From Desulfobulbaceae bacterium (GTDB lineage Bacteria > Desulfobacterota > Desulfobulbia > Desulfobulbales > Desulfocapsaceae), in contig JAITSS010000072.1 in NCBI GenBank assembly GCA_031287565.1, positions 1 through 64,000 of the forward strand: 64,000 bases of DNA. The letters run 5' to 3'. Under the pieces are notes generated by a model that was not told where the DNA came from, did not search any database, and saw only the letters and a list, made by a program, of their open reading frames with translations. The first letter of the stretch is position 1; each line of letters starts with the position of its first letter. Below are positions 1 to 64,000 of this stretch, one piece after another. The translations under genes and the position numbers were made by a program.

Positions 1-92
1 TTATCGGGGTGCCCCCCCCAACACCCCCGGGTTTTTTTTGCCGCCCCCCCGTGTGGTCTTCCCTTCACCCCCCCCCCCCCCCCCCCCCCCCC
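1..92. other. Homopolymer-rich contig end, probable sequencing artefact
   Basis: The first 92 bases consist of runs of C (25 in a row at 68-92), shorter C, G and T runs, and almost no ordinary coding texture. From base 93 onward the sequence is normal. On the minus strand this reads as poly-G, which is the typical failure product of two-colour sequencing at read ends. The stretch is best treated as unreliable. The glycine-rich tail it gives the TPR protein is probably not real. Confidence 0.75.
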
Positions 93-1611
93 GCATATTC
101 TCTATTTCCCCTAAACGCGCATAAATCGCGGCGATAGAGACATGGGTATCCGCCAGGAACTTTTTATTAATCTCCAAAGATTTTTCATAATATTCCCGCG
201 CTTGCTCATAGTCGCCTTGTTGATAATACACCTCGGCCAGTGAAAAATAGCTCCTTGCTGTATCCAGATGTTCTTCGCCGAAAATCTTTTGACGAATCGC
301 CAAAGCTTTTCCGTTAAATTCAATCGCTTTGTAGTATTCGCCTTGACGGGCATAAATATCGGCGATGTGATTATAACTCATAGCAGTTTCCGGGTTTTCT
401 TCACCGAAAACTGCTTGGCGCATATTCAGAGCGGCTTTAATCAATGTCATCGCTCGATGATAATCGCCTTTTTGATAATAGTATCTGGATAAGGCGCTAT
501 ATGCCTTTGCCACATGTTGATTGGGATTATGTTTGTTCTTTTCGTCTTTACTAAATATTTCTTTGCAACGCGACAAATACATTCTTAAATAATGGAAGGC
601 TTTTTTATATTCATGCAGTCTGTAATGAGTCCAGCCAAGACGCTGATACGTTATTACCGTATCGAGATTCCTTGCCCCCAATCTCCTTTCTCGAATGTCT
701 AAAGATTTTTCATAGAATGTTTGCGCCCGCCTGTAGTCAGCCTGACAAAAATGCACCCAAGCGATATTGCTGTAAGACGCGGCGATGTCGGGATGCTCCT
801 TTTCCAGTAGCTCCTCGCGAACCGCCAGAACCTTTTTATGCAATTCCAGCGCTCGTTTATATTCGTTATATTTGGCGTACAGTCTGGCGATGGTATCAAG
901 CGAGTTCGCCACCGCCAACTGGCGGTTCACCTCCTCCGGTCGCGGAAGCCGCTCGTCAAGTATGGCAAGAAGCCTCGCTTCCGAATCGCGGTAGCGCTGT
1001 AGTTGCGCCGCCGCCTCTTTTTTGGTGGCAAAATATTGGTATTCCTCCATGTCCGGTATCGGCGAGTCAGTATCCGGTTTGGCGGTTTTATCGGCAAAAT
1101 TCAGATGTAGGCGCACATAAGAATAGAAATCCGGGGCATATCCCATCAAACGCCGATACAGGTCTCTGGTCATACAAAAAATCCACACCTTGTGACACCC
1201 CGCCAATACATCGCGGTGCAGATTGAAATTAGCCACCAATAATTGATTAAACTGCTTGGTTGCAACGGAATGCGTTTCTTCGTCAATGGAATCCGTTTCT
1301 TTGCTTAGGGCGTTCTGAAAATTGAGGATAAAAATCACCCGCGCTCGCTCATGTTCATCCAACCAAGATTTGAGGGCGCCATAATCGTAGGAGCCTGAAG
1401 AAGGGGCGCTGTAATCGTAGACCGCCACCCGCGACGAAGAAGCGTGCCAACCGGCGATTTCACGCTGCGTTTCCGTCTCGGCGGTCACGATATAAAAACC
1501 TCGTTCGGCGGTATCAATAATCCAGGCCAGAGTGCCGCGCAATTCGTCATCCTGGTCTTCATTTCGCGCTCTGTCCAGCGCATCATCGCCCGATGCCATG
1601 ACACCACCCAT
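1..1611 (-). CDS. TPR-repeat protein, partner of the adjacent P-loop ATPase
   Basis: The last two thirds (about residues 235-505) are six tandem 42-residue tetratricopeptide repeats of the kinesin-light-chain type, each with the Y..A...Y.....Y..A pattern. A seventh is cut off. The N-terminal ~215 residues lack a P-loop. They resemble the module that precedes TPRs in some bacterial STAND-like proteins, where a loop of the APDF type (here AP-D-F at about residue 160) follows a predicted helix. The ATG at 1609-1611 overlaps the stop of the upstream ATPase (TAATG), so the two are translationally coupled. An internal ATG at 1599 is also possible. The C-terminus from about residue 506 (glycine run) is an artefact of the contig end, so the gene is effectively truncated. 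TPRs bind protein or peptide partners. The exact role is unknown. Confidence 0.7.
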   Translation of the reverse strand: MGGVMASGDDALDRARNEDQDDELRGTLAWIIDTAERGFYIVTAETETQREIAGWHASSSRVAVYDYSAPSSGSYDYGALKSWLDEHERARVIFILNFQNALSKETDSIDEETHSVATKQFNQLLVANFNLHRDVLAGCHKVWIFCMTRDLYRRLMGYAPDFYSYVRLHLNFADKTAKPDTDSPIPDMEEYQYFATKKEAAAQLQRYRDSEARLLAILDERLPRPEEVNRQLAVANSLDTIARLYAKYNEYKRALELHKKVLAVREELLEKEHPDIAASYSNIAWVHFCQADYRRAQTFYEKSLDIRERRLGARNLDTVITYQRLGWTHYRLHEYKKAFHYLRMYLSRCKEIFSKDEKNKHNPNQHVAKAYSALSRYYYQKGDYHRAMTLIKAALNMRQAVFGEENPETAMSYNHIADIYARQGEYYKAIEFNGKALAIRQKIFGEEHLDTARSYFSLAEVYYQQGDYEQAREYYEKSLEINKKFLADTHVSIAAIYARLGEIENMRGGGGGGGGEGKTTRGGGKKNPGVLGGAPR

Positions 1612-2945
1612 TAAACATCAGATGCGAGCATGGCATCGGCATCAATTACCCCCACATCTTTGAGAAAATCGACAATCAGCGGGTGCACAGCGCACCAACG
1701 TTTTTTGTTGTATTCCAAGACGGCCTGGCTACGCATCAATTCCAGCAACATGACTTTGTCTTCAATGGCACTCGCCTCTTTGGGATCGCTGTGGAGTTTC
1801 GCCAGCATGGCATAGTGCTTCCGTTCTATCCTCCTGCTCAGATCGGACTGAAGCGCGTCCAACGCCACCTCAACATCTTCCAATTCGATGCGCGCCGCCA
1901 CCTTTTCGGCCTTGCAGCGACGGCGGGCGCGGTTGGCGCATTGAGTAATGCGGGAAAAGAGTTCGCGCAATGAGCCGCCGGTTTTAGTAATCAATGTTTC
2001 GAGGGCATCCGGCGCAAACAACGTTTCCGTATCGGCGCGTTTTCCCAATATTTTTTTGATTGCCTCATAGCCATCACTGTTCGCGTCGCCATTCTGGAGG
2101 CGGATTTTAATCAGGGGAAGGACAACATGTTCGAAGCGACCGGCAAAATCCTGGAATCTGCTATCATAGAAAAGATTGATCGGAAAAGTGTAGATAACCG
2201 GAAACGGCATCGCCGCCAGTGGTCCGTAGTTGAACACTTCCCAGACATTATTGGGTTCGGTTATTTTATCCAAATCCTCGAAAATGAGGATAGGACGCTT
2301 GTCGCCCAAACATTCGACTAGGGTAGTATTGAGTTCATTAATATAGTCTATCCATTGAGAAGCGCGTTTTTCGACACGTTTGCGTATATCGGCGCGGTAG
2401 GTGTGGCTTGCTTTCATCCTAGCTTTCATCCCCACTACGAGGCTTAATAAGAAGTTCAGGCCAGCGCCCGCTGACGCCTCCAGGTCGCCTCGCATAGATC
2501 TCTCTTCGCGTATTTCCTCCTCAGTGAAAAAATTTGCCATTTGTTTCGGCAAATCACCCAAATGGCAGTTTTTGTCATTCGCGATCTGGCATAGCTCCGC
2601 CGTGATCATCACCATGATATCCCAGTAAGTCAGGTCGCCAATATCCAGTTCGATGACGCAACGCACGATCCTGACCGGATAACCGGCATCCTCAAATTGT
2701 TTGCGCATCCGGTTCAATTCCGTGCTTTTCCCACAACCTTTGTGTCCCAAAAGCAGGTGAGCGTTACCACTACTGGTGGGTCGGTCACAGCAGGCCCGGA
2801 ACAGATCCTCCAGCGGCAAACCATGTTTGTCCCCGGTTCGGCTTTCCATCGTACCATCGTAGTAGTATTTCTCCAGGTCGCTTTCTGCCAGCGGCTCCGG
2901 CTCGAAGGCATTGAGGATTTCATCGAGATTTTTCGCGTATTGCAT
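1611..2945 (-). CDS. P-loop (AAA/KAP-like) ATPase
   Basis: This is a 444-residue soluble ATPase. Walker A is GHKGCGKST (about residues 68-76) and Walker B is LIFEDLDK (about 215-222). A winged-helix-like C-terminal region ends in a HPLIVDFL segment. The middle contains a hydrophobic GLNFLLSLVVG stretch. The reading frame is open further upstream to 3122, but the start at 2943-2945 is preferred because GAGGG lies 7 bases before it and the upstream extension does not look like protein. It is the first gene of a two-gene unit with the TPR protein. An ATPase next to a TPR protein is a common layout of bacterial surveillance or stress-response modules. That role is inferred from layout only; no named defence family could be assigned. 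Confidence 0.7.
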   Translation of the reverse strand: MQYAKNLDEILNAFEPEPLAESDLEKYYYDGTMESRTGDKHGLPLEDLFRACCDRPTSSGNAHLLLGHKGCGKSTELNRMRKQFEDAGYPVRIVRCVIELDIGDLTYWDIMVMITAELCQIANDKNCHLGDLPKQMANFFTEEEIREERSMRGDLEASAGAGLNFLLSLVVGMKARMKASHTYRADIRKRVEKRASQWIDYINELNTTLVECLGDKRPILIFEDLDKITEPNNVWEVFNYGPLAAMPFPVIYTFPINLFYDSRFQDFAGRFEHVVLPLIKIRLQNGDANSDGYEAIKKILGKRADTETLFAPDALETLITKTGGSLRELFSRITQCANRARRRCKAEKVAARIELEDVEVALDALQSDLSRRIERKHYAMLAKLHSDPKEASAIEDKVMLLELMRSQAVLEYNKKRWCAVHPLIVDFLKDVGVIDADAMLASDV

Positions 2946-3122
2946 GGATATTCCCTCATGAATTGATAACAAGGCATATGTCTTTACAGACGTGGCCAGA
3001 CAAATAAAATATGGTATGCGCCTTCCGTGGATCAGGACGCATGATAACGGTTTTTCTCTTGCGCGAAAAGCGACACTTTGCTTGTCGCATGTTCCCCTCT
3101 CACCCACTGTTTCTGAAAACAC

Positions 3123-3737
3123 ATGAATATCGCCATGACCGGCAGCATCGGCGCTGGCAAGAGCACGGTGGCCGCGATGCTGGCCGGGCTGTTACCAGCT
3201 TTATTGATTGATACCGATCAGATATGTCGCCGTCTCATGGCCACGCATGAAGCCGGATGGCGCGGGCTGCGGGCAGTTTTTCCCAGGAGCTTCTTCGCCG
3301 ATAATGGCGAATTGCGCCGGGCCGCGCTGCGCCAGGCGGTCTTTTTTGATGATGGGCTGCGCCGACAACTGGAAGGCGTGCTACATCCACTGGTCGCGGC
3401 AGAACTGGAGCCGCGCTTGGCCGCGAACGACGCTGAATTTCATCTGGTTGAGGTGCCGCTGCTCTTTGAAATCGGCTGGCAGCATCGCTTCGACGCCGTG
3501 GTCGCGGTCTATATCCCGGAAGAGGCGGGCATTGAGCGGGTCGCCGCCCGCGACCGGGTGAGCGTTGAACAGATCAGAAAGATTCTCGCGGCGCAATTAC
3601 CGGCTGACGACAAGGCGGCCAGAGCCGATTGGGTCATCGACAACCGTGGCGATATGGCAGCTTCTTTTACACAGGCTTTGTGGCTGGTCGCCGCGCTGCG
3701 CCGCGCTGCCGCCGACAATGGTCGCAAGTGCCGATGA
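3123..3737 (+). CDS. coaE: Dephospho-CoA kinase
   Basis: CoaE catalyses the last step of coenzyme A synthesis, ATP-dependent phosphorylation of the 3'-hydroxyl of dephospho-CoA. The 204-residue length is normal. The P-loop GSIGAGKST is at residues 8-16, DTDQ follows the first strand, and the family motif VPLLFE is near residue 112. The C-terminus contains the DWVIDN segment seen in the family. No clear ribosome-binding site precedes the ATG. It is divergent from the ATPase-TPR pair, so bases 2946-3122 must hold promoters for both directions, although none stands out. Confidence 0.93.
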   Translation: MNIAMTGSIGAGKSTVAAMLAGLLPALLIDTDQICRRLMATHEAGWRGLRAVFPRSFFADNGELRRAALRQAVFFDDGLRRQLEGVLHPLVAAELEPRLAANDAEFHLVEVPLLFEIGWQHRFDAVVAVYIPEEAGIERVAARDRVSVEQIRKILAAQLPADDKAARADWVIDNRGDMAASFTQALWLVAALRRAAADNGRKCR

Positions 3738-3840
3738 TTGCCAAGAACCGCGATTCGTCGTAGACTGCCAGATCGTTGCGCCACACGTATCGCGGCCAAT
3801 CGGCCATTTTTTTGCCTCCATCCTCACCCTGGTTTTTTTC

Positions 3841-5616
3841 GTGCCCGCTTCCGAACCATCCGGCGCGGTTCCCATATCCGCCCTGCTGTCGCTGTTGCGC
3901 CCCTTTTTTCGTCGGCATCGTTCGCGCCTTATTCTCGGTTTCGCGGCGCTCGTCGCCGTCGATATTCTGCAACTGATTACGCCGCGCATTATCAAGTACG
4001 GCATCGACGCCCTGACCACCGGCACAAGCCAGGATTATCTGACCAGCCTGGCCTGGCTTCTGCTGGCCCTGGCCATTTTCAGCGCCGCCCTGCGTTTTTG
4101 TTGGCGCTACATGATCGTCGGCTTTTCCCGCATCCTCGAACACGGCATTCGCTGCCGCATCTTCGAGCACCTGCTGAAGATGGACGCGCCCTTCTTTGAA
4201 CGCCGCACCACCGGCGATTTAATGGCGCATTGCACCAACGACCTGGCCGCTATTCAGCTGGCCTGCGGTATCGGCCTGGTTTCGGCCACTGACGCCGTGG
4301 TGCTGTCAGGCGTCGCCATTTGCTTCATGCTGTACATCCATCCGCAATTGACCCTGGTCGCCCTGACACCGATGCCGTTTCTGATCATCGGCACCAAATA
4401 TCTGTCGGGAAAATTGCACCGCCGCTTCACCAGCGTGCAGGAAATTTTTTCCGAGATGACCGAATTTTCCCGCGCCGCCATTGTCTCGATCCGCCTCCTG
4501 AAGGCGCACACCATGGAAACGACGCACAGCCTGCGCTTCGAGGCGCTGGGACGCAAATACGTGCGCGGCAACCTGAAGGTGGCGACCATTCACGGCTTGA
4601 TGTTCCCGCTGGCGACCATGGTCGGCAGTTTGGGAATGCTGTTGATTCTGTGGTACGGCGGTCGGCTGGCGCTGGAAAACGTCATCACCCTGGGCGATTT
4701 CGTCGCCTTTATCACCTATCTGTATCTGCTCATCTGGCCGATGATGGCGATTGGCTGGGTGGCCAGCCTGGTGCAACGCGGCCTGACATCATTAGGACGT
4801 ATCCATAGTCTGCTGACGGTCCGCCCGTTTTTGCCGGAACTCGCAGACGACGGCCTGACGCCGCCGGGGCGGGAAATTGTTCTCCGTCATCTTGATTTTT
4901 CCTATCCGGAGGCCAAGGCGGCGGCGCTCAACGACATAAGCCTGACATTTTATCCCGGCTTATACGGCATTATCGGCAGAACCGGCAGCGGCAAATCGAC
5001 CCTTTTGAAGTTGCTGGTTCGGTTGTATCCGGTGGCCGACGGCGCGCTGTTGTTCGACGGCCGCGACGCCAACAGCCTGCCAACCGCCGCCATCCAGCGA
5101 GCGATTGCCTATGTCGGTCAGGAAGCGGTGTTATTTTCCAACAGCATCGCCGCGAACATCGCTTTGGGCAAAGAGACGGCCAGCCGCGAGGAAATCATCG
5201 CCGTGGCCAAGGCCGCCGCCGTCCACGACGATATTCTGTCTTTGGCTGAAGGCTATGAAACGCGCATCGGCGAACGCGGCGCGCGGCTTTCCGGCGGCCA
5301 GAAACAGCGGGTGGCTTTGGCCAGGGCTTTGCTCTGCGACCGGCCCATTCTCATCATCGACGACGGCTTATCCGCCGTCGATGTCGATACCGAAGAGCGC
5401 ATCCTGTTAGCGCTTGCCGACCATTTTCGCGACCGCATCGTTCTTCTGGTGTCCAACCGCTTGAAAACCCTGGCCGCCGCCAGAGAAATCATCGTCCTTG
5501 ACCAGGGGCGAATCGTGGCCAGGGGCGATCACCGGACAATGATGCGGCAAAGCCATTTGTATCAGGCCATGGTCGCCAAACAACTGCCGGACAAACGCGC
5601 CGAACATGCAATTTGA
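3841..5616 (+). CDS. ABC exporter half-transporter, degenerate ATP site (MdlA/SmdA-like)
   Basis: This is a type-IV exporter half: about six membrane helices in residues 15-330, then one nucleotide-binding domain. Walker A is GRTGSGKST (about residue 378), the signature is LSGGQ (about 482), and Walker B is LIIDD (about 502). Two key residues are changed. The catalytic glutamate after Walker B is Asp (DDGLSAVD), and the switch histidine is Asn (VSNRLKT, about 537). Such changes mark the non-hydrolytic subunit of a heterodimer, as in MdlA. The start is uncertain. The GTG at 3841 gives 591 residues, matching MdlA length, but has no obvious ribosome-binding site; an in-frame ATG at 3718 lies inside coaE. 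Its stop overlaps the next gene by 11 bases. Confidence 0.85.
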   Translation: MPASEPSGAVPISALLSLLRPFFRRHRSRLILGFAALVAVDILQLITPRIIKYGIDALTTGTSQDYLTSLAWLLLALAIFSAALRFCWRYMIVGFSRILEHGIRCRIFEHLLKMDAPFFERRTTGDLMAHCTNDLAAIQLACGIGLVSATDAVVLSGVAICFMLYIHPQLTLVALTPMPFLIIGTKYLSGKLHRRFTSVQEIFSEMTEFSRAAIVSIRLLKAHTMETTHSLRFEALGRKYVRGNLKVATIHGLMFPLATMVGSLGMLLILWYGGRLALENVITLGDFVAFITYLYLLIWPMMAIGWVASLVQRGLTSLGRIHSLLTVRPFLPELADDGLTPPGREIVLRHLDFSYPEAKAAALNDISLTFYPGLYGIIGRTGSGKSTLLKLLVRLYPVADGALLFDGRDANSLPTAAIQRAIAYVGQEAVLFSNSIAANIALGKETASREEIIAVAKAAAVHDDILSLAEGYETRIGERGARLSGGQKQRVALARALLCDRPILIIDDGLSAVDVDTEERILLALADHFRDRIVLLVSNRLKTLAAAREIIVLDQGRIVARGDHRTMMRQSHLYQAMVAKQLPDKRAEHAI

Positions 5617-7417
5617 TCACTACATGGAGGAAGGCGAGGTCGCTCATGTCGGCGACCTGCGTCTGTGGGCGCGCATCATCCGCCTGGGGGCGCGGCATCG
5701 GGCGCGGCTGGGCGCGGCAATCATTTTATCTTTGGCCCTAACTGTCGGCGCCATGGCCCTGCCCTGGCTACTCCAGCAGGCCATTGATCTGTACATCACC
5801 AACACCAGCCTGCCGACGGCGGCGCGGCTGGCGGGCATCGGGCGATCCTGCCTTATTTACGGGGTTCTCGTCGTCGCGATTTTTCTCGTGTCGTTCGTCC
5901 AGATTCTGCTTTTGGAATTCATCGGCCAAAGCATCATGCATCAGATGCGGCAGTCGCTTTTTGAACGCCTGATCGGCTTCGACCTGGCCTTTTTCCACCG
6001 TCATCCCAGTGGTCGGCTGGTCACGCGCCTGACTAACGATATTCAGAATATGTATGAGATGTTCACCTCGGTGATGGTGACGATCTTTAACGATATTCTG
6101 CGCATGTTCTCGATCCTCTGTTTTCTTTTGTGGATAAATCCGCGTCTTGGCGTGTGGATGCTGGCCTTCGTGCCGCTGGCGCTGGTCGTGTCGGTCTTTT
6201 TCGCCAAATTGTCGCGGGCGCAGTTCCGCATGATTCGCAGCCAGTTGGCGTCGATTAACAGCTACCTGTCGGAAGCCATCACCGGCATCGCCATGCTCAG
6301 GATATTTTCCCGCGCCGCCGCCGCCAGCCAGGAATTTCACCGGATGAGCCGCGAATTTTATCGGCGGACGCTGGGACAAATCAAGGTCTTCGGCCTGTTC
6401 ATGCCGATGACCGAATTGATGAGCACGGTGGCAATCGCCTTAATTCTCTGGTTCGGCGGCGGCGAAGTGATCGCCAAACGGCTGACATTGGGCGAATTGG
6501 TGGCCTTTATCTCGTATATGCGCCTGTTTTTTCAGCCGCTACGCGAATTGTCGCAGAATTATTCCATCGTCCAGTCGGCCATGGCCTCAGCCGAGCGCAT
6601 CTTTCAACTGCTCGACGAAAAAAACGCGATGCCCATCGCCCAGCCGCCCGCGCCGTTGCCGGCGCCGCGCGGTGAAGTTCGATTTGAAAACATTGATTTC
6701 GGCTATAAAGCGGACGAACCGGTCATCGACAATCTCAATCTGACACTGCCGCCAGGCCAGGTGGTGGCTTTGGTCGGCGCGACCGGCTCCGGGAAAACCA
6801 CCCTCTTAAATCTGCTCTTGCGGTTTTACGATCCTTGGCGGGGCCGCATCACCATAGACGGGGTTGATATACGTCAGGTTGATCCGGCGCGGCTCCGGCG
6901 GGTGGTCGGGGTGATTTTGCAGGATTCACTGGTCTTACAGGATAGTCTTCTGGCCAATATCGTCATGGATACCGGCGCTTCGCGGGAACAAGTGGAAGAC
7001 GTGCTGCGCCGAACCGGCATGGTGAATTTTGTCGAACGATTGCCGCGTGGCCTCGACACCATGCTGGGCGAAGGCGGACAAGAGCTTTCAAGCGGCGAGA
7101 AGCAGTTGCTTTCTTTTGCCAGGACCCTGTGCCGCGACCCGCGCATTCTGGCGCTCGACGAGGCGACCGCCGCCATCGACACCGAATCGGAAAACATTTT
7201 GGAAGAGGCGATGGCCGCCGCCTTCGCCGGACGCGCGTCGCTGATCATCGCGCATCGGCTTTCAACCATCAAACGCGCCGACCGCATCGTTGTCATGGCC
7301 GCCGGGCGCATTGTCGAAGAAGGACGGCATGACGAATTGCTGGCCTTAGGCGGCCTCTACGCCGACATGGTGGCCATGGACATGAAAACGAAAACCGGCC
7401 AGACGGAAGCGCAATAA
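5606..7417 (+). CDS. ABC exporter half-transporter, catalytic partner (MdlB/SmdB-like)
   Basis: This is a 603-residue half-transporter with an N-terminal membrane domain (about residues 25-330) and a nucleotide-binding domain. Walker A is GATGSGKTT (about 390), Walker B ends in the catalytic Glu (ALDEAT, about 516), and the switch His is present (AHRLST, about 548). Its signature is LSSGE instead of LSGGQ. In the heterodimer this signature would face the degenerate Walker site of the upstream partner, so both defects fall in the same ATP pocket while the other pocket stays canonical. The gene overlaps the preceding one, so the pair is certainly co-expressed. The substrate cannot be read from sequence; related pairs export drugs or lipids. 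An alternative ATG lies at 5624. Confidence 0.88.
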   Translation: MQFDHYMEEGEVAHVGDLRLWARIIRLGARHRARLGAAIILSLALTVGAMALPWLLQQAIDLYITNTSLPTAARLAGIGRSCLIYGVLVVAIFLVSFVQILLLEFIGQSIMHQMRQSLFERLIGFDLAFFHRHPSGRLVTRLTNDIQNMYEMFTSVMVTIFNDILRMFSILCFLLWINPRLGVWMLAFVPLALVVSVFFAKLSRAQFRMIRSQLASINSYLSEAITGIAMLRIFSRAAAASQEFHRMSREFYRRTLGQIKVFGLFMPMTELMSTVAIALILWFGGGEVIAKRLTLGELVAFISYMRLFFQPLRELSQNYSIVQSAMASAERIFQLLDEKNAMPIAQPPAPLPAPRGEVRFENIDFGYKADEPVIDNLNLTLPPGQVVALVGATGSGKTTLLNLLLRFYDPWRGRITIDGVDIRQVDPARLRRVVGVILQDSLVLQDSLLANIVMDTGASREQVEDVLRRTGMVNFVERLPRGLDTMLGEGGQELSSGEKQLLSFARTLCRDPRILALDEATAAIDTESENILEEAMAAAFAGRASLIIAHRLSTIKRADRIVVMAAGRIVEEGRHDELLALGGLYADMVAMDMKTKTGQTEAQ

Positions 7418-7422
7418 TTTCA

Positions 7423-7475
7423 CCCGCGCATCCTTGTACGACCAAGAATGCGCGGGCGGCCCAATCGGCGTTTTC
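7423..7475. terminator. Terminator between convergent genes
   Basis: A 14-bp stem (7423-7436 with 7443-7456, one G-T wobble) closes a six-base loop. A T-rich run follows at 7470-7478. It sits between the end of the ABC operon and the end of the convergent nitroreductase gene and could serve the plus-strand operon. The T-tract is somewhat distant from the stem, so it is not a textbook terminator. Confidence 0.55.
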
Positions 7476-7482
7476 TTTTTTC

Positions 7483-8007
7483 TTAAAACCGTTCGTAATG
7501 CAGTTGGTTGCTCGCCAATTCATTCGGTTTATAGGCGCGGCGCTCCTCAGCGGCGTAGCCAATGGCAATGACGCATTCAACCGCCAGCCGATACGGAATG
7601 CCCAGTTCGCGGCAGATATAGTTGCAGGAAGAATGTTCCGCGTCGTATTCAGCGCCCCGAATATGCGCCCAGCAACTCGATAATCCCAGGGCCTGGGCGG
7701 CAAGCTGCATGGAAAAGGCGGCAATCGTCGCATCCTCAATGGCCGGGCCGCTTTTTTCCGGATCGCTGATGACCACCATGGCCAGCGCCGCCCCGGCGAT
7801 GAAATCGGCGCCGACTGGTTTGGCTTTGGCCAGTTTTTGCAAGGTCGCCCGGTCGGTGACGGCGATGACATCCACCGAGCGTTTGGCCATGGCGCTGGGC
7901 GCCCGCAACGCCGCGTCGAGGATTTGCTCAATCTTTTCCTTTTCAACCGGTTGATTGGTGAATTGACGAATACTCCTTCTCTTGCGCACGACCTCGAAAA
8001 ATTCCAT
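7483..8007 (-). CDS. Nitroreductase-family FMN oxidoreductase
   Basis: This 174-residue single-domain flavoprotein reduces nitro or quinone-like substrates with NAD(P)H. The N-terminal RKRRSIRQF motif binds the FMN phosphate. The ALRAPSAMAKR stretch and the central QLAAQALGLSSCW helix are family features, and the C-terminal IGYAAEERRAY corresponds to the usual IGYP region. The start at 8005-8007 is chosen because GGAGG lies 6 bases upstream. The frame stays open to 8172, but that extension is not protein-like. It is divergent from trpS. The natural substrate is unknown. Confidence 0.88.
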   Translation of the reverse strand: MEFFEVVRKRRSIRQFTNQPVEKEKIEQILDAALRAPSAMAKRSVDVIAVTDRATLQKLAKAKPVGADFIAGAALAMVVISDPEKSGPAIEDATIAAFSMQLAAQALGLSSCWAHIRGAEYDAEHSSCNYICRELGIPYRLAVECVIAIGYAAEERRAYKPNELASNQLHYERF

Positions 8008-8258
8008 GTCCGACCTCCAGAATGTGGTTGTTTGCCGCCGCGCCGGAAAAAAGAAAAAGCGCGCGACCGCCCCATAGAATAATCCCCTTTGGCGAAAGAG
8101 AATCCACCCGGCCATAAAAAATTCGCGCCAACGGTGAAAAAGAAAAAATCCGCCAACCATCGACCATTGCATTTTCCCTCGCGCCGTCGGTATAGTCGCC
8201 GGTCGCCAGCGACAAGAGTAAGGCGAAACAGAACAACTGAAAACAACAGGATGCGAAC

Positions 8259-9224
8259 ATGAAAGTTTTGTCAGGGATACAGCCCTCCGGACAACTGCAC
8301 ATCGGCAATTATTTCGGCATGATGCGACCCATGCTCGACCACATGCACACCAGCGAATTGTATGTATTCATCGCCAACCTGCACGCCATGACCACGGTGC
8401 ATGAGGGCAGGCGTCTGGCCGAAGGCACGCTGGAGGCCGCCGCCAATTTCCTCGCCTTGGGGCTTGACCCCAAGCGCTGCATATTCTGGGTGCAATCCGA
8501 TGTGCCGGAGGTGTGCGAATTGTCGTGGCTGCTTTCCACCATCGCGCCGATGGGACTGATTGAGCGCTGCCATTCGTATAAAGACAAACTGGCCAAGGGC
8601 ATCATGCCGACGCACGGACTCTTTTCCTATCCGGTTTTAATGGCCGCCGACATCCTTCTGTATCAGTCTGACCGGGTGCCAGTCGGCAAAGACCAGAAGC
8701 AACACCTTGAAGTAGCCAGGGATTTGGCGCAGAAGTTCAACCTCGAATTTGGCGAAACCTTCGTGGTGCCGGAGGCGGCGATTGATGAGCACACGGCCAT
8801 TGTCCCCGGCCTCGACGGCCAGAAGATGTCGAAATCCTACGGCAACACCATCCCGATTTTCGCCGAAACGAAAGAACTGAAAAAGCGGGTCATGGCCATT
8901 CAAACCGACGCCACGCCGGTGGAAGAACCGAAAAACCCCGATACCTGCAATTTGTACGCCATCTTCCGCCTGTTCGCCGCGCCGGAGCGTCTGGCTGAAG
9001 TCCGCGCCCAGTATCTAAACGGCGGTCTGGCCTATGGATACCTCAAATTAGAGCTGTTGGAGCTGATCGAAGCCCGTTTCCACGAGGCGCGGGAAAAGAA
9101 ACGGGAACTGCTCGCCGACACCACCGGCCTGCGAGCGATTCTCAGCCAGGGCGCGGAAAGAGCGCGCGCCAAGGCCGCCGTCACCATGGACATGGCGCGA
9201 CGCCGGGTCGGCTCGCGATATTAG
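8259..9224 (+). CDS. trpS: Tryptophanyl-tRNA synthetase
   Basis: This class I synthetase charges tRNA-Trp. The HIGH-type motif is HIGN (residues 16-19), following GIQPSG, and the KMSKS loop is intact near residue 191. The 321-residue length is typical of bacterial TrpS. CAGGA precedes the ATG by about 8 bases. The stop TAG is followed at once by intergenic sequence leading to the GAF-domain gene. No attenuator or T-box was seen in the 250 bases between this gene and the divergent nitroreductase. Confidence 0.95.
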   Translation: MKVLSGIQPSGQLHIGNYFGMMRPMLDHMHTSELYVFIANLHAMTTVHEGRRLAEGTLEAAANFLALGLDPKRCIFWVQSDVPEVCELSWLLSTIAPMGLIERCHSYKDKLAKGIMPTHGLFSYPVLMAADILLYQSDRVPVGKDQKQHLEVARDLAQKFNLEFGETFVVPEAAIDEHTAIVPGLDGQKMSKSYGNTIPIFAETKELKKRVMAIQTDATPVEEPKNPDTCNLYAIFRLFAAPERLAEVRAQYLNGGLAYGYLKLELLELIEARFHEAREKKRELLADTTGLRAILSQGAERARAKAAVTMDMARRRVGSRY

Positions 9225-9305
9225 TGAGCGAGGAACACCAGTTTCCAGGCGAGCAAAATAAAGAACCCCAAGCGGCCCGCCGAGAGAGAAGCACGCGGCG
9301 CGGCT

Positions 9306-10526
9306 ATGAATCGCCTGGGTTATGCGGTATCCTGGCGATTGACAGAGCGTTTCCAACCGTCGTGCCACCTTCGCCGTCCCAACTTTTCTCTTTCACGCGC
9401 CGTGCCCAACACAAAAAACGTTTTCGCATCAAAACATGACATCGTGCGGGCGGAAATTTTCCGCCTGCTAAAACACGCGCCGCCGCCGATGCGCCATGCC
9501 GTTCTGGCCCTGCTGCCGGCGGCGAAATGGGCGATTGATTCCGGCTATCACCACCGCGTCGCCCGCGACAATACGCTGAAAAGCTGGCGCTGTCTGGTGG
9601 CCCTGCTGTCATCAATCGCCGCCATGCAGAGCGATTCGGCCATGCTGTTGCAGGTTTCCCGCGACCTGTTGATGCTGGGCGACCGCATGGCCCCGCCGGA
9701 AGAGGTGCTGCGCCAAAGCGCCGAGGTGCTGGCGCAGGCCCTGCGCGCCGACTTGTATATCTGCCGCACGAGAAACGCCGAAGGCGGCTGGGCCGTGCAG
9801 TTTTGCGACGCGCCGGGTGGAGAGAGCGTGCCGATGATTCCGCGGATCATGGATGAGGGTTTCGCGCTGCATCCGGTTTCACAGGCGATCACGCACGGCA
9901 ACGCCGGTTTCGTGGTTTCAAACGACCTGCACGCCATCGAGCAGGGCGGCGAATCCCTGGATTGCGTCCTGTATAAAAGCGGCTACCGCTCGCGCCTGGC
10001 CTTCATCCTGCGCGAGGCTGGCAACCGCCCGCCTTTTGGCCTGATTCTTCTGTATACCCAGCATGAATACGGCTTTGAAGACTACGAGGAACGCTTTCTG
10101 TCGAAATTCGCCAGCATTGTTTCGCTCACCGTCGGCAGACGGATCGCCGTCGCCAGGGATACCCTGGAGAAAGCCTCCGGCGCCATGGCCCATTTCGGCA
10201 ACAACGCCTTGAATATCATGCGCAACCAGGCGGAATTCTGCGGCGAACTGATGGTGGACATCGAAGCCGGGCTGGGCCGGGCCAGAGAACTCGCCGACGC
10301 GGTTCTGCGGCAATCGCCCGCCGACGCGCCGACCCACGCCGAGGCCAAAGAACTGGCCGGTCTCCTGCATCGTTTCAGCGACCTGAACCAGCTTTCAGAA
10401 CAGCTCGACGGCGTTTTGCACGGCATCGCCCGCATGACCCGGCTGATCAATTCCCTGAAAAAATCCGCCGAAGAACCGCGCCTGATGCACTATGTGCTCG
10501 GCGAAAAGGTGCTGAAGCTGGAGTGA
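9306..10526 (+). CDS. GAF-domain protein with histidine-kinase-like helical tail
   Basis: The protein is 406 residues from the first ATG. The central part (about residues 125-285) looks like a GAF sensory domain, with alternating strands around LRADLYICR, the GNAGFVVSND stretch and RSRLAFILRE. The C-terminal ~110 residues are helical. They start with AMAHFGNNALNIM, which has the H...N spacing of a dimerisation/phosphotransfer helix, but no ATPase domain follows. It may therefore be a phosphotransfer or decoy partner of kinases, or the histidine may be structural. The first ~90 residues are low-confidence, and later starts (for example the Met at about 130) are possible. It shares no clear operon signal with trpS. 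Confidence 0.6.
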   Translation: MNRLGYAVSWRLTERFQPSCHLRRPNFSLSRAVPNTKNVFASKHDIVRAEIFRLLKHAPPPMRHAVLALLPAAKWAIDSGYHHRVARDNTLKSWRCLVALLSSIAAMQSDSAMLLQVSRDLLMLGDRMAPPEEVLRQSAEVLAQALRADLYICRTRNAEGGWAVQFCDAPGGESVPMIPRIMDEGFALHPVSQAITHGNAGFVVSNDLHAIEQGGESLDCVLYKSGYRSRLAFILREAGNRPPFGLILLYTQHEYGFEDYEERFLSKFASIVSLTVGRRIAVARDTLEKASGAMAHFGNNALNIMRNQAEFCGELMVDIEAGLGRARELADAVLRQSPADAPTHAEAKELAGLLHRFSDLNQLSEQLDGVLHGIARMTRLINSLKKSAEEPRLMHYVLGEKVLKLE

Positions 10527-10709
10527 TTTCCGCCTCCCCCATCCCGTCAAAATCGGAAATCGGGCGCATCTGTTCAAAACGCGGCGCTGATTTTTTGTCT
10601 TCGCCGCCGGATATTGCGGCCGCTATGAAAATATGAAACCGGATACACGATAGCGCATCAGCGCATTCACAACGCCACCGTGAATTTCCATTCAATTTGA
10701 GAAACCATA

Positions 10710-11771
10710 ATGCTGAAAAAAAACACATTCATAGCCGATTATAAAATCGGCGACGAATTTCATGATGTTTTCGTCATTCGCTCACGGCGTGAGGGGACGA
10801 CCAAAACCGGAAAACCCTACCTGACAATTAACATTGGCGACAAAAGCGGCGAATTGTCCGGAAATATCTGGGATGATGTCGAAAAATATCGCGACATTTG
10901 CCAGGTCGGCGCTTTCGTCAAAGCCACCGGCAAAGTCGAGGAATACAATGGCAAGCCGCAATTACGCTTGAAAACGCTGCATACAGTGGCGACGGAGGAA
11001 GCGCCCTTGGATGCCTTTGTCGTGGTCAGCCCACGAGATCGCGCGGAAATGGCCGCCGAATTGCGCAACTGCATCTCTTCGATAACTAAGCCCGCTCTCA
11101 AAAAATTGCTCAATCATTTTTTCGGCGAACGGAGCGAAAGCGGCGCGGCGTTTCAGTCGGCGACGGCGGCGAAAACCTTTCATCACGCCTACGTCGGCGG
11201 CCTGATGGAACATAGCCTGTCAATGGCCAAAATCGCGGATTTATTAGTGAATCACTATCATGGCCTTGACCGCGACCTCTTAGTGGCCGCCGCCTTGCTC
11301 CATGATTTGGGCAAAGTGCTGGAACTCGCCGACAAGGGTTTGGGCGTCACCGATTACACCGACGCCGGGCGGCTTCTAGGCCACATCAGCATGACCTTTG
11401 CCATGGTCACCGAGGCGGCGGCGCGGCAAAAGGATTTTCCGCCCGATTTGTTGTTGCGCTTGCAGCATTGTCTTCTGAGCCACCACAGTCGTTTGGAATT
11501 CGGTTCGCCGATCGTGCCAATGACCGTGGAAGCCTTCCTGCTCAGCATCATTGACGACCTCGACGCAAAGATGAATATGTTTGACAGGTTAAGGCGCGAA
11601 AAGAAAGAGGACGGCTTTGCCTGGAGCGAGTACCAGCGCGCCCTGGAGCGCTATTTGTACATCGAAAAATTCAAGCCGGAAGAGGCGGTCCGCCTTGACG
11701 ACAAGCCACGCGGCGGGACCAAGGCCGATGAAGCCGATTCATCAATGCCGCAACCGGGAAAATTGTTTTGA
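10710..11771 (+). CDS. OB-fold/HD-domain 3'-5' exoribonuclease (YhaM-like)
   Basis: This 353-residue protein has two parts. Residues 1-110 form an OB-fold nucleic-acid-binding domain (GKPYLTINIGDKSG is a hallmark). Residues 160-310 are an HD hydrolase with HHAYVGGLMEHS and the metal-binding ALLHDLGK. This is the architecture of YhaM/CBF1, a 3'-to-5' exonuclease acting on RNA and single-stranded DNA. The C-terminus is a charged tail. Its stop overlaps the first codon of holB, so the two genes are coupled, giving a nucleic-acid-processing and replication unit. Confidence 0.85.
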   Translation: MLKKNTFIADYKIGDEFHDVFVIRSRREGTTKTGKPYLTINIGDKSGELSGNIWDDVEKYRDICQVGAFVKATGKVEEYNGKPQLRLKTLHTVATEEAPLDAFVVVSPRDRAEMAAELRNCISSITKPALKKLLNHFFGERSESGAAFQSATAAKTFHHAYVGGLMEHSLSMAKIADLLVNHYHGLDRDLLVAAALLHDLGKVLELADKGLGVTDYTDAGRLLGHISMTFAMVTEAAARQKDFPPDLLLRLQHCLLSHHSRLEFGSPIVPMTVEAFLLSIIDDLDAKMNMFDRLRREKKEDGFAWSEYQRALERYLYIEKFKPEEAVRLDDKPRGGTKADEADSSMPQPGKLF

Positions 11772-12778
11772 CCACACCGATGAACGCCCCCCTGTGTTAC
11801 ACATCCCTTATAGGACAGGAACGGGCCAAAAAAATGATTCATCGAATGCTCTTGGGCCGACGTTTGCCGCACGCCCTGTTGTTTCGCGGCCCGGCTGGCG
11901 TCGGCAAAAAACTGTTCGCTCGCGGTTTGGCGGCGGCCCTGAATTGTCGCGGCGGCCTGCCAGGACTGGCCTGCGGAACCTGCGCGTCGTGCCACAAATT
12001 ATTGTCGGGCAATCATCCAGATTTTCTCGTGATTCAACCGGAAAAGGACGCAATCAAGATCGACCAGGTGCGGGCAATGAGCCGCGCCACAACCTATCCT
12101 CCATATGAATCGCCATATCGCGTGATAGTGCTTGAGGATGCGCACGCCATGCAGGCCGCCGCCGCCAACAGTCTGCTGAAAACCTTGGAAGAGCCGCCGC
12201 CGGGCAATGTCTTGATTCTCACGGCGGAAGCCTCGCGCGAGGTTTTACCGACCATTGTTTCGCGCTGCCAGGTGGTGCCGTTTTCGGCCTTAAGCGACGA
12301 CCAAACCCTGGCAATTATCAACCGTCTTCTACCGGAGCTGGATGCGGAAATGGCGCGGCTTGCGGCCCGTTTCGCCGCCGGAAGCCCCGGACGCGCCCTG
12401 CGCGTTCATGAGAACAATCTGCTCGACCTGCTGCGCCGCCTTCTGGCCGCCTTGGCCGTTGGCGCGAACTCGCCCACCGAGGCCGTGCTCGAACTTTTGC
12501 CGCTGGCCGAGGAAATGGCTGAGCAAAAAGAAAATCTGCCGCTCTTTTTTGAACTTATCCGGACGGCGTTGGCCGCGCCGATATTTGGCCAATGCCTTTT
12601 CGCCTCGCCGCCGGGTTCGTCGCCGGGCGGCTTCAGTTTCCGGGAAATCTCTGCTAGATTATCCTGCATCGACACCGCCTTGCGGCAGTTGGCGCGCAAC
12701 TGCAATCGCGCCCTGGTCTGTGAGGTTTTGCTTTTTCACCTGACTTCGGGCGCATTTTCACCCACTCCACGGCCATGA
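11768..12778 (+). CDS. holB: DNA polymerase III delta' subunit
   Basis: This is a clamp-loader subunit that helps load the beta clamp. Residues 1-170 form an AAA+ domain with a modified P-loop (GPAGVGKK), a zinc module C..C..C in CGTCASC near residues 72-78, and the sensor-like TLEEPPPGN. The arginine-finger motif S-R-C (IVSRC) is present. The frame begins with a TTG at 11768 overlapping the previous stop. The ATG at 11780 is an equally good start. The C-terminal half is less conserved, as usual. The last bases overlap fcl in an ATGA arrangement. Confidence 0.88.
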
Positions 12779-13857
12779 CAGTAGAAATCCAACCGATTCA
12801 CAACACGGAAAACAAGATTTTCGTCGCCGGTCATCGCGGCATGGTCGGCGCGGCGATTGTGCGCCAACTGCAACAAGCCGGATTCGGCAATATCGTCACC
12901 CGCACCCATCACCACCTCGATCTGACCAACCAGCGGGCGACGCGGGAATTTTTTCAGGATGAGGGAATCGACCAGGTGGTTCTGGCGGCGGCCAAGGTGG
13001 GCGGCATTCAGGCAAATAACAGCTATCCGGCTGAATTCATTTATCAAAATATACAGATCGCCGCAAACGTCATCCACGAAGCCTGGCAAGCCGGAGTGCG
13101 GCATATCCTGTTTTTGGGCAGTTCCTGCATTTATCCCAAATTCGCGCCGCAACCGATTCATGAAGAAGACCTGCTCACCGGCGCGCTTGAGCCGACCAAC
13201 GAGCCATACGCCATCGCCAAAATCGCCGGCATCAAACTGTGCGAAGCCTATAATCGGCAATACGGCGTCCACTTCCGCTCGGTGATGCCCACCAATCTGT
13301 ATGGGCCAGGAGATAGTTATGACCTGACTAACAGTCATGTTATTCCGGCGATGATCCGCAAATTTCATCTGGCGCGGCTGGCCACCGAGGAAAATTGGGC
13401 GGCGATTCGACACAATGCCAGGATATACGGCGATATTCCCGAAGATGTCCGCCTGGCGCTGGATCTGGATGAACAGCTTCGACCTATCAATAACAAAAAG
13501 CCGAAAGCGCCACTTTGGGGTACGGGAAGGCCGCGCCGCGAATTCCTCCATGTCGATGATATGGCGCGGGCTTGCGTGTACGTCATGGGATTGACGGCCT
13601 GCCATTTCACCGCGCCCGCCCCTTCCTTTTTGAATGTCGGCTCCGGCATCGACCAGAGCATCGGCGAGACGGCGGCGCTCATCGCCGAACTGATGGGTTT
13701 TTCAGGGGAAATCGTCTTCGATGCGACCAAACCCGACGGCACGCCACAAAAACTGATGGACAGCTCGCGCCTGCGACAACTCGGCTGGCGACCGCGTTAC
13801 GACCTGCGCGACGGTCTGCGCCACGCAATTGACGATTATCTGGCGCGGCTGGATTAG
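12775..13857 (+). CDS. fcl: GDP-L-fucose synthase
   Basis: The enzyme performs epimerisation and NADPH reduction of GDP-4-keto-6-deoxymannose to GDP-L-fucose, a sugar donor for cell-surface polysaccharide. The Rossmann motif is GHRGMVG (residues 19-25), followed by the catalytic set SSC and Y...K in YAIAKIAG. At 360 residues it is about 40 longer than the E. coli enzyme because of an insertion near 205-245. The start overlaps the holB stop (ATGA). The usual partner gmd, which makes the substrate, is not in this window, so it must be elsewhere if the pathway is active. Confidence 0.92.
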
Positions 13858-13868
13858 GGAAACATTGA

Positions 13869-14372
13869 TTAGGCGTGTCGGGCTTTTTTCTTCATTAACA
13901 CAAAGCCATCGAAGCTGATGAAGCGGTATTGATAGGGGGAGCTTTTGACGCCGAGCTGAATAATGTCGCCGTCATGCAGATGCGCCGCGCCAAGTTGGTC
14001 GCCGCCGCCGATGGCAACATCACCAACGCGACTACCGCAGGCGCTACCGCGATCAACCAGCACATAAGCGCCGTCGCGAATTTCGATGAGCATGTGCTCA
14101 CGGGAAATGTTCAGATATTGGCCGGAATCGACCAGATACAGATCGTTGTTTGGCACGGCGTCATCGACCAAGCGATGGCGCTCGACCCGCTCCAACCCTC
14201 TTTCCGTGGCTCGCACCCGCGATTCGCGGCCCACGCGAAAGGGAAATTTGTGAATCACCACATAGCCGATGTTGCGGACAATCTGCGGCAGGGCGACTCG
14301 CGCTTCCGGGGTCAGTGGTTCCAAAACCGCCCGTGGCAACACCTGCGCCAGAATTTGTTCTTTCCCTTCCAT
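13869..14372 (-). CDS. FHA-domain protein
   Basis: The 167-residue protein has a C-terminal forkhead-associated domain (about residues 65-160), which normally binds phosphothreonine peptides. Its signature residues are visible: the FRVGRES strand, ISREH, and the DRGSACGS segment in place of the usual N-G-T. The N-terminal ~60 residues are helical and of unknown role. The start at 14370-14372 has AAAGGG 7 bases upstream. The preceding frame to 14501 is unlikely to be coding. It converges on fcl with 11 bases between stops. No Ser/Thr kinase gene lies nearby. Confidence 0.8.
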   Translation of the reverse strand: MEGKEQILAQVLPRAVLEPLTPEARVALPQIVRNIGYVVIHKFPFRVGRESRVRATERGLERVERHRLVDDAVPNNDLYLVDSGQYLNISREHMLIEIRDGAYVLVDRGSACGSRVGDVAIGGGDQLGAAHLHDGDIIQLGVKSSPYQYRFISFDGFVLMKKKARHA

Positions 14373-14654
14373 GGTCATACCCTTTAAGAAAAGCGCCTTG
14401 GTGAGGAAGGCGCGAACCGCATCAGGATAGCATTTCACCTGGTGGAATACAAAAAGTTCTCCATCCGTCAGCAAACAAGACGCAATGATTTGATAACACA
14501 AATAAAATTGTCAAAGACAATCTTGCGATCACCTCTCGACAGAGGAAGCCGCCTTTCCGTCGCCTGTTTCTCGACCAGGGTTTATCGTCGAAGTATTTCC
14601 AGACCTTTTCTCAATGATACCAGGAAGCGCTGACGGCCAAAGCGTCGGGCCGCT

Positions 14655-15314
14655 TCACTCCTCTTCCTCAAGCGCGCGATAGATGGTAACGCCCGCGTCG
14701 GACAGCGCCGCCAACAAGTCAGCCAATTCCTCACCTTTGAGCCGCGTCGTGGCCAGCGCCTGCTCGTCGCTGTAGTCGCGGTGCAGCGCGAAGGCCAAAA
14801 CCTGAGCGCCATGGCGACGGAACAGGCTGAAAATATTCGTCAGAGCCTGACTATATTCCCGCTCGCCTTTGCCGAAGATCAGCTCGACCCTGACGCCACC
14901 GCGCCCCTCACCCAACATCGACATGCAGGCGGCGCAGAGGTCAGATTCGGTGAACACGCCGACCAGCTTGCCGTCCGCGACCACCGGCATTCCGCCCAAT
15001 TTATGGCGGCGCATCCGCCGCGCCACCTGTTCAATCGGCGTCATCGGCTCGGCGGTGAGCGGGCTGCGGCTCATAAACGCCTCAACCGGCAACAGCAAAG
15101 GCGACGAGACTTCGTGGTCATAGGCGTTGGCCATTTTTGATGGCTGAATGGCCGCGATGTCGGTGGAACTGACAATTCCCAACAAGCGCTTTTCTCCATC
15201 GACCACCGGCAAATGGCGAATGCCACGCTCGCGCATCAGGTCCAGGGCTTCGGCCGCGCTCTGATGCGGCGTGACTGTGATCGGCTCGCGATTCATCCAT
15301 AATTTAACAAACAT
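14655..15314 (-). CDS. Tandem CBS-domain protein with ACT-like tail (AcuB-like)
   Basis: Two CBS motifs span residues 1-60 and 76-135 (each with a RGIRHLPVV or KLGGMPVV strand and a G...D signature), forming a Bateman module that binds adenine nucleotides. Residues 140-210 resemble an ACT-like regulatory domain, an arrangement known from AcuB-type proteins. It is cytosolic and presumably senses cellular energy state. It lies 10 bases downstream of the FapA gene, so the two are co-transcribed. The regulated target is unknown. Confidence 0.82.
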   Translation of the reverse strand: MFVKLWMNREPITVTPHQSAAEALDLMRERGIRHLPVVDGEKRLLGIVSSTDIAAIQPSKMANAYDHEVSSPLLLPVEAFMSRSPLTAEPMTPIEQVARRMRRHKLGGMPVVADGKLVGVFTESDLCAACMSMLGEGRGGVRVELIFGKGEREYSQALTNIFSLFRRHGAQVLAFALHRDYSDEQALATTRLKGEELADLLAALSDAGVTIYRALEEEE

Positions 15315-15324
15315 GTTTCTCTGT

Positions 15325-16950
15325 TTACCTCGTTTTCAAAGGGGCGATAAGCACCGGGCCATCGGCCTCATCCTGATAAATTCGTGAAGCCGCATAGTCG
15401 CTCTCAACCACCAACGCGGCATTGCCGATTCTGAGATGGGCGCCAGCGCGTAGCTCTCTGGTCACACGGATTTCAGCGGGATGCGGACCGCCGCGCCCCA
15501 GGTCGAGGGCGGCCAGGGCGCGGTCGGCTTCGGCCAATTCTTCCTGAAGGTCGATGTAGGCGTCACAATTCAGATTTCTTTCGCCGCGATGCTGAATGAG
15601 TTTGTCGAGAGCGCGGGCCAGTTCCTCACGGCGTTCGATGATCTCCAAATAGCGACGGTAACGGCGCAGATGCAGCCCCGCCGCCAGCACCGTATTGGCG
15701 GCGGTGGCCGAACCAACCACGCCGACAGTGATCGAGCCACCGCAGCGGATTTCACCGCCGACAAAACGGCTGTCCGGCCCGCCCTGGATATCGCCTTCCG
15801 CCGTCATATCGCTGTGATACGCGCCGCCGCGAATGCGGATCGAACCGCCGCTCGTCGCTTTCCCGCGTTCGATGAATTTCAGGTCAATGTCGCCCTCGGC
15901 CCGGACGTCCGATGATTCACCGACAACGCCGCCCGCGATAACCACGTTTCCGTGCGACTTGACGGTGGCCGACTGAACATCGCCGCCGATTTTAATATCG
16001 CCGCGACTGGCGACGATGAAACCCGGCTGGATTGAACCGGTAATTTCGACATTGCCCTGGAAACGAATATTGCCGGTGGAGAAATCGACATCGCCGGAAA
16101 TATCCTGCTTGGCCGAAACCCGGAAACTCGCGCCAACCACCGACAAAATCCCGGCCTCGGTGGCGCGAATCTCGCCGCTTTCGGGATGAAAAACGCAGAG
16201 GTCGGCGGTTTTTACTTCAATATCAACGCCGTCGCGGGCCGGGATTTCCTCGCCGCGCACATCCTTGCCGCCTCGGCCACGGGTGGCCGACACCTTCACA
16301 GCCAAAAGCTGGTCTTTTTTCACCGCGACAAAGATGCGTCGCTCGCGAAAATCAATGCGACCGTCATCCAGCAACTTGCCGGGAATGGCCCCGACCTCAA
16401 CCTCCATGCGCAGCGAGGCGTCTTCGCCCGGCGTCGCCGCGTCGGCGAAAGCAATCAATTGATTGCGCGCCGCCACCGCATTCCGCGAAACTTCATCGTA
16501 CAGGCGGCGCAGTTCATCGTTCTTCAGGCCATAAACGACGCCGCTTTCCCGAATCCGCGCCGTCAATTCGAGGAAATCGGGTAGCGTCGCGCCGTCTTCC
16601 GGCGGCAGAAGATTGAGCCGGGCCGCCAAGCCGTCGTCGGAGATCGAAACCAGCGGCAAGATAGAAATAGTCAGGCTGACGGACGGCGCGTTCTGGGATT
16701 GAGCTGCGGCTTCGTTCGCGGCTTGGGCCATGGCGGTGACGAGCGGGAAGCCATGGCGGGCGGCCAGGCAATTTGTATTATTCGCGGAAAGCGCAAGGCC
16801 CTCGCCCAAGACCAAGTGTAATCCCTTCACGAAAGCCGCCGAAAATAGCGTCTCGCCGGGCGTAACCAAGCCACTCCAGGCGCATTCGCCGGAATGCGTC
16901 TGGGCGCGAAAATCATCGGCAACCCGCTGTAAAAAATCCGTCAATCGCAC
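15325..16950 (-). CDS. FapA-family (DUF342) protein
   Basis: The 541-residue protein is a DUF342/FapA polypeptide. Residues about 260-420 form a right-handed beta-helix of repeating GD..I..NG-type turns (GDVDFSTG, GDIKIGGDV, GNVVIAGGV, GDIDLKF). A coiled helix follows near 430-475 (RRYLEIIERREELARAL). Members are implicated in surface sensing or polymer-like scaffolds, but biochemical function is poorly defined. The GTG start at 16948-16950 is supported by GGGAG 7 bases upstream. It heads an operon with the CBS/ACT gene. Confidence 0.85.
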   Translation of the reverse strand: MRLTDFLQRVADDFRAQTHSGECAWSGLVTPGETLFSAAFVKGLHLVLGEGLALSANNTNCLAARHGFPLVTAMAQAANEAAAQSQNAPSVSLTISILPLVSISDDGLAARLNLLPPEDGATLPDFLELTARIRESGVVYGLKNDELRRLYDEVSRNAVAARNQLIAFADAATPGEDASLRMEVEVGAIPGKLLDDGRIDFRERRIFVAVKKDQLLAVKVSATRGRGGKDVRGEEIPARDGVDIEVKTADLCVFHPESGEIRATEAGILSVVGASFRVSAKQDISGDVDFSTGNIRFQGNVEITGSIQPGFIVASRGDIKIGGDVQSATVKSHGNVVIAGGVVGESSDVRAEGDIDLKFIERGKATSGGSIRIRGGAYHSDMTAEGDIQGGPDSRFVGGEIRCGGSITVGVVGSATAANTVLAAGLHLRRYRRYLEIIERREELARALDKLIQHRGERNLNCDAYIDLQEELAEADRALAALDLGRGGPHPAEIRVTRELRAGAHLRIGNAALVVESDYAASRIYQDEADGPVLIAPLKTR

Positions 16951-17050
16951 CGTATTCTCCCATTAGAAAATTGCCTCTGATCAGCAAATTGAGAAATTGT
17001 ATAGCGAAACGATGAATAAAAACAAGGCGTTCCGACAGGAAGCCCGGATG

Positions 17051-17620
17051 TCAGCGCCCGGCCAGGGCCAAGCCGAAATCATGCGCCCTGGCGACGAGCG
17101 CGGGCAGCGCCTTGGCGTCGCCGCGGCCCTCAAGTCCCGGCGCGAAAAACGACGCGCCCTGGGCAATATCCATGGCGTCAAAAATATAGCGGGCCGACAG
17201 CTCGCAGGCGTCAAACAGCCTGGCCCCTTGGGTGGCGGCGGTGGCCAGAAGGCAGGCCCGACGGTCATCACCTGGCCGGAATCGTTCTTTACACAGATAG
17301 CGCCGCGACCAGCGGCACTGAAAGCGGTCGGCGAAGATTTTGCTTTGCGCCGACAAGGCGTAAAAATACACCGGACTGGCGAGAAGCAAGCGGTCAGCGG
17401 CATCCACCTTTTCGTACAGGGCGGTCATATCGTCATCAAGAACGCAGCGTCCGGTTTGGCCGCAACCGCCACAGCCCTGGCACGGACGAATCGCCAGATC
17501 ATTCAACCTGACCGTTTCCACACCGCCGCCGTTTTCGCCGAAACCAGCGGCCACAGCCATGGCCAGGGTCTCGCTGTTGCCATTTTTCCGGGGACTGCCC
17601 AACACCACCAGCATGTTCAT
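17051..17620 (-). CDS. Iron-sulfur flavoprotein (Isf-like NADPH-dependent FMN reductase)
   Basis: This 189-residue protein has a flavodoxin-like fold. GSPRKNGNS at residues 8-16 is the FMN-phosphate loop. It is followed by a compact cysteine set C-x2-C-x2-C-x5-C (residues about 47-59), the ligand pattern of the 4Fe-4S cluster in archaeal and bacterial Isf proteins, whose length it also matches. SPVYFYALSAQ contacts the isoalloxazine. Such proteins move electrons between ferredoxin-like donors and small oxidants. AGGAGG lies about 7 bases upstream of the ATG, a strong site. Confidence 0.85.
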   Translation of the reverse strand: MNMLVVLGSPRKNGNSETLAMAVAAGFGENGGGVETVRLNDLAIRPCQGCGGCGQTGRCVLDDDMTALYEKVDAADRLLLASPVYFYALSAQSKIFADRFQCRWSRRYLCKERFRPGDDRRACLLATAATQGARLFDACELSARYIFDAMDIAQGASFFAPGLEGRGDAKALPALVARAHDFGLALAGR

Positions 17621-17768
17621 GCCTGTTCCTCCTGGGATGAAAATATGGGGAAAAATTCCTGTGGCGCTTTCCGCCGCCTGCGGTCATGATTATAGCCCAT
17701 CCCAGCCCGCGACCGGGAAGTTCACGACCATACGCGCCCGTTTTTTTCATACCCACAAAGGAGCAACC

Positions 17769-18341
17769 ATGAAACGCATCCTGCCCGGCCTTCTTTTCGT
17801 CCTGTTTCTGTCTTCCTGCGCCGCTGAAATTCCGCGCCACACCGACCTGCATCCGGCCTTGCCCGACCGCATCGAGCAGCAATACGCCCAGGAAGACAGC
17901 GGCTTCGCCATCACCGGCAAGGACGCCCGCCCTTACGCCGACACCGTGACCTTCACGATTGGCAGCGATCCGGTCATCCGCCTGACCAACCGCCCGGCCC
18001 CGGAAACGCTGGTGGCCGACCTGCTATCATTAGGCTGGCAAAAACAAGGACTGATCGTCTATCCGACCGCGCCGACGCATCTCACCGTGATCATTGATGA
18101 ATTGCTGGTCGAGGTGACGAAGCCCAAAGCCCTGTACAAGACTGTGACCACAAGCAAAATCCGTCTGATGGCCCAGAAAAACGCCACCACGCTGACCCGA
18201 ACCTTCACCAGGGAAAGCAGCGGCGAAACCCTGCGTCGGCCCGAATTGCCGGTGTTGGAAAAAGGGCTGAACGACCAGCTCACCGACATCATCGCGCAAA
18301 TCCTGGGCGACCGGGAAATCAGCGCGGTCATCGGCAAGTAA
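17769..18341 (+). CDS. YajG-family outer-membrane lipoprotein
   Basis: The 190-residue protein starts with a lipoprotein signal peptide and lipobox (LFLSSC, cysteine at about residue 17), so it is exported and lipidated. The remainder resembles the YajG family: a strand-rich domain with VIRLTNRPAPE, then a segment matching the conserved LTVIIDELLVEV, and a terminal LTDIIAQILGD helix. The function of YajG is unknown. AAAGGAG precedes the ATG by 6 bases. It is followed by the decayed hicAB remnants. Confidence 0.78.
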   Translation: MKRILPGLLFVLFLSSCAAEIPRHTDLHPALPDRIEQQYAQEDSGFAITGKDARPYADTVTFTIGSDPVIRLTNRPAPETLVADLLSLGWQKQGLIVYPTAPTHLTVIIDELLVEVTKPKALYKTVTTSKIRLMAQKNATTLTRTFTRESSGETLRRPELPVLEKGLNDQLTDIIAQILGDREISAVIGK

Positions 18342-18353
18342 ACAGCCGCGACG

Positions 18354-18503
18354 GTGAACAAAAGCAAGAGAGCCACGCTTGATGAGGGCATCTTCTCCCG
18401 CCCGGTCGGCGGCAGTATCAAATGGCGTGATATTGAAGCGCTCTTTATCGAACTGGGCGCGGACAAAGGCGCGGCGACAAGTAATCACGATTGGCTGAAA
18501 TAA
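18354..18503 (+). pseudogene. hicA: HicA-type toxin remnant (truncated)
   Basis: A GTG-started frame of 49 codons aligns by eye with the N-terminal half of HicA mRNA-interferase toxins. It carries the opening N-K-S-K-R-.-T-L, then the characteristic I-x-W-x-D-I-E-A-L and E-L-G-A. The frame then loses family likeness: the G-R-G-S-R-V segment and the catalytic-His region (HRPHP in this subfamily) are missing, and it ends at TAA. It is a decayed gene. Recognition is from the motif pattern alone. Confidence 0.65.
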
Positions 18504-18515
18504 TGGAGCGCGCCC

Positions 18516-18599
18516 ATGAGCGATCTTATGACGATAGATGGTTGTCAGGCCAGAGTAACCTACGTGTTCCGAGCCGTCCGTCTGGACAACCGGGTATGA
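18516..18599 (+). pseudogene. hicB: HicB-type antitoxin remnant (N-terminal fragment)
   Basis: Twelve bases after the hicA remnant stop, a 27-codon frame begins with MSDLMTIDG followed by Q-A-R-V-T-Y. This matches the start of HicB antitoxins of the type that pair with this HicA (M-T-I-D-G-Y-x-A). After about 16 residues it diverges and stops. A GGAG lies 8 bases before the ATG. Order and spacing (toxin then antitoxin) are those of an intact hicAB locus. The ~80 missing residues would have held the partial RNase-H fold and DNA-binding domain. Confidence 0.6.
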
Positions 18600-18626
18600 T
18601 ATTCCCGACTAAAATATGAGGTTTTT

Positions 18627-19136
18627 ATGCTGATCCACGAGATAGACGGCAAACGTCCGCAATGGGGGCGGAACTGCTTCATCGCCGAAAACGCGACCCT
18701 GGTCGGTGATATTGTCTTAGGTGATGAATGCAGCGTGTGGTTCGGCGCGGTGTTGCGCGGCGATGTCAACTTCATCCGCGTCGGCAATCTGGTCAATATC
18801 CAGGACGGCGCGATCATCCACTGCACCTGGCAAAAATACCCGACCATCGTCGGCGACGGCGTGGCGATTGGCCACCGAGCCATTCTGCACGGCTGCCAAA
18901 TCGGCAATAATGTTTTGATAGGAATGGCGGCGATCGTCATGGACGACTGCCAGGTGGAAAGCGGCTCGATCATCGCCGCCGGCGCGGTTGTGACCAAAGG
19001 AACGCGGGTGCCGCCGGGCGCGATCTTCGCGGGCATTCCAGCCCGGAAAATCAAGGACATCGACCCGGACGCGACCCAGGCCGACATCCGCCGCATCTCC
19101 GAGCGTTATCTGATGTACAGCGGCTGGTATCAATAA
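18627..19136 (+). CDS. Gamma-carbonic-anhydrase-family hexapeptide-repeat protein
   Basis: The 169-residue protein is a left-handed beta-helix of hexapeptide turns (residues 20-130, for example NATLVGDIVLGDECSVW). It carries the family ligand histidines in IIHCTW, IGHRAILHGC. It belongs to the YrdA/PaaY/CaiE branch, trimeric metal proteins related to gamma-carbonic anhydrase. Activity varies in this branch, and bicarbonate hydration is not proven. TGAGG lies 6 bases before the ATG. Confidence 0.88.
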   Translation: MLIHEIDGKRPQWGRNCFIAENATLVGDIVLGDECSVWFGAVLRGDVNFIRVGNLVNIQDGAIIHCTWQKYPTIVGDGVAIGHRAILHGCQIGNNVLIGMAAIVMDDCQVESGSIIAAGAVVTKGTRVPPGAIFAGIPARKIKDIDPDATQADIRRISERYLMYSGWYQ

Positions 19137-19188
19137 GGCCGCGCCCAGCGGCGATTACTGTCAATTATCAAAAACCTAAAAAAACGAC

Positions 19189-20127
19189 ATGAGTACAAAA
19201 ATCATCATTTCAGGTTCCATGGCCTACGACCGGATCATGACATTTCCCGACTATTTCATGAACCATATCATCCCGGAAAAGCTACACGTCTTAAACGTCT
19301 GTTTCCAGATTGACAACGTCACCGAGCATTTCGGCGGCACCGCCGGCAACATCGCCTATTCCTTGAAATTAATGGGCGGCGAACCGCTGATCAGCGCCGC
19401 CATTGGCCGCGACTATCGCCGCTACTTCGAGTGGTTGGCCAAACAGGGCGTCGCCACCGGCGGCATCCGGATCATCGACGAGGAATTCACCGCCGGCGCG
19501 ACCATCACCACCGACAAGGCCGACAACCAAATCACCGGTTTCAACCCCGGCGCCATGAAGCATTCGTCGCAACTCGATTTCGACCGACTCGACCCGGCGC
19601 AAACCCTGATGATCGTCTCGCCCGGCAACCTTGACGACATGCGCCTGTATCCGGCGACCTGTAAAATGCGCGGCATTCGCTACATTTTTGACCCAGGTCA
19701 GTCCTTGCCCGCCTTGTCCGCCGCCGACCTGCTTGACGCGATCAGCGGCTGCGCCGTGTTGATGGTCAACGACTATGAGTTTGAATTGATTATGAATAAA
19801 ACCGGCCTGAACAAGGAGGCGATCTTCGAGCGGGTCAACGAGGCGACAATCATCACCATGGGCGAGCACGGTTCGCAGGTGATGGCCAATGGGCGGATGA
19901 CGGCGATCCCAGTCGCCAAGTCAAAGGCTGTGGTTGATCCGACCGGTTGCGGCGACGCCTATCGCGGCGCCTTTCTCCAGGCTTTGGCGAGCGGCCGCGA
20001 CATCCTCGAAGCGGCGGCCATGGGCAGCGTCTGCGCCTCGTTCGCGGTTGAACAACACGGCACCCAGAACCACAATTTCAGCGAAAACGAATTCCGCGAC
20101 CGCCTGCGGCAATTCGCGACGGCATGA
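19189..20127 (+). CDS. PfkB-family sugar/nucleoside kinase (adenosine-kinase-like)
   Basis: The protein is 312 residues. The C-terminal PfkB signature DPTGCGDAYRGAF (about residues 247-259) carries the catalytic Asp and anion hole, and the N-terminal substrate motif is FGGTAGNIAYSL. The FEGGxxGN-like and IDPTG patterns fit the adenosine/ribose branch. Proteobacterial paralogues annotated as adenosine kinase share the YDRIM start. Phosphorylation of a nucleoside or sugar with ATP is the likely reaction. It is followed 10 bases later by tag. Confidence 0.82.
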   Translation: MSTKIIISGSMAYDRIMTFPDYFMNHIIPEKLHVLNVCFQIDNVTEHFGGTAGNIAYSLKLMGGEPLISAAIGRDYRRYFEWLAKQGVATGGIRIIDEEFTAGATITTDKADNQITGFNPGAMKHSSQLDFDRLDPAQTLMIVSPGNLDDMRLYPATCKMRGIRYIFDPGQSLPALSAADLLDAISGCAVLMVNDYEFELIMNKTGLNKEAIFERVNEATIITMGEHGSQVMANGRMTAIPVAKSKAVVDPTGCGDAYRGAFLQALASGRDILEAAAMGSVCASFAVEQHGTQNHNFSENEFRDRLRQFATA

Positions 20128-20137
20128 GGGCCTGCGC

Positions 20138-20725
20138 ATGAGCAACCTGACCGCGCCGCGCCGCTGTCCATGGTGCGGCGTCGAACCCGTATATATCGCC
20201 TATCACGACGAAGAATGGGGCGTTCCCTGCCACGACGACCGACGTTTGTTTGAATTTCTCATCCTGGAAGGGGCGCAGGCTGGGCTGAGCTGGCTGACAG
20301 TGTTGAAGAAACGCCAAAACTACCGAACCGCCTTCGCCGACTGGGAGGTGGAAAAAATCGCCGCCTTCACCGACGATGATCTGGCCCGGCTGCGGCAAAA
20401 TCCCGGCATCATCAGAAACCGTCTGAAGATCGCCGCCGCCCGGCAAAACGCCGAAGCCTTCCTACGGATTCAGGCTGAATTTTCATCCTTTTCCGACTAC
20501 CTCTGGCGCTTCGTCGATGGACAAACCATCGAGAACAGTTGGCGGCACATGGCGGAAATCCCCACAAAAACCGCCATCTCCGACCAGATGAGCAAAGACC
20601 TGAAACGGCGCGGCATGACCTTTGTCGGCACAACGATTTGCTACTCCTTGATGCAGGCGATGGGTTTGGTCAACGACCACCTGCGCGATTGTTTTCGCCA
20701 TGCCGAGCTGGCGCGGCGCATCTGA
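20138..20725 (+). CDS. tag: DNA-3-methyladenine glycosylase I
   Basis: The enzyme removes 3-methyladenine from alkylated DNA, starting base-excision repair. The 195-residue protein has the HhH-superfamily fold of Tag with AYHDEEWG (zinc-ligand His and specificity Glu), the ILEGAQAGLSW segment and a C-terminal DHLRDCFRH providing further zinc ligands. RCPWCG supplies the N-terminal Cys. GAGGG is 7 bases before the ATG at 20138. It probably shares a transcript with the kinase upstream. Confidence 0.93.
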   Translation: MSNLTAPRRCPWCGVEPVYIAYHDEEWGVPCHDDRRLFEFLILEGAQAGLSWLTVLKKRQNYRTAFADWEVEKIAAFTDDDLARLRQNPGIIRNRLKIAAARQNAEAFLRIQAEFSSFSDYLWRFVDGQTIENSWRHMAEIPTKTAISDQMSKDLKRRGMTFVGTTICYSLMQAMGLVNDHLRDCFRHAELARRI

Positions 20726-20741
20726 AAAAAATGAAAAACCC

Positions 20742-20770
20742 TTGACATTTACCCCAGATTTCATTTTATC
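20742..20770 (+). promoter_or_regulatory. Candidate sigma-70 promoter of the cobalamin-riboswitch operon
   Basis: TTGACA at 20742-20747 is a perfect -35 box. It is followed after 17 bases by TTTATC (20765-20770) as a weaker -10 box. The position immediately upstream of the riboswitch fits a leader-transcript start near 20777. No other strong promoter was seen between tag and the riboswitch. Confidence 0.6.
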
Positions 20771-20771
20771 C

Positions 20772-20942
20772 CCCGGCAGGTTTCAGGTTCCCGCAAGGGA
20801 GAAAAAGGGGGAACTCCGTGCGAATCGGAGATGGTGCCCGCCGCTGTGACCGGGGACGAACGCCGCAAAGAGGCCACTGGCTGAAAAAAGCTGGGAAGGC
20901 GCGGCGCGAGGAAGAACCGGCAAGTCAGAATACCCGCCCGTA
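20772..20942 (+). promoter_or_regulatory. Cobalamin riboswitch
   Basis: The stretch carries the ordered consensus pieces of an AdoCbl-type riboswitch: CAGGTT, then GGGGGAACTCCGTG with CGAATC, the conserved GCCCGCCGCTGTGA, the GGCCACTGG arm, GGGAAGG, and the B12-box-like AAGTCAGAATACCCGCC (20922-20938). Spacing is as in the family. It precedes a Rho-independent terminator and a four-gene operon, so the genes should be switched off when cobalamin is plentiful. Confidence 0.92.
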
Positions 20943-21003
20943 ACCGCCAGGATCGTCCCTCCGAGGAACAGAGGGCCATCCGCCAACCAGGAGCGCGGGA
21001 CAG

Positions 21004-21037
21004 CCCCGGATCGCAGTATGGATTCGGGGTTTTTTTT
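21004..21037 (+). terminator. Intrinsic terminator serving as riboswitch expression platform
   Basis: An 8-bp stem (CCCCGGAT at 21004-21011 with ATTCGGGG at 21022-21029, one G-T pair) closes a 10-base loop and is followed by eight T. Its place 60 bases after the aptamer and 28 bases before the first gene fits premature termination under ligand control. Confidence 0.85.
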
Positions 21038-21064
21038 ATTCGCAGACAATTCCTAACAAAGTAA

Positions 21065-21946
21065 ATGCCAGAAAAATATCCATGGCCAAGCAAAAATCGC
21101 CTGGTCCGTCCCGCCTGGGTTGTGGCTGTGGCCTTGCTGCTGGCCGCAACCAACGCCTGGTCGTTTGAGGAATCTTTGGTCATCCATGCGGGCAACCATG
21201 CGACATTGTCCGACGGCGCTCTTGCGGCTCGCTACCACCTGACCTTTCATGGTGAAAATCCCGCCCGCGCCTGCCGCGACATCGCGTTTTTCTGGCGGCC
21301 CGGTTCGATTTTTAAGCCGGGCGCCGCCTGGTTCGCTTTGCCCGGCCACTGCGACGCCAAAAACTGCGGCGTGGACATCCGTATCGGCGGCATCGTCTTT
21401 TTCTCGTTGCTGGCGCAGGCGCAATGTGGCGGCGTCCAATATCAGGCCCAAACCATCGACAACCTGCACGCGCGAAATGTCGGGCCGCTGGCGGACGCGA
21501 CGGCGGCCAATCAAAAGCCAGCCGCGATCCGAGCGGCGTTGGAGCTAGTCCCAGCCATGGAGCATTACTATCCGCAAACCGGCATGACCTTTCTTTTTCA
21601 TTATCAAAACAAAAATGAAAACCCGGCGGCGGGCCAGGTTGAAATCAGCAGCGACGACCAGCCAACAGCCTTAAGCGCTTTGGATGAACACGGCGATTTC
21701 CGCTCTTTTCGTTTCACCCCATCGCACGACCAGGCACTAAATCGCCAGGGTTCCGAAGCGACCGCCGAGCGCGTCGTTCAAGTACGCGAGGGGGCGAACG
21801 GCCCGGTTTCAACCTTTACCCTGAACGTCCACCGTTCGCGGCGGGCCTTTTTCCACCGCCAAGGCGGCATGGCGCTGTTTGCGGGCCTCGCGGCGCTCGG
21901 CGCGGCGCTGGTGGTTTATTACAAAAAACAGACTTGGCGACGATGA
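21065..21946 (+). CDS. Exported, membrane-anchored protein of unknown family, first gene of the riboswitch operon
   Basis: The gene is not recognised. The 293-residue product has a hydrophobic N-terminal segment (about 19-34, signal peptide or anchor) ending in NAWSFEE, a ~220-residue extracytoplasmic domain, and a C-terminal membrane helix (about 263-283) followed by KKQTWRR. Cysteines occur at ARACR, GHCDAKNC and AQCGG, and there are several histidines in the exported part, so metal or cofactor binding is conceivable but unproven. It is first in an operon of electron-transfer genes and its stop overlaps the next start (ATGA). By position it might capture or present a substrate or corrinoid outside the membrane. 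Confidence 0.7.
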   Translation: MPEKYPWPSKNRLVRPAWVVAVALLLAATNAWSFEESLVIHAGNHATLSDGALAARYHLTFHGENPARACRDIAFFWRPGSIFKPGAAWFALPGHCDAKNCGVDIRIGGIVFFSLLAQAQCGGVQYQAQTIDNLHARNVGPLADATAANQKPAAIRAALELVPAMEHYYPQTGMTFLFHYQNKNENPAAGQVEISSDDQPTALSALDEHGDFRSFRFTPSHDQALNRQGSEATAERVVQVREGANGPVSTFTLNVHRSRRAFFHRQGGMALFAGLAALGAALVVYYKKQTWRR

Positions 21947-22890
21947 TGATTTCCTCCTGCCGCCGCGCGGTTCAACACCTGGCCTTTATTCTTTTCACCT
22001 ACGGCGGCCGTTTCGGCCTTCATTTCGGCAACGCCCTACCCTGTTTTTCCTGTCCGTATGTCACCGGTTGCGGCGGCCACTGCTATCTGATGGCGCTGCA
22101 AAGTAATTGGTGGGGCCTGCAAATGCCGCTCGCGACCATGATGAGCGGTCTGGGCTTGCAGGCGCTTCTGCTGTTCGCGCTGTTCGCGCTGTTGGTCGCG
22201 CTTCTTGGCAAAAGCTGGTGCGGCTGGCTCTGCCCCTTTGGTTTGTTGCAAGATTGGCTGACCATGCTGCGCCAACGGCTGGGCGTTCCGGAGGCGCAAA
22301 TAAGTCAGGCTATGCGCGACCGATTGCGGAGCATCAAATATCTGCTGCTGGTTTATATGCTGGCCCTGCCGCCGCTCATCGCCTCCGCCGGCTTGCACAG
22401 CGATTTCAGCCTGCCCTTCTGCCAAATTTGTCCGGCCAAACCGCTGATGCCGCTGTTCACCTTTGAGACCGCGCATCTGGCCATAAACAGCGCCAACGCC
22501 ATCACCCAGACTTTTTCCATTCTCTCGGTGGCGATTGCCGCCTTGATGCTGGTCGGCATGTTTTTCAAAGAGAGATTTTTTTGCCTGTTCTGTCCGATGT
22601 TGGCGATTATCCATATCTTTCAGAAAATCATCCCGCTGCGCCTTAAAAAAAATCCCGCCCTCTGCCTGGCCTGTGGCAACTGCGCCCGCGCCTGTCCAAT
22701 GACGATCCGCCGCGTCCATGAAGACCGCGCCGACGTCCAGGATGAAGACTGTCTGCTCTGTCTGAACTGCCTCGAATCCTGCCCCAGCGATACCACGCTG
22801 CGCCTGGACCTGTTTGGGAAAACCCTGGTTTCCTCAAAGCGACGCAGGCTCATCGTGCTATGGCAAAAAACCCGGAGCGCCCGACCATGA
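21943..22890 (+). CDS. NapH/MauN-like membrane ferredoxin
   Basis: This 315-residue polytopic membrane protein has about five helices. Two CxxCP motifs (WCGWLCP and FCLFCP) are typical of the NapH/NosR/CcoG group, and a cytosolic C-terminus carries two 4Fe-4S ferredoxin motifs (CLACGNCARACP and CLLCLNCLESCP). A further CFSCP...GCGGHC cluster lies near the N-terminus. Such proteins pass quinol or membrane electrons to soluble acceptors. The start is taken as the ATG overlapping the previous stop. It is placed directly before the dehydratase-type gene and is the likely electron supplier. Confidence 0.85.
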   Translation: MMISSCRRAVQHLAFILFTYGGRFGLHFGNALPCFSCPYVTGCGGHCYLMALQSNWWGLQMPLATMMSGLGLQALLLFALFALLVALLGKSWCGWLCPFGLLQDWLTMLRQRLGVPEAQISQAMRDRLRSIKYLLLVYMLALPPLIASAGLHSDFSLPFCQICPAKPLMPLFTFETAHLAINSANAITQTFSILSVAIAALMLVGMFFKERFFCLFCPMLAIIHIFQKIIPLRLKKNPALCLACGNCARACPMTIRRVHEDRADVQDEDCLLCLNCLESCPSDTTLRLDLFGKTLVSSKRRRLIVLWQKTRSARP

Positions 22891-24170
22891 ACAGCAGCGC
22901 AACAGAGCGGACGGCCACGCCGCCGCCCGACCGCAAGCAACGCCTACGCGCGAAAATCACCCGTGAAACAGCGGCGGAATATGCCGAAGCGGCGCGTTCT
23001 CTGCGCGCTCATCCTGACTATAATGCGGTGTGGGATAATTTCCTCGCCATCATCGAACAACCGCAATCGGCGCGACAAATCGAGCGGCGAACGGCGCGGC
23101 CGGTGGTCGAGCATCTATGCAACCAGGCCCCCTTGGAAATCGCGCACGCCCTGGGACTGCAACCGCTGCGCCTGGCCTCTGGCTGCTGCGCCGCCTCGCG
23201 CCTGGCCGACGCCTCGCTGCCAGCCTTGATGTGCCCTTTGATGCGCTCGACCTTGGGAATGCGGGCGCTTTTGGCGGCTGACGACGAATCCAATGCCGCC
23301 GCGACCTTACGCATCATCCCGACCACCTGCGACTGGACGGTGAAATTTCCCGAACTGGCGGGCGAATCCGATAAAACCAGGGCGCATTTTCTTGAATTGC
23401 CGCATTTGCGCCACAGCGAACGCGGCCAGGCCCGTTTTCAGGAAGAATTGTTCATCCTGATTGAAGAGTTGGAGAAAACCGCCGCCCGTCGCCTGACACG
23501 AGCGGCGCTGCGCGCCTCAATCGATTTGTATAGGCAAGCCTGGGCGGTGTTTGCGGAGTTCATCGCCCTGCGCCGCGACGGTCGTCTGGCCGCCGTCTGG
23601 TTCATGGTCGTCTGCGCCGCTTTCATGGCCGACACGGTCGAGCATTGGCTGGCGGCGGCGGCGCCGATTCTTGCCCATTTACAAAAAGAGAGCCGCCGGG
23701 TCGTTGGCAATGCGGTCTTTGTCTTTCTCAGCGGCTCGCCACTGCTTTTTCCTAACCTTAAAATATTGCGTTTAATTGAAGAGGCGGGCTTGTACGTCCT
23801 GGCCGACGATCTCTGCGCCTCGGAGCGTCTGTGGCCCGGCGGCCTGACCATAAGCGACCCATCGTTTTCCGGCCTGATCCGCGCCTTGGCCGGACGCTAC
23901 CACCGCGCCTGTCAATGCCCAACCTTTGCCGACAACCAGCGGCGTTTCAACACGATACGAGCATCCGGCCTCCGCCCACGCGGCATCATCCATCATGTCT
24001 TAAAGGGTTGTCATCCATTTGACATCGAAAGCCTGACCATGGAACGCGAGGCGGCGAAGGCCGGCATTCCCTTCATCCGCATCGAAACCGAGTACAGCCC
24101 GGAAGACGCCAGAACCCTCCTGACCCGCTTGGAAGCCTTCGCGCATATCGACCAAGGAGCAATGAAATGA
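22887..24170 (+). CDS. 2-hydroxyacyl-CoA dehydratase / double-cubane-cluster family protein
   Basis: The 427-residue protein fits the HgdB/BcrC-type fold. Conserved-looking cysteine sites are SGCC (100-101), LMCP (116), PTTCDW (148, matching the family PTTCD), DDLC (310) and KGCHPFD (375, in the place of the family's C-D-P motif). These bind 4Fe-4S or larger clusters. Classical dehydratases use two different subunits, whereas only one is encoded here. That is the pattern of YjiM-like and double-cubane-cluster proteins, which form homodimers. The substrate is unknown. Start and stop both overlap neighbours (ATGA). An earlier in-frame ATG lies at 22860. Confidence 0.78.
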   Translation: MNSSATERTATPPPDRKQRLRAKITRETAAEYAEAARSLRAHPDYNAVWDNFLAIIEQPQSARQIERRTARPVVEHLCNQAPLEIAHALGLQPLRLASGCCAASRLADASLPALMCPLMRSTLGMRALLAADDESNAAATLRIIPTTCDWTVKFPELAGESDKTRAHFLELPHLRHSERGQARFQEELFILIEELEKTAARRLTRAALRASIDLYRQAWAVFAEFIALRRDGRLAAVWFMVVCAAFMADTVEHWLAAAAPILAHLQKESRRVVGNAVFVFLSGSPLLFPNLKILRLIEEAGLYVLADDLCASERLWPGGLTISDPSFSGLIRALAGRYHRACQCPTFADNQRRFNTIRASGLRPRGIIHHVLKGCHPFDIESLTMEREAAKAGIPFIRIETEYSPEDARTLLTRLEAFAHIDQGAMK

Positions 24171-24934
24171 TCGTAGCCGGTATCGACCTCGGCAGCACCG
24201 CAATCAAACTGGCGCTGGTGGAAGACGGCGTCCTCCTCTGGCATAAGGCCGCGCCAACCGCGCCGGGCCAGGAAAAAATCGCCAACGCCCTGCTCGCCGA
24301 AGGATTATCGGCCCTGGGTCGCGCCGGAGAAGGTGTGAAAAAAGCCGTCACCGGCTACGGCAAAAATCTGATGGGCGGAGCCGAATTCGCCATCGACGAG
24401 CTTTCAGCCAATTGCCTCGGTCTGTTCAGACAAAGCGGCGGTCAGGCGAGAAGCCTGATCAATATCGGCGGCCAGGATGTCAAAGTGATTCAGCTCACGG
24501 CACAGGGGGCGATGAGCGATTTCAGGATGAACGACAAATGCGCCGCCGGTTGCGGGCGGTTTTTCGAGGTGGCCGCCCGCATCCTCGACACGCCGGTTGA
24601 AGATTTCGGCGCGCTGGCCGCGACGGTCGCTGAACCAGCCCGCATCAACAGCACCTGCGCCGTCTTCGCCGAAAGCGAAATCGTCTCGTTGATGGCAGAA
24701 GGGGTGGTGAAGGAAAAAATCATCGGCGGCCTGCACGAATCGGTGGCCCGCCGTATCGCCGGTCTTTGCGCCGGACGCCGACTGCGCGACGATGTGTACC
24801 TCGATGGCGGCTCGGCGCGGAACTCTGGCCTACTCCGCGCCCTTGAAGATGAACTGTGCCGCGATCTGCATGTCCTTCCCCTGCCGCAGTTCACCGTCGC
24901 CTTGGGCGCGGCTCTCGCCCATCCGGAAGCATAG
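24167..24934 (+). CDS. ATP-dependent activase of the dehydratase-type protein (BadF/HgdC family)
   Basis: This 255-residue ASKHA-fold ATPase is the reductive activator that drives one electron uphill into its partner by ATP hydrolysis. It shows the phosphate loop DLGSTAIK, TGYGKN, INIGGQD and the cluster region NDKCAAGCGRF and STCAVFAESE. Cys125 and Cys164 are 39 residues apart, the spacing of the two ligands of the shared 4Fe-4S cluster in HgdC. The C-terminal DGGSARN completes the nucleotide site. It is last in the cobalamin-riboswitch operon and overlaps the previous stop by ATGA. Confidence 0.92.
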   Translation: MIVAGIDLGSTAIKLALVEDGVLLWHKAAPTAPGQEKIANALLAEGLSALGRAGEGVKKAVTGYGKNLMGGAEFAIDELSANCLGLFRQSGGQARSLINIGGQDVKVIQLTAQGAMSDFRMNDKCAAGCGRFFEVAARILDTPVEDFGALAATVAEPARINSTCAVFAESEIVSLMAEGVVKEKIIGGLHESVARRIAGLCAGRRLRDDVYLDGGSARNSGLLRALEDELCRDLHVLPLPQFTVALGAALAHPEA

Positions 24935-25003
24935 AAGAACCGCCGCATTGTTTTCAGCGCTCGAACCGAGCCAAGCGGCGTCGCCAAAAAAAATGCGGCT
25001 CGC

Positions 25004-25032
25004 TTGACATACCGCATTCTCCCCATGATAGG
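25004..25032 (+). promoter_or_regulatory. Candidate promoter of the glucose dehydrogenase gene
   Basis: TTGACA at 25004-25009 is followed after 17 bases by GATAGG as a weak -10. It lies within the 200-base gap between the activase and the dehydrogenase and partly inside a small inverted repeat (AATGCGG at 24992-24998 with CCGCATT at 25012-25018), which might be an operator or a short terminator stem. Confidence 0.4.
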
Positions 25033-25137
25033 ATGACGGAGACATATAACCAGTATGCGCTTTTGCCGCCGTGACAGGTGTTTGCCAAGGGGGGATTCGT
25101 CGGGCGGCGTCATCATCCATTACAAAGGGAGGTTCTC

Positions 25138-26547
25138 ATGAACAAAACGTACAAAGTCGCGGTATTGTGTGCCGCAGGGCTTCTGATGCAGGCTACCGCG
25201 TCCACGGCCACACCGGGTGACGCCGTGCCCGCCGCCGAAAATTTCACCGGCGCGGTGCTGGCCGAAGGGTTGGCGGGGCCTTGGGAAATGTTGTGGGGGC
25301 CGGACAACATGCTGTGGGTGACAGAACGCGACGCCGGACAAATCACCAAAGTCAATCCCGACACCGGCGAAAAATCCGCGCTGGTGAAAATCGACGATGT
25401 GTACGGCGGCGACCATCCGCAGCATGAAGGACTGCTTGGCATGGCCTTCTCACCGGATATGAGCGCCGATAAAGGTCAGGTTTATGTCCTGTACACCTAC
25501 AAAAACGACAAGGGCGAGTTCAAACGGGTGGCGCGTTTCAACTACGATGGCAAAACCCTGACCGACAAAACTGTCATTCTCGACGGCATCGCCGCCGGCA
25601 ATGACCACCAGGGCGGGCGTCTGGTCTTCGGGCCAGACGGCAAACTGTATCTGACGGTGGGCGAGCTGGGGCACAACCAGTTCGGCAATGCCTGCGAACC
25701 AATCGAAGCGCAGCGCTTACCGACCGCAGGCGAGGTCAAAGCCAAAAATTACGCCGGGTATCTGGGTAAAACCCTGCGCATCAACCCGGACGGCTCCATC
25801 CCGACGGATAATCCGAAGATGGCGAACGGCGTGGTCAGCCACGTCTTCACCTATGGCCACCGCAACCCGCAGGGCTTGGTCTTTGTCGGCGACACCGCGT
25901 TTTCAACCGAGCAGGGGCCGTCTTCCGACGATGAGCTGAACATTCTGGTCGGCGGCGGCAACTATGGCTGGCCGCATGTCGCCGGTTTTCAGGATAATGA
26001 ATCCTATCGCTATGGAAATTGGTCGGGCGCGAAAGATTGCCAAGCCCTGCTGAAGGCTGGCAAATTTGACGCCAACGTCTTCCCGAAAAGCGTGCCAGTC
26101 CATCAGGAAAAAGATTGGAAAGCGCCGAAAAATTTCCAAGGTCCGCTGAAAACCTTTTACACGGTGCAGACCGGCTACAACTACACCGACGAGCGTTGCG
26201 GCCAGTTGTCGTTCCTGTGCTGGCCGACCATTTCTCCTTCGAGCCTGACCTATTATCCGGCGGAGGGAACGATTCCCGGCTGGGGCAATTCTCTTCTCAT
26301 CACCTCGCTGAAAAACGGCGTGCTCTACCGCGTGCCGCTGAGCATGGACAAAAAACAGGCGCAGGGCTACGACGCCGTGTACTTCCATACCGATAATCGC
26401 TATCGCGTGGCACGAGTCAGCCCCGACGGCAAATCGATTTTCATTGCCACCGATCCCGGCGGCTTTGTCATCGGCCTGGACGGCAAACCGACCAACAAAA
26501 TGGCCAATCCCGGCGCAATCCTGAAGTTCTCGTATAACGCTCAATAA
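25138..26547 (+). CDS. gdhB: Soluble PQQ-dependent glucose dehydrogenase
   Basis: The 469-residue exported protein begins with a signal peptide (about residues 1-24). The six-bladed beta-propeller shows the sGDH signature DHQGGRLVFGPDGKLYLTVG with the catalytic His, then GHRNPQGL (PQQ-binding Arg/Asn) and SDDELN for calcium. It oxidises glucose and other aldoses to lactones in the periplasm with PQQ. The length matches the Acinetobacter enzyme. GGGAGG lies 5 bases before the ATG. No PQQ-synthesis gene is present here. Confidence 0.9.
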   Translation: MNKTYKVAVLCAAGLLMQATASTATPGDAVPAAENFTGAVLAEGLAGPWEMLWGPDNMLWVTERDAGQITKVNPDTGEKSALVKIDDVYGGDHPQHEGLLGMAFSPDMSADKGQVYVLYTYKNDKGEFKRVARFNYDGKTLTDKTVILDGIAAGNDHQGGRLVFGPDGKLYLTVGELGHNQFGNACEPIEAQRLPTAGEVKAKNYAGYLGKTLRINPDGSIPTDNPKMANGVVSHVFTYGHRNPQGLVFVGDTAFSTEQGPSSDDELNILVGGGNYGWPHVAGFQDNESYRYGNWSGAKDCQALLKAGKFDANVFPKSVPVHQEKDWKAPKNFQGPLKTFYTVQTGYNYTDERCGQLSFLCWPTISPSSLTYYPAEGTIPGWGNSLLITSLKNGVLYRVPLSMDKKQAQGYDAVYFHTDNRYRVARVSPDGKSIFIATDPGGFVIGLDGKPTNKMANPGAILKFSYNAQ

Positions 26548-26571
26548 AAGCCGTTTTTTCACAGCGGCGAA

Positions 26572-26618
26572 GAAGACGCGGGGCGGCGAAGGATGCCGTT
26601 CCGCGTCTTCCGTTTTTT
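26572..26618. terminator. Strong intrinsic terminator after gdhB
   Basis: A perfect 10-bp stem (26572-26581 with 26601-26610) closes a 19-base loop and is followed by six T. It ends exactly at the stop of the convergent small membrane gene, so it may act in one or both directions. Confidence 0.85.
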
Positions 26619-26905
26619 CACGCCTGTTTCTTGCGGTCGAAGGCGAGATTACGAAAATACAGCGCCAGGTCGGTCAGCACCAAAAGCAGATTAACAAGAT
26701 AGAAAAACAGCACGTAGCTGATGTGGCCAACCACGAGTTTGGCGGCAATGCCCGACAGATAGCCAAAGACGACAAAAATAAGGAAAAACAGGCTCTTCCC
26801 TTTGGCGGTGCGGCTGTTCCACGATTTGATGACGCTGGCCGGCCACGACAAGCCAAAGCAGATCATCATCAACGATTCAAAAATTTCCGGCGCAATAATT
26901 GGCAT
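26618..26905 (-). CDS. Small PQ-loop-like membrane protein
   Basis: The 95-residue protein has three predicted membrane helices (about 8-24, 36-55 and 60-82). The pattern CFGLSWP..VIKSW.SRTAKGKS followed by a tyrosine- and leucine-rich helix is found in conserved hypothetical proteins across anaerobic bacteria and resembles half of a PQ-loop unit. The function is unknown. The start at 26905 has GGAGG 5 bases upstream. An extension to 27040 is in frame but not protein-like. Confidence 0.7.
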   Translation of the reverse strand: MPIIAPEIFESLMMICFGLSWPASVIKSWNSRTAKGKSLFFLIFVVFGYLSGIAAKLVVGHISYVLFFYLVNLLLVLTDLALYFRNLAFDRKKQA

Positions 26906-27111
26906 AGTTCCTCCAGGCGAAATACGGCGCGGCAAGATACCACGTTGGCGGCGCGGGAAAAGCCCGAACATCGGAGCGCGGGCGGCGGAGTTTATGCGCC
27001 TGAAGGTGGACAGCCAGGATTCTCTTTGCAAGGCCGACAAAAGACGGTATCGTCCCCAGCCGTATCCGCGACAAGCAGCGCCCGATAAACCTCACAGGTA
27101 ATTTTATCTTT

Positions 27112-27681
27112 ATGAATGCAAAAAACGACGAATATTCACGGCTTAAAGAGATTATCCGAGAAAAATCCTGGCGTCGGGGCACCTTCACGCTGACCTCTGG
27201 CAGAACTTCCGATTTTTACATCGACGGCAAGCAAACCACGCTGTCGGCGGAAGGCGCATATCTGTGCGGTAAGCTTCTCTATCAACTCATCGCCGCCGAC
27301 AGGCAAGCGATAAGCGCGGTGGGCGGCATGACGCTCGGCGCCGACCCGCTGGTCACGGCCGTGGCCATCGCCAGTCATCTGGCCGGGCATCCGATTCCCG
27401 CCTTCATCGTCAGAAAAGAAGCCAAAGGACACGGCACCGGCAATTTCATCGAAGGATTGAGCAATATGCCCGCAGGCGGCGTGGTCGCCCTGGTCGAAGA
27501 TGTCGTCACCACCGGCGGCACTCTGCTCAAAGTGATTGAGCGCGTGCGGGCGGCGGGTTTTCGCGTCGGTTTGTTGGTAACGGTCGTTGATCGCCAGGAA
27601 GGCGGCGCCGAGGCGCTGGCCGCCGCCGGTTATCCGCTGAAAGCCCTTTTTACCCGCGCCGAATTGATGGAAACACCATGA
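27112..27681 (+). CDS. pyrE: Orotate phosphoribosyltransferase
   Basis: PyrE joins orotate and PRPP to form OMP in pyrimidine synthesis. The 189-residue protein has the LTSG and DFYIDGK N-terminal segment, RKEAKGHG in the catalytic loop, and the PRPP-binding VALVEDVVTTGGT motif. Its stop overlaps the start of the small zinc-ribbon gene (ATGA), an operon of two. Confidence 0.93.
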   Translation: MNAKNDEYSRLKEIIREKSWRRGTFTLTSGRTSDFYIDGKQTTLSAEGAYLCGKLLYQLIAADRQAISAVGGMTLGADPLVTAVAIASHLAGHPIPAFIVRKEAKGHGTGNFIEGLSNMPAGGVVALVEDVVTTGGTLLKVIERVRAAGFRVGLLVTVVDRQEGGAEALAAAGYPLKALFTRAELMETP

Positions 27682-27848
27682 AATGCCCTGATTGCCAAGG
27701 CGAATTGGCGGTGTTGCGCCAGTGTCGGCGGGTGCGGCTGAAATGCGATCAATGCGGGCGGGAATATCAGATTCACGAGGTGGCCGCCCAACTCGACGAA
27801 AAAACTGAGGAGCTACTCGCCCGCTACACGACGATTATTTACGACTGA
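27678..27848 (+). CDS. Dual-CXXC mini-protein (zinc ribbon), coupled to pyrE
   Basis: This is a 56-residue protein. Its first half carries two CXXC knuckles (MKCPDC at 3-6 and KCDQCG at 23-26) with one further Cys at 16. The rest is an acidic helix (AAQLDEKTEELLARY). It matches the dual-CXXC small protein family known mainly from Desulfovibrio relatives, some of which contain selenocysteine. Here all sites are Cys. The role is unknown. It is easily missed because of its length. Start and reading frame are fixed by the ATGA overlap with pyrE. Confidence 0.75.
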   Translation: MKCPDCQGELAVLRQCRRVRLKCDQCGREYQIHEVAAQLDEKTEELLARYTTIIYD

Positions 27849-28047
27849 CGCGAAAACGCCGCGCCACAACACCGAGCCGACTGGCATAAAAGGCAATTTC
27901 GCATTTTGGCTTCTTTTTTCCAATAGCCTGTTATGCTTGCAATCAAGGGATGGGCAATTATAATTTTGTCCATTGTTCCCTGGAAATCGGCATTATATTC
28001 CGCTGATTTTCATCGCGTTTTTTATCCCTCCGGCCCAACCACCGCCT

Positions 28048-28545
28048 ATGCAACCCGACAGCGTTAATCAGCAACCAATTGAGAAGGTGTTTGTCAACGC
28101 CGAGGGGCAGGCGACCATTGTCTGCGCCAATTGCAACACGCCGAAGGTCTTCAATGTGTTGCATCTGCTGAACCGCCCGCATTATCTGCGGGTGCGTTGC
28201 TATTGCGGCAACGCCTTCATGGTGAAACTCGATTTTCGCCAGTGCTATCGTAAAGAGACCAAGCTTCCCGGCTCTTTCACCATGTTGCCGCCATCGTTGG
28301 AACGTGGGGTGGGTATAGTCGCCGATCTCTCAATCACCGGCCTGCGTTTTCTGGCCACCGCCTCGCACAAACTGAAAATCGGCCAACGCGGCTATATCGA
28401 ATTCGACCTCGATAACAAAAAGAAAACCCACATCCGCAAAGAATTCGTCATCCGAAAACTCAAAGGCAACGAACTGGGGCTTCAGTTCACGGAGAATGAA
28501 GCCTTTGAAAAAGAGCTGGGCTTTTACATGCGCTTCGGCGGCTGA
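28048..28545 (+). CDS. PilZ-domain protein with N-terminal zinc-ribbon-like motif
   Basis: The product is 165 residues. A CxxC at 26-29 and CxC at 51-53 suggest a small metal-binding knuckle. The PilZ domain follows (about 65-160) with D-L-S-I-T-G at 93-98, the c-di-GMP-binding D/NxSxxG motif. The other binding motif RxxxR is altered to R-K-E-T-K (68-72), so ligand affinity may be reduced. The ATG at 28048 is chosen. The frame upstream to a TTG at 27973 encodes a hydrophobic run without a clear ribosome-binding site. Its last 22 bases overlap the convergent hflX gene. Confidence 0.75.
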   Translation: MQPDSVNQQPIEKVFVNAEGQATIVCANCNTPKVFNVLHLLNRPHYLRVRCYCGNAFMVKLDFRQCYRKETKLPGSFTMLPPSLERGVGIVADLSITGLRFLATASHKLKIGQRGYIEFDLDNKKKTHIRKEFVIRKLKGNELGLQFTENEAFEKELGFYMRFGG

Positions 28546-30194
28546 GCCTCGCCGTTCTCGTCGCGCCGCATTGTTTTCCCGATGAGTTTTTCCGCCCGCG
28601 CCAGCAATGGACGCAGCGTTTCCGGATCGCGGGCGCTTATGGCCACGGCGTCGTCCTCAGCCGCCAGACGCATGATTTCCTCACGATTTTCAACCGCATC
28701 AATTTTGTTATAGACCTTCAAAACAGCCATATCGCCCAGCTCCAGCCGCTGGAGCAACTCTTCAACCACCGCCATGCGCCGACGAAAGCCGGGATCGGAG
28801 ACATCGACGACATGCGCCAGCAGATCAGCTTCCCGCAGCTCTTCCAAAGTCGCCATAAAAGCCTGTAACAGCGTTGGCGGCAGATTGCGGATAAAACCCA
28901 CAGTATCGGTGAGGATCACCTCCATGTCAGTGGGAAAGCGCAGCCGACGGCTAGTCGGGTCAAGGGTGGCGAAAAGCCTATCTTCCGCGATAATATCACT
29001 ATGAGTCAGGGTATTCAGTAGCGTTGATTTCCCGGCATTGGTGTAGCCCACCAAAGATAAGACCGGAAGCTCCTTTTTGCGACGACGAGAACGCCTGCGA
29101 AAACGCTCGGCGGTTACGGCGTCGAGTTCTTTTTTTAAGCGCGCCAAGCGGTCGTTGATGCGGCGTTTGTCGATTTCGAGTTTGGTTTCGCCGGGGCCGC
29201 GCGCGCCGATGCCGCCGGTTAAGCGCGATAAGGCGTCGTCGCGGCTGGTCAGACGCGGCAGCAGATATTTCAGTTGCGCCATTTCCACCTGCAATTTCCC
29301 TTCGCGGCTCAAGGCGCGGCGGGCGAAAATATCGAGAATCAGTTGCGTGCGGTCAATGACCCGCAGGTCGGTGAAATCGGTAATCGAACGCATCTGCGAC
29401 GCGCCTAATTCCTGATTGAAGATCAAAAGGTTGGCGTCAGTTTTCAGCGCCAGAATCATAACTTCCGCAAGCTTGCCCTTGCCCATCAGGAGGCGGGCGT
29501 TCAGTTGGCGCGGGCGCTGCATGACACGGCCAACCACGCTGACAGCGGCGGAACGGGCCAGCTCGGCCAGTTCATCCATTGATTCTTCGGCCAAGGCGCG
29601 GGCTTCGACGCTGACATCGATCAAAATCGCCCGATCATCGCCGGATGATACGGCGCGAGCGCCAACAATCAGGGCGAATTGCCGCTCCAAATCTTCAATC
29701 AGTTCGGCAATCGAGCCGGATTGATTGGCCGGATGAACCGGCGGCAGAAAACGCCAGTTTTTGCCGTCCACCGCCTCCGGCAACAAATGCGCCGATTCCA
29801 AAAGCGCGGGCAGACCGCTTTCATCGACATGCAGCACCGACAACAGATCGAGGCGAAGAAAAAGCAGATCCATCAGGTCTTCCTCGCTGATCTTTTCGCG
29901 ACCCAGATGGGTATGCGCCAAACGCAGGCCGCGCAGCCTGCCGCCGGCGCCGCGATGCGGCAATCTGGGAATCATGATGCCGTCATGGTCGCCGACCAAA
30001 ACCATTTCGATTGCGCCCGCGCGATTGATGAGCAAGCCAACCTGACGATTTATATCCACTGAAACAGCGGCCATCGCCCGCGCCGTTTCCGGCGATAACA
30101 CCAGGTCGCGCCCGGCGCGTTTGCCGGCCAGGCGCTCCAGGGCGCTGAGCTGCTGCTTTTTCAAACCTTCGATGTTGCCCCGCGCCAGACCCAT
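28524..30194 (-). CDS. hflX: GTPase HflX, long N-terminal form
   Basis: This is a ribosome-associated GTPase that splits stalled or stress-inactivated 70S ribosomes. The 556-residue protein carries the HflX domain (about 200-360, with QMRSITDFT and the GGIGARGPGE linker), then the G domain with GYTNAGKST (P-loop), DTVGFIRNLP and NKIDA. An extra ~190-residue N-terminal domain precedes these, as in the long form of deltaproteobacterial HflX. The start at 30194 is supported by GGAG 8 bases upstream. The gene ends inside the PilZ gene from the opposite strand. Confidence 0.92.
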   Translation of the reverse strand: MGLARGNIEGLKKQQLSALERLAGKRAGRDLVLSPETARAMAAVSVDINRQVGLLINRAGAIEMVLVGDHDGIMIPRLPHRGAGGRLRGLRLAHTHLGREKISEEDLMDLLFLRLDLLSVLHVDESGLPALLESAHLLPEAVDGKNWRFLPPVHPANQSGSIAELIEDLERQFALIVGARAVSSGDDRAILIDVSVEARALAEESMDELAELARSAAVSVVGRVMQRPRQLNARLLMGKGKLAEVMILALKTDANLLIFNQELGASQMRSITDFTDLRVIDRTQLILDIFARRALSREGKLQVEMAQLKYLLPRLTSRDDALSRLTGGIGARGPGETKLEIDKRRINDRLARLKKELDAVTAERFRRRSRRRKKELPVLSLVGYTNAGKSTLLNTLTHSDIIAEDRLFATLDPTSRRLRFPTDMEVILTDTVGFIRNLPPTLLQAFMATLEELREADLLAHVVDVSDPGFRRRMAVVEELLQRLELGDMAVLKVYNKIDAVENREEIMRLAAEDDAVAISARDPETLRPLLARAEKLIGKTMRRDENGEAQPPKRM

Positions 30195-30423
30195 GCCAAT
30201 TTCTCCACGACAATTTGAAGTATGCGCCGCCCACAGCAAGCGGCGCGGTCGCAACATACCCGGAAAAGGCCAATCGCATCCGGATATTTTCCCAGCCCAG
30301 CCTCGCCGCCTCTTGCTTGCGGGAATCGGCGCGGCTCGTTATTTTGCCCACCGCCTCTCAGACTGAGGCAGGTTTCATCACCCAGCCGCCGCGCGGCTCC
30401 CTCCGTTGACCACTCCACAAACC

Positions 30424-31380
30424 ATGAAACTGATTATCCAAATTCCCTGCTATAACGAGTCAGAAACCCTGGCCGTCGCTTTGGCGGCGCTGCCCCGCGC
30501 CGTGCCAGGATTTTCGCGTGTTGAATGGCTGATCATTGACGACGGCAGCCTTGACCAGACCGCCGAGGTGGCGAGAGCCGCCGGTGTCGATCATATTGTT
30601 CGCCATGTCGGCAACAAAGGATTGGCGCGGGCCTTCATGACCGGCGTCGCCGCCTGTCTGCGTTTAGGCGCCGATGTGATTGTCAATACCGACGCCGATA
30701 ATCAGTATAACGCCTCAGATATTCCAGCCTTGGTCAGACCGATTCTTGATGGCCGCGCCGATATTGTCGTCGGGGCCAGGCCCATCGCCTCGATTGAGCA
30801 TTTCTCGCCGCTGAAAAAGTTTTTTCAAAACCTCGGCAGTTGGGTGGTGCGCATCGCCAGCCACACTGACATTCCCGACGCGCCATCGGGTTTTCGCGCC
30901 ATGAGCCGCGCCGCCGCCGAAAAACTATTCGTCTACAACGAATACACCTATACGCTCGAACAAATCATTCAGGCCGGACAGCAGCATATTTCCATCATGT
31001 CGGTGCCGATTCGCGTCAATGACGATCTGCGCCCGTCGCGTTTGGTCAAAAGTATTCCATCGTATATTCGACGGTCGATTGCCGTCATTGTTCGCATCTT
31101 CATGATTTATCGACCTTTTCGTTTTTTCGCGACCATTGGCGGACTGTTGTTCGCCGCAGGCTTTTTTATCGGTCTGCGCTTCTTTCTGCTTTGGCTGGTC
31201 GGCCAAGGCGCTGGGCATGTGCAATCGTTGATTCTCGCCTCAGTCCTTTTGGGTATGGGGTTTCAAACGATTTTAATTGGCTTTCTCGCCGATTTGATGG
31301 CCACCAATCGCAAACTGATAGAAGACCTGCGCGGCAAGGTCATCGCCCAAGGGGCGCGGCGTGACGACGGCAGCCTTTGA
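30424..31380 (+). CDS. Family 2 glycosyltransferase (DPM1/polyisoprenyl-phosphate type)
   Basis: The 318-residue membrane-associated protein has an N-terminal GT-A domain (IPCYNE at 7-12, IIDDGS, NTDADNQYN with the metal-binding DAD) and about two C-terminal helices (about 230-255 and 265-290). This is the layout of enzymes that charge undecaprenyl phosphate with a sugar. It was placed at the ATG 30424; a TTG at 30406 is less likely. It is divergent from hflX and stands alone as a glycan gene here. Confidence 0.85.
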   Translation: MKLIIQIPCYNESETLAVALAALPRAVPGFSRVEWLIIDDGSLDQTAEVARAAGVDHIVRHVGNKGLARAFMTGVAACLRLGADVIVNTDADNQYNASDIPALVRPILDGRADIVVGARPIASIEHFSPLKKFFQNLGSWVVRIASHTDIPDAPSGFRAMSRAAAEKLFVYNEYTYTLEQIIQAGQQHISIMSVPIRVNDDLRPSRLVKSIPSYIRRSIAVIVRIFMIYRPFRFFATIGGLLFAAGFFIGLRFFLLWLVGQGAGHVQSLILASVLLGMGFQTILIGFLADLMATNRKLIEDLRGKVIAQGARRDDGSL

Positions 31381-31499
31381 TTCGCCGCGCGCCAAACAAT
31401 CATATGTATCCGCCAAGCCCGGCGCGCCTTGCCAATTTTGGCGGAATTGACTAGGATTCGCCGGTTTTACACCAACATTTCAGGTGGCGCGGGGGAAGA

Positions 31500-33332
31500 A
31501 TGGACGCAGGCAAGCATCAGTACGATGAAAGTAAAATCAAGACCTTAAGCTCGCTTGAGCACATCAGAAAACGCCCCGGTATGTACATCGGCCGCTTGGG
31601 CGACGGCAGCCACACCGACGACGGCATCTACATTCTCTTAAAGGAAATCGTCGATAACGCCGTTGATGAATTCATCATGGGCGCGGGCAAGCGCATCGAC
31701 ATCAGCCTGGGCGAAAATGGCCGCGTCGCGGTGCGGGATTATGGTCGCGGCATTCCTTTAGGAAAAATCGTCGAATGCGTGTCGGTTATCAATACCGGCG
31801 CCAAATACAATACCGAAGTGTTCCAATTTTCCGTCGGTCTGAATGGCGTCGGCACCAAAGCGGTCAACGCCCTGTCCGAATTTTTCCAAGTCACGGCCTA
31901 TCGCGACGGACGCTTTGCCCGCGCCTGTTTTCAGCGCGGCGAACTCCTTGAAAAAGAAGAAGGCGACAGCGGCGAAAAAAACGGCACGCTGATCGAATTT
32001 TCGCCGGATCGGGAAATTTTTCCCGGCTTTCATTTCGACCCGCAATTCCTCGACAAACGGATGTGGCGTTACGCCTATCTGAACGCCGGTTTACGTCTGC
32101 GCTTGGATAGCAATCAGTACTATTCCGAGCGCGGCCTGCTCGATCTGCTGGAAAAAGAGATGGACGGCGATAATCTGTATACGCCGATTGCCTATCGCGA
32201 CAAAACCCTGGAATTCGCCTTTTCCCACCTTGATTCCTATGGCGAAAACTATTTTTCCTTCGTCAACGGCACCTATACCAGCGAGGGCGGCACCCATTTA
32301 TCGGCCTTTCGCGAAGGCATCTTAAAAGGGGTGAATGAATTTTCCAAAAAATCCTTCGTTAACACCGATGTCCGCGACGGCGTAATCGGCGCTTTGGCGA
32401 TTAAGATCAAAGACCCAATTTTCGAGTCGCAGACCAAAAATAAATTAGGCAATACCGATATTCGCGCCTGGATCGTCAATGTCGTGAAAGAAGCGGTCGA
32501 AAAAGCCCTGTATCAGGATAACGAGGCCGCCCAATTATTGCTGGAGAAGATCCAGAGCAACGAAAAAATGCGCAAGGAATTGCAATCGGTGCGCAAAGAG
32601 GCCCGCGCCAAGGCCAAGCGCGTCGAATTTAAGATTCCGCAACTGAAGGATTGCAAATACCATCCCGGACGCGGCAACCCTTCGCCGCCGGGCCGCGAAA
32701 ATATGATTTTCATCACTGAAGGACAATCGGCCTCCGGTTCGATTGTCTCCTCGCGCGACCCGATGACCCAGGCGGTCTTCTCGCTGCGCGGAAAACCGGC
32801 GAACGTGTTCGGCCAACGTTTGGCTTTTCTGTATAAAAACGAGGAGATGTATCAGTTGATGCGGGCGCTGGATGTCGAGGATTCGTTGGCTGGTCTGCGC
32901 TACGACAAGATTATTTTCGCCACCGACGCCGATGTCGATGGTCTGCACATTCGCAATCTGTTGCTGACCTTTTTTCTGCAATTCTTCGAGCCTCTCGTCA
33001 AATTTGGCTATATCCATATCCTGGAAACACCCATTTTTCGCGTGCGCACCAAAGAAGAAACGCTGTACTGCTATTCCGAAGCCGAAAAGCAGGCGGCCAT
33101 AGTCAAACTTCAGGGCGCGGGCAAAAAGAAAAGCGTGGAAACCACCCGGTTCAAAGGTCTGGGCGAAATTTCTCCGAAAGAATTCAAACAGTTCATCGGC
33201 TCGGATATTCGCTTACGCCCGGTGAGTCTGGATACCATCAGCGAAGTAAACCGGGTCTTGTCGTTCTACATGGGCAAGAATACTCCGGAGCGCAAGCAAT
33301 ATATCATGGAAAATCTTGTACTTAGCATATAA
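31500..33332 (+). CDS. parE: DNA topoisomerase IV subunit B (type II topoisomerase ATPase)
   Basis: The 610-residue GHKL ATPase-plus-TOPRIM subunit shows EIVDNAVDEF, GRGIP, the ATP-lid GLNGVGTKAVNAL, and the TOPRIM residues in FITEGQSA and DADVDG. It is shorter than GyrB and lacks the insert, in line with ParE. The IYILLKEIVDNA form is like the Bacteroidetes/Verrucomicrobia-type sequence. It is followed 38 bases later by parC, a classic operon. Confidence 0.92.
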   Translation: MDAGKHQYDESKIKTLSSLEHIRKRPGMYIGRLGDGSHTDDGIYILLKEIVDNAVDEFIMGAGKRIDISLGENGRVAVRDYGRGIPLGKIVECVSVINTGAKYNTEVFQFSVGLNGVGTKAVNALSEFFQVTAYRDGRFARACFQRGELLEKEEGDSGEKNGTLIEFSPDREIFPGFHFDPQFLDKRMWRYAYLNAGLRLRLDSNQYYSERGLLDLLEKEMDGDNLYTPIAYRDKTLEFAFSHLDSYGENYFSFVNGTYTSEGGTHLSAFREGILKGVNEFSKKSFVNTDVRDGVIGALAIKIKDPIFESQTKNKLGNTDIRAWIVNVVKEAVEKALYQDNEAAQLLLEKIQSNEKMRKELQSVRKEARAKAKRVEFKIPQLKDCKYHPGRGNPSPPGRENMIFITEGQSASGSIVSSRDPMTQAVFSLRGKPANVFGQRLAFLYKNEEMYQLMRALDVEDSLAGLRYDKIIFATDADVDGLHIRNLLLTFFLQFFEPLVKFGYIHILETPIFRVRTKEETLYCYSEAEKQAAIVKLQGAGKKKSVETTRFKGLGEISPKEFKQFIGSDIRLRPVSLDTISEVNRVLSFYMGKNTPERKQYIMENLVLSI

Positions 33333-33370
33333 ACAAACAGCACTTTCTTTCTCTTTTATCGCGGGTTGGC

Positions 33371-35383
33371 ATGGAAGGCATCAATGGCGCGTTACATCGC
33401 TTGTTCGACGAAAATTTTCTTGAATACACCTCGTATGTCATCCGTGACCGGGCGATTCCGGCGATAGAAGACGGCCTGAAACCGGTGCAGCGGCGCATTT
33501 TGCAGACGCTGTTCAATATGGATGACGGGCGCTTCCACAAAGTGGCCAACGTCGTCGGCGAGACCATGAAGCTGCACCCACACGGCGACGCCTCGATTTT
33601 TTCCGCCCTGGTCAATCTGGCCAATAAAGAATTTTTAATTGAGCGACAGGGCAATTTTGGCAATATCTTCACCGGCGACCAGGCTTCGGCGGCGCGATAC
33701 ATTGAGTGCCGCCTCACGCCGCTTGCCAAAGAAATTCTGTTTTATCCGGAACTGACTGAATTTATCGATTCCTACGACGGTCGTATGCAAGAGCCGGTGG
33801 CCCTGCCAGCCAAGCTGCCGCTTTTGTTGCTGATGGGCGCGGAAGGCATCGCCGTCGGCATGGCCACCAAAATTTTGCCGCATAATTTCAATGAGTTACT
33901 CCAAGCGCAGATCGCCATTCTGCGCGGCGAGGACTTTAAAATTTTTCCCGATTTTCCGCAGAAAGGCTTCCTGGATGTCGGCGATTATCAGGACGGCAAC
34001 GGCAAAGTACGCATCCGGGCGAAAATCGAGTCTAAAGATGACAAAACCGTGATCATCCGCGAGATTCCTTTCGGCACGACCACGCAAAGTCTGACCGATT
34101 CCATCGAAAAAGTGGCGAAGGCGGGCAAAATAAAGATCGTTTCAATCAACGACTACACCGCCGAAGATGTTGAAATTGAGATAAAATTGGCGCGCGGCAT
34201 CCACGCCCAGGAAACCATCGACGCCCTGTACGCCTATACCGATTGTGAAATCAGCATTTCACCAAACCTGACTCTTATACGTGGTAATAATCCAGCAGTT
34301 TTGTCGGTGAGCGAGGTCTTGCGTTTCAACACCACGCGGCTGGTGGCGCTGCTGACACGGGAATTAGAGATTGAATTAGGTCATTTGCGGGAGAAATTAC
34401 ACGTCAGAACGCTTGAGCGGATTTTCATCGAGGAGAGAATCTATAAAAAAATCGAGGAAATAAAGGCATATAACGAAATTATCAATATAATCGCGGCGGC
34501 GCTCCAGGAATTCGCCGCCGACTTGCCCCGCCCGGCGACCAAAGACGATATAGAAAAATTGCTGGAAATCCGGATTAAAAGAATATCGAGATTCGATATA
34601 GAGCGGCAAAAAAAAGAAATCCGAGAAATTGAGAAAAATATCCGCGCCGTCGAAAAATCGTTGCGCGATACTGTCGGCCACAGCATTTCCTATCTCGAAA
34701 AACTGATCGCCGACTACGGCGCTGACTGTCCGCGACGCACGGAAATCCGCCACTTTTCTGAAATCGACGTGCGCGAAGTGGCGCTGGCCAATCTGCATGT
34801 CGCCTACAATTCAGAGTCAGGTTTCTTGGGTTTTCAGGTCAAGGCGGAAGAAAACGGCATGGCGGCGGCCTCGTGTTCCGAATACGACAAGGTGCTGCTC
34901 ATATTCACCGACGGCCTGTATAAGGTGGTGAATGTACCGGAAAAAATCTTCGTCGGCCACGACCTGGCCTGGTTTGGCCGCCTTGACAAAGAACAGGTGT
35001 TCAACATCATCTATCGCGACGGCAAAGAAAATGTCGCCTACATCAAACGCTGCAAAACACCAGCCTTCATCCTCGACAAGGAATACCGCCTGTTTCCAGA
35101 ACATGCGCGGTCCAAACTCGCGCTCATTCTCAGCGGCGACGAGAAACACGCCCGCATTTACCTGACACCATCATCACGAGCGCGCAGCCACTATGTTGAT
35201 GTTCATTTCGATGAAATTCCCATCAAAGGCGTAGCGGCAATCGGTAAACGCGCCAGCAATCGCGCCATGCGACGGGCGCAGGAAATAACCGCGAAGGCCG
35301 CGCCGCCCGCTCCATTACAAGCGACATTACCCGGCGTTCTCGGCGAAAACGATCCGAACCCGGACAAAGAATCCGACGAATAA
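33371..35383 (+). CDS. parC: DNA topoisomerase IV subunit A
   Basis: The 670-residue cleavage subunit has its catalytic Tyr in AARYIECRLT (about residue 119). DGLKPVQRRIL and the HPHGDAS quinolone-region motif are intact. A coiled segment spans about 350-440. The C-terminal DNA-wrapping region is short compared with E. coli ParC and ends in a low-complexity tail. It pairs with the parE gene just upstream to decatenate chromosomes. Confidence 0.92.
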   Translation: MEGINGALHRLFDENFLEYTSYVIRDRAIPAIEDGLKPVQRRILQTLFNMDDGRFHKVANVVGETMKLHPHGDASIFSALVNLANKEFLIERQGNFGNIFTGDQASAARYIECRLTPLAKEILFYPELTEFIDSYDGRMQEPVALPAKLPLLLLMGAEGIAVGMATKILPHNFNELLQAQIAILRGEDFKIFPDFPQKGFLDVGDYQDGNGKVRIRAKIESKDDKTVIIREIPFGTTTQSLTDSIEKVAKAGKIKIVSINDYTAEDVEIEIKLARGIHAQETIDALYAYTDCEISISPNLTLIRGNNPAVLSVSEVLRFNTTRLVALLTRELEIELGHLREKLHVRTLERIFIEERIYKKIEEIKAYNEIINIIAAALQEFAADLPRPATKDDIEKLLEIRIKRISRFDIERQKKEIREIEKNIRAVEKSLRDTVGHSISYLEKLIADYGADCPRRTEIRHFSEIDVREVALANLHVAYNSESGFLGFQVKAEENGMAAASCSEYDKVLLIFTDGLYKVVNVPEKIFVGHDLAWFGRLDKEQVFNIIYRDGKENVAYIKRCKTPAFILDKEYRLFPEHARSKLALILSGDEKHARIYLTPSSRARSHYVDVHFDEIPIKGVAAIGKRASNRAMRRAQEITAKAAPPAPLQATLPGVLGENDPNPDKESDE

Positions 35384-35451
35384 AGCCGCCCACGCGCCCA
35401 CTGGTCGCGCCACCCTGATTTTCGTCCAATCAAGTCTAAAAAAATAAAAAA

Positions 35452-38127
35452 ATGTCAAAAACAGCCTATCTCATTGATGGAAGCGCCTATATTTATCGGG
35501 CTTTTTACGCGGTCGCTCCGCTAACCACCCAAGCCGGACTACCGACCCAGGCGGTGTTCGGGTTCATCAGCATCGTCCGCCGCATCCTGCGCGAAAAGGA
35601 GCCGAAATTTTTGGCCGTGGCCTTCGATAGTCGCGGCAAGGTTTTTCGCCATGACATGTACAAGGAGTATAAAGCCAATCGCCCGCCGATGCCCGAAGAC
35701 CTGGCCTGCCAGATTCCGCACATCCACGAATTCGTCGCGGCGGAACATATCCTCTGCCTGCGCCAGGAAGGGGTCGAAGCCGATGATCTACTGGCCTCAG
35801 CGGCGCTCTTTTTGCGTCAATCCGGTCTCAATGTGGTGATCGTTTCCGGCGACAAAGACCTCTTGCAACTGGTCGGCGATGGCGTCACGGTGTGGGAGCC
35901 GATGAAGAATATCGTCTACGACGCCCAGGCGGTTAGTGACAAATATCAGGTGCCGCCGGAAAAACTCCTCGACACCTTCGCCCTGATTGGCGATGCCAGC
36001 GACAATGTGCCAGGCGTGCCCGGTGTCGGCCCAAAAACCGCCGCCAAATTGATTGCCGAATATGGCTCGCTCGACGGGATATTCCACAATATCGACTCGA
36101 TGAAGCCATCGAAAAATAAAGACAGACTGGCGGAAAACCGTGACCAGGCATTACTGTCGCGGCAACTGATTCGCCTGAAAACCGACGCGCCCACACCCCG
36201 CGACCTCGACGCCTACGCCCGTCGCGAGGCCGACGCGGCGCGCCTGAACGTCCTGTTCGCGCAACTGGAATTTCACAGCCTGACGACCGAAATCAAGGCC
36301 GAAACCCAACCTGTTAATACCGCTAAATTCGCCCTGGTGCGCAATGAATCGCAGCTTGCCGCCCTACTTCTCGCGCTGCAAGACGAAAAAATCTTCGCCA
36401 TCGACACAGAAACCGACTCGCTGGAAGCGCGGACGGCGCGGCTGGTCGGCCTGTCATTGGCGGTGGCGGACGGGCGTTGTTGGTATATTCCCGTAGGGCA
36501 CCGCGCTGCGGACGGCTCGCTTTTACCTGACCAGATTGATAAGAATACAGCGCGTGAGGCATTGCGCCCGCTTCTGAGCGAAAACGATGCCTTGAAAATC
36601 GGCCACAATCTGAAATTCGATTACACGGTCTTGGCTTCAGCCTGGCACATAAAGCTTGCGCAGCCGCTCTTCGACACCATGATCGCCGCCCATCTTTTGG
36701 AAATCGGCGGACGGTCGCTGAAGCTCGACGATCTGACCGCCTCTTTGGGTTTTCGCCTGACAAGTTTCGCCGAAGTCACGCGCAACGATGGCCGCCCAGA
36801 CGCCTTTGTCCACACCAGCCTCGACGCCGCCCGCGATTACGCCTGCGAGGATGTCTTCGCGGCCTGGCGACTGTATCTCGATTATGCGCCGCAACTGGCC
36901 AATTCGGGACTTGATCGCCTAATGCGCGACGTGGAAATGCCCCTTGTGCCAGTCTTGGCCGCTATGGAAATGCGTGGGATCCGTGTCGATGCCGCGCATC
37001 TGGCGCTTTTAACCGGCGAATTTCACGGCAAACTGCGCCTGCTGCAAGAGGAAATCCACCGCTTGGCCGGGCGGGAAATCAATATCATGTCGCCGAAGCA
37101 GCTGGGAGAAATCCTGTTTGAGGAATTAAAGCTGCCACACGGCAAAAAGACCAAAACCGGCTATTCAACCGATGTTTCGGTGTTGGAAAAGCTGGCCGTT
37201 TATCACCCGTTGCCGGGCAAAATTCTGGAATACCGCACGGTGTCTAAACTCCTCGCCACCTATGTCGAAAAACTGGCCGATTCGCGCGACCCGAAAACCA
37301 GCCGCGTGCATACATCATTTAATCAGGCTGTAACCGCGACCGGGCGTTTATCGAGCACAAATCCTAACCTGCAAAATATACCTATTCGCAGTGAGGAAGG
37401 GAACCGTATCCGCCGCGCCTTCGTGCCTGAACCCGGCATGATCTTCCTTGCCGCCGACTATTCGCAGATTGATTTGCGGGTTTTGGCGCACTACAGCAAA
37501 GACGCGGCCCTGTGCCGGGCCTTCGCCCAGGGTGAAGATATTCACAGTCGCACAGCGGTCGAAATTTTCGGGGTCGCGCCACTGATGGTTTCCGGCGATA
37601 TGCGGCGGGTGGCGAAAAGCATCAATTTCGGTATCGTGTATGGGATGTCGAGCTTTGGCCTGGCTAATCAATTGAACATCGGGCGCAAGGAGGCGCAGAA
37701 ATTCATCGACCGGTATTTTCAGCATTATCAGGGGGTTGAACGCTTCATGCGGGAAATCGTCGAACAGGCGCGGCGCGACGGCTTCGCTACAACCCTGTTC
37801 GGACGCAGACGCCGCCTACCTGACATCAATTCAAAGAATAAAAACGTCAGGGAATTCGCTGAGCGCACGGCCATCAACACGCCGATTCAGGGCACCGCCG
37901 CCGAAATCATTAAAGTGGCGATGATAAAAGTCGAGCACGAGCTGGCGGCGCGGGCGATTCCGGCGCGACTCTTGTTGCAGATCCACGATGAATTGGTTTT
38001 TGAGCTGGAAGAACGCCACCTTGCCGAAGCCCGCGCGGTGCTGCGACAAGTGATGGAAGAAGCCGTGCCGCTGGCCGTGCCGCTGGCTGTCCATATTGTC
38101 CAGGGCGATTCGTTAGCCAAGTCATGA
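35452..38127 (+). CDS. polA: DNA polymerase I
   Basis: The protein is 891 residues with all three activities. The 5'-3' exonuclease spans residues 1-270 (SGDKDLLQL, H3TH motif DNVPGVPGVGPKTA). The 3'-5' exonuclease spans about 290-480, with intact DTETD, HNLKFD and YACEDV residues. The polymerase follows with motif A DYSQIDLR, motif B RRVAKSINFGIVYG and motif C IHDELV. Retention of the proofreading residues is notable because many lineages have lost them. It follows parC by 68 bases and ends 23 bases before the convergent ychF stop. Confidence 0.95.
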   Translation: MSKTAYLIDGSAYIYRAFYAVAPLTTQAGLPTQAVFGFISIVRRILREKEPKFLAVAFDSRGKVFRHDMYKEYKANRPPMPEDLACQIPHIHEFVAAEHILCLRQEGVEADDLLASAALFLRQSGLNVVIVSGDKDLLQLVGDGVTVWEPMKNIVYDAQAVSDKYQVPPEKLLDTFALIGDASDNVPGVPGVGPKTAAKLIAEYGSLDGIFHNIDSMKPSKNKDRLAENRDQALLSRQLIRLKTDAPTPRDLDAYARREADAARLNVLFAQLEFHSLTTEIKAETQPVNTAKFALVRNESQLAALLLALQDEKIFAIDTETDSLEARTARLVGLSLAVADGRCWYIPVGHRAADGSLLPDQIDKNTAREALRPLLSENDALKIGHNLKFDYTVLASAWHIKLAQPLFDTMIAAHLLEIGGRSLKLDDLTASLGFRLTSFAEVTRNDGRPDAFVHTSLDAARDYACEDVFAAWRLYLDYAPQLANSGLDRLMRDVEMPLVPVLAAMEMRGIRVDAAHLALLTGEFHGKLRLLQEEIHRLAGREINIMSPKQLGEILFEELKLPHGKKTKTGYSTDVSVLEKLAVYHPLPGKILEYRTVSKLLATYVEKLADSRDPKTSRVHTSFNQAVTATGRLSSTNPNLQNIPIRSEEGNRIRRAFVPEPGMIFLAADYSQIDLRVLAHYSKDAALCRAFAQGEDIHSRTAVEIFGVAPLMVSGDMRRVAKSINFGIVYGMSSFGLANQLNIGRKEAQKFIDRYFQHYQGVERFMREIVEQARRDGFATTLFGRRRRLPDINSKNKNVREFAERTAINTPIQGTAAEIIKVAMIKVEHELAARAIPARLLLQIHDELVFELEERHLAEARAVLRQVMEEAVPLAVPLAVHIVQGDSLAKS

Positions 38128-38150
38128 AGCGGCGTAGCGCCGCCAACGCC

Positions 38151-39248
38151 TTACACATTAAATCTGAAATGCATACAATCGCCGTCGGCGACGACATACT
38201 CCTTTCCCTCAACCCGCATCAGACCTTTTTCTTTGGCTTTGGCTTCGGTCTGGCAAGCGACATAATCGGCGTAGGCGATGACTTCGGCGCGGATAAATCC
38301 TTTCTCAAAATCGCTGTGAATTTTGCCCGCCGCGCCCGGCGCTTTGGTTGCCGCCGGAATCGTCCAGGCTTTGGTTTCTTTCTCGCCGACGGTGAAAAAT
38401 GTCTGCAAGCCTAATAATTTGTATCCAGCTTTGATCAGTCGCGTCAAACCGGATTCGCTCATACCTAAAGAATTGAGAAATTCCTTCCGTTCCCTGGCGT
38501 CAAGTCCGCTGATTTCCTCTTCTATCGCCCCGGAAATCATCACCACCGCCGCGTTTTCGCCCTGAGCCGCCGCTTCGAGGCGTCGGACATACTCGTTGCC
38601 GGAAATCGCGTCGTCTTCGTTGACATTCGCCACGTACAGAACCGGCTTCGTGGTCAAAAGACACAATTCTTTTATCAATTTTTCTTCAATTTCGTCATCG
38701 ACCGCCATGTGTCGCGCCGGTTTTCCGGCATCGAGAAGGGCCAATAATTTTTCAAGAAAGGCGACCTGAATTTTCGCGGTTTTGTCGCCGGATTTGGTCA
38801 TTGTTTGCGCCTTCTTCAGGCGCTTATCGACAGTTTCCATATCGGCCAGGATCAATTCCATGGTGATGACTTCCCGGTCGCGGTCCGGATCGATGCTGCC
38901 TTCGACATGAATCACGTTGTCATCCTCAAAGCAGCGGATGACGTGGACAATGGCGTCCACCTGGCGGATGTGGCCAAGAAATTGGTTGCCCAAACCCTCG
39001 CCCTTGCTCGCGCCCTTAACCAGTCCGGCAATATCGACAAACTCCATCTGTGTGTTGACTTTTTTCTTGGTTTTCACCAAATCGGCAAGAATATCGAGAC
39101 GTTCGTCTGGCACTTCGACGATACCGACATTGGGTTCGATGGTGCAGAACGGATAATTTTCCGCGCCGACGCCGGCGGCGGTGAGAGCATTAAAAATCGT
39201 CGATTTGCCAACATTGGGCAGGCCGACGATGCCACAACGAAAACCCAT
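38151..39248 (-). CDS. ychF: Redox-regulated ATPase YchF (OLA1 family)
   Basis: This 365-residue translational-factor-like P-loop protein prefers ATP to GTP. It has GLPNVGKST (residues 8-16), DIAGLVKGAS, and NVNEDD in the position of NKxD, the change that gives ATP specificity. The C-terminal TGS-like domain has the LLGLQTFFTVGEKE start. The ATG at 39246-39248 is preceded by GAGGA. An in-frame extension to 39326 is not needed. Confidence 0.95.
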   Translation of the reverse strand: MGFRCGIVGLPNVGKSTIFNALTAAGVGAENYPFCTIEPNVGIVEVPDERLDILADLVKTKKKVNTQMEFVDIAGLVKGASKGEGLGNQFLGHIRQVDAIVHVIRCFEDDNVIHVEGSIDPDRDREVITMELILADMETVDKRLKKAQTMTKSGDKTAKIQVAFLEKLLALLDAGKPARHMAVDDEIEEKLIKELCLLTTKPVLYVANVNEDDAISGNEYVRRLEAAAQGENAAVVMISGAIEEEISGLDARERKEFLNSLGMSESGLTRLIKAGYKLLGLQTFFTVGEKETKAWTIPAATKAPGAAGKIHSDFEKGFIRAEVIAYADYVACQTEAKAKEKGLMRVEGKEYVVADGDCMHFRFNV

Positions 39249-39575
39249 GATTTCCTCGTATTTTATGCACGATGGTAGGGCGCCGACCTGAAACGCCAGC
39301 GCGACAGCACAACGAAAGCTCGGCAAACTACCATATCCGCCAGTAAAAGAAAAATGGCTTCACCGTTAAACTCCATCAATTAGTTTATCAGAGACATCGA
39401 AAGCCCGGCGTTTCCTGGATTTTCAAGAAAAAACTTCCCAATTTCCAGGTCAATTGCTATCTTGGCCAGTTTCATCAGTCGTCGAAAACACCGCTTCCCA
39501 ACAGCCAATTTCAGCGACGTGTTCACCCGCTTTCGTCAATCTGTCCGCAACGCCTATCGTAAAGGAGCAATACCA
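39249..39575. other. 327-base intergenic region between ychF and ileS
   Basis: This divergent intergenic region must hold promoters for both genes. No T-box (no AGGGTGG box or specifier-stem pattern), no obvious hairpin and no small gene were seen. An in-frame extension of ileS begins at 39462 but lacks coding texture. Confidence 0.5.
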
Positions 39576-42395
39576 ATGGATTACCGGGCGACCTTAAATC
39601 TGCCGCGAACCACCTTCGCCATGAAGGCCAATTTGGTTCAGAACGAACCAAAAATGTTGAAAAAGTGGGAACAGGAAGACCTTTATGGCCGGATTCAGCG
39701 CGCCGCCGCCGATAAACCGCTGTTCGCGCTGCACGATGGCCCGCCCTACGCCAATGGCAATATTCATCTCGGCACCGCCTTCAATAAAATCTTAAAAGAC
39801 ATCATCATGCGCTCGCGGCGACTGGCCGGTTTCAACGCCCCATACGTGCCAGGCTGGGATTGCCACGGTCTGCCGATTGAACATAATGTCGATAAGGAAT
39901 TAGGCGCGAAGAAAAACGCCATTCCTAAAATATCAAAACGCGCCGCCTGCCGCAAGTATGCTGAAAAATTCATCAAAATTCAAAAAGAAGAATTTCGGCG
40001 GCTGGGCATTCTTGGTGATTGGGATCATCCGTATTTAAGTATGTCGTTTGAGTACGAGGCGACAATCGCTCGCGAATTCAATCGTTTCCTCTTCTCCGGG
40101 GCGGTCACGCGCAATAAAAAGCCGGTGTATTGGTGCTCAACCTGCGTCACGGCCCTGGCCGAAGCGGAAGTTGAGTATGCGCCGCACACCTCGCTCGCGC
40201 TCTCTGTCAAATTTCCACTGGCCGACGACGCCTTAGCCGCCCTGCCCGCCGCCGCCCGCCGCGAACATGGCAAAACTTCGGTCATTATCTGGACAACCAC
40301 GCCGTGGACGCTGCCAGCCAATTTAGCTATCGCTTTTCATGCCGATTATGCCTATGCGGCGGTCGCGGTAGGCGACGAAATCTGGATTATGGCTAAAGAA
40401 CTCGTTAATTCGGTCATGCGGGAAGCAAAAGTAGACGCATACCAAATCGTCGCCGAATTTTCCGCCCGCGTTCTCGAAAATCGCCACTGCCGCCACCCGT
40501 TCATCGAGCGAGATTCGCTTTTGGTTCTGGCTGATTACGTGACGCTCGACGCCGGTACCGGTTGCGTGCACACCGCGCCGGGTCATGGCGCCGACGACTA
40601 CCAGACCGGTCTGCGCTATGGCCTCGACGCCCTGTCGCCGGTTGACGACCTCGGCTTTTTCACCGCCGAAGCCGGAAAATACCAGGGAAAACACGTGCCG
40701 GAGGTCAATCAGGAAATCGCCCGCGATCTGGAAAACGCCGGTTTTCTCGTACATCGGCATCAGATCGAACACAGTTATCCACATTGTTGGCGCTGCAAAA
40801 AACCGGTCATCTACCGGGCGACGCCGCAGTGGTTCATCTCCATGGAAAAAAATGACCTGCGCGGCAAGGCGCTGGCCGAAATCGAGCGCGTCGCCTGGAC
40901 GCCAGCCTGGGGGATGCGGCGGATTTATGCGATGATCGAAAATCGGCCGGATTGGTGCCTGAGCCGTCAACGAAGCTGGGGCGTGCCGATTACGGTTATA
41001 ACATGCAAGGCTTGTGGCGAAATTATTAAGGAAGACGCGGTGGTCGAACGAATCGACCAGTTGTTCAAAGCCGAAGGCGCCGATGCCTGGTTTCAGCACG
41101 AGGTCGCGGACTTTTTAGGCGAAAATTACCAATGCCCCACATGCGGCGGCGGCGAATTCAAAAAAGAAGAAGACATTTTAGATGTCTGGTTCGATTCCGG
41201 GGTCAGCCACGCGGCGGTTTTGGAAAAACGGCCCGAATTGCGCTCGCCCGCCGATCTCTACCTTGAAGGCAGCGACCAGCATCGCGGTTGGTTCCACAGC
41301 TCGCTTTTGACTTCGGTCGGCACCCGTGGCCGCGCTCCATATAAAGGCGTTCTAACGCATGGTTACGTGGTCGATGGCCAGGGTCGCAAGATGTCGAAAT
41401 CGGTCGGCAACGTCATCGCGCCAGGCGAGGTGATCGCCAAATATGGCGCGGAAATTCTGCGTTTGTGGGTGGCCAGCGAAGATTATCGCGACGATGTTAA
41501 AGTGTCGGACGAAATTCTACGCCAGATTTCCGATTCATACCGAAAAATCAGAAATACCATCCGCTATCTGCTCAGCAACCTGGCTGACTTTAACCCCGAC
41601 GAAAAATTGCCGTTCGCCGATCTGGCCGAACTCGACCAGTGGGCGGTCAGCCGCTTTGAAGAACTGCGCAAAAGAGTGGTCGAAGATTATGACCGCTACG
41701 AATTTCACGGCATCCATCAGGCGATCAACTATTTCTGCGGCGCGACGATGAGCGCCCTGTATTTGGACATAATAAAAGACAGGCTTTATGCCGAGGGCGC
41801 GCATTCCACCCTCCGCCGCTCGGCGCAAACCGCCCTTTTCACCATCGCCGACGGACTGTTGCGGCTGCTCAGCCCGATTTTGCCCTTCACCGCCAGCGAA
41901 GCCTGGGACAGTTTGTACGACCGCTGCGCTGACTCGGCCTGCGAGGGCGGCATTTTCTTCGCGAGTTTTCCGGAAGCCGCGCCGACCCTTGACGACCGGC
42001 GCGAAGAACGCTTCAGAAAACTGTTGCGAATACGCGGCGAAATCACCAAAGCCTTGGAAATCGCCCGCCGCGACAAAATAATCGGCCATCCGCTGGAGGC
42101 CCAGGTCGATATGCGGGCGACCGGCGAAATGGCGGCATTCATAAGCGAGGAAAGCGAGACGCTGCGCCAGTTGGCCATTGTCTCCGAATTGCGATTGGTC
42201 GGTACACTTCCGGAAGGTCAGGTTTTTATCAGCGACGAAATCCCGGAACTAGCCGTCACCGTGCGTTCGGCCCATGGCGAAAAATGCGAGCGCTGTTGGA
42301 CGCGCAGTGAATCGGTTGGCCAGGATAGCGCCCATCCGACACTATGCGCTCGTTGCCGGGCGGTTTTGGCTTCCGGGGATGCGCCAACGCTTTGA
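39576..42395 (+). CDS. ileS: Isoleucyl-tRNA synthetase
   Basis: The 939-residue class I synthetase has a HIGH-type motif in GNIHLG (about residue 60), an editing domain (about 190-400) with the TTPWTLPAN stretch, the KMSKS loop KMSKSVGN (about 605), and a C-terminal zinc finger CERCWTRSES with a second CARC. The ATG at 39576 has AAAGGAG upstream. Close C-terminal neighbours lspA and fabD form the rest of the transcript. Confidence 0.95.
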   Translation: MDYRATLNLPRTTFAMKANLVQNEPKMLKKWEQEDLYGRIQRAAADKPLFALHDGPPYANGNIHLGTAFNKILKDIIMRSRRLAGFNAPYVPGWDCHGLPIEHNVDKELGAKKNAIPKISKRAACRKYAEKFIKIQKEEFRRLGILGDWDHPYLSMSFEYEATIAREFNRFLFSGAVTRNKKPVYWCSTCVTALAEAEVEYAPHTSLALSVKFPLADDALAALPAAARREHGKTSVIIWTTTPWTLPANLAIAFHADYAYAAVAVGDEIWIMAKELVNSVMREAKVDAYQIVAEFSARVLENRHCRHPFIERDSLLVLADYVTLDAGTGCVHTAPGHGADDYQTGLRYGLDALSPVDDLGFFTAEAGKYQGKHVPEVNQEIARDLENAGFLVHRHQIEHSYPHCWRCKKPVIYRATPQWFISMEKNDLRGKALAEIERVAWTPAWGMRRIYAMIENRPDWCLSRQRSWGVPITVITCKACGEIIKEDAVVERIDQLFKAEGADAWFQHEVADFLGENYQCPTCGGGEFKKEEDILDVWFDSGVSHAAVLEKRPELRSPADLYLEGSDQHRGWFHSSLLTSVGTRGRAPYKGVLTHGYVVDGQGRKMSKSVGNVIAPGEVIAKYGAEILRLWVASEDYRDDVKVSDEILRQISDSYRKIRNTIRYLLSNLADFNPDEKLPFADLAELDQWAVSRFEELRKRVVEDYDRYEFHGIHQAINYFCGATMSALYLDIIKDRLYAEGAHSTLRRSAQTALFTIADGLLRLLSPILPFTASEAWDSLYDRCADSACEGGIFFASFPEAAPTLDDRREERFRKLLRIRGEITKALEIARRDKIIGHPLEAQVDMRATGEMAAFISEESETLRQLAIVSELRLVGTLPEGQVFISDEIPELAVTVRSAHGEKCERCWTRSESVGQDSAHPTLCARCRAVLASGDAPTL

Positions 42396-42512
42396 ACAGT
42401 GATTATTGATGACGGCATTCACTCGCTCTCCAGGAAATGTCGAACTCAGCGAAACGCTCATCGCGGCAATCAAACCGCCGCAAAGGCCATAGTCGAATAA
42501 AATAAGGATAAT

Positions 42513-42998
42513 ATGCTGTATTTCCTCACCATTCTCTGCATCGTCGCCGCCGACCAAGCCAGTAAGACGCTGGTCATGCGCTCATTTTCCCTTTACGAAT
42601 CGCGACCGATAATCGACGGCCTGTTCAACCTGGTTTACGTCACCAATACCGGCGCGGCTTTTAGTTTTTTGTCCGACGCCGGGACCTGGGGGCATTGGTT
42701 TTTCGTCGGCGTCGCGCTGTTGGCCGTCGTCGGCTTTACCTGGGGCTGGTGGGTCTGGGCGCGAACAAATCGGCTTTTAACCGTCGCCATGGCCTTGATT
42801 GTCGGCGGCGCGATCGGCAATCTCATCGACCGCCTGCGTTTCGGCGCGGTGGTCGATTTTCTCGATGTGTTGCTCGGCTCATACCATTGGCCAGCTTTTA
42901 ACGTCGCCGATTCCTGCATCTGCGTCGGCGCTGGTTTGTATATTGTGGCGGCTATGTTGGTTGACCGCCAGGAAAAGAACGAAGGGGGAAAAGCATGA
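42513..42998 (+). CDS. lspA: Lipoprotein signal peptidase (signal peptidase II)
   Basis: The 161-residue protein with four membrane helices cleaves lipoprotein signal peptides. The catalytic Asp pair is in IDRLRFGAVVDFLD and FNVADS, and the TNTGAAFS motif is present. The classical ileS-lspA order is kept. Its stop overlaps fabD (ATGA). Confidence 0.94.
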   Translation: MLYFLTILCIVAADQASKTLVMRSFSLYESRPIIDGLFNLVYVTNTGAAFSFLSDAGTWGHWFFVGVALLAVVGFTWGWWVWARTNRLLTVAMALIVGGAIGNLIDRLRFGAVVDFLDVLLGSYHWPAFNVADSCICVGAGLYIVAAMLVDRQEKNEGGKA

Positions 42999-43936
42999 AA
43001 ATCGCGGTGATGTTTCCCGGACAAGGCTCGCAATATCTGGGGATGGGTATGGCCTTTGCCCAGGAAGACGCGGCCTGCGCCGATTTATTGCGTCAAGCCG
43101 AGGAAATCAGCGGTCAGCCGATTGGCCAATTGATTGCCGACGGTCCGTTGGAAAAATTGACGGAAAACGCGGTCTTGCAACCGGCGATCACCGCAGTGAA
43201 CCTGATGTGCTGGCAGATGATGAAACGGCTTCCCGCCGCGTCCGCCATCCATGCCTTGGCCGGACACAGTTTAGGCGAATATTCGGCGCTGGCCGCCTGC
43301 GGCGTTCTTTTGGCGGAGGACGCCTTAAAACTGGTGGCAAAACGCGGCCAACTGATGGAGCGGGAAGGGAGCAAAAATCCCGGTGGAATGCGGGCGATTT
43401 TAGGTCTTTCTATCGGCCAGGTCGAAGAAATCGTCACGGCTCGTCGCGGCGCGGGCCTGGTTTGTGTCGCCAACCACAACACGGCGGAACAGATTGTCAT
43501 CTCCGGCGCGACGCCCGCCCTTGACGCCGTCACCGAGGCCGTCGGCAAAGCGGGCGGCAAAGTCATCCCCTTAAACGTCAGTTGCGCCAACCACAGCCCG
43601 CTTTTGGCTGGGGCAGTCGCCGAGTTTGGCGCATTTCTGGCTGACATCCCTTTTCAGGCGCCGCGAATTCCGGTGTATCTGAATGTCAGCGCCGCTCCGG
43701 AACGCGATCCGGAACGAATCCGCGCCCTGATGGCCCAACAGATTATTTCGCCGGTGCGTTGGTATGAAAGCGTGCAGGCCATGCTGGCCGAAGGTGTTGA
43801 CACCTTCATCGAAGCGGGGCCGAAAACCGTGCTCAAAGGGATGGTGAAAAAAATTATCCCGAAAGGGAGCAAGATAGCGCTGATCCAATTCGACAGCCCG
43901 GAAACACTGGCTTCCTGCCAGAACATCAACGGCTAA
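42995..43936 (+). CDS. fabD: Malonyl-CoA:ACP transacylase
   Basis: FabD loads malonyl groups on acyl carrier protein for fatty acid synthesis. The 313-residue protein has MFPGQGSQ at the start, the nucleophile GHSLGE (Ser about 90), and the catalytic His in ANHSPLLAG. Translational coupling to lspA by an ATGA overlap is unusual, since fabD commonly sits with fabH or fabG, which are not here. Confidence 0.93.
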   Translation: MKIAVMFPGQGSQYLGMGMAFAQEDAACADLLRQAEEISGQPIGQLIADGPLEKLTENAVLQPAITAVNLMCWQMMKRLPAASAIHALAGHSLGEYSALAACGVLLAEDALKLVAKRGQLMEREGSKNPGGMRAILGLSIGQVEEIVTARRGAGLVCVANHNTAEQIVISGATPALDAVTEAVGKAGGKVIPLNVSCANHSPLLAGAVAEFGAFLADIPFQAPRIPVYLNVSAAPERDPERIRALMAQQIISPVRWYESVQAMLAEGVDTFIEAGPKTVLKGMVKKIIPKGSKIALIQFDSPETLASCQNING

Positions 43937-44059
43937 AAACTTGAATTTCCCGGAATTTTTGCGCTATCCTTTCCTAAACTGGCGTCGTCCACAAACCAGC
44001 GTCGTAGCGCAAAAATACATTCTGATCGACGCAAACAACGCGACCAAGGAGGGAGAGAC

Positions 44060-44581
44060 ATGGCGAGCAGGCAATACGAATTTTCCTGGGATTTTATCGG
44101 CGATATCGAAGAGGGACGCCCAAATCTCGGCAACTACACCCGCATCGAAGTATACCGTTTGTTTCAGTACACCCTGCGGGATATTCTCGAAGACCGTTAT
44201 GGCACGGAAGAAGCCGACCATATTCTCTACGATGCCGGATTCAAGGCCGGTGTGGAATTCTGTCGGCAGATCATTAAAGAGAAGCCGAATTTGGGAGCCT
44301 TTGTCGAAATCGTCAAAGAGAAACTCCTTGAATTCAAGATCGGCATCCTGCGCGTTGAGCAAGCCGATATGGACAAGCTCACCTTCCTTCTCACCGTCGC
44401 CGAGGATCTGGACTGCTCTGGCCTGCCGGACATGGGCCACGCGGTGTGCACCTATGACGAGGGTTTTATCGCCGGTATTTTCTATCACCAAAGCGGTAAA
44501 ATTTTTGAAGTCAAAGAAATTGACTGTTGGTGTACCGGGGATCGCACCTGCCGGTTTCAAGTGAGCCAGAAAGCGCCCTGA
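44060..44581 (+). CDS. V4R-domain protein
   Basis: The 173-residue protein matches the 4-vinyl-reductase (V4R) domain, a small-molecule-binding fold. It shows GFKAGVEF, CTYDEGFIAGIF, and the C-terminal VKEIDCWCTGDRTCRF with its clustered cysteines, which in homologues bind hydrocarbons or metals. AAGGAGGGAG lies about 6 bases before the ATG. It precedes a diguanylate cyclase by 40 bases, so the two probably form a sensor-output pair. Confidence 0.85.
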   Translation: MASRQYEFSWDFIGDIEEGRPNLGNYTRIEVYRLFQYTLRDILEDRYGTEEADHILYDAGFKAGVEFCRQIIKEKPNLGAFVEIVKEKLLEFKIGILRVEQADMDKLTFLLTVAEDLDCSGLPDMGHAVCTYDEGFIAGIFYHQSGKIFEVKEIDCWCTGDRTCRFQVSQKAP

Positions 44582-44621
44582 ACAAGAAAAGCGTTCAAAC
44601 CGCCGCCAGCGGAGAATAGAC

Positions 44622-45575
44622 ATGCCATCGGTTCCGGAAACGCCCGTCCCGCCAGCCATGATAGCCACGACTGGCGGGACGGAACTGGCCCAACAGATCG
44701 TCGATTATTTATTGCAGATACTTGGTTCACCAAGACACAAGGACGAGACGATACCGGAACAGTTGCGCGCCGTTAAAAATATTGAACAGCTCTCCGCCCT
44801 GGCCTGGTCAATACGCAAAATATCGCTCGCGCTCGCCAACGGCGATCTGGAATACACCACCCACGAAAGGGGCGTCGTCATCGGTGGACTCAAGGCCCTG
44901 CAATCAAATCTCAGGCATCTGACCTGGCAGGCCAAACAGATCGCCGTCGGCGATTACAGCCATAGAGTGGATTTTATCGGCGAGTTTTCCGAATCCTTCA
45001 ACATCATGACCGAGCAGCTCGCCAACCGCATCACCACTCTGGCCAACACCAGCGAAAAATACCGGAACCAATCCTTCAGAGACCATTTGACGGGCATTTA
45101 CAATCGCGTCGCCTTCATGCACTACGCCCAAACGACGCTGGGCCGACTCCGCGAGGAGAACAGCCTATCGACGCTGATCATCACAGACATCGACAAATTC
45201 AAACATGTCAACGATCACTATGGCCACCTGTGCGGCGACGAGGTTTTGCGCGCCTTCACCAAATGCCTGCTGGTCGGCATCCGCCCTTCCGATCTCATAT
45301 GCCGCTACGGCGGTGAAGAATTTCTCATCTTGCTGCCAGATATTCCCTTGGCAAGCGGTCGCGCCGTCGCCGAGCGTCTGCGTCTCAATGTGGCCGATCT
45401 GCGCATTTCCCATGGCGGCCAACAACTGACCATCACCGCCAGTTTTGGCCTCACTGAAATCAGCGGCGCTCCCGACAAGTCTTCCTTTAACGATTTTATA
45501 ACTAACATCATCAGCCGAGCCGACGTCAATCTCTACAAGGCGAAAGAAGCCGGGCGCAACCGAGTCGTTGGATAA
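44622..45575 (+). CDS. Diguanylate cyclase (GGEEF)
   Basis: The 317-residue cytosolic protein makes c-di-GMP. The N-terminal ~150 residues are helical and HAMP-like (ALANGDLEYTTHERG and QIAVGDYSHRVDF), with no membrane helix. The catalytic GGEEF motif is intact near residue 228. Upstream by five residues is RPSD, the inhibitory I-site RxxD, so product feedback is likely. It is downstream of the V4R gene, which is the probable sensor. Confidence 0.9.
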   Translation: MPSVPETPVPPAMIATTGGTELAQQIVDYLLQILGSPRHKDETIPEQLRAVKNIEQLSALAWSIRKISLALANGDLEYTTHERGVVIGGLKALQSNLRHLTWQAKQIAVGDYSHRVDFIGEFSESFNIMTEQLANRITTLANTSEKYRNQSFRDHLTGIYNRVAFMHYAQTTLGRLREENSLSTLIITDIDKFKHVNDHYGHLCGDEVLRAFTKCLLVGIRPSDLICRYGGEEFLILLPDIPLASGRAVAERLRLNVADLRISHGGQQLTITASFGLTEISGAPDKSSFNDFITNIISRADVNLYKAKEAGRNRVVG

Positions 45576-45605
45576 CAAACCCGGTCCAGTCATTTTGCAT
45601 CCCCC

Positions 45606-46592
45606 ATGAACAACACACCTCATCTATCCCTTGAATCATCACTCCGCGCATTATCAGAAGAAATCAGCCAGGGTCGTCGTTTAACCGTTGATGAAGCGCT
45701 GACCTTGGCTGAAAACGCGCCGCCGCCGGAATTGTTCGCCTTAGCCGACCAGTTGCGCCGCCATTTTCAAGGCGACCGCGCCGATTTCTGTTCAATCGTC
45801 AACGCCCGTTCCGGACGCTGTTCGGAAGACTGCGCCTTCTGCGCCCAATCGTCGCGCCACCATACCGGCGCGGTCTGTTATGAACAGCTTGACGCCGAAA
45901 CCATCCTCGCCCTGGCCAAAGAAAATGAAGCTGCGGGCGTGACCCGCTTTTCCCTCGTCACCGCCGGACGGAACCTGACCGATAACCAGATTGAATATTT
46001 CGCGGCCCTCTTCGTCCACCTGGGCCACGAAACCCAGCTGTCGCTCTGCGCTTCGATGGGTTTTCTCACACCGGAGCAGGCGACCAGATTGCGGACGGCG
46101 GGGGTGTCGCGCTACCACTGCAACCTGGAAACTAGCGAATCATTTTTCTCTGAAATCTGCACAAGTCACAGTTTTAACGAGAAAAAAGAGACTCTGCGTA
46201 TCGCCCGCGACGCCGGGATGTCGCTCTGCTCCGGCGGCATCATCGGCATGGGAGAAAGCCGCCGTCAGCGCTTTGAATTGGCTGTGAGCCTGCGACAACT
46301 CGCCGTCGATTCTATCCCGCTCAACATTCTTGACCCGATTCCTGGCACGCCGCTAGCGCATCAATCACCACTCGACGCCGATGAAATTATCCTGACCATC
46401 GCCATGTTTCGCATCCTGCACCCCGACGCGACGCTCCGTACCGCCGGTGGTCGCGCCCAGCTTGGCTCGCGACAGGCCGATTGTTTTCGCGCCGGCGCGG
46501 GCGGCGCCATTGTCGGCAATTACCTGACTACTTTGGGCCGCAATATCGCAAGCGACCGCGCCATGTTCGCCGAATTAGGATTTTCTCTGTAA
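45606..46592 (+). CDS. bioB: Biotin synthase
   Basis: This radical-SAM enzyme inserts sulfur into dethiobiotin. The 328-residue protein has the C-x3-C-x2-C cluster in CSEDCAFCAQS (about residues 72-79) and NLETSE. It is first of a four-gene biotin operon (bioB-bioA-bioF-bioG). No BirA operator palindrome was obvious in the 30-base gap upstream. Confidence 0.94.
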   Translation: MNNTPHLSLESSLRALSEEISQGRRLTVDEALTLAENAPPPELFALADQLRRHFQGDRADFCSIVNARSGRCSEDCAFCAQSSRHHTGAVCYEQLDAETILALAKENEAAGVTRFSLVTAGRNLTDNQIEYFAALFVHLGHETQLSLCASMGFLTPEQATRLRTAGVSRYHCNLETSESFFSEICTSHSFNEKKETLRIARDAGMSLCSGGIIGMGESRRQRFELAVSLRQLAVDSIPLNILDPIPGTPLAHQSPLDADEIILTIAMFRILHPDATLRTAGGRAQLGSRQADCFRAGAGGAIVGNYLTTLGRNIASDRAMFAELGFSL

Positions 46593-46604
46593 GGTTCATC
46601 CACC

Positions 46605-47891
46605 ATGGATACTCCCCCATCCGCCGACCGGCTGATCGAAGAAGATCGCCGCGTTCTCTGGCATCCCTATGCGGCGGCGAACAGCGCCCTGCCCCTCTTC
46701 GCGGTGGCGCGGGCCACGGGATGCCGTCTTCTTCTCGCGGATGGCCGCGAACTGATCGACGGCATGGCCTCGTGGTGGGCGGCGATCCACGGCTATAACC
46801 ACCCACGTCTGAACGCCGCCGCGACCCGGCAATTGGCAAATATGTCGCATGTGATGTTCGGCGGCCTAACCCACGAACCGGCGGTGCGTTTGGCCATGCT
46901 TTTAACGGAATTAACTGGACAGGATCGAGTCTTTTTCTGCGATTCCGGCTCGGTGGCGGTGGAAGTGGCAATGAAAATGGCCATGCAATACCAAATCGCC
47001 CGACGACGACAACAAAAAAACAAATTCGTCACCATATGCGGCGGCTACCACGGCGACACCCTGCACGCGATGTCGGTCTGCGACCCGGATACCGGGATGC
47101 ACCAGCTCTGGCGCGGCCTTTTGCCGCGCTACCATTTCGCGCCGCGTCCCAAAAGCCGCTTCGACAGCGCCTGGCTGCCAAACGATACCGAAGCGCTGGA
47201 AGCGATTCTCAAGGCCCGCCATGAAGAACTCTGCGCCCTGATTCTCGAACCAATTGTCCAGGGCGCGGGCGGCATGTGGTTTTATCATCCTGAATATCTG
47301 CGGGTGGCGCGGGATTTGTGCCGCCGCTACGATGTTCTGTTCATCGCCGACGAGATTGCCACCGGTTTCGGGCGCAGCGGCAAACTCTTCGCCTGCGAAC
47401 ACGCCGGAGTAAAACCGGATATTCTCTGTCTCGGCAAAGCCCTGACCGGCGGCTATCTGACTCTGGCGGCAACTTTGTGCGCCGACGAAATCGCGGCGAC
47501 AATTTCCATGGGTGAACCGGGCGTATTCATGCACGGCCCGACCTTCATGGCCAACCCATTGGCCTGCGCCGTGGCCCTCGAATCGGTGCGGATGCTCGTG
47601 CAAAGCAACTGGCAAAGCGCCGTTGGCGGTATTGAACGCGCGCTGGCCGCCAACCTCAAACGCTGCGCCAGCCTGCCGACCGTGCGCGACACGCGGGCGC
47701 TGGGGGCAATCGGCGTGGTCGAAACCGTGGCGCCAATCAACATGGCAAGCATGACGCGACGACTGGTTGAACTGGGCGTCTGGTTGCGACCGTTTGGACA
47801 TTTGCTCTACACCATGCCGCCTTATTGCATTTCAGAAAGCGAACTGCGGCGTCTCTGCGACGCGATGTTCGAGGTCTTACAACCGGAATAA
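46605..47891 (+). CDS. bioA: Adenosylmethionine-8-amino-7-oxononanoate transaminase
   Basis: The 428-residue PLP enzyme of biotin synthesis converts KAPA to DAPA. RVLWHPYAA at the N-terminus and the substrate motif MASWWAA are typical. ADEIATGFGRSG, the internal-aldimine Lys in LGKALTGG, and GPTFMANPLAC all fit. It starts 12 bases after bioB. Confidence 0.94.
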   Translation: MDTPPSADRLIEEDRRVLWHPYAAANSALPLFAVARATGCRLLLADGRELIDGMASWWAAIHGYNHPRLNAAATRQLANMSHVMFGGLTHEPAVRLAMLLTELTGQDRVFFCDSGSVAVEVAMKMAMQYQIARRRQQKNKFVTICGGYHGDTLHAMSVCDPDTGMHQLWRGLLPRYHFAPRPKSRFDSAWLPNDTEALEAILKARHEELCALILEPIVQGAGGMWFYHPEYLRVARDLCRRYDVLFIADEIATGFGRSGKLFACEHAGVKPDILCLGKALTGGYLTLAATLCADEIAATISMGEPGVFMHGPTFMANPLACAVALESVRMLVQSNWQSAVGGIERALAANLKRCASLPTVRDTRALGAIGVVETVAPINMASMTRRLVELGVWLRPFGHLLYTMPPYCISESELRRLCDAMFEVLQPE

Positions 47892-47895
47892 TACT

Positions 47896-49095
47896 ATGAA
47901 TTCATCCCCGCCCGACTACGCGGCGCGCCTGCATCGGCTCGCGGCTCGTGGTCGTTTGCGCACGCTTACCCCCTTGCATGGACGCGACGGTTGTTCTGTC
48001 GCGGCGCAAGGCCAACGCCTTATGAACCTCAGCTCGAACGACTATCTTGGTTTGGGTGGAAACGCCACATTGCTGCGGGAATTCTATGCGGCAATGAACG
48101 AGAATAACGCCTTAGATGCCTATGCGCCGGGCGCGCTTTCCTCGCGACTCCTGACCGGCGATAGCGAAGCCGCGCAAGCGCTTGAACGCTCGCTGGCCGA
48201 TTCATACCAAGCCGAAGCCGCCTTGCTGTTCAACTCCGGCTACCACGCCAACATCGGCATTTTGCCCGCCCTGTACGGCAAAGGCGATTTGATTCTCTCT
48301 GACAAACTGAATCACGCCTCAATCCACGACGGCTTGCGCCTGGCGGCGGCGGCGCACAAGCGGTATCGCCACGGCGATTATGCCAATCTGCGCCAGCTGC
48401 TGCAACGCCACCGCGCCGACTTTCGCCGGGCGGTGATTGTCAGTGAATCGGTGTTCAGCATGGATGGCGACTTCGCTGACTTGGCTGAACTCATCGCCAT
48501 AAAACGACAATTTGCGGCTGAACTCTATCTCGATGAAGCGCACGCCGTCGGCCTGTACGGCGCGACCGGTTTGGGCTGGGCCGAGGCGCGGGCTTGCCTT
48601 GGCGAGATTGATTTTTTGCTGGGAACCTTCGGCAAAGCCTGCGCTTCAACCGGCGCGTTTCTTATCTGTTCCGAAGAAATACGCCGAATGCTGATCAACC
48701 ACAGTCGCTCGTTGATATTCACCACCGCCATGCCGCCGGTCAGCGTCACGTGGAACCGTTTTATCTGGGCCAAGCTTCGGCAATACACATCAGCGCGGGC
48801 GCATCTCATGCGCATCGCCCAAGCCCTGCGTGACAGCCTGCGCCAGCATGGTCTGGCCACCCATGGCGAAAGCAACATCGTGCCGGTGTTGCTTGGCGAC
48901 GCTCAACTGACCATACAGGTCGCGGAATCCCTGCGGAATCAGGGCTATCTTGCCTTACCAGTGCGACCACCCACCGTGCCAGAGGGGACATCACGCTTGC
49001 GTTTGTCGCTCACCGCCGCAATGCAATGGGATGATTTGAAAAATGTGCCGACCGCCATTTGTCGAGCCATCGCCATCGCGCCTAAGGGAACCTGA
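47896..49095 (+). CDS. bioF: 8-amino-7-oxononanoate synthase
   Basis: The 399-residue PLP-dependent alpha-oxoamine synthase condenses pimeloyl-ACP with alanine. The glycine-rich SSNDYLGLG, DEAHAVGLYG and PLP-Lys site GTFGKACASTG fit the family. The ATG at 47896 follows bioA by 4 bases and the stop overlaps bioG (TGATG). Confidence 0.92.
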   Translation: MNSSPPDYAARLHRLAARGRLRTLTPLHGRDGCSVAAQGQRLMNLSSNDYLGLGGNATLLREFYAAMNENNALDAYAPGALSSRLLTGDSEAAQALERSLADSYQAEAALLFNSGYHANIGILPALYGKGDLILSDKLNHASIHDGLRLAAAAHKRYRHGDYANLRQLLQRHRADFRRAVIVSESVFSMDGDFADLAELIAIKRQFAAELYLDEAHAVGLYGATGLGWAEARACLGEIDFLLGTFGKACASTGAFLICSEEIRRMLINHSRSLIFTTAMPPVSVTWNRFIWAKLRQYTSARAHLMRIAQALRDSLRQHGLATHGESNIVPVLLGDAQLTIQVAESLRNQGYLALPVRPPTVPEGTSRLRLSLTAAMQWDDLKNVPTAICRAIAIAPKGT

Positions 49096-49826
49096 TGCGG
49101 GCGACATGGCTACGCCAGCAACGCGAGGCCAAGGCGCTCATCCTGTTCTGTAACGGCTTCGGCATGGATCAACAGCCGTTTCAAGCGCTGGACAGTCGCG
49201 ATTATGATGTGCTCTGCCTGTTCGATTATCACGATTTGCAAGCGCCAGGCGCGTTGCCACAGCTTTTGACCGAGTATGAGCGCTGTTTCCTCGTCGCCTG
49301 GTCGATGGGGGTGTGGGTTGGCCAGCATTTGTGCGGCGACTATGCCGATTTGCTCGCTGGCGCCATCGCCATCAACGGCACGCTGACGCCAATTGACGCC
49401 GCCACCGGCATCGCGCCAACGGTCTTCAGCGCCACCGCCGACGACTGGAATGAACAGGCGCGAGACAAATTTTACCGGCGCATGTTTATGGAAGACGCGG
49501 ACTTTCGCCGTTTCGTCGCTCAACCACCAAAGCGCTCATGCGCTGAACAAAAAGAAGAACTGCTGGCGCTGATCCGGCAGACGCGACAATCCGAGACGGT
49601 TTCGCCAGACCGTTCCATCTATACCTTGGCGGTCATCGCGACGAACGACCGCATCTTCGCCAGCCGCAATCAGCGCCGCGCCTGGCAGGGAAGAGCCACC
49701 GTTCAGGCGCGCGGCGGCCACTTCCCGTTTTACGATTTCGCGGCTTGGGACGATATTGTGGCGCTCACAGCCACTTCTTCAGCCGAAAAAGAAAAAGTGT
49801 CAGGGCCGAGGATAAAACCATCATGA
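49095..49826 (+). CDS. bioG: Pimeloyl-ACP methyl ester carboxylesterase (BioG/DUF452)
   Basis: The 243-residue alpha/beta hydrolase of the BioG type replaces BioH. The nucleophile is in AWSMGVW, and the catalytic His is in RGGHFPF. FCNGFGMD is the BioG opening. It frees pimeloyl-ACP for BioF. The last 62 bases overlap the convergent corA gene, and the terminal ~15 residues look non-homologous, so the protein tail is probably recent. Confidence 0.88.
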   Translation: MRATWLRQQREAKALILFCNGFGMDQQPFQALDSRDYDVLCLFDYHDLQAPGALPQLLTEYERCFLVAWSMGVWVGQHLCGDYADLLAGAIAINGTLTPIDAATGIAPTVFSATADDWNEQARDKFYRRMFMEDADFRRFVAQPPKRSCAEQKEELLALIRQTRQSETVSPDRSIYTLAVIATNDRIFASRNQRRAWQGRATVQARGGHFPFYDFAAWDDIVALTATSSAEKEKVSGPRIKPS

Positions 49827-50688
49827 ACAGGGCCAGCGGATAGCCAAAACGCAGACGCAACTCCGGCATAACATCGAAATTCATGCCGTAAATCGCGCCA
49901 ATCAGCGTCGGCGGCAAAAACATCACGGTGACGACGGTAAAAATTTTGATCACCCGATTCTGCTCGATGCCGACCAAACCCAGAAAGGTATTCTGTAAAA
50001 ATTCCAGACGTTCAAAATTAAATGAAGCGTGGTCGAGCAGCGAATCGACATCTTTGATCATGATAGTGATGTCGGTTTCCTCATCCTTTGGCGCTAATCG
50101 ACTTCTTAAAAGCGATGAAAGTATGCGTTGTTTTTCGATAATGTTTTCGCGGATAGTGATGGTCGCGGTCTGAAGCGCGGCGATTTTAAGAAGCAGATCG
50201 CGGTCGGTATCCTGTCCCGCCGCCAGATGAGTACTGATCGTATTGATTTTCGCCGTGATATGCTCAATAAAATCGGCGTCAAAATCAATGCGCGTCGCCA
50301 TAATCGCCAAAAAAACATCGTTGCCGTCGTTTGGTCTGAGGGCGCGGAGTTTTTGCAACACCTCGGAAAAAGTACGAAATTCCATGGAGCGCTGTGTGAA
50401 AAGCGCCTTATTTTTCAGGATAAAGGATACCGGTGAATTGCAGAAAAAATCACCTGTCTGAAACAGGAAATTCATATTGACGCCGATTTCGTCTTCGGTT
50501 TCGACATAGCGAGAACTGCTTTCGATCTCCTCGCTCTCCTGCCGCGTGAACAATTCAACGGCAAAATAGTCCTCGACCAGCCGTCGTTCTTCGACGCTCG
50601 GATTGATCAGATCGACCCAGAAGACAGTGGGCGCGGGTTCTTCGATCAGTTGGGCATGTCCATTTTCGAGGGTATAATAATTGACCAT
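49765..50688 (-). CDS. corA: CorA-family divalent-cation transporter
   Basis: The 307-residue product belongs to the pentameric Mg2+/Co2+ channel family. A large cytosolic helical domain is followed by two C-terminal membrane helices with the signature YGMNF between them. The protein ends in an FRLKKWL basic tail. The ATG at 50688 has a GGGAG just upstream. It is downstream of the deacetylase gene on the minus strand. Its stop lies inside bioG. Confidence 0.9.
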   Translation of the reverse strand: MVNYYTLENGHAQLIEEPAPTVFWVDLINPSVEERRLVEDYFAVELFTRQESEEIESSSRYVETEDEIGVNMNFLFQTGDFFCNSPVSFILKNKALFTQRSMEFRTFSEVLQKLRALRPNDGNDVFLAIMATRIDFDADFIEHITAKINTISTHLAAGQDTDRDLLLKIAALQTATITIRENIIEKQRILSSLLRSRLAPKDEETDITIMIKDVDSLLDHASFNFERLEFLQNTFLGLVGIEQNRVIKIFTVVTVMFLPPTLIGAIYGMNFDVMPELRLRFGYPLALFMMVLSSALTLFLFRLKKWL

Positions 50689-50737
50689 AGCTCCCTTCGC
50701 TCCATGTCCAAATTGATCCGATTTCAGGTATTTTTTC

Positions 50738-51529
50738 TCAGTCTGTTTCGCCAAGCAAACGATCAAGCGCGACCACGCCGAAACCCCGCGCCTCAAGACC
50801 GGCAAAGAGCCAATCCAACTCAGCCAGCCATGTGGCGACACAAGCCTTTTTCGGCGGCGCGTCGTGTAAAAGAAGAATATCATCACCGCGAATATCCGCG
50901 AGAATTCTCCTGGCCAGACCATCAATGCGCCTGTTGCCGAGATCACGGGGACGACGGCGAAACGTCACCACGTCCAAACCGAAGGCAAGCGCGGCGGCGG
51001 CATAGCGCGGGGTCACAATGCCAATCGGCGGTCGGAAATATTTTGTCTGTATACCCAATTCGGCGAGAATTTTTTGTGTCTCGCCGATTTCTTTTCGCAC
51101 CCGCCCAGCGCCGCGAAACATCAGCAGATTATCATGAGTCGTGGAATGATTACCAATCAGATGACCGTCGTTGGCTATTTGCCTAACTAAATCAGGAAAA
51201 CGTCGCGCCGGTTCGCCATTGACGAAAAAGCAGGCGACAATGCCGCGATTTCGTAAAAAATCCAGTAAGTCCGGGGTAGAATCAGGATTCGGGCCGTCGT
51301 CAAATGTTATGGAAATCCAGGGCCTGCCGCTCCTTCCACGACTGATAACCGGCAAAAAAAAACGACTGGCCGAAAAAAACGGCGCGATAAAGCAGGCGAT
51401 AACAAAAGCTGAAAGAGGAACAATCGCCAGCTTGGGTAGAGAGAAAAGGAAGGGCGCGGCCAATGTCAGCGCGAGAAAACCGCATTGTTCCGCCGGGGAA
51501 TAGGCGCATATCGGACGGAAAAAACGCAT
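50738..51529 (-). CDS. Polysaccharide deacetylase (NodB-type, membrane-anchored)
   Basis: The 263-residue protein has two hydrophobic N-terminal helices (about 20-65) followed by a NodB domain. The metal and catalytic motifs are visible: TFDDGP (catalytic Asp and metal Asp), H-S-T-T-H (metal His), and FRPPIG. It likely deacetylates a cell-wall or surface glycan from the periplasmic face. It begins 2 bases after the GT25 gene stop, so they are co-transcribed. Confidence 0.86.
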   Translation of the reverse strand: MRFFRPICAYSPAEQCGFLALTLAAPFLFSLPKLAIVPLSAFVIACFIAPFFSASRFFLPVISRGRSGRPWISITFDDGPNPDSTPDLLDFLRNRGIVACFFVNGEPARRFPDLVRQIANDGHLIGNHSTTHDNLLMFRGAGRVRKEIGETQKILAELGIQTKYFRPPIGIVTPRYAAAALAFGLDVVTFRRRPRDLGNRRIDGLARRILADIRGDDILLLHDAPPKKACVATWLAELDWLFAGLEARGFGVVALDRLLGETD

Positions 51530-51531
51530 GG

Positions 51532-52272
51532 TCAGCACCAAAAAATCAGCGCCGCGACCAATAAAATCACAAGCGCATGTAGCGCAAGAATCAAACGGCG
51601 ATGGCAATGGAAAAATTCATTCATTTTTTGCAAACGCGCCAAACCGCCCAAGGCGCGGCGCGCGGCGTCAAGAAGCAGATATGGTTTGTTATCTGAACTA
51701 GCATCAGATTGAAAGGCAATTGCCGGGTATACCGTATAAAAACCGTCCTGCGGCAGATCGCGCAAAAAATCGTCGTAGGGCTGACCGCTCCAAAAATATT
51801 CGCGCAGAATCCGCGCCGCAAAAGCACTATTTATAGCATAGGCATGAGCCAGCGTTTGGAAGGCGACGCCGCGAATTGACGGGTAATGAGAAGGCCAGGA
51901 TTTTTTCACCATGCAACCGAGAAACAAGATATTCCAATGCGGCTCAGTGGTGACAAAACGCCCAATGTCGCGCATGATCGACGCGGAACATCTCGATAAA
52001 GAAAAAAACACATCATCCTCAAAGACTAAAAAACGACGCGCCTGGTGGGCGATTCCTTTTTGCAAACAGGCGCAATGCGACTCATAGATACCTTGGGCAA
52101 TATCGGTTGAATGGCGCGTAACCAAGTGAAACTCCAATATATTTTCAAGACCTATCTCCGCAAAGCGCTTTTTGACCGCCGCGCGGCGATCATGGCGATC
52201 TATCAAAGAAATACAGTATGCGCGATCAAAGCAGCGCCAGTCCACCTGTCGGTTCGTCTCGTTATTGGCCAT
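51532..52272 (-). CDS. Family 25 glycosyltransferase-like protein
   Basis: The 246-residue protein resembles LPS-type GT25 enzymes: an opening AYCISLIDRHDRR, ESHCACLQKGI and VFEDDVF (metal-binding EDD), then a conserved HAYAINSAFA. A C-terminal membrane helix anchors it, which is unusual for the family. It is the first gene of a minus-strand surface-glycan operon with the deacetylase and corA. Confidence 0.75.
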   Translation of the reverse strand: MANNETNRQVDWRCFDRAYCISLIDRHDRRAAVKKRFAEIGLENILEFHLVTRHSTDIAQGIYESHCACLQKGIAHQARRFLVFEDDVFFSLSRCSASIMRDIGRFVTTEPHWNILFLGCMVKKSWPSHYPSIRGVAFQTLAHAYAINSAFAARILREYFWSGQPYDDFLRDLPQDGFYTVYPAIAFQSDASSDNKPYLLLDAARRALGGLARLQKMNEFFHCHRRLILALHALVILLVAALIFWC

Positions 52273-52328
52273 GAAATCGCCTTGCGGTCTTGAAGCAAGA
52301 TGCCATATTATCGCCCGAACTCATCAAA

Positions 52329-52380
52329 GGGCACCTCGAAAAATTCATGTTTAATGCTAGGATTTATCGGGTGCATCATT
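52329..52380. repeat. Inverted repeat, left copy (partner 58531-58584)
   Basis: Positions 52334-52366 equal the reverse complement of 58547-58578 except for one extra A. Weaker similarity extends over about 50 bases on both sides. It contains the degenerate element GGGCACCTCGAAAAATTCA that recurs in the region. Confidence 0.9.
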
Positions 52381-52383
52381 GAA

Positions 52384-52417
52384 GGGTGGCTCGAAAGATT
52401 CATATTTTCACCCAAAC
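52384..52417. repeat. 34-bp direct repeat, first copy
   Basis: It is identical over 34 bases to 52745-52778. It can form a short GGGTG/CACCC stem around the dispersed element. Both copies are followed within 20 bases by ACGTCA. The distance between copies is 361 bases. Confidence 0.95.
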
Positions 52418-52470
52418 TGAAAAACTTACGTCACGCCTGCGCGGACACGACGGCTCTAGACCGCGCTTTC

Positions 52471-52545
52471 TTCCGTCATTGCCGCGCCAGCGGGAATCCA
52501 GACTGCCCGTTTCTCGACATTTTCTCGATGCCCCTGGACGCCCGC
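52471..52545. repeat. Tandem palindrome-rich repeat, unit 1
   Basis: This 75-base unit is repeated at 52580-52654 with three mismatches (period 109). It starts with the palindrome-forming TCATTGCCGCGCCAGCGGGAATCCA, written in part as CGCGCCAGCGGGAATCC, a typical dispersed extragenic palindrome. Confidence 0.9.
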
Positions 52546-52554
52546 CTGCGCGGG

Positions 52555-52654
52555 CATGACGGCTGTAGGCCGCATTTGATTCCGTCATTCCCGCGCCAGC
52601 GGGAATCCAGACTGCCCGTTTCTCGGCATTTTCTCGATGCCCCTGGATGCCCGC
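52555..52654. repeat. Tandem repeat unit 2 and mirror copy of the right-hand cluster
   Basis: Positions 52580-52654 are the second tandem unit. The overlapping stretch 52555-52609 is the reverse complement of 58097-58151 with 53 of 55 bases matching, linking the two repeat clusters in inverted orientation. Confidence 0.9.
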
Positions 52655-52744
52655 TGAAAATACGCGGGTATGACGAATTTTCATTGTTTTCTCCGGTGAA
52701 AATCTGCCGGGAAGAGCGTAGAATTCATGAACAGTCTTCTTCAT

Positions 52745-52778
52745 GGGTGGCTCGAAAGATTCATATTTTCACCCAAAC
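52745..52778. repeat. 34-bp direct repeat, second copy
   Basis: It is identical to 52384-52417. See that entry for the shared element and hairpin. Confidence 0.95.
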
Positions 52779-52885
52779 GAAAAAATATACGTCATTGTGG
52801 CGAAAACCGTAATCTCGTTGTTTCATCGCTATTTTTGACAATAGATTCCGGGTCAGGCCAGCAATGACACGGGGTCAAACCAAGG

Positions 52886-52925
52886 TGCTCCTAACTTCAA
52901 CGTGAATTTTCGAGGCGCCCTGAAT
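52886..52925. repeat. Direct repeat, left copy (partner 58951-58992)
   Basis: The stretch aligns with 58951-58992 in the same orientation, sharing CTCCTAAC at the start and AGG..CCCTGAAT at the end with a two-base indel and a few mismatches. It contains another copy of the dispersed element. Confidence 0.75.
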
Positions 52926-52933
52926 CAACAGCC

Positions 52934-53042
52934 CCTTGTCATTTCAGGTCTCTCGCTTCGCTTCGAGATAAAATCCGCGAGAAATTTCAATAAATATTAA
53001 CCACTTAAATTTCTCGTCGCTTCGCTCCTCGAAATGACAGGG
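52934..53042. repeat. Palindromic element with CTTCGCTTCGAGA-type core
   Basis: The ends form an imperfect inverted repeat (CCTTGTCATTTC with GAAATGACAGGG). The inside carries TCTCGCTTCGCTTCGAGA and TCGTCGCTTCGCTCCTCG. Such elements are dispersed in many draft genomes and give spurious peptides rich in EERSDE. Confidence 0.75.
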
Positions 53043-53153
53043 AAATATGCGTTGAACCGATTTTTCGAACCACCCCAAAATCATCCGCGCCTTACCTAAC
53101 AAAAAACGAATGTGGCGCGTATTCACTATTTTTTCCTTCGCGAGGTCATCAGC

Positions 53154-54584
53154 GTGCGTGTTGTGCTTGTTCATCCCTTAGGCTCCAACTGGGTTTCCGG
53201 CCATAAAGACGCCTCGTCCCTAGCCAATCGTATGCCGCCGATCGGCCTTTTATCCCTCGCGGCCTGGCTGGAAAAAGAGGGCATTGAGACAAAAATCATT
53301 GATTGCTTAGGGCCGACCGTCGCGCCGGGTGGAGTCGTCCAGCGCATCGTCCAAGAAGAACCGGATTTGCTTGGTTTTTCAACCACCACGTCGGCATTTC
53401 TTGATGCCTATCAACTTACAGAAAGCATCAAAAAGATAAAACCTAACTTGAAAACAGTCTTCGGCGGCGTCCATGTTTCAGCCATCGGCGGCGATTTGCT
53501 GCGGCAATTCCCAGAAATTGATTTTCTGGTCATGGGGGAAGGCGAAAGAACCTTGAGCGAATTGGCTTCCGGCAAAAATAGCGCGGAAATAGACGGACTT
53601 ATCTTTCGCAATGGCCAAGAAATCATCGTAAATCGGCCGCGAGAACCCATCGCCGACCTTGATTCCCTGCCCTTGCCAGCCTACGACAAGCTGGCCGGTT
53701 TTCCCAATCATTATCAATTACCGCTGTTCAGCTATATCAATGCGCCCGGCGCGACGATGATCACCAGTCGCGGCTGCCCCTATCAATGTTCATACTGCGA
53801 TCGCTCGGTTTTCAAACGCGGCTATCGCTTCAATTCGGCGGAGTATATTTATGAACACATGGCCTTTTTGCGTGGTCGTTTCGGCGTGCGGCACGTGAAT
53901 ATTTACGACGATCTGTTCACCTTGCACCGTGGGCGCATTGAAGCGCTCTGCGAAAGACTCATCGCCAAACCTTTGGCTATGCGCTTCAACTGCGCCGTGC
54001 GCGTCGGTCATGCCGATGACGACCTGCTACGATTGTTGCGACGCGCCGGTTGCCTGATGGTTTCTTTGGGTATAGAAAGCGGTGACGCCGCCCTGCTGGA
54101 AACCCACAAACCTGGCGTGTATGTGGATGATGTTAAAGCGACCGTCGCCCGCATTCAGGCGCGCGGACTGCGGGCCAAGGGGCTTTTTATGATGGGATTG
54201 CCCGGCGAAACCGAAGAATCCATAAAAAAAACCAGTGATTTCGTCATATCTTTAGGACTCGATGATATGAATATGGCGAAATTCACGCCGTTTCATGGCG
54301 CGCCGACCTGGAAAACCATTGGCCAATACGGAGAACTGAAAGAGGATTGGCGGCTGATGAATTGCCTGAATTTCGTCTTCCGCCCGTGGGGCATTCAGTC
54401 CTGGGAACGTCTTGACCAATTGTATAACACCCACGTCAAACGTTTTTATTCCGACCCTGGCTGGCGCCGACGCCTGGTAAAAAGATGCTGGCAACACCGA
54501 CACAGTTTCTGGCGGTTGCTGCGCCATATGCCAGGTTTTTTAGGGGCAATGCGAAGTTTTGAACCACAGCGAAAGAAATCATGA
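53154..54584 (+). CDS. B12-binding-type radical SAM protein
   Basis: The product is 476 residues. The N-terminal ~150 residues are a cobalamin-binding Rossmann-like domain (LVHPLG, PPIGLLSLAAWLE, GFSTTTS, VFGGVH, VMGEGE) without the classical DxHxxG histidine, as is common in this group. The radical SAM core begins at C208-x3-C212-x2-C215 (CPYQCSYC), with IESGD and GLPGETEES later. Members include methyltransferases and ring-forming enzymes of tetrapyrroles, hopanoids and natural products. The GTG at 53154 has GAGG 8 bases upstream; another GTG is at 53112. Its stop overlaps the dehydratase gene (ATGA), so both act in one pathway. Confidence 0.82.
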   Translation: MRVVLVHPLGSNWVSGHKDASSLANRMPPIGLLSLAAWLEKEGIETKIIDCLGPTVAPGGVVQRIVQEEPDLLGFSTTTSAFLDAYQLTESIKKIKPNLKTVFGGVHVSAIGGDLLRQFPEIDFLVMGEGERTLSELASGKNSAEIDGLIFRNGQEIIVNRPREPIADLDSLPLPAYDKLAGFPNHYQLPLFSYINAPGATMITSRGCPYQCSYCDRSVFKRGYRFNSAEYIYEHMAFLRGRFGVRHVNIYDDLFTLHRGRIEALCERLIAKPLAMRFNCAVRVGHADDDLLRLLRRAGCLMVSLGIESGDAALLETHKPGVYVDDVKATVARIQARGLRAKGLFMMGLPGETEESIKKTSDFVISLGLDDMNMAKFTPFHGAPTWKTIGQYGELKEDWRLMNCLNFVFRPWGIQSWERLDQLYNTHVKRFYSDPGWRRRLVKRCWQHRHSFWRLLRHMPGFLGAMRSFEPQRKKS

Positions 54585-55435
54585 ACAAAATTATCACTTT
54601 CACCACGGAATTAGCCATTCGCCCCTGGTTTTTTGAGCATCGTTTCGCCGGGCGAGCGGTGCTGCCAATGGTCGAAGCCATTGATTTTCTCGCGGCCTTG
54701 GCCATGGAAAAATTCCATGAACTCGATGTCAGACATATTTCCAACGCGAAATTCGACAAATTGCTTCCTTTGCCCGATGCCGCGTCATTACCGGTCATCG
54801 TTGAATATGAGCCGCTGGCGGACGGGCGCGTCAGAGCCGCGCTCATGAGCAAAAAAACCGACAGAATCAACAGATTGCTAGGCCACGCCGAGATGGTGTT
54901 TGGCCGTGGCGAAGCAGCGCCGGACGACGAATCGGACGAAGACCTGAACCTTGCGCCAGAAGAGGCGACAAACAGCCAGGCAATGCGCATCTCCCCGGCG
55001 CGGATCTATAGCGAATTAGTGCCATTTGGCCCGCATTATCACAGCCTGCGCGGCGAACCGCGCTTTGACGCCGACACGGCGACCGCCGAATTGATTGCGC
55101 CCGCCCTACCCTTCGCCTGCCCGGCCCTGGCCAATCCTTTTCTGCTGGACGGCGCAATGCACGCCGCCTGCGTCCACGGCCAGCGTTTCTGCGGCTTCGT
55201 TCCATTTCCGGTCGCTTTTTCGACGCTCAACATCGGCAACGCCCGCGACTTGCAACAGGCGGGACGCCGCTGCCGCGCCCGCTGCCGCCTGACTCGCGCT
55301 AATACCCATGAAATAAGTTATGATATAGTGATATCCGGTGGTTCAGGATATATATATCTACGCGGACTTCTTATGAAAGATGTCAGCGGCGGCGCCATCA
55401 AACCACCCGACTGGATCGTCGAGAAATCGCGATAG
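54581..55435 (+). CDS. Stand-alone polyketide-synthase-type dehydratase (double hotdog)
   Basis: The 284-residue protein looks like an isolated PS-DH domain. The N-terminal hotdog has the catalytic His20 in H-R-F-A-G-R-A-V-L-P (HxxxGxxxxP). The second hotdog has PHYHSLRG and the catalytic Asp190 in LLDGAMHAAC. Both dyad residues are present, so it is probably an active 3-hydroxyacyl dehydratase on a carrier or CoA. No ketosynthase, acyl carrier or reductase lies nearby. Translational coupling to a B12-type radical SAM enzyme is unusual. Assignment is from motif pattern only. Confidence 0.7.
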   Translation: MNKIITFTTELAIRPWFFEHRFAGRAVLPMVEAIDFLAALAMEKFHELDVRHISNAKFDKLLPLPDAASLPVIVEYEPLADGRVRAALMSKKTDRINRLLGHAEMVFGRGEAAPDDESDEDLNLAPEEATNSQAMRISPARIYSELVPFGPHYHSLRGEPRFDADTATAELIAPALPFACPALANPFLLDGAMHAACVHGQRFCGFVPFPVAFSTLNIGNARDLQQAGRRCRARCRLTRANTHEISYDIVISGGSGYIYLRGLLMKDVSGGAIKPPDWIVEKSR

Positions 55436-55577
55436 AAATTTTCGCGATGTCGTCCATATCGCCGTTTCATGACCTTTTCTTTGCTTTTGTATCGTTCCGA
55501 GGCAAGGTACACTGCCACTGCGATTCGTTTTCCGAATTACGCGCTGGACAAACCATCCCAATACAAGGAGGCGGGCC

Positions 55578-56267
55578 ATGGCAAAAATTCTTTTCCGCGT
55601 TGTTGTTGTCCTCATGTTGTTGGCTTCACCGGCGTTGGCGACGGAACGATTCGCCGACCAAAACGCCCTGATGACCTGGGTGACGCATTATTTCCAAAAG
55701 CCTGAACCGGATTTTTTTGAAGACTCGCTGAAAGACGCGCACGAGCTGAAGGCCCTGCAAAATACCCGCTGCGTGCCGACACTGATTGGTTTTTACGCCG
55801 GTATGTTCCAGACCGACAAAGACCTGCGCCAGCCCGCCGCCACCCTGAACAACGACTTTCCGCAGGTGGAGCGGCACGCCATTCTGCGCGGCCTGCGCTA
55901 TTCAAGCAAAAATGACGACGATCCAGCGCCGCTGCTGCTTGAAGAGCTTGATAAAGCGCCTCTGATTGTCGATATGCTGTGGGGCTATTTCTATGCCACC
56001 GGCGATGAAGCGGCGGTCAAGCGCATCATCCTGGCCTTGCCATGGAGCACGATGAAGCGCGAGGATGTGAAGGATGATAAGCAAAAACGCTTGCAATGGC
56101 AGGCCGGCGTTTCGGCCAAACGTTCGCTCGCGACCCAAGCCGCTCGTTATCAGCGGGTGATGGAAATCTGTAAAAAAGAACTGCCCGGCGAACCGCCTGA
56201 GATCAAACCCATTTTACAGGAAGTCATCAATCAGGCCGAAAGCGGCGCGGCCACCGGCAAACCCTGA
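55578..56267 (+). CDS. Small exported protein of unknown function
   Basis: The 229-residue product has a clear signal peptide (about residues 1-22, cleavage after PALA). The mature part is mostly helical with no recognisable domain. It contains one Cys in TRCVPTLIGFYAGM and another near ICKKELPGEPPE. TPR-like or HEAT-like packing is possible but unproven. AAGGAGG lies 7 bases before the ATG. It is followed by a strong terminator. It may or may not belong to the radical SAM-dehydratase unit, as 142 bases separate them. Confidence 0.65.
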   Translation: MAKILFRVVVVLMLLASPALATERFADQNALMTWVTHYFQKPEPDFFEDSLKDAHELKALQNTRCVPTLIGFYAGMFQTDKDLRQPAATLNNDFPQVERHAILRGLRYSSKNDDDPAPLLLEELDKAPLIVDMLWGYFYATGDEAAVKRIILALPWSTMKREDVKDDKQKRLQWQAGVSAKRSLATQAARYQRVMEICKKELPGEPPEIKPILQEVINQAESGAATGKP

Positions 56268-56308
56268 ATCCTCGACGCTTGCCGCAAAAAAACGGGCAAA
56301 CAAGCAAC

Positions 56309-56348
56309 AAAAAACCTTCCGCGCCGTATCTGGCCGGAAGGTTTTTTT
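56309..56348. terminator. Bidirectional terminator
   Basis: AAAAAACCTTCC (56309-56320) pairs with GGAAGGTTTTTT (56336-56347) around a 15-base loop, with T-runs on both strands. It lies between the exported-protein gene and the convergent DAC-like gene and can serve both. Confidence 0.88.
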
Positions 56349-56413
56349 GTTTCCCGTTTTCCTATTTCCCTCATTTTTTCGTTGCCCGCCTGCCCGCTTT
56401 GGCCTTACCGCGT

Positions 56414-57856
56414 TCAGTGTTTCACCCACTCTTCCAATGTTTCCAGCGGATAGACGCTGCCTTGGCGCTGACCCCACGGGGTCGCGGCGCGGAAATCAAT
56501 GCCTTGGCGCATGACCGAAACCGGTCGGTCTGACGAAACAACGATGGCGATAACCTTGTCGTTTTCGGCGGTGAAGCGCAAAGCCGAATTATAGCGCGCG
56601 CCCCGCGCCAATTCCTCGCCGGGAAAGGATTTGCCGTCGAGCAAACTGGCGAAGCCGTGCAGATGCAGGTCGGCGCCGATTTGCAACGCGCCATCGACTT
56701 TGGCCAACGATTTGGCCAGATTCAGCAGATAGGGCTGGCGCAGGTCCAGCGGCGGCTTCAGCGGCTGGCCGGAAATGCGCATCGGTTGCGGATTCATGTC
56801 AAGAATGATGGTGCTGCCGTGATTGCGTTCCTGGGCGTGGCAAACCAGAGCGATGACCATCTGGTACAGGCTGTAGGCATCGTCGCGCGCCAGAGGATAT
56901 TCCAACAACAGTTCTTCGAGTTGCACCAGTTTGGTGCGGTAGGACGACGAAGTGAAACGCCCTTCGGAAAAGCTGCAAATCGCTTCGCCGTTGACGCGGA
57001 GGAATCCATGCCGCCCCTGATAATCGGCGCAGAGTGAGAAAATCGGCAGGTTTTTCTCGGTGCAGATACCCAAGATACTCTGACCGTTCGAGACCAGATA
57101 ACAGTCGGAATGTTCAACAGTGAGCAGAAGTTTTCTCACATGTTTGTAATGAATCAGCCGTGGCCGCATATTTTCCTGATAACGCACGAGGAAATCGAGC
57201 TGATCAACCATATTCGGGTCAACGAACAGCAGCCGGCCCAGTGGCCACGACCCTTCCTCGTGGGTTTCCGAAATAATCAGCAAGGCATCAAGAACCGGAT
57301 AGATGCGAAGCTGCGTATCCCAGCCCAAAAGCCGGTTCATCTGGTCGATGATATAGTCGCGCACGGCGTGCAGGGCGTATTCCTTCAGAAAATTGCCGGA
57401 GATGTTCGAATAGAGATCGCTGTTGTTGGCCAAATCGTGCGACAGCAGCCAAACCGCGTATTCGAGCCAATAACTGGTTGGCCCGATTGAGCAGATGTCT
57501 GGATGGTGCTCGGTGAACCATTGCTGGAAAAAGACCGAGCCGGAATAACCGCCACAGGAAATGAGACCGGCCAGACCAGGGTCTTTCGCCGGAATGATCT
57601 CCGCGAAATTGTCGCGCTCGTCGGGCAGACGGTCAATCCGCCGCCAGTCCTGATTATCGAGATATAACGATTTGAAAATCGGTTCATGCCCTTTCAGCAA
57701 ACCCTGTGGGTCACAGACCAGCATCGGGCTGTCGCGATCCAAGGTCAACAGCAGGGCGGCGCGGCTGGTTCCGGAAAAATGAGTCAGCCCGTCACAAAGG
57801 CCGCCCAGAATGTTGCTTACGCAACGACGAACAAAGGATGAACTCCATGAGCGCAT
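56414..57856 (-). CDS. DAC-domain-like protein with N-terminal sensor region (diadenylate-cyclase-related)
   Basis: The product is 480 residues. The last ~110 residues match the DisA_N/DAC nucleotidyltransferase fold: VDGA at about 387-389 (the metal-binding DGA motif), a later R-G-A-R-Y-N at 418-423 in the place of GTRHR, then a strand VIAIVVSSDRPVSV corresponding to the DAC VIVVSEE strand. The canonical RHR is R-Y-N here, so activity on ATP cannot be assumed. The N-terminal ~340 residues are of no named family seen by eye and resemble sensor regions found before some DAC domains. The ATG at 57856 has GAGGG 5 bases upstream. Alternative starts exist at 57868 and 57886. Confidence 0.65.
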   Translation of the reverse strand: MRSWSSSFVRRCVSNILGGLCDGLTHFSGTSRAALLLTLDRDSPMLVCDPQGLLKGHEPIFKSLYLDNQDWRRIDRLPDERDNFAEIIPAKDPGLAGLISCGGYSGSVFFQQWFTEHHPDICSIGPTSYWLEYAVWLLSHDLANNSDLYSNISGNFLKEYALHAVRDYIIDQMNRLLGWDTQLRIYPVLDALLIISETHEEGSWPLGRLLFVDPNMVDQLDFLVRYQENMRPRLIHYKHVRKLLLTVEHSDCYLVSNGQSILGICTEKNLPIFSLCADYQGRHGFLRVNGEAICSFSEGRFTSSSYRTKLVQLEELLLEYPLARDDAYSLYQMVIALVCHAQERNHGSTIILDMNPQPMRISGQPLKPPLDLRQPYLLNLAKSLAKVDGALQIGADLHLHGFASLLDGKSFPGEELARGARYNSALRFTAENDKVIAIVVSSDRPVSVMRQGIDFRAATPWGQRQGSVYPLETLEEWVKH

Positions 57857-58096
57857 GATTTCCCTCATTTTGGTGGCCAGCTGCAATGAGCGGCGGCGCT
57901 TTGGTTGTGGCTGCGACAGGGTCGGCGAGCGTCAGGACAGTCTCCCCACAAAGTGGAAAACCCAACAGGCCGCCGACAAAACCAACAACGACACCCGCCG
58001 ATACTATCCTGGATAGCGGTATTTTCACAGACCGTTCAACAACCGGCCATAATCTAAAGGGTGATTGATTGTAGGGGCGAACTGTGTTCGCCCGTC
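57857..58096. other. Intergenic region upstream of the DAC-like gene
   Basis: This stretch should hold the promoter of the DAC-like gene. No clear small gene or structured RNA was seen. The palindromic repeat cluster begins at its right-hand end. Confidence 0.4.
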
Positions 58097-58520
58097 TGGA
58101 TTGCCGCTGGCGCGGCAATGACGGAATCAAATGCGGCCTACAGCCGTCATGCCGCGCAGGTGGGCATCCAGGCAGGAGATTGCAAATGCGACGGCATAGA
58201 TTCCCGCCTGCGCGGGAATGACGGGAGGAGGGCACAACCGGAGCCGGTTCCGTTCCTATCTCCGGGCATGGATTCCCGCTTGCGCGGCAATGACGGAAGA
58301 AAGCGCGGGGATGACGGGAAAAAGCGCGGTCTACTGCCGTCATGCCCGCGCAGGCGGGCATCCAGGCAGGCTATGGCAAATGCGGCGGCATGGATTGCCG
58401 CTGGCGCGGGAATGACAGCAAAAAGTCACAATCGGAACCGGTTCCGTTCCATCTCTGGGAATGGATTGCCGCTTGCACGGCAATGACGGGAGAAAGCGCG
58501 GCAATGACACATGCAAATGA
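58097..58520. repeat. Cluster of dispersed palindromic repeats, right-hand side
   Basis: At least six short GC-rich palindromes of the GGATTCCCGC..GCGGGAATGACGG type occur here, mixed with GGTTCCGTTCC spacers repeated twice (near 58246 and 58440). The first 55 bases are the mirror copy of 52555-52609. This is a REP/BIME-like array rather than a CRISPR, since units vary and spacing is irregular. Confidence 0.85.
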
Positions 58521-58530
58521 GAGATATTGC

Positions 58531-58584
58531 GTCCTGATTCAACCAATAAATCCTAGCATTAAACATGAATTTTCGAGGTTCCCT
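58531..58584. repeat. Inverted repeat, right copy (partner 52329-52380)
   Basis: Positions 58547-58578 are the reverse complement of the left copy. They contain the dispersed element as ACATGAATTTTCGAGGTTCC. Confidence 0.9.
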
Positions 58585-58950
58585 ATTCAGATTTCTCGCT
58601 ACATTCGGGGTTCCCAGAATCCAGCAAAAAAAATATTGCCTCGCCTTCCGTTTTTTTTTCCCTTGCCCTAGACTGATAGAAAGGTTTGCCAACAAGTGGC
58701 TCGGAACGTTCATGTTCAACGCGAACATCTCGCGCATAATTCATTGAATAAACGTCGTTTTTTCTTTGTAAATACGAATATATAGCGACGCTCCGGCTTT
58801 TCCCTCTCCGGACTGAGCCAGGATATTCTCGCTCCTCACAGACAAACAAGGAACTGGGTTCCAGCAGCTGATTTCCTGGCCTGGAACAGTTCTAAGCAAC
58901 TGATTTTACGAAGAATATTCTTCGAGTAAGGGCGAGCGGATCACACCACA

Positions 58951-58992
58951 TCCTCCTAACATCAATCATAATTTTTTTGAGGTTCCCTGAAT
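58951..58992. repeat. Direct repeat, right copy (partner 52886-52925)
   Basis: It ends about 23 bases before the hybrid kinase start and so lies in its leader. It holds a T-rich variant of the dispersed element. Confidence 0.7.
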
Positions 58993-59015
58993 TTTCATGG
59001 AATCTGGAGATGGTT

Positions 59016-62000
59016 ATGTCTAACTCAGTGGCACAGGCGCGAAAAAGGGCGGAACGTGTACCGTCATTTTCGTTCATGACGTTAACCGCCGCGTTTATGC
59101 TGGCGCTGTTGGCGAGCGTTTTTGGTCCGGACGCCTCGTGGGCAGCGACAATGACGCGCCCTCTTTTTTACAGCATTCCCGGTCTCACCGAGGATGAAAT
59201 CAAAGCGGTGGAAAAGGCCCTCGCCAAGAACAAGTCCCTGATCTACGGCGCCATAAAAGGCTCCGAATGCTTTTATCAGCCTGACGGTTCGATGGCCGGT
59301 TTCACCGTGCAGTTTGCCAAATGGATGAGCCGGTTGTTCGGAGTGCCCGTTGAGGTGAAAATATATTCCTGGCAAGATCTGGTGTCCGGCATCAAGAGCG
59401 GTGACATAGATTTTACGGGAGATTTAAGCCTGACCAGCGCCGAGGCGCGGGGATTCGTCATGACCAGACCGTTCATGGAACGTCCGGTTCAATTCATCAC
59501 CCGCGCTTTCGGCAAGCCACTTGACCAGATTGCCGGATATAGCGCCTTAACCGTCGCTTTTCTGCGAGACTCCAGCGTCCGCCCCTTGGCGCTTCCGCAT
59601 CTGCTGACGAAATACGGCGACAAACTGAAGGTCGTCGATATCGACAGTCTTGCCGAAGGGGCCGACAAATTGCGCCAGGCGAACATTGATATGGTCGTAT
59701 CCGACAGCGCCTGGCTGAAAAATTTCGCCGGTGTTTCAGATATCGCCGTCAATGTTTTCCATCCACTGCTGCACAAACGCATGACGCTGACCAGCGGGCG
59801 GTTGGAGCTTGCCCCACTTGTCACCGCTGTCAATAAAAGTTTTTCCACCGAGACGTTTAATCAGCTCTATTCATTGCACAGGCAAGAGAGCGAGGCATTT
59901 TATCGTCATATTTTCATCAACAGTTTAAGCGAAGACGAGCGGACGTATTACGAGGAATACATCAAGAACGACATCCCGATTCCCGTTGCCGCCAACCCGA
60001 CCAATTATCCAATTGAATTTTATGATGAAACCGACAAACGCTGGGATGGCCTCGCCTTTGATATCCTGGCGAAAATCAGCAAAATCACCGGGCTGACCTT
60101 TAAGCCGGTCAAGTTTGACGCCGGCAATTGGTCGTTGTCGTTAAAAACAATTCAAAGCGGCGACTCGGACACGCCGATGCTCCTGAATATGGCCTATAAC
60201 GACAGCCGTCGTCGCGATTTCCTTCTGGCCGATCAGCCCTATCTGACCGAGCATTACGCCCTCATTTCCTTAAACAACCTGCCGAATCTCGAACCCGATC
60301 AGGTGCTTTTCCATCGTATCGGTCTATTGCGGGACAGCATTTATACCGAAGTCTTCAACAGATGGTTTCCCAGCCACATCAATATGATGTTGTTCGACCA
60401 GCAAATTGATGGATTAAATGCCATGGAAAAAGGAAAGGTTGATCTGGTTATGTTCAGTCAGTTTGAGTTTTCCTACATCACCGATTTCCTGCAAAAGACC
60501 AATTGCAAAATCAATATGACCTTTGAAGACCCGATTGCCATCGGCTTCGGTTTCAATAAGAACCAGTTGGAACTGCGCGGCATCATCAGCAAAGCCCAGA
60601 AACTGATCGACACGCAGAGCATCTTGAGACGTTGGGAATATTCCCCCTCCAATTTTCGCGGCAAGGAGTTCCACACGCGCGTCGCTATCCTGACCAGCTT
60701 CTGTATTTTTATGCTGCTGATCATCCCGCTACTGCTCCTTTATGTAAAGCGGCGGCGCAGCGAAAGCAAACGCCTGAAAAGTCTGGTTGACCAACGCACT
60801 GAGGCGCTGGCTGAACAGGTTGAGGCGACCAAGCAGGCATCCGAAACCAAAAGCCGCTTTCTCGCCAACATGAGCCACGAGATGCGCACGCCTCTGAACG
60901 CCATCGTCGGTCTGTCCGATGTGATGTTGGACAGGGGGGAGGACGAAATCCTGGACAACAAAAATATCAACGACAACATCGAAACCATCCACAACGCCGG
61001 GATCAATCTACTGGCTCTGGTCAACGACCTGCTCGATATTTCCAAAATTGAGGCCGGGAAAATTACCCTGGCGCTCGCCGAATACGATACGGTCAGCCTG
61101 ATTGCCGACGTCGCCGCCATGAGTATCATTCGCTGCGGCGACAAATCCATCGACTTCAAACTGACTATTGATGAAACATTGCCACGCCGGTTTCGGGGTG
61201 ATGAAGTACGGGTGCGGCAGATATTTGGCAACCTTTTGTCAAACGCCTTCAAATACACGGCGGGCGGCCAGGTGGAGTGGCGCGTCTCCTGGCAAAGGGA
61301 CGGCGATTCGGTGTGGCTGATTTCCTCGGTGCGCGACACCGGCATTGGCATTCCCCCGGAAAATCTGGACCAGATTTTTTCCGAATACAATCGACTGAAT
61401 GACAGTTCGAGGCGTCACATCGAAGGCACCGGTCTCGGTTTGCCCATTACCTTGAATCTGACCAAAATGATGGGCGGCGAGCTAACGGTGACCAGCGAAA
61501 TCAATCAGGGTTCGGTCTTTTCCGTCCGCTTCCGGCAGGGATTTGTCAATGACCAAGCCATTGGCCCGGAACAGGCGCGCGAATTACAACAATTTCACCA
61601 CGTCAACAGAAAGAAATCCGATGACAAGCGTAAGATTTATCCCAAACTGACCTATGCCCGCGTGCTGGTGGTCGATGACGTGCCCGCCAATTTCGATGTC
61701 GCCAAAGGGGTGATGAAACCCTACAGGATGCGGGTTGATTGCCTGACCGGCGGGCGACAGGCCATTGAGGCGGTGCGGGCCGAGACTGTCCATTACGACG
61801 CCATTTTCATGGATCATATGATGCCGGGCATAGATGGCATCGAGGCTTTGCGGCAGATTCGCGCCATCGGCACGCCGTATGCGTTGGCTGTGCCTGTGAT
61901 CGCCCTGACAGCCAACGCCATCATGGGCAATGAACAGCGCTTTCTCGATGCAGGTTTTCAGGCATTTCTCAGCAAACCCATCGAGATGAAGCGGCTGAAT

Positions 62001-62678
62001 ATGGTGATTGAGCGTTTTGTCCGCGACAAATCGCGGGAGTCAGAGGTGAAAACGTCGGCGACACTGTCGCGGGCGGAGCTGCTGCGGCAGGCGTCCATCC
62101 CTGGTTTGGATATGGAAGAGGCGCTACGACGCTTTTCCGACGATGCTGACTCATATTGGCAGGTTCTACAATCTTACGTCGATAACAGCGTTATTTTACT
62201 TGAAAAAATTAGAGATACTGAAATCAGCATCGACGAATACGTCATCGCCGTTCATGGTCTGAAAGGCAGCAGTCTGGGCATCAGCGCTTTATCGATCAGT
62301 GAGAAAACAGCGGAACTGGAAGCGGCGGGGCGAGGCGGCGACAGCGATTTTATCGACGCGCATAACGGTGAACTCCTTGCTATGACCGAGCAACTGCTGA
62401 TGGACTTGTCGGACCTACTGGCGCGGGATACCGCTGGCGAGGCTGACAAACCACCCAAAGACGCGCCCGATGCCGCGACGCTGGCCAGATTGCAGGCGGC
62501 CTGCCGGGCCTATGATATGGATGGCATTGATGCGGCGATGACAGAGCTTTCGACCTATCGCTATCAGCGCCATCAGGAGCTGATTCTCCAACTGCGGCAG
62601 TGGATGCGGGCGATGGAGCTGGAGAAAATGGCCGAAGGATTGGCGCGATTTGAAAAAAATTCCTGTGAGGAAAAATGA
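59016..62678 (+). CDS. Unorthodox hybrid histidine kinase with two periplasmic solute-binding domains
   Basis: The product is 1220 residues. A signal/anchor helix at about 20-40 is followed by two tandem family-3 solute-binding domains in the periplasm (about 60-300 and 310-545), then a membrane helix (about 555-577). The cytosol has HisKA with phosphoacceptor His in NMSHEMRTPLN (about 621), HATPase (NLLSNAFKYT, about 742), REC with phosphoacceptor Asp in FMDHMMPG (about 930) and HPt with His in VHGLKGSS (about 1078). This is the EvgS/BvgS layout, but no PAS domain is visible. The ATG at 59016 has GGAG 6 bases upstream. It is coupled to the next gene. Confidence 0.9.
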   Translation: MSNSVAQARKRAERVPSFSFMTLTAAFMLALLASVFGPDASWAATMTRPLFYSIPGLTEDEIKAVEKALAKNKSLIYGAIKGSECFYQPDGSMAGFTVQFAKWMSRLFGVPVEVKIYSWQDLVSGIKSGDIDFTGDLSLTSAEARGFVMTRPFMERPVQFITRAFGKPLDQIAGYSALTVAFLRDSSVRPLALPHLLTKYGDKLKVVDIDSLAEGADKLRQANIDMVVSDSAWLKNFAGVSDIAVNVFHPLLHKRMTLTSGRLELAPLVTAVNKSFSTETFNQLYSLHRQESEAFYRHIFINSLSEDERTYYEEYIKNDIPIPVAANPTNYPIEFYDETDKRWDGLAFDILAKISKITGLTFKPVKFDAGNWSLSLKTIQSGDSDTPMLLNMAYNDSRRRDFLLADQPYLTEHYALISLNNLPNLEPDQVLFHRIGLLRDSIYTEVFNRWFPSHINMMLFDQQIDGLNAMEKGKVDLVMFSQFEFSYITDFLQKTNCKINMTFEDPIAIGFGFNKNQLELRGIISKAQKLIDTQSILRRWEYSPSNFRGKEFHTRVAILTSFCIFMLLIIPLLLLYVKRRRSESKRLKSLVDQRTEALAEQVEATKQASETKSRFLANMSHEMRTPLNAIVGLSDVMLDRGEDEILDNKNINDNIETIHNAGINLLALVNDLLDISKIEAGKITLALAEYDTVSLIADVAAMSIIRCGDKSIDFKLTIDETLPRRFRGDEVRVRQIFGNLLSNAFKYTAGGQVEWRVSWQRDGDSVWLISSVRDTGIGIPPENLDQIFSEYNRLNDSSRRHIEGTGLGLPITLNLTKMMGGELTVTSEINQGSVFSVRFRQGFVNDQAIGPEQARELQQFHHVNRKKSDDKRKIYPKLTYARVLVVDDVPANFDVAKGVMKPYRMRVDCLTGGRQAIEAVRAETVHYDAIFMDHMMPGIDGIEALRQIRAIGTPYALAVPVIALTANAIMGNEQRFLDAGFQAFLSKPIEMKRLNMVIERFVRDKSRESEVKTSATLSRAELLRQASIPGLDMEEALRRFSDDADSYWQVLQSYVDNSVILLEKIRDTEISIDEYVIAVHGLKGSSLGISALSISEKTAELEAAGRGGDSDFIDAHNGELLAMTEQLLMDLSDLLARDTAGEADKPPKDAPDAATLARLQAACRAYDMDGIDAAMTELSTYRYQRHQELILQLRQWMRAMELEKMAEGLARFEKNSCEEK

Positions 62679-63844
62679 TGGACAATCGGGCGAAAATCAT
62701 GCTGGTCGATGATGATATAGTGACGCTGACCGTGGGCAAAAATATGCTTCAACGAAGCTACGAGGTATATCCCCTGCCTTCAGCGACCAAGTTGTTTGAG
62801 ATTCTGCGCCATGTGACGCCGGACATGATTCTTTTAGACATCGAAATGCCCGATATGAACGGCCATGAGGTAATACGTCGCCTGCGCGCCAATAAGCGTT
62901 TCAACGACGTGCCGGTGATTTTCGTCTCCGCCTTTTGCGATGAAAATAGTGAACTGGAGGGTTTGAACCTGGGGGCGATCGACTATGTGCCCAAACCCTT
63001 TTCCGCCCCGCTTCTGCTCAAACGCATCGAAAACCATTTAATCTCCACCCAGCGTAAGAAAGAGCTGGCCCGCTATAACGCCGGTCTGCAAATGCTGATT
63101 GATGAAAAGACCAAGTATGTCTTTGACCTACAAAACGCGGTGCTGGCGACGGTGGCCGATCTGGTCGAATGCCGCGATGATGTTACGGGCGGGCATGTCG
63201 CGCGGACGCAGAAATACCTGCGGCTTTTAATCGACCCGCTTCTGGAAAATGGATCCCATCAAAAGGAAACAAGCTCCTGGAATATGGATTTCCTCATTTC
63301 TTCCGCCCAGTTACACGATGTGGGAAAGATCGCCGTCAACGACGCCATTCTGAATAAACCGGGTAAGCTGACCACGGAAGAATTCGAGATCATGAAGACT
63401 CACGTCGTCGCTGGCATCAAGGCGATCAAAAAGATTCAAATGCACACATTGGATCATGCCTTTCTCCGCCATGCCGAAGCCTTCATTGCCGGCCACCATG
63501 AGAAATGGGACGGCTCCGGATATCCTCTTGGTCTGCGCGGCTATGCCATTTCGCTGGAAGGGCGTCTGATGGCCATTGCCGACGTTTATGATGCGCTGAT
63601 CTCCACTCGCCCCTACAAAGCGCCCTTAAGCCCGGAACGAGCGACATCGATCATCATCGAGGGGAGCGGCAGCCATTTTGATCCAGCGCTGATCGAAATC
63701 TTTCGTCTCGTCGAGGCGGATTTCGCCCGCGTCGCCAGAAATGAACGCGGCGAGCCATCGCCGCCGACACGACCGGGCTTCACGCGCCACATCAACGATC
63801 CCCTTGGCGCGCCAGCTGACAAAGTTCATCAGCCACGGCAGTGA
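62675..63844 (+). CDS. Response regulator with HD-GYP phosphodiesterase (RpfG-like)
   Basis: The product is 389 residues. A receiver domain (about 1-120) has LVDDD and LLDIEMPD with the phosphoacceptor Asp. It is followed by an HD-GYP domain (about 150-350) with HDVGKI, HHEKWDGSGYP and AIADVYDAL, the residues that bind the metal centre and hydrolyse c-di-GMP. It overlaps the kinase stop by four bases (ATGATG), so the upstream hybrid kinase is its likely phosphodonor. A second ATG is at 62678. The last ~55 bases overlap a possible convergent gene. Confidence 0.92.
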   Translation: MMDNRAKIMLVDDDIVTLTVGKNMLQRSYEVYPLPSATKLFEILRHVTPDMILLDIEMPDMNGHEVIRRLRANKRFNDVPVIFVSAFCDENSELEGLNLGAIDYVPKPFSAPLLLKRIENHLISTQRKKELARYNAGLQMLIDEKTKYVFDLQNAVLATVADLVECRDDVTGGHVARTQKYLRLLIDPLLENGSHQKETSSWNMDFLISSAQLHDVGKIAVNDAILNKPGKLTTEEFEIMKTHVVAGIKAIKKIQMHTLDHAFLRHAEAFIAGHHEKWDGSGYPLGLRGYAISLEGRLMAIADVYDALISTRPYKAPLSPERATSIIIEGSGSHFDPALIEIFRLVEADFARVARNERGEPSPPTRPGFTRHINDPLGAPADKVHQPRQ

Positions 63845-64000
63845 TTTGATTGAGGTTTCGCCCTTCAACTATAACCCAGATCACCGGTTCAGTAGCGGAT
63901 AGCCGCGCCAGGATAAGCTCTTCCTGACCCAGTTTAGCCGTCATTTTCGCCTGAGCGTCGCTGCAACCGGCGATATGTTCGAGGCGATTTTTGTGGCGGC
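63792..64000 (-). CDS. C-terminal part of a gene entering from beyond the window
   Basis: On the minus strand the frame is open from the window edge to a TGA at 63792-63794, giving about 69 residues. The stretch includes KMTAKLGQEELILARL and PVIWVIVEGRNLNQI, which has coding texture, unlike the other frames. No family was recognised. It would overlap the 3' end of the HD-GYP gene by 53 bases. Confidence 0.35.
   Translation of the reverse strand, partial: RHKNRLEHIAGCSDAQAKMTAKLGQEELILARLSATEPVIWVIVEGRNLNQITAVADELCQLARQGDR

Follow-up and report, generated by a model that had tools for sequence, protein, structure and literature searches.

A cobalamin riboswitch precedes an operon for a double-cubane-type protein, its activase and a membrane ferredoxin with a proposed role in corrinoid uptake

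The window, a stretch of 64,000 nt from a Desulfobulbaceae bacterium (contig JAITSS010000072.1, positions 1 to 64,000), harbors a putative operon of four genes, all features of which lie on the forward strand. A TTGACA hexamer (20742–20747) was picked out by eye; since a promoter scan gave no full promoter match, we regard it as a candidate for the -35 element. The cobalamin riboswitch model RF00174 matched at positions 20768–20955 with 102.2 bits (E 1.9e-24), which exceeds the gathering threshold of 31.5 bits and covers the full model (positions 1–189 of 189). It is followed by an intrinsic terminator (21002–21031) with a stem-loop of 11 pairs and a T run (tail TTTTTTTTATTC), which lies about 30 nt ahead of the first ATG. 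The genes encode an exported, Ig-like protein (P1, 21065–21946, 293 aa), a NapH-like membrane ferredoxin (P2, 21943–22890, 315 aa), an HGD-D protein (P3, 22887–24170) and the ATP-dependent activase (archerase) of P3 (P4, 24167–24934, 255 aa). The frame of P3 is open from position 22860, but the ATGA start at 22887 is the better fit to the homologues, and with this start all three gene junctions are ATGA. The first-pass annotation, made from the letters alone, had described a riboswitch with a terminator in front of four coupled genes and had proposed control by cobalamin. Both statements held when the covariance model was applied and the junctions were inspected. As the order riboswitch-P1-P2-P3-P4 recurs in other genomes, a chance arrangement can be excluded.

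P3 matched PF06050 (HGD-D) with 198.6 bits. Its cysteines C87, C125, C157, C319, C353 and C384 align with the double-cubane cysteines of DCCP and BzdN; they are invariant in all 65 P3 proteins that are linked to a P2 protein, and 62 of the 65 have an additional cysteine at position 351. In the tree, the P2-linked proteins formed a separate clade away from the dehydratases, and P3 was found on a branch of its own relative to the double-cubane proteins of NF040772, for which it reached 187 bits at a cut-off of 350. It was also separate from the class I benzoyl-CoA reductases BzdN and MbdN, with 49.9 of 421 and 35 of 454 bits, respectively, for the NCBIfam models. The 2-hydroxyacyl-CoA dehydratases HadBC and HgdAB have two HGD-D subunits with three-cysteine cluster sites, whereas the operon holds one HGD-D gene, the product of which stands apart from HadB in the tree. 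An identity of P3 as acyl-CoA dehydratase was rejected on the grounds of the single subunit, the six cysteines and the tree. P4 matched TIGR00241 (CoA_E_activ) with 212.5 bits, above the cut-off of 125.4, and PF01869 with 154 bits.

The first-pass annotation had considered P3 a lone HgdB-type protein of the double-cubane kind, in agreement with the six retained cysteines and the one HGD-D gene, and a tree that could have placed it with a dehydratase did not do so. To judge from the sequences, its reading of the operon as an ATP-driven, low-potential electron path is likewise supported. DCCP with its activase (6ENO, 7YYL) and YjiM/YjiL of E. coli resemble P3/P4 in that a single HGD-D protein with all six cluster cysteines has a dedicated activase. 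P3 differs from these by its separate clade, the extra cysteine 351 and the tie to P1/P2 and TonB receptors.

P2 showed Fer4_5 together with two ferredoxin motifs and is similar to NapH/MauN, as already recognized in the first reading. It has the paired cytoplasmic Cys-Pro motifs of NapH, and C93, C97, C214 and C217 as well as the eight ferredoxin cysteines align with the E. coli protein, while the scores stayed under the NapH family cut-offs (TIGR02163, 67 of 213 bits; NF007013, 61 of 234 bits). The four-helix module with paired Cys-Pro motifs is common to NapH, NosR and RdhC (PceC), and NapH and NosR have two [4Fe-4S] ferredoxin motifs, as does P2; in contrast to these proteins, P2 has no FMN domain. 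Invariant cysteines are present on both predicted membrane faces of P2, and the periplasmic set, which had been missed in the first reading, is lacking in E. coli NapH and YccM. These outer cysteines may form disulphides. The Cys-Pro motifs of NosR probably bind no iron (PMC5928378).

P1 is predicted to consist of a signal peptide, two Ig-like beta domains and a C-terminal membrane helix (AlphaFold model, pLDDT 80.7). Homologues were detected, and searches of Pfam, NCBIfam and PDB sequences gave no matches, so that P1 stands outside any curated family, as had been stated. DUF4198 (PF10670) did not match P1 of the window and reached 21 bits with one P1 protein of the sister clade, under the gathering score of 34 bits. 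Foldseek retrieved generic Ig-type matches alone with low TM-scores, and the function of P1 is therefore not deducible from its fold. A Cys-Pro membrane ferredoxin and a periplasmic Ig-like part are also found in CcoG, a Cu(II) reductase related to E. coli YccM (PMC7558416). In contrast to CcoG, the Ig part is here a separate protein, P2 has extra periplasmic cysteines and the electron donor is encoded alongside. Both parts were found in a single chain only in a relative from Sulfurovum mangrovi, in which one protein combines the sister-clade P1 domain with a CcoG/FixG-like polyferredoxin.

The set P1–P4 was found again in several phyla and recurs in unrelated bacteria beside genes for B12 uptake and B12 synthesis; the co-occurrence of P1 with the other genes and the riboswitch, on which the earlier proposal depended, was thus confirmed. 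Duplicate loci were counted once (L182 = L083; L067, L096 and L108 = L037, L039 and L044). The P2 clade of the window comprises 20 loci (SH-aLRT 100), 14 of which have a cobalamin riboswitch, whereas none of the 25 loci of the sister clade has one (Fisher p 2e-7). Two further loci of the clade sit within B12 operons, one with the order BtuF-BtuC-BtuD-BtuR-P1-P2-P3-P4-TonB receptor-ExbB-ExbD-TonB, and L179, L180, L183 and L184 had no riboswitch within the stretch read. Since our custom nucleotide profile missed a weak Rfam match in L181, the absence of a riboswitch is less certain for loci that were searched by the profile only. The assumption that every P1–P4 operon is B12-related was wrong, given the 25 rows of the sister clade without any cobalamin riboswitch. 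L193, L194 and L077 lie outside the clade of the window and have a riboswitch upstream nonetheless, which argues that the B12 link was gained or lost more than once.

TonB receptors were present in 47 of 57 P2-linked loci and in none of the 17 loci with P3 but without P2, a contrast that is partly taxonomic, because TonB receptors do not exist in Gram-positives or archaea, the source of several of the latter loci. Neighbors within the clade of the window were TonB receptors, BtuF/C/D, CobN-like proteins and, at a single locus, BtuR; CbiB/CobQ/CobU/CobS were also among the neighbors of the module. In the sister clades, TonB receptors are present as well, frequently together with ExbBD-TonB. The first-pass annotation did not see that there is a wider TonB-linked family, of which the module is one branch.

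Pump-like genes thus stand under a B12-sensing RNA and recur beside B12 genes, and the pump therefore probably reduces incoming vitamin B12. A role of the module in corrinoid uptake or processing is well supported. We give about an even chance to the more specific model of a membrane-spanning, ATP-driven reductase of the inner membrane that serves corrinoid uptake and is induced by cobalamin scarcity. As known for the protein families, ATP hydrolysis by P4 would force electrons onto the double cubane of P3. From there, as the architecture suggests, electrons of very low potential would enter P2 at its cytoplasmic ferredoxin domain and be conducted outwards through the membrane to a cysteine-bound periplasmic center, where the Ig-like, membrane-anchored P1 would cooperate by docking or positioning the substrate. 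Neighbors and riboswitches point to a corrinoid, delivered by the TonB receptor, as substrate. Reduction of its cobalt in the periplasm would strip the upper ligands and favor base-off forms, making the corrinoid ready for import by BtuF/BtuCD or for adenosylation. Such an architecture would resemble a split CcoG metal reductase that is fed by a double-cubane protein, and the fusion in S. mangrovi speaks for it. Conserved redox-ligand residues are absent from P1, which counts against the model, as do the possible disulphides at the outer cysteines of P2, the sister-clade modules without riboswitch, the four loci L179, L180, L183 and L184 and the potentials of the double cubane, which are more extreme than periplasmic corrinoid reduction needs.

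The first-pass annotation had offered two functions, corrinoid uptake or reduction and a B12-independent substitute. We favor the former because the module adjoins the genes for BtuF/BtuC/BtuD, TonB receptors, CobN-like proteins, CbiB/CobQ/CobU/CobS and BtuR. For the latter, a reductase or dehydratase replacing a B12-dependent enzyme under cobalamin scarcity, nrdDG under B12 elements in delta-proteobacteria is a precedent (PMC545781). We consider it very improbable: the neighbors are genes for B12 uptake and synthesis, no recurring isozyme or acyl-CoA pathway gene was recognized beside the module, P3 falls into a double-cubane clade and not among the dehydratases, and the exported and membrane parts would not be explained. 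Reduction of a corrinoid in the cytoplasm, where P3/P4 would convert cob(II)alamin into cob(I)alamin so that BtuR/CobA can adenosylate it or corrinoid enzymes can be reactivated, and P2 and P1 would supply membrane electrons or keep the complex attached to the transporter, is unlikely but carries the most weight among the alternatives. Reduction of cob(II)alamin requires a very low potential, which speaks for it. The gene for BtuR immediately precedes P1 in L056, but in this one locus only, and corrinoid activators that depend on ATP have been described (Ram/RACE, PMC10418091). This reading does not explain why P1 is exported, why P2 has periplasmic cysteines and why the link to TonB receptors is constant.

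Of the 16 long loci in the clade, 7 have CobN-like proteins, accompanied by DUF2162 in 4, and P1–P4 could supply a CobN-like, HmuS-type partner with electrons for the reductive handling of an imported tetrapyrrole, either by removal of ligand or metal or on heme as well as corrinoid. We think this improbable, as a CobN-like gene is absent from the operon of the window and from L056, L057, L058, L059 and L177. Removal of cobalt from corrins is also difficult. HmuS strips iron from heme and requires reduction of the heme iron by an unknown electron route (PMC12583661), and cobalamin riboswitches over hmu-like operons were reported (PMC10100974). The HmuS operon is alike in its TonB-linked tetrapyrrole acquisition, but P1–P4 are not described with HmuS. 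Slightly less probable still is an inward flow, in which P2 would draw electrons from the quinone pool or the periplasm and act as ferredoxin for P4/P3, and the double cubane would reduce a small molecule. NapH was proposed as quinol oxidizer, according to work cited in PMC5928378, and DCCP reduces acetylene, azide and hydrazine in vitro (PMC11971306), but quinol is ill-suited as a donor of electrons at low potential, and P1, the TonB receptors and the B12 genes would not be accounted for.

Should the model hold, ATP would drive the export of low-potential electrons into the periplasm, and an energized reduction step would be added to vitamin B12 acquisition in anaerobes. To our knowledge, no B12-uptake system has been described that powers reduction by an ATP-driven electron pump. 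TonB receptors and ExbBD-TonB in the sister clades point to other metal complexes as further substrates of the same machine. It could be a nutrient-uptake machine of a new kind, in which cytoplasmic ATP hydrolysis sends electrons of very low potential along a wire across the membrane, so that TonB-imported metal complexes are reduced in the periplasm, with one branch for corrinoids; we hold this somewhat less likely than the corrinoid model. The ATP-driven chemistry of double-cubane proteins in vitro is striking and their cellular role was described as unclear (PMC11971306). The module links a separate branch of these proteins to a cobalamin signal and to nutrient uptake, making a cellular role testable by genetics, and, if true, the wider reading as a nutrient-uptake machine would give the whole branch a physiological role. 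A tie between corrinoid uptake and reductive change at the cobalt, as proposed here, is known from BtuM, which performs reductive decyanation of vitamin B12 (PMC6072759) but, in contrast to P1–P4, works with one cysteine and without an energy-driven electron chain.

The cobalamin riboswitch at positions 20768-20955 (+ strand) matched RF00174 over its full length with 102.2 bits and was followed by an intrinsic terminator (21002-21031, + strand) with an 11-pair stem and a T run. Downstream on the same strand lie P1 (21065-21946), encoding a protein with a signal peptide and a C-terminal hydrophobic helix, P2 (21943-22890) for a NapH-like membrane ferredoxin, P3 (22887-24170, the reading frame being open already from 22860) for an HGD-D protein (PF06050), and P4 (24167-24934) for the activase (TIGR00241, 212.5 bits). 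Given a P3 start at 22887, ATGA overlaps were present at all three junctions. This bears out the riboswitch, terminator and four-gene ATGA operon described in the first-pass annotation.

A P3 scan of the genome collection together with P2 searches in sampled groups revealed the P1-P4 module in Desulfobacterota, Omnitrophota, one Victivallaceae genome, Spirochaetales, and others. The window-type module was rare and was found in 3/258 genomes of the window's class, in 7/291, 1/198 and 2/297 genomes of the classes of loci L060, L057 and L058, respectively, and in 2/285 genomes of the phylum of L056. The P2 tree placed the window in a 20-row clade (SH-aLRT 100). A cobalamin riboswitch was present in 14 of the 20 loci of this clade but in 0/25 of its sister clade (Fisher p 2e-7); chance expectation at the genome's own riboswitch density was about 0.04 per locus. 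Beyond these 14, the module was inside B12 operons in L056 and L057, and L056 has the order CobD, CbiB, CobQ, BtuF, BtuC, BtuD, BtuR, P1, P2, P3, P4, TonB receptor, ExbB, ExbD, TonB. Two Spirochaetales loci showed riboswitch-TonB receptor-P1-P2-P3-P4, L175 showed riboswitch-P1-P2-P3-P4-BtuF-CobN, and L082 from Anammoxibacter showed two riboswitches-BtuF-P1-P2-P3, with BtuF, BtuC and BtuD farther along. The typical order in the sister clade was TonB receptor-P1-P2-P3-P4-DsbD-like-ExbB-ExbD-TonB. A TonB receptor accompanied 47/57 P2-linked loci versus 0/17 P3 loci without P2, a contrast that is partly taxonomic. Since riboswitches also preceded the modules of L077, L193 and L194, all three of which fall outside the window's clade, the B12 link is not confined to one lineage. 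The co-occurrence of the four genes, named as a check in the first-pass annotation, was found in several groups. The window's P1-P4 set is a real, recurring, cobalamin-controlled module, and its link to corrinoid acquisition is strong. No published description of the combination of riboswitch and P1-P4 was found in a literature search, most subscription journals being outside its reach.

In a relative belonging to the same taxonomic order (L036:9215-10564), P3 of the B12-regulated module was split over two frames, due to either a sequencing fault or decay. One Candidatus Adiutrix genome harbors three module copies (L182, L183, L184). A cobalamin riboswitch and CobN-like gene accompany one copy, and the two others have a TonB receptor and no riboswitch, hinting at different substrates.

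The window's genome (2.7 Mb, 83 contigs) contains seven cobalamin riboswitches. Five of the six others had recognizable genes downstream, some names being our reading of the proteins. One precedes a run of CbiK/CbiL/BtuCDF/CbiA type, one a TonB receptor, one an ExbB/ExbD/TonB-like run, one a BtuF-like protein, and one a phosphoribosyltransferase gene with an alcohol dehydrogenase-CobT fusion behind it. These recognizable targets function in corrinoid uptake or synthesis, and no isozyme swap was found among them. On contig C45 (L034:4099-7743), the genes behind the riboswitch encode a phosphoribosyltransferase of TrpD type and the ADH_N/DBI_PRT (alcohol dehydrogenase-CobT) fusion, perhaps a lower-ligand pathway for cobamides. 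A strong riboswitch on contig C34 (L030:5763-5946, 115.7 bits) had no clear target gene directly downstream. On contig C44 (L052:9089-11065), the genome encodes one more HGD-D protein, paired with an activase of its own and unaccompanied by P1 and P2.

In PDB profile alignments, C87, C125, C157, C319, C353 and C384 of P3 aligned with cysteines of DCCP (6ENO) and BzdN (8S02), whereas the dehydratase subunit HadB (3O3M) lacks cysteines matching positions 87 and 319. Six irons of the [8Fe-9S] cluster of BzdN are ligated by cysteine (PMC11971306), and the six aligned columns of P3 probably represent ligands of a double-cubane cluster. All six were kept in 65/65 P2-linked P3 proteins of our 97-row comparison set. 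A seventh cysteine, C351, two residues N-terminal of a ligand position, was present in 62/65 P2-linked versus 5/26 other proteins and may mark a docking site or an exit route toward P2. In the P3 tree, the P2-linked proteins formed a single branch (71 rows, SH-aLRT 97) away from DCCP, YjiM and kin, and all of these were away from HadB, BzdN and MbdN, whose branching order is unsure because of their long branches. The alignment and the position away from HadB agree with the earlier comparison of this single HgdB-type protein to double-cubane proteins. As P3 scored 187 bits against the NCBIfam double-cubane model, below the cut-off of 350, it is called a distinct double-cubane-type subfamily.

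For P2, the mean Lys+Arg content in ten clade members was 0.3 and 1.8 for loops 30-68 and 151-186, and 8.4 and 18.6 for loop 90-132 and the C-terminal part. By the positive-inside rule, loops 30-68 and 151-186 are predicted to be periplasmic. The invariant cysteines would then comprise an inner, cytoplasmic set (C93, C97, C214, C217 and eight ferredoxin cysteines) and an outer, periplasmic set (C34, C37, C43, C47, C160, C163). The inner set is also found in NapH and YccM of Escherichia coli, and the outer set is missing from both. C37, C47, C160 and C163 are also kept in the sister clade, while C34 and C43 are diagnostic of the window's clade, with the motif PCFxCPxVxxCxGxCYL. P2 of L176 has lost C43, and P2 of L183 and L184 gave no match to the motif. 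The outer cysteines may form either a cluster or disulphides; the Cys-Pro motifs of NosR probably hold no iron (PMC5928378). Judged by its sequence, P2 looks like a wire across the membrane.

Family-model and PDB sequence searches gave no curated family match for P1. Its AlphaFold model (pLDDT 80.7) has a pair of beta domains and a helix at the C-terminus, and Foldseek returned only generic Ig-type folds with low TM-scores; the model thus depicts P1 as a tandem Ig-like protein. A sister-clade P1 model (pLDDT 71) showed the identical plan, and profile comparison joined the C-terminal halves of both proteins (Prob 94.7, E 6e-8). No conserved residues of ligand type were seen in the P1 homologue alignment. 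The Cu(II) reductase CcoG has a periplasmic Ig-like domain, and the function of this domain and the electron donor are unknown in the literature (PMC7558416). In Sulfurovum mangrovi, the gene immediately preceding P2-P3-P4 encodes a CcoG/FixG-like polyferredoxin with a sister-clade P1 domain fused behind it. Because of this fusion and the Ig-like domain of CcoG itself, P1 and P2 resemble a split CcoG, with P3 and P4 in the place of the electron donor.

Pairs of the P4/P3 type, known from DCCP and its relatives, produce very-low-potential electrons from ATP. Based on this family knowledge and the conserved cysteines, P4 and P3 would generate such electrons. By inference, P3 would then pass them to P2, and P2 would conduct them outward to the periplasmic face, where a metal complex imported via TonB would be reduced with the assistance of P1. 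Riboswitches and neighbors suggest a corrinoid as this complex in the window's clade. Reduction may serve to remove an upper ligand, for example cyanide, as is known from BtuM (PMC6072759), to shift the corrinoid to base-off forms, or to prepare it for adenosylation. We consider this putative ATP-driven outward electron mechanism plausible.

CobN-like neighbors occurred in 7/16 long loci, which leaves room for a link between the module and HmuS-like chemistry (PMC12583661, PMC10100974). At L060:2575-8217 and L179:2533-8139, the genes upstream of P1-P4 encode DUF2162, a small protein with several helices, a protein of 111 residues and a CobN-like protein. This set presumably resembles that of the hmu heme operon.
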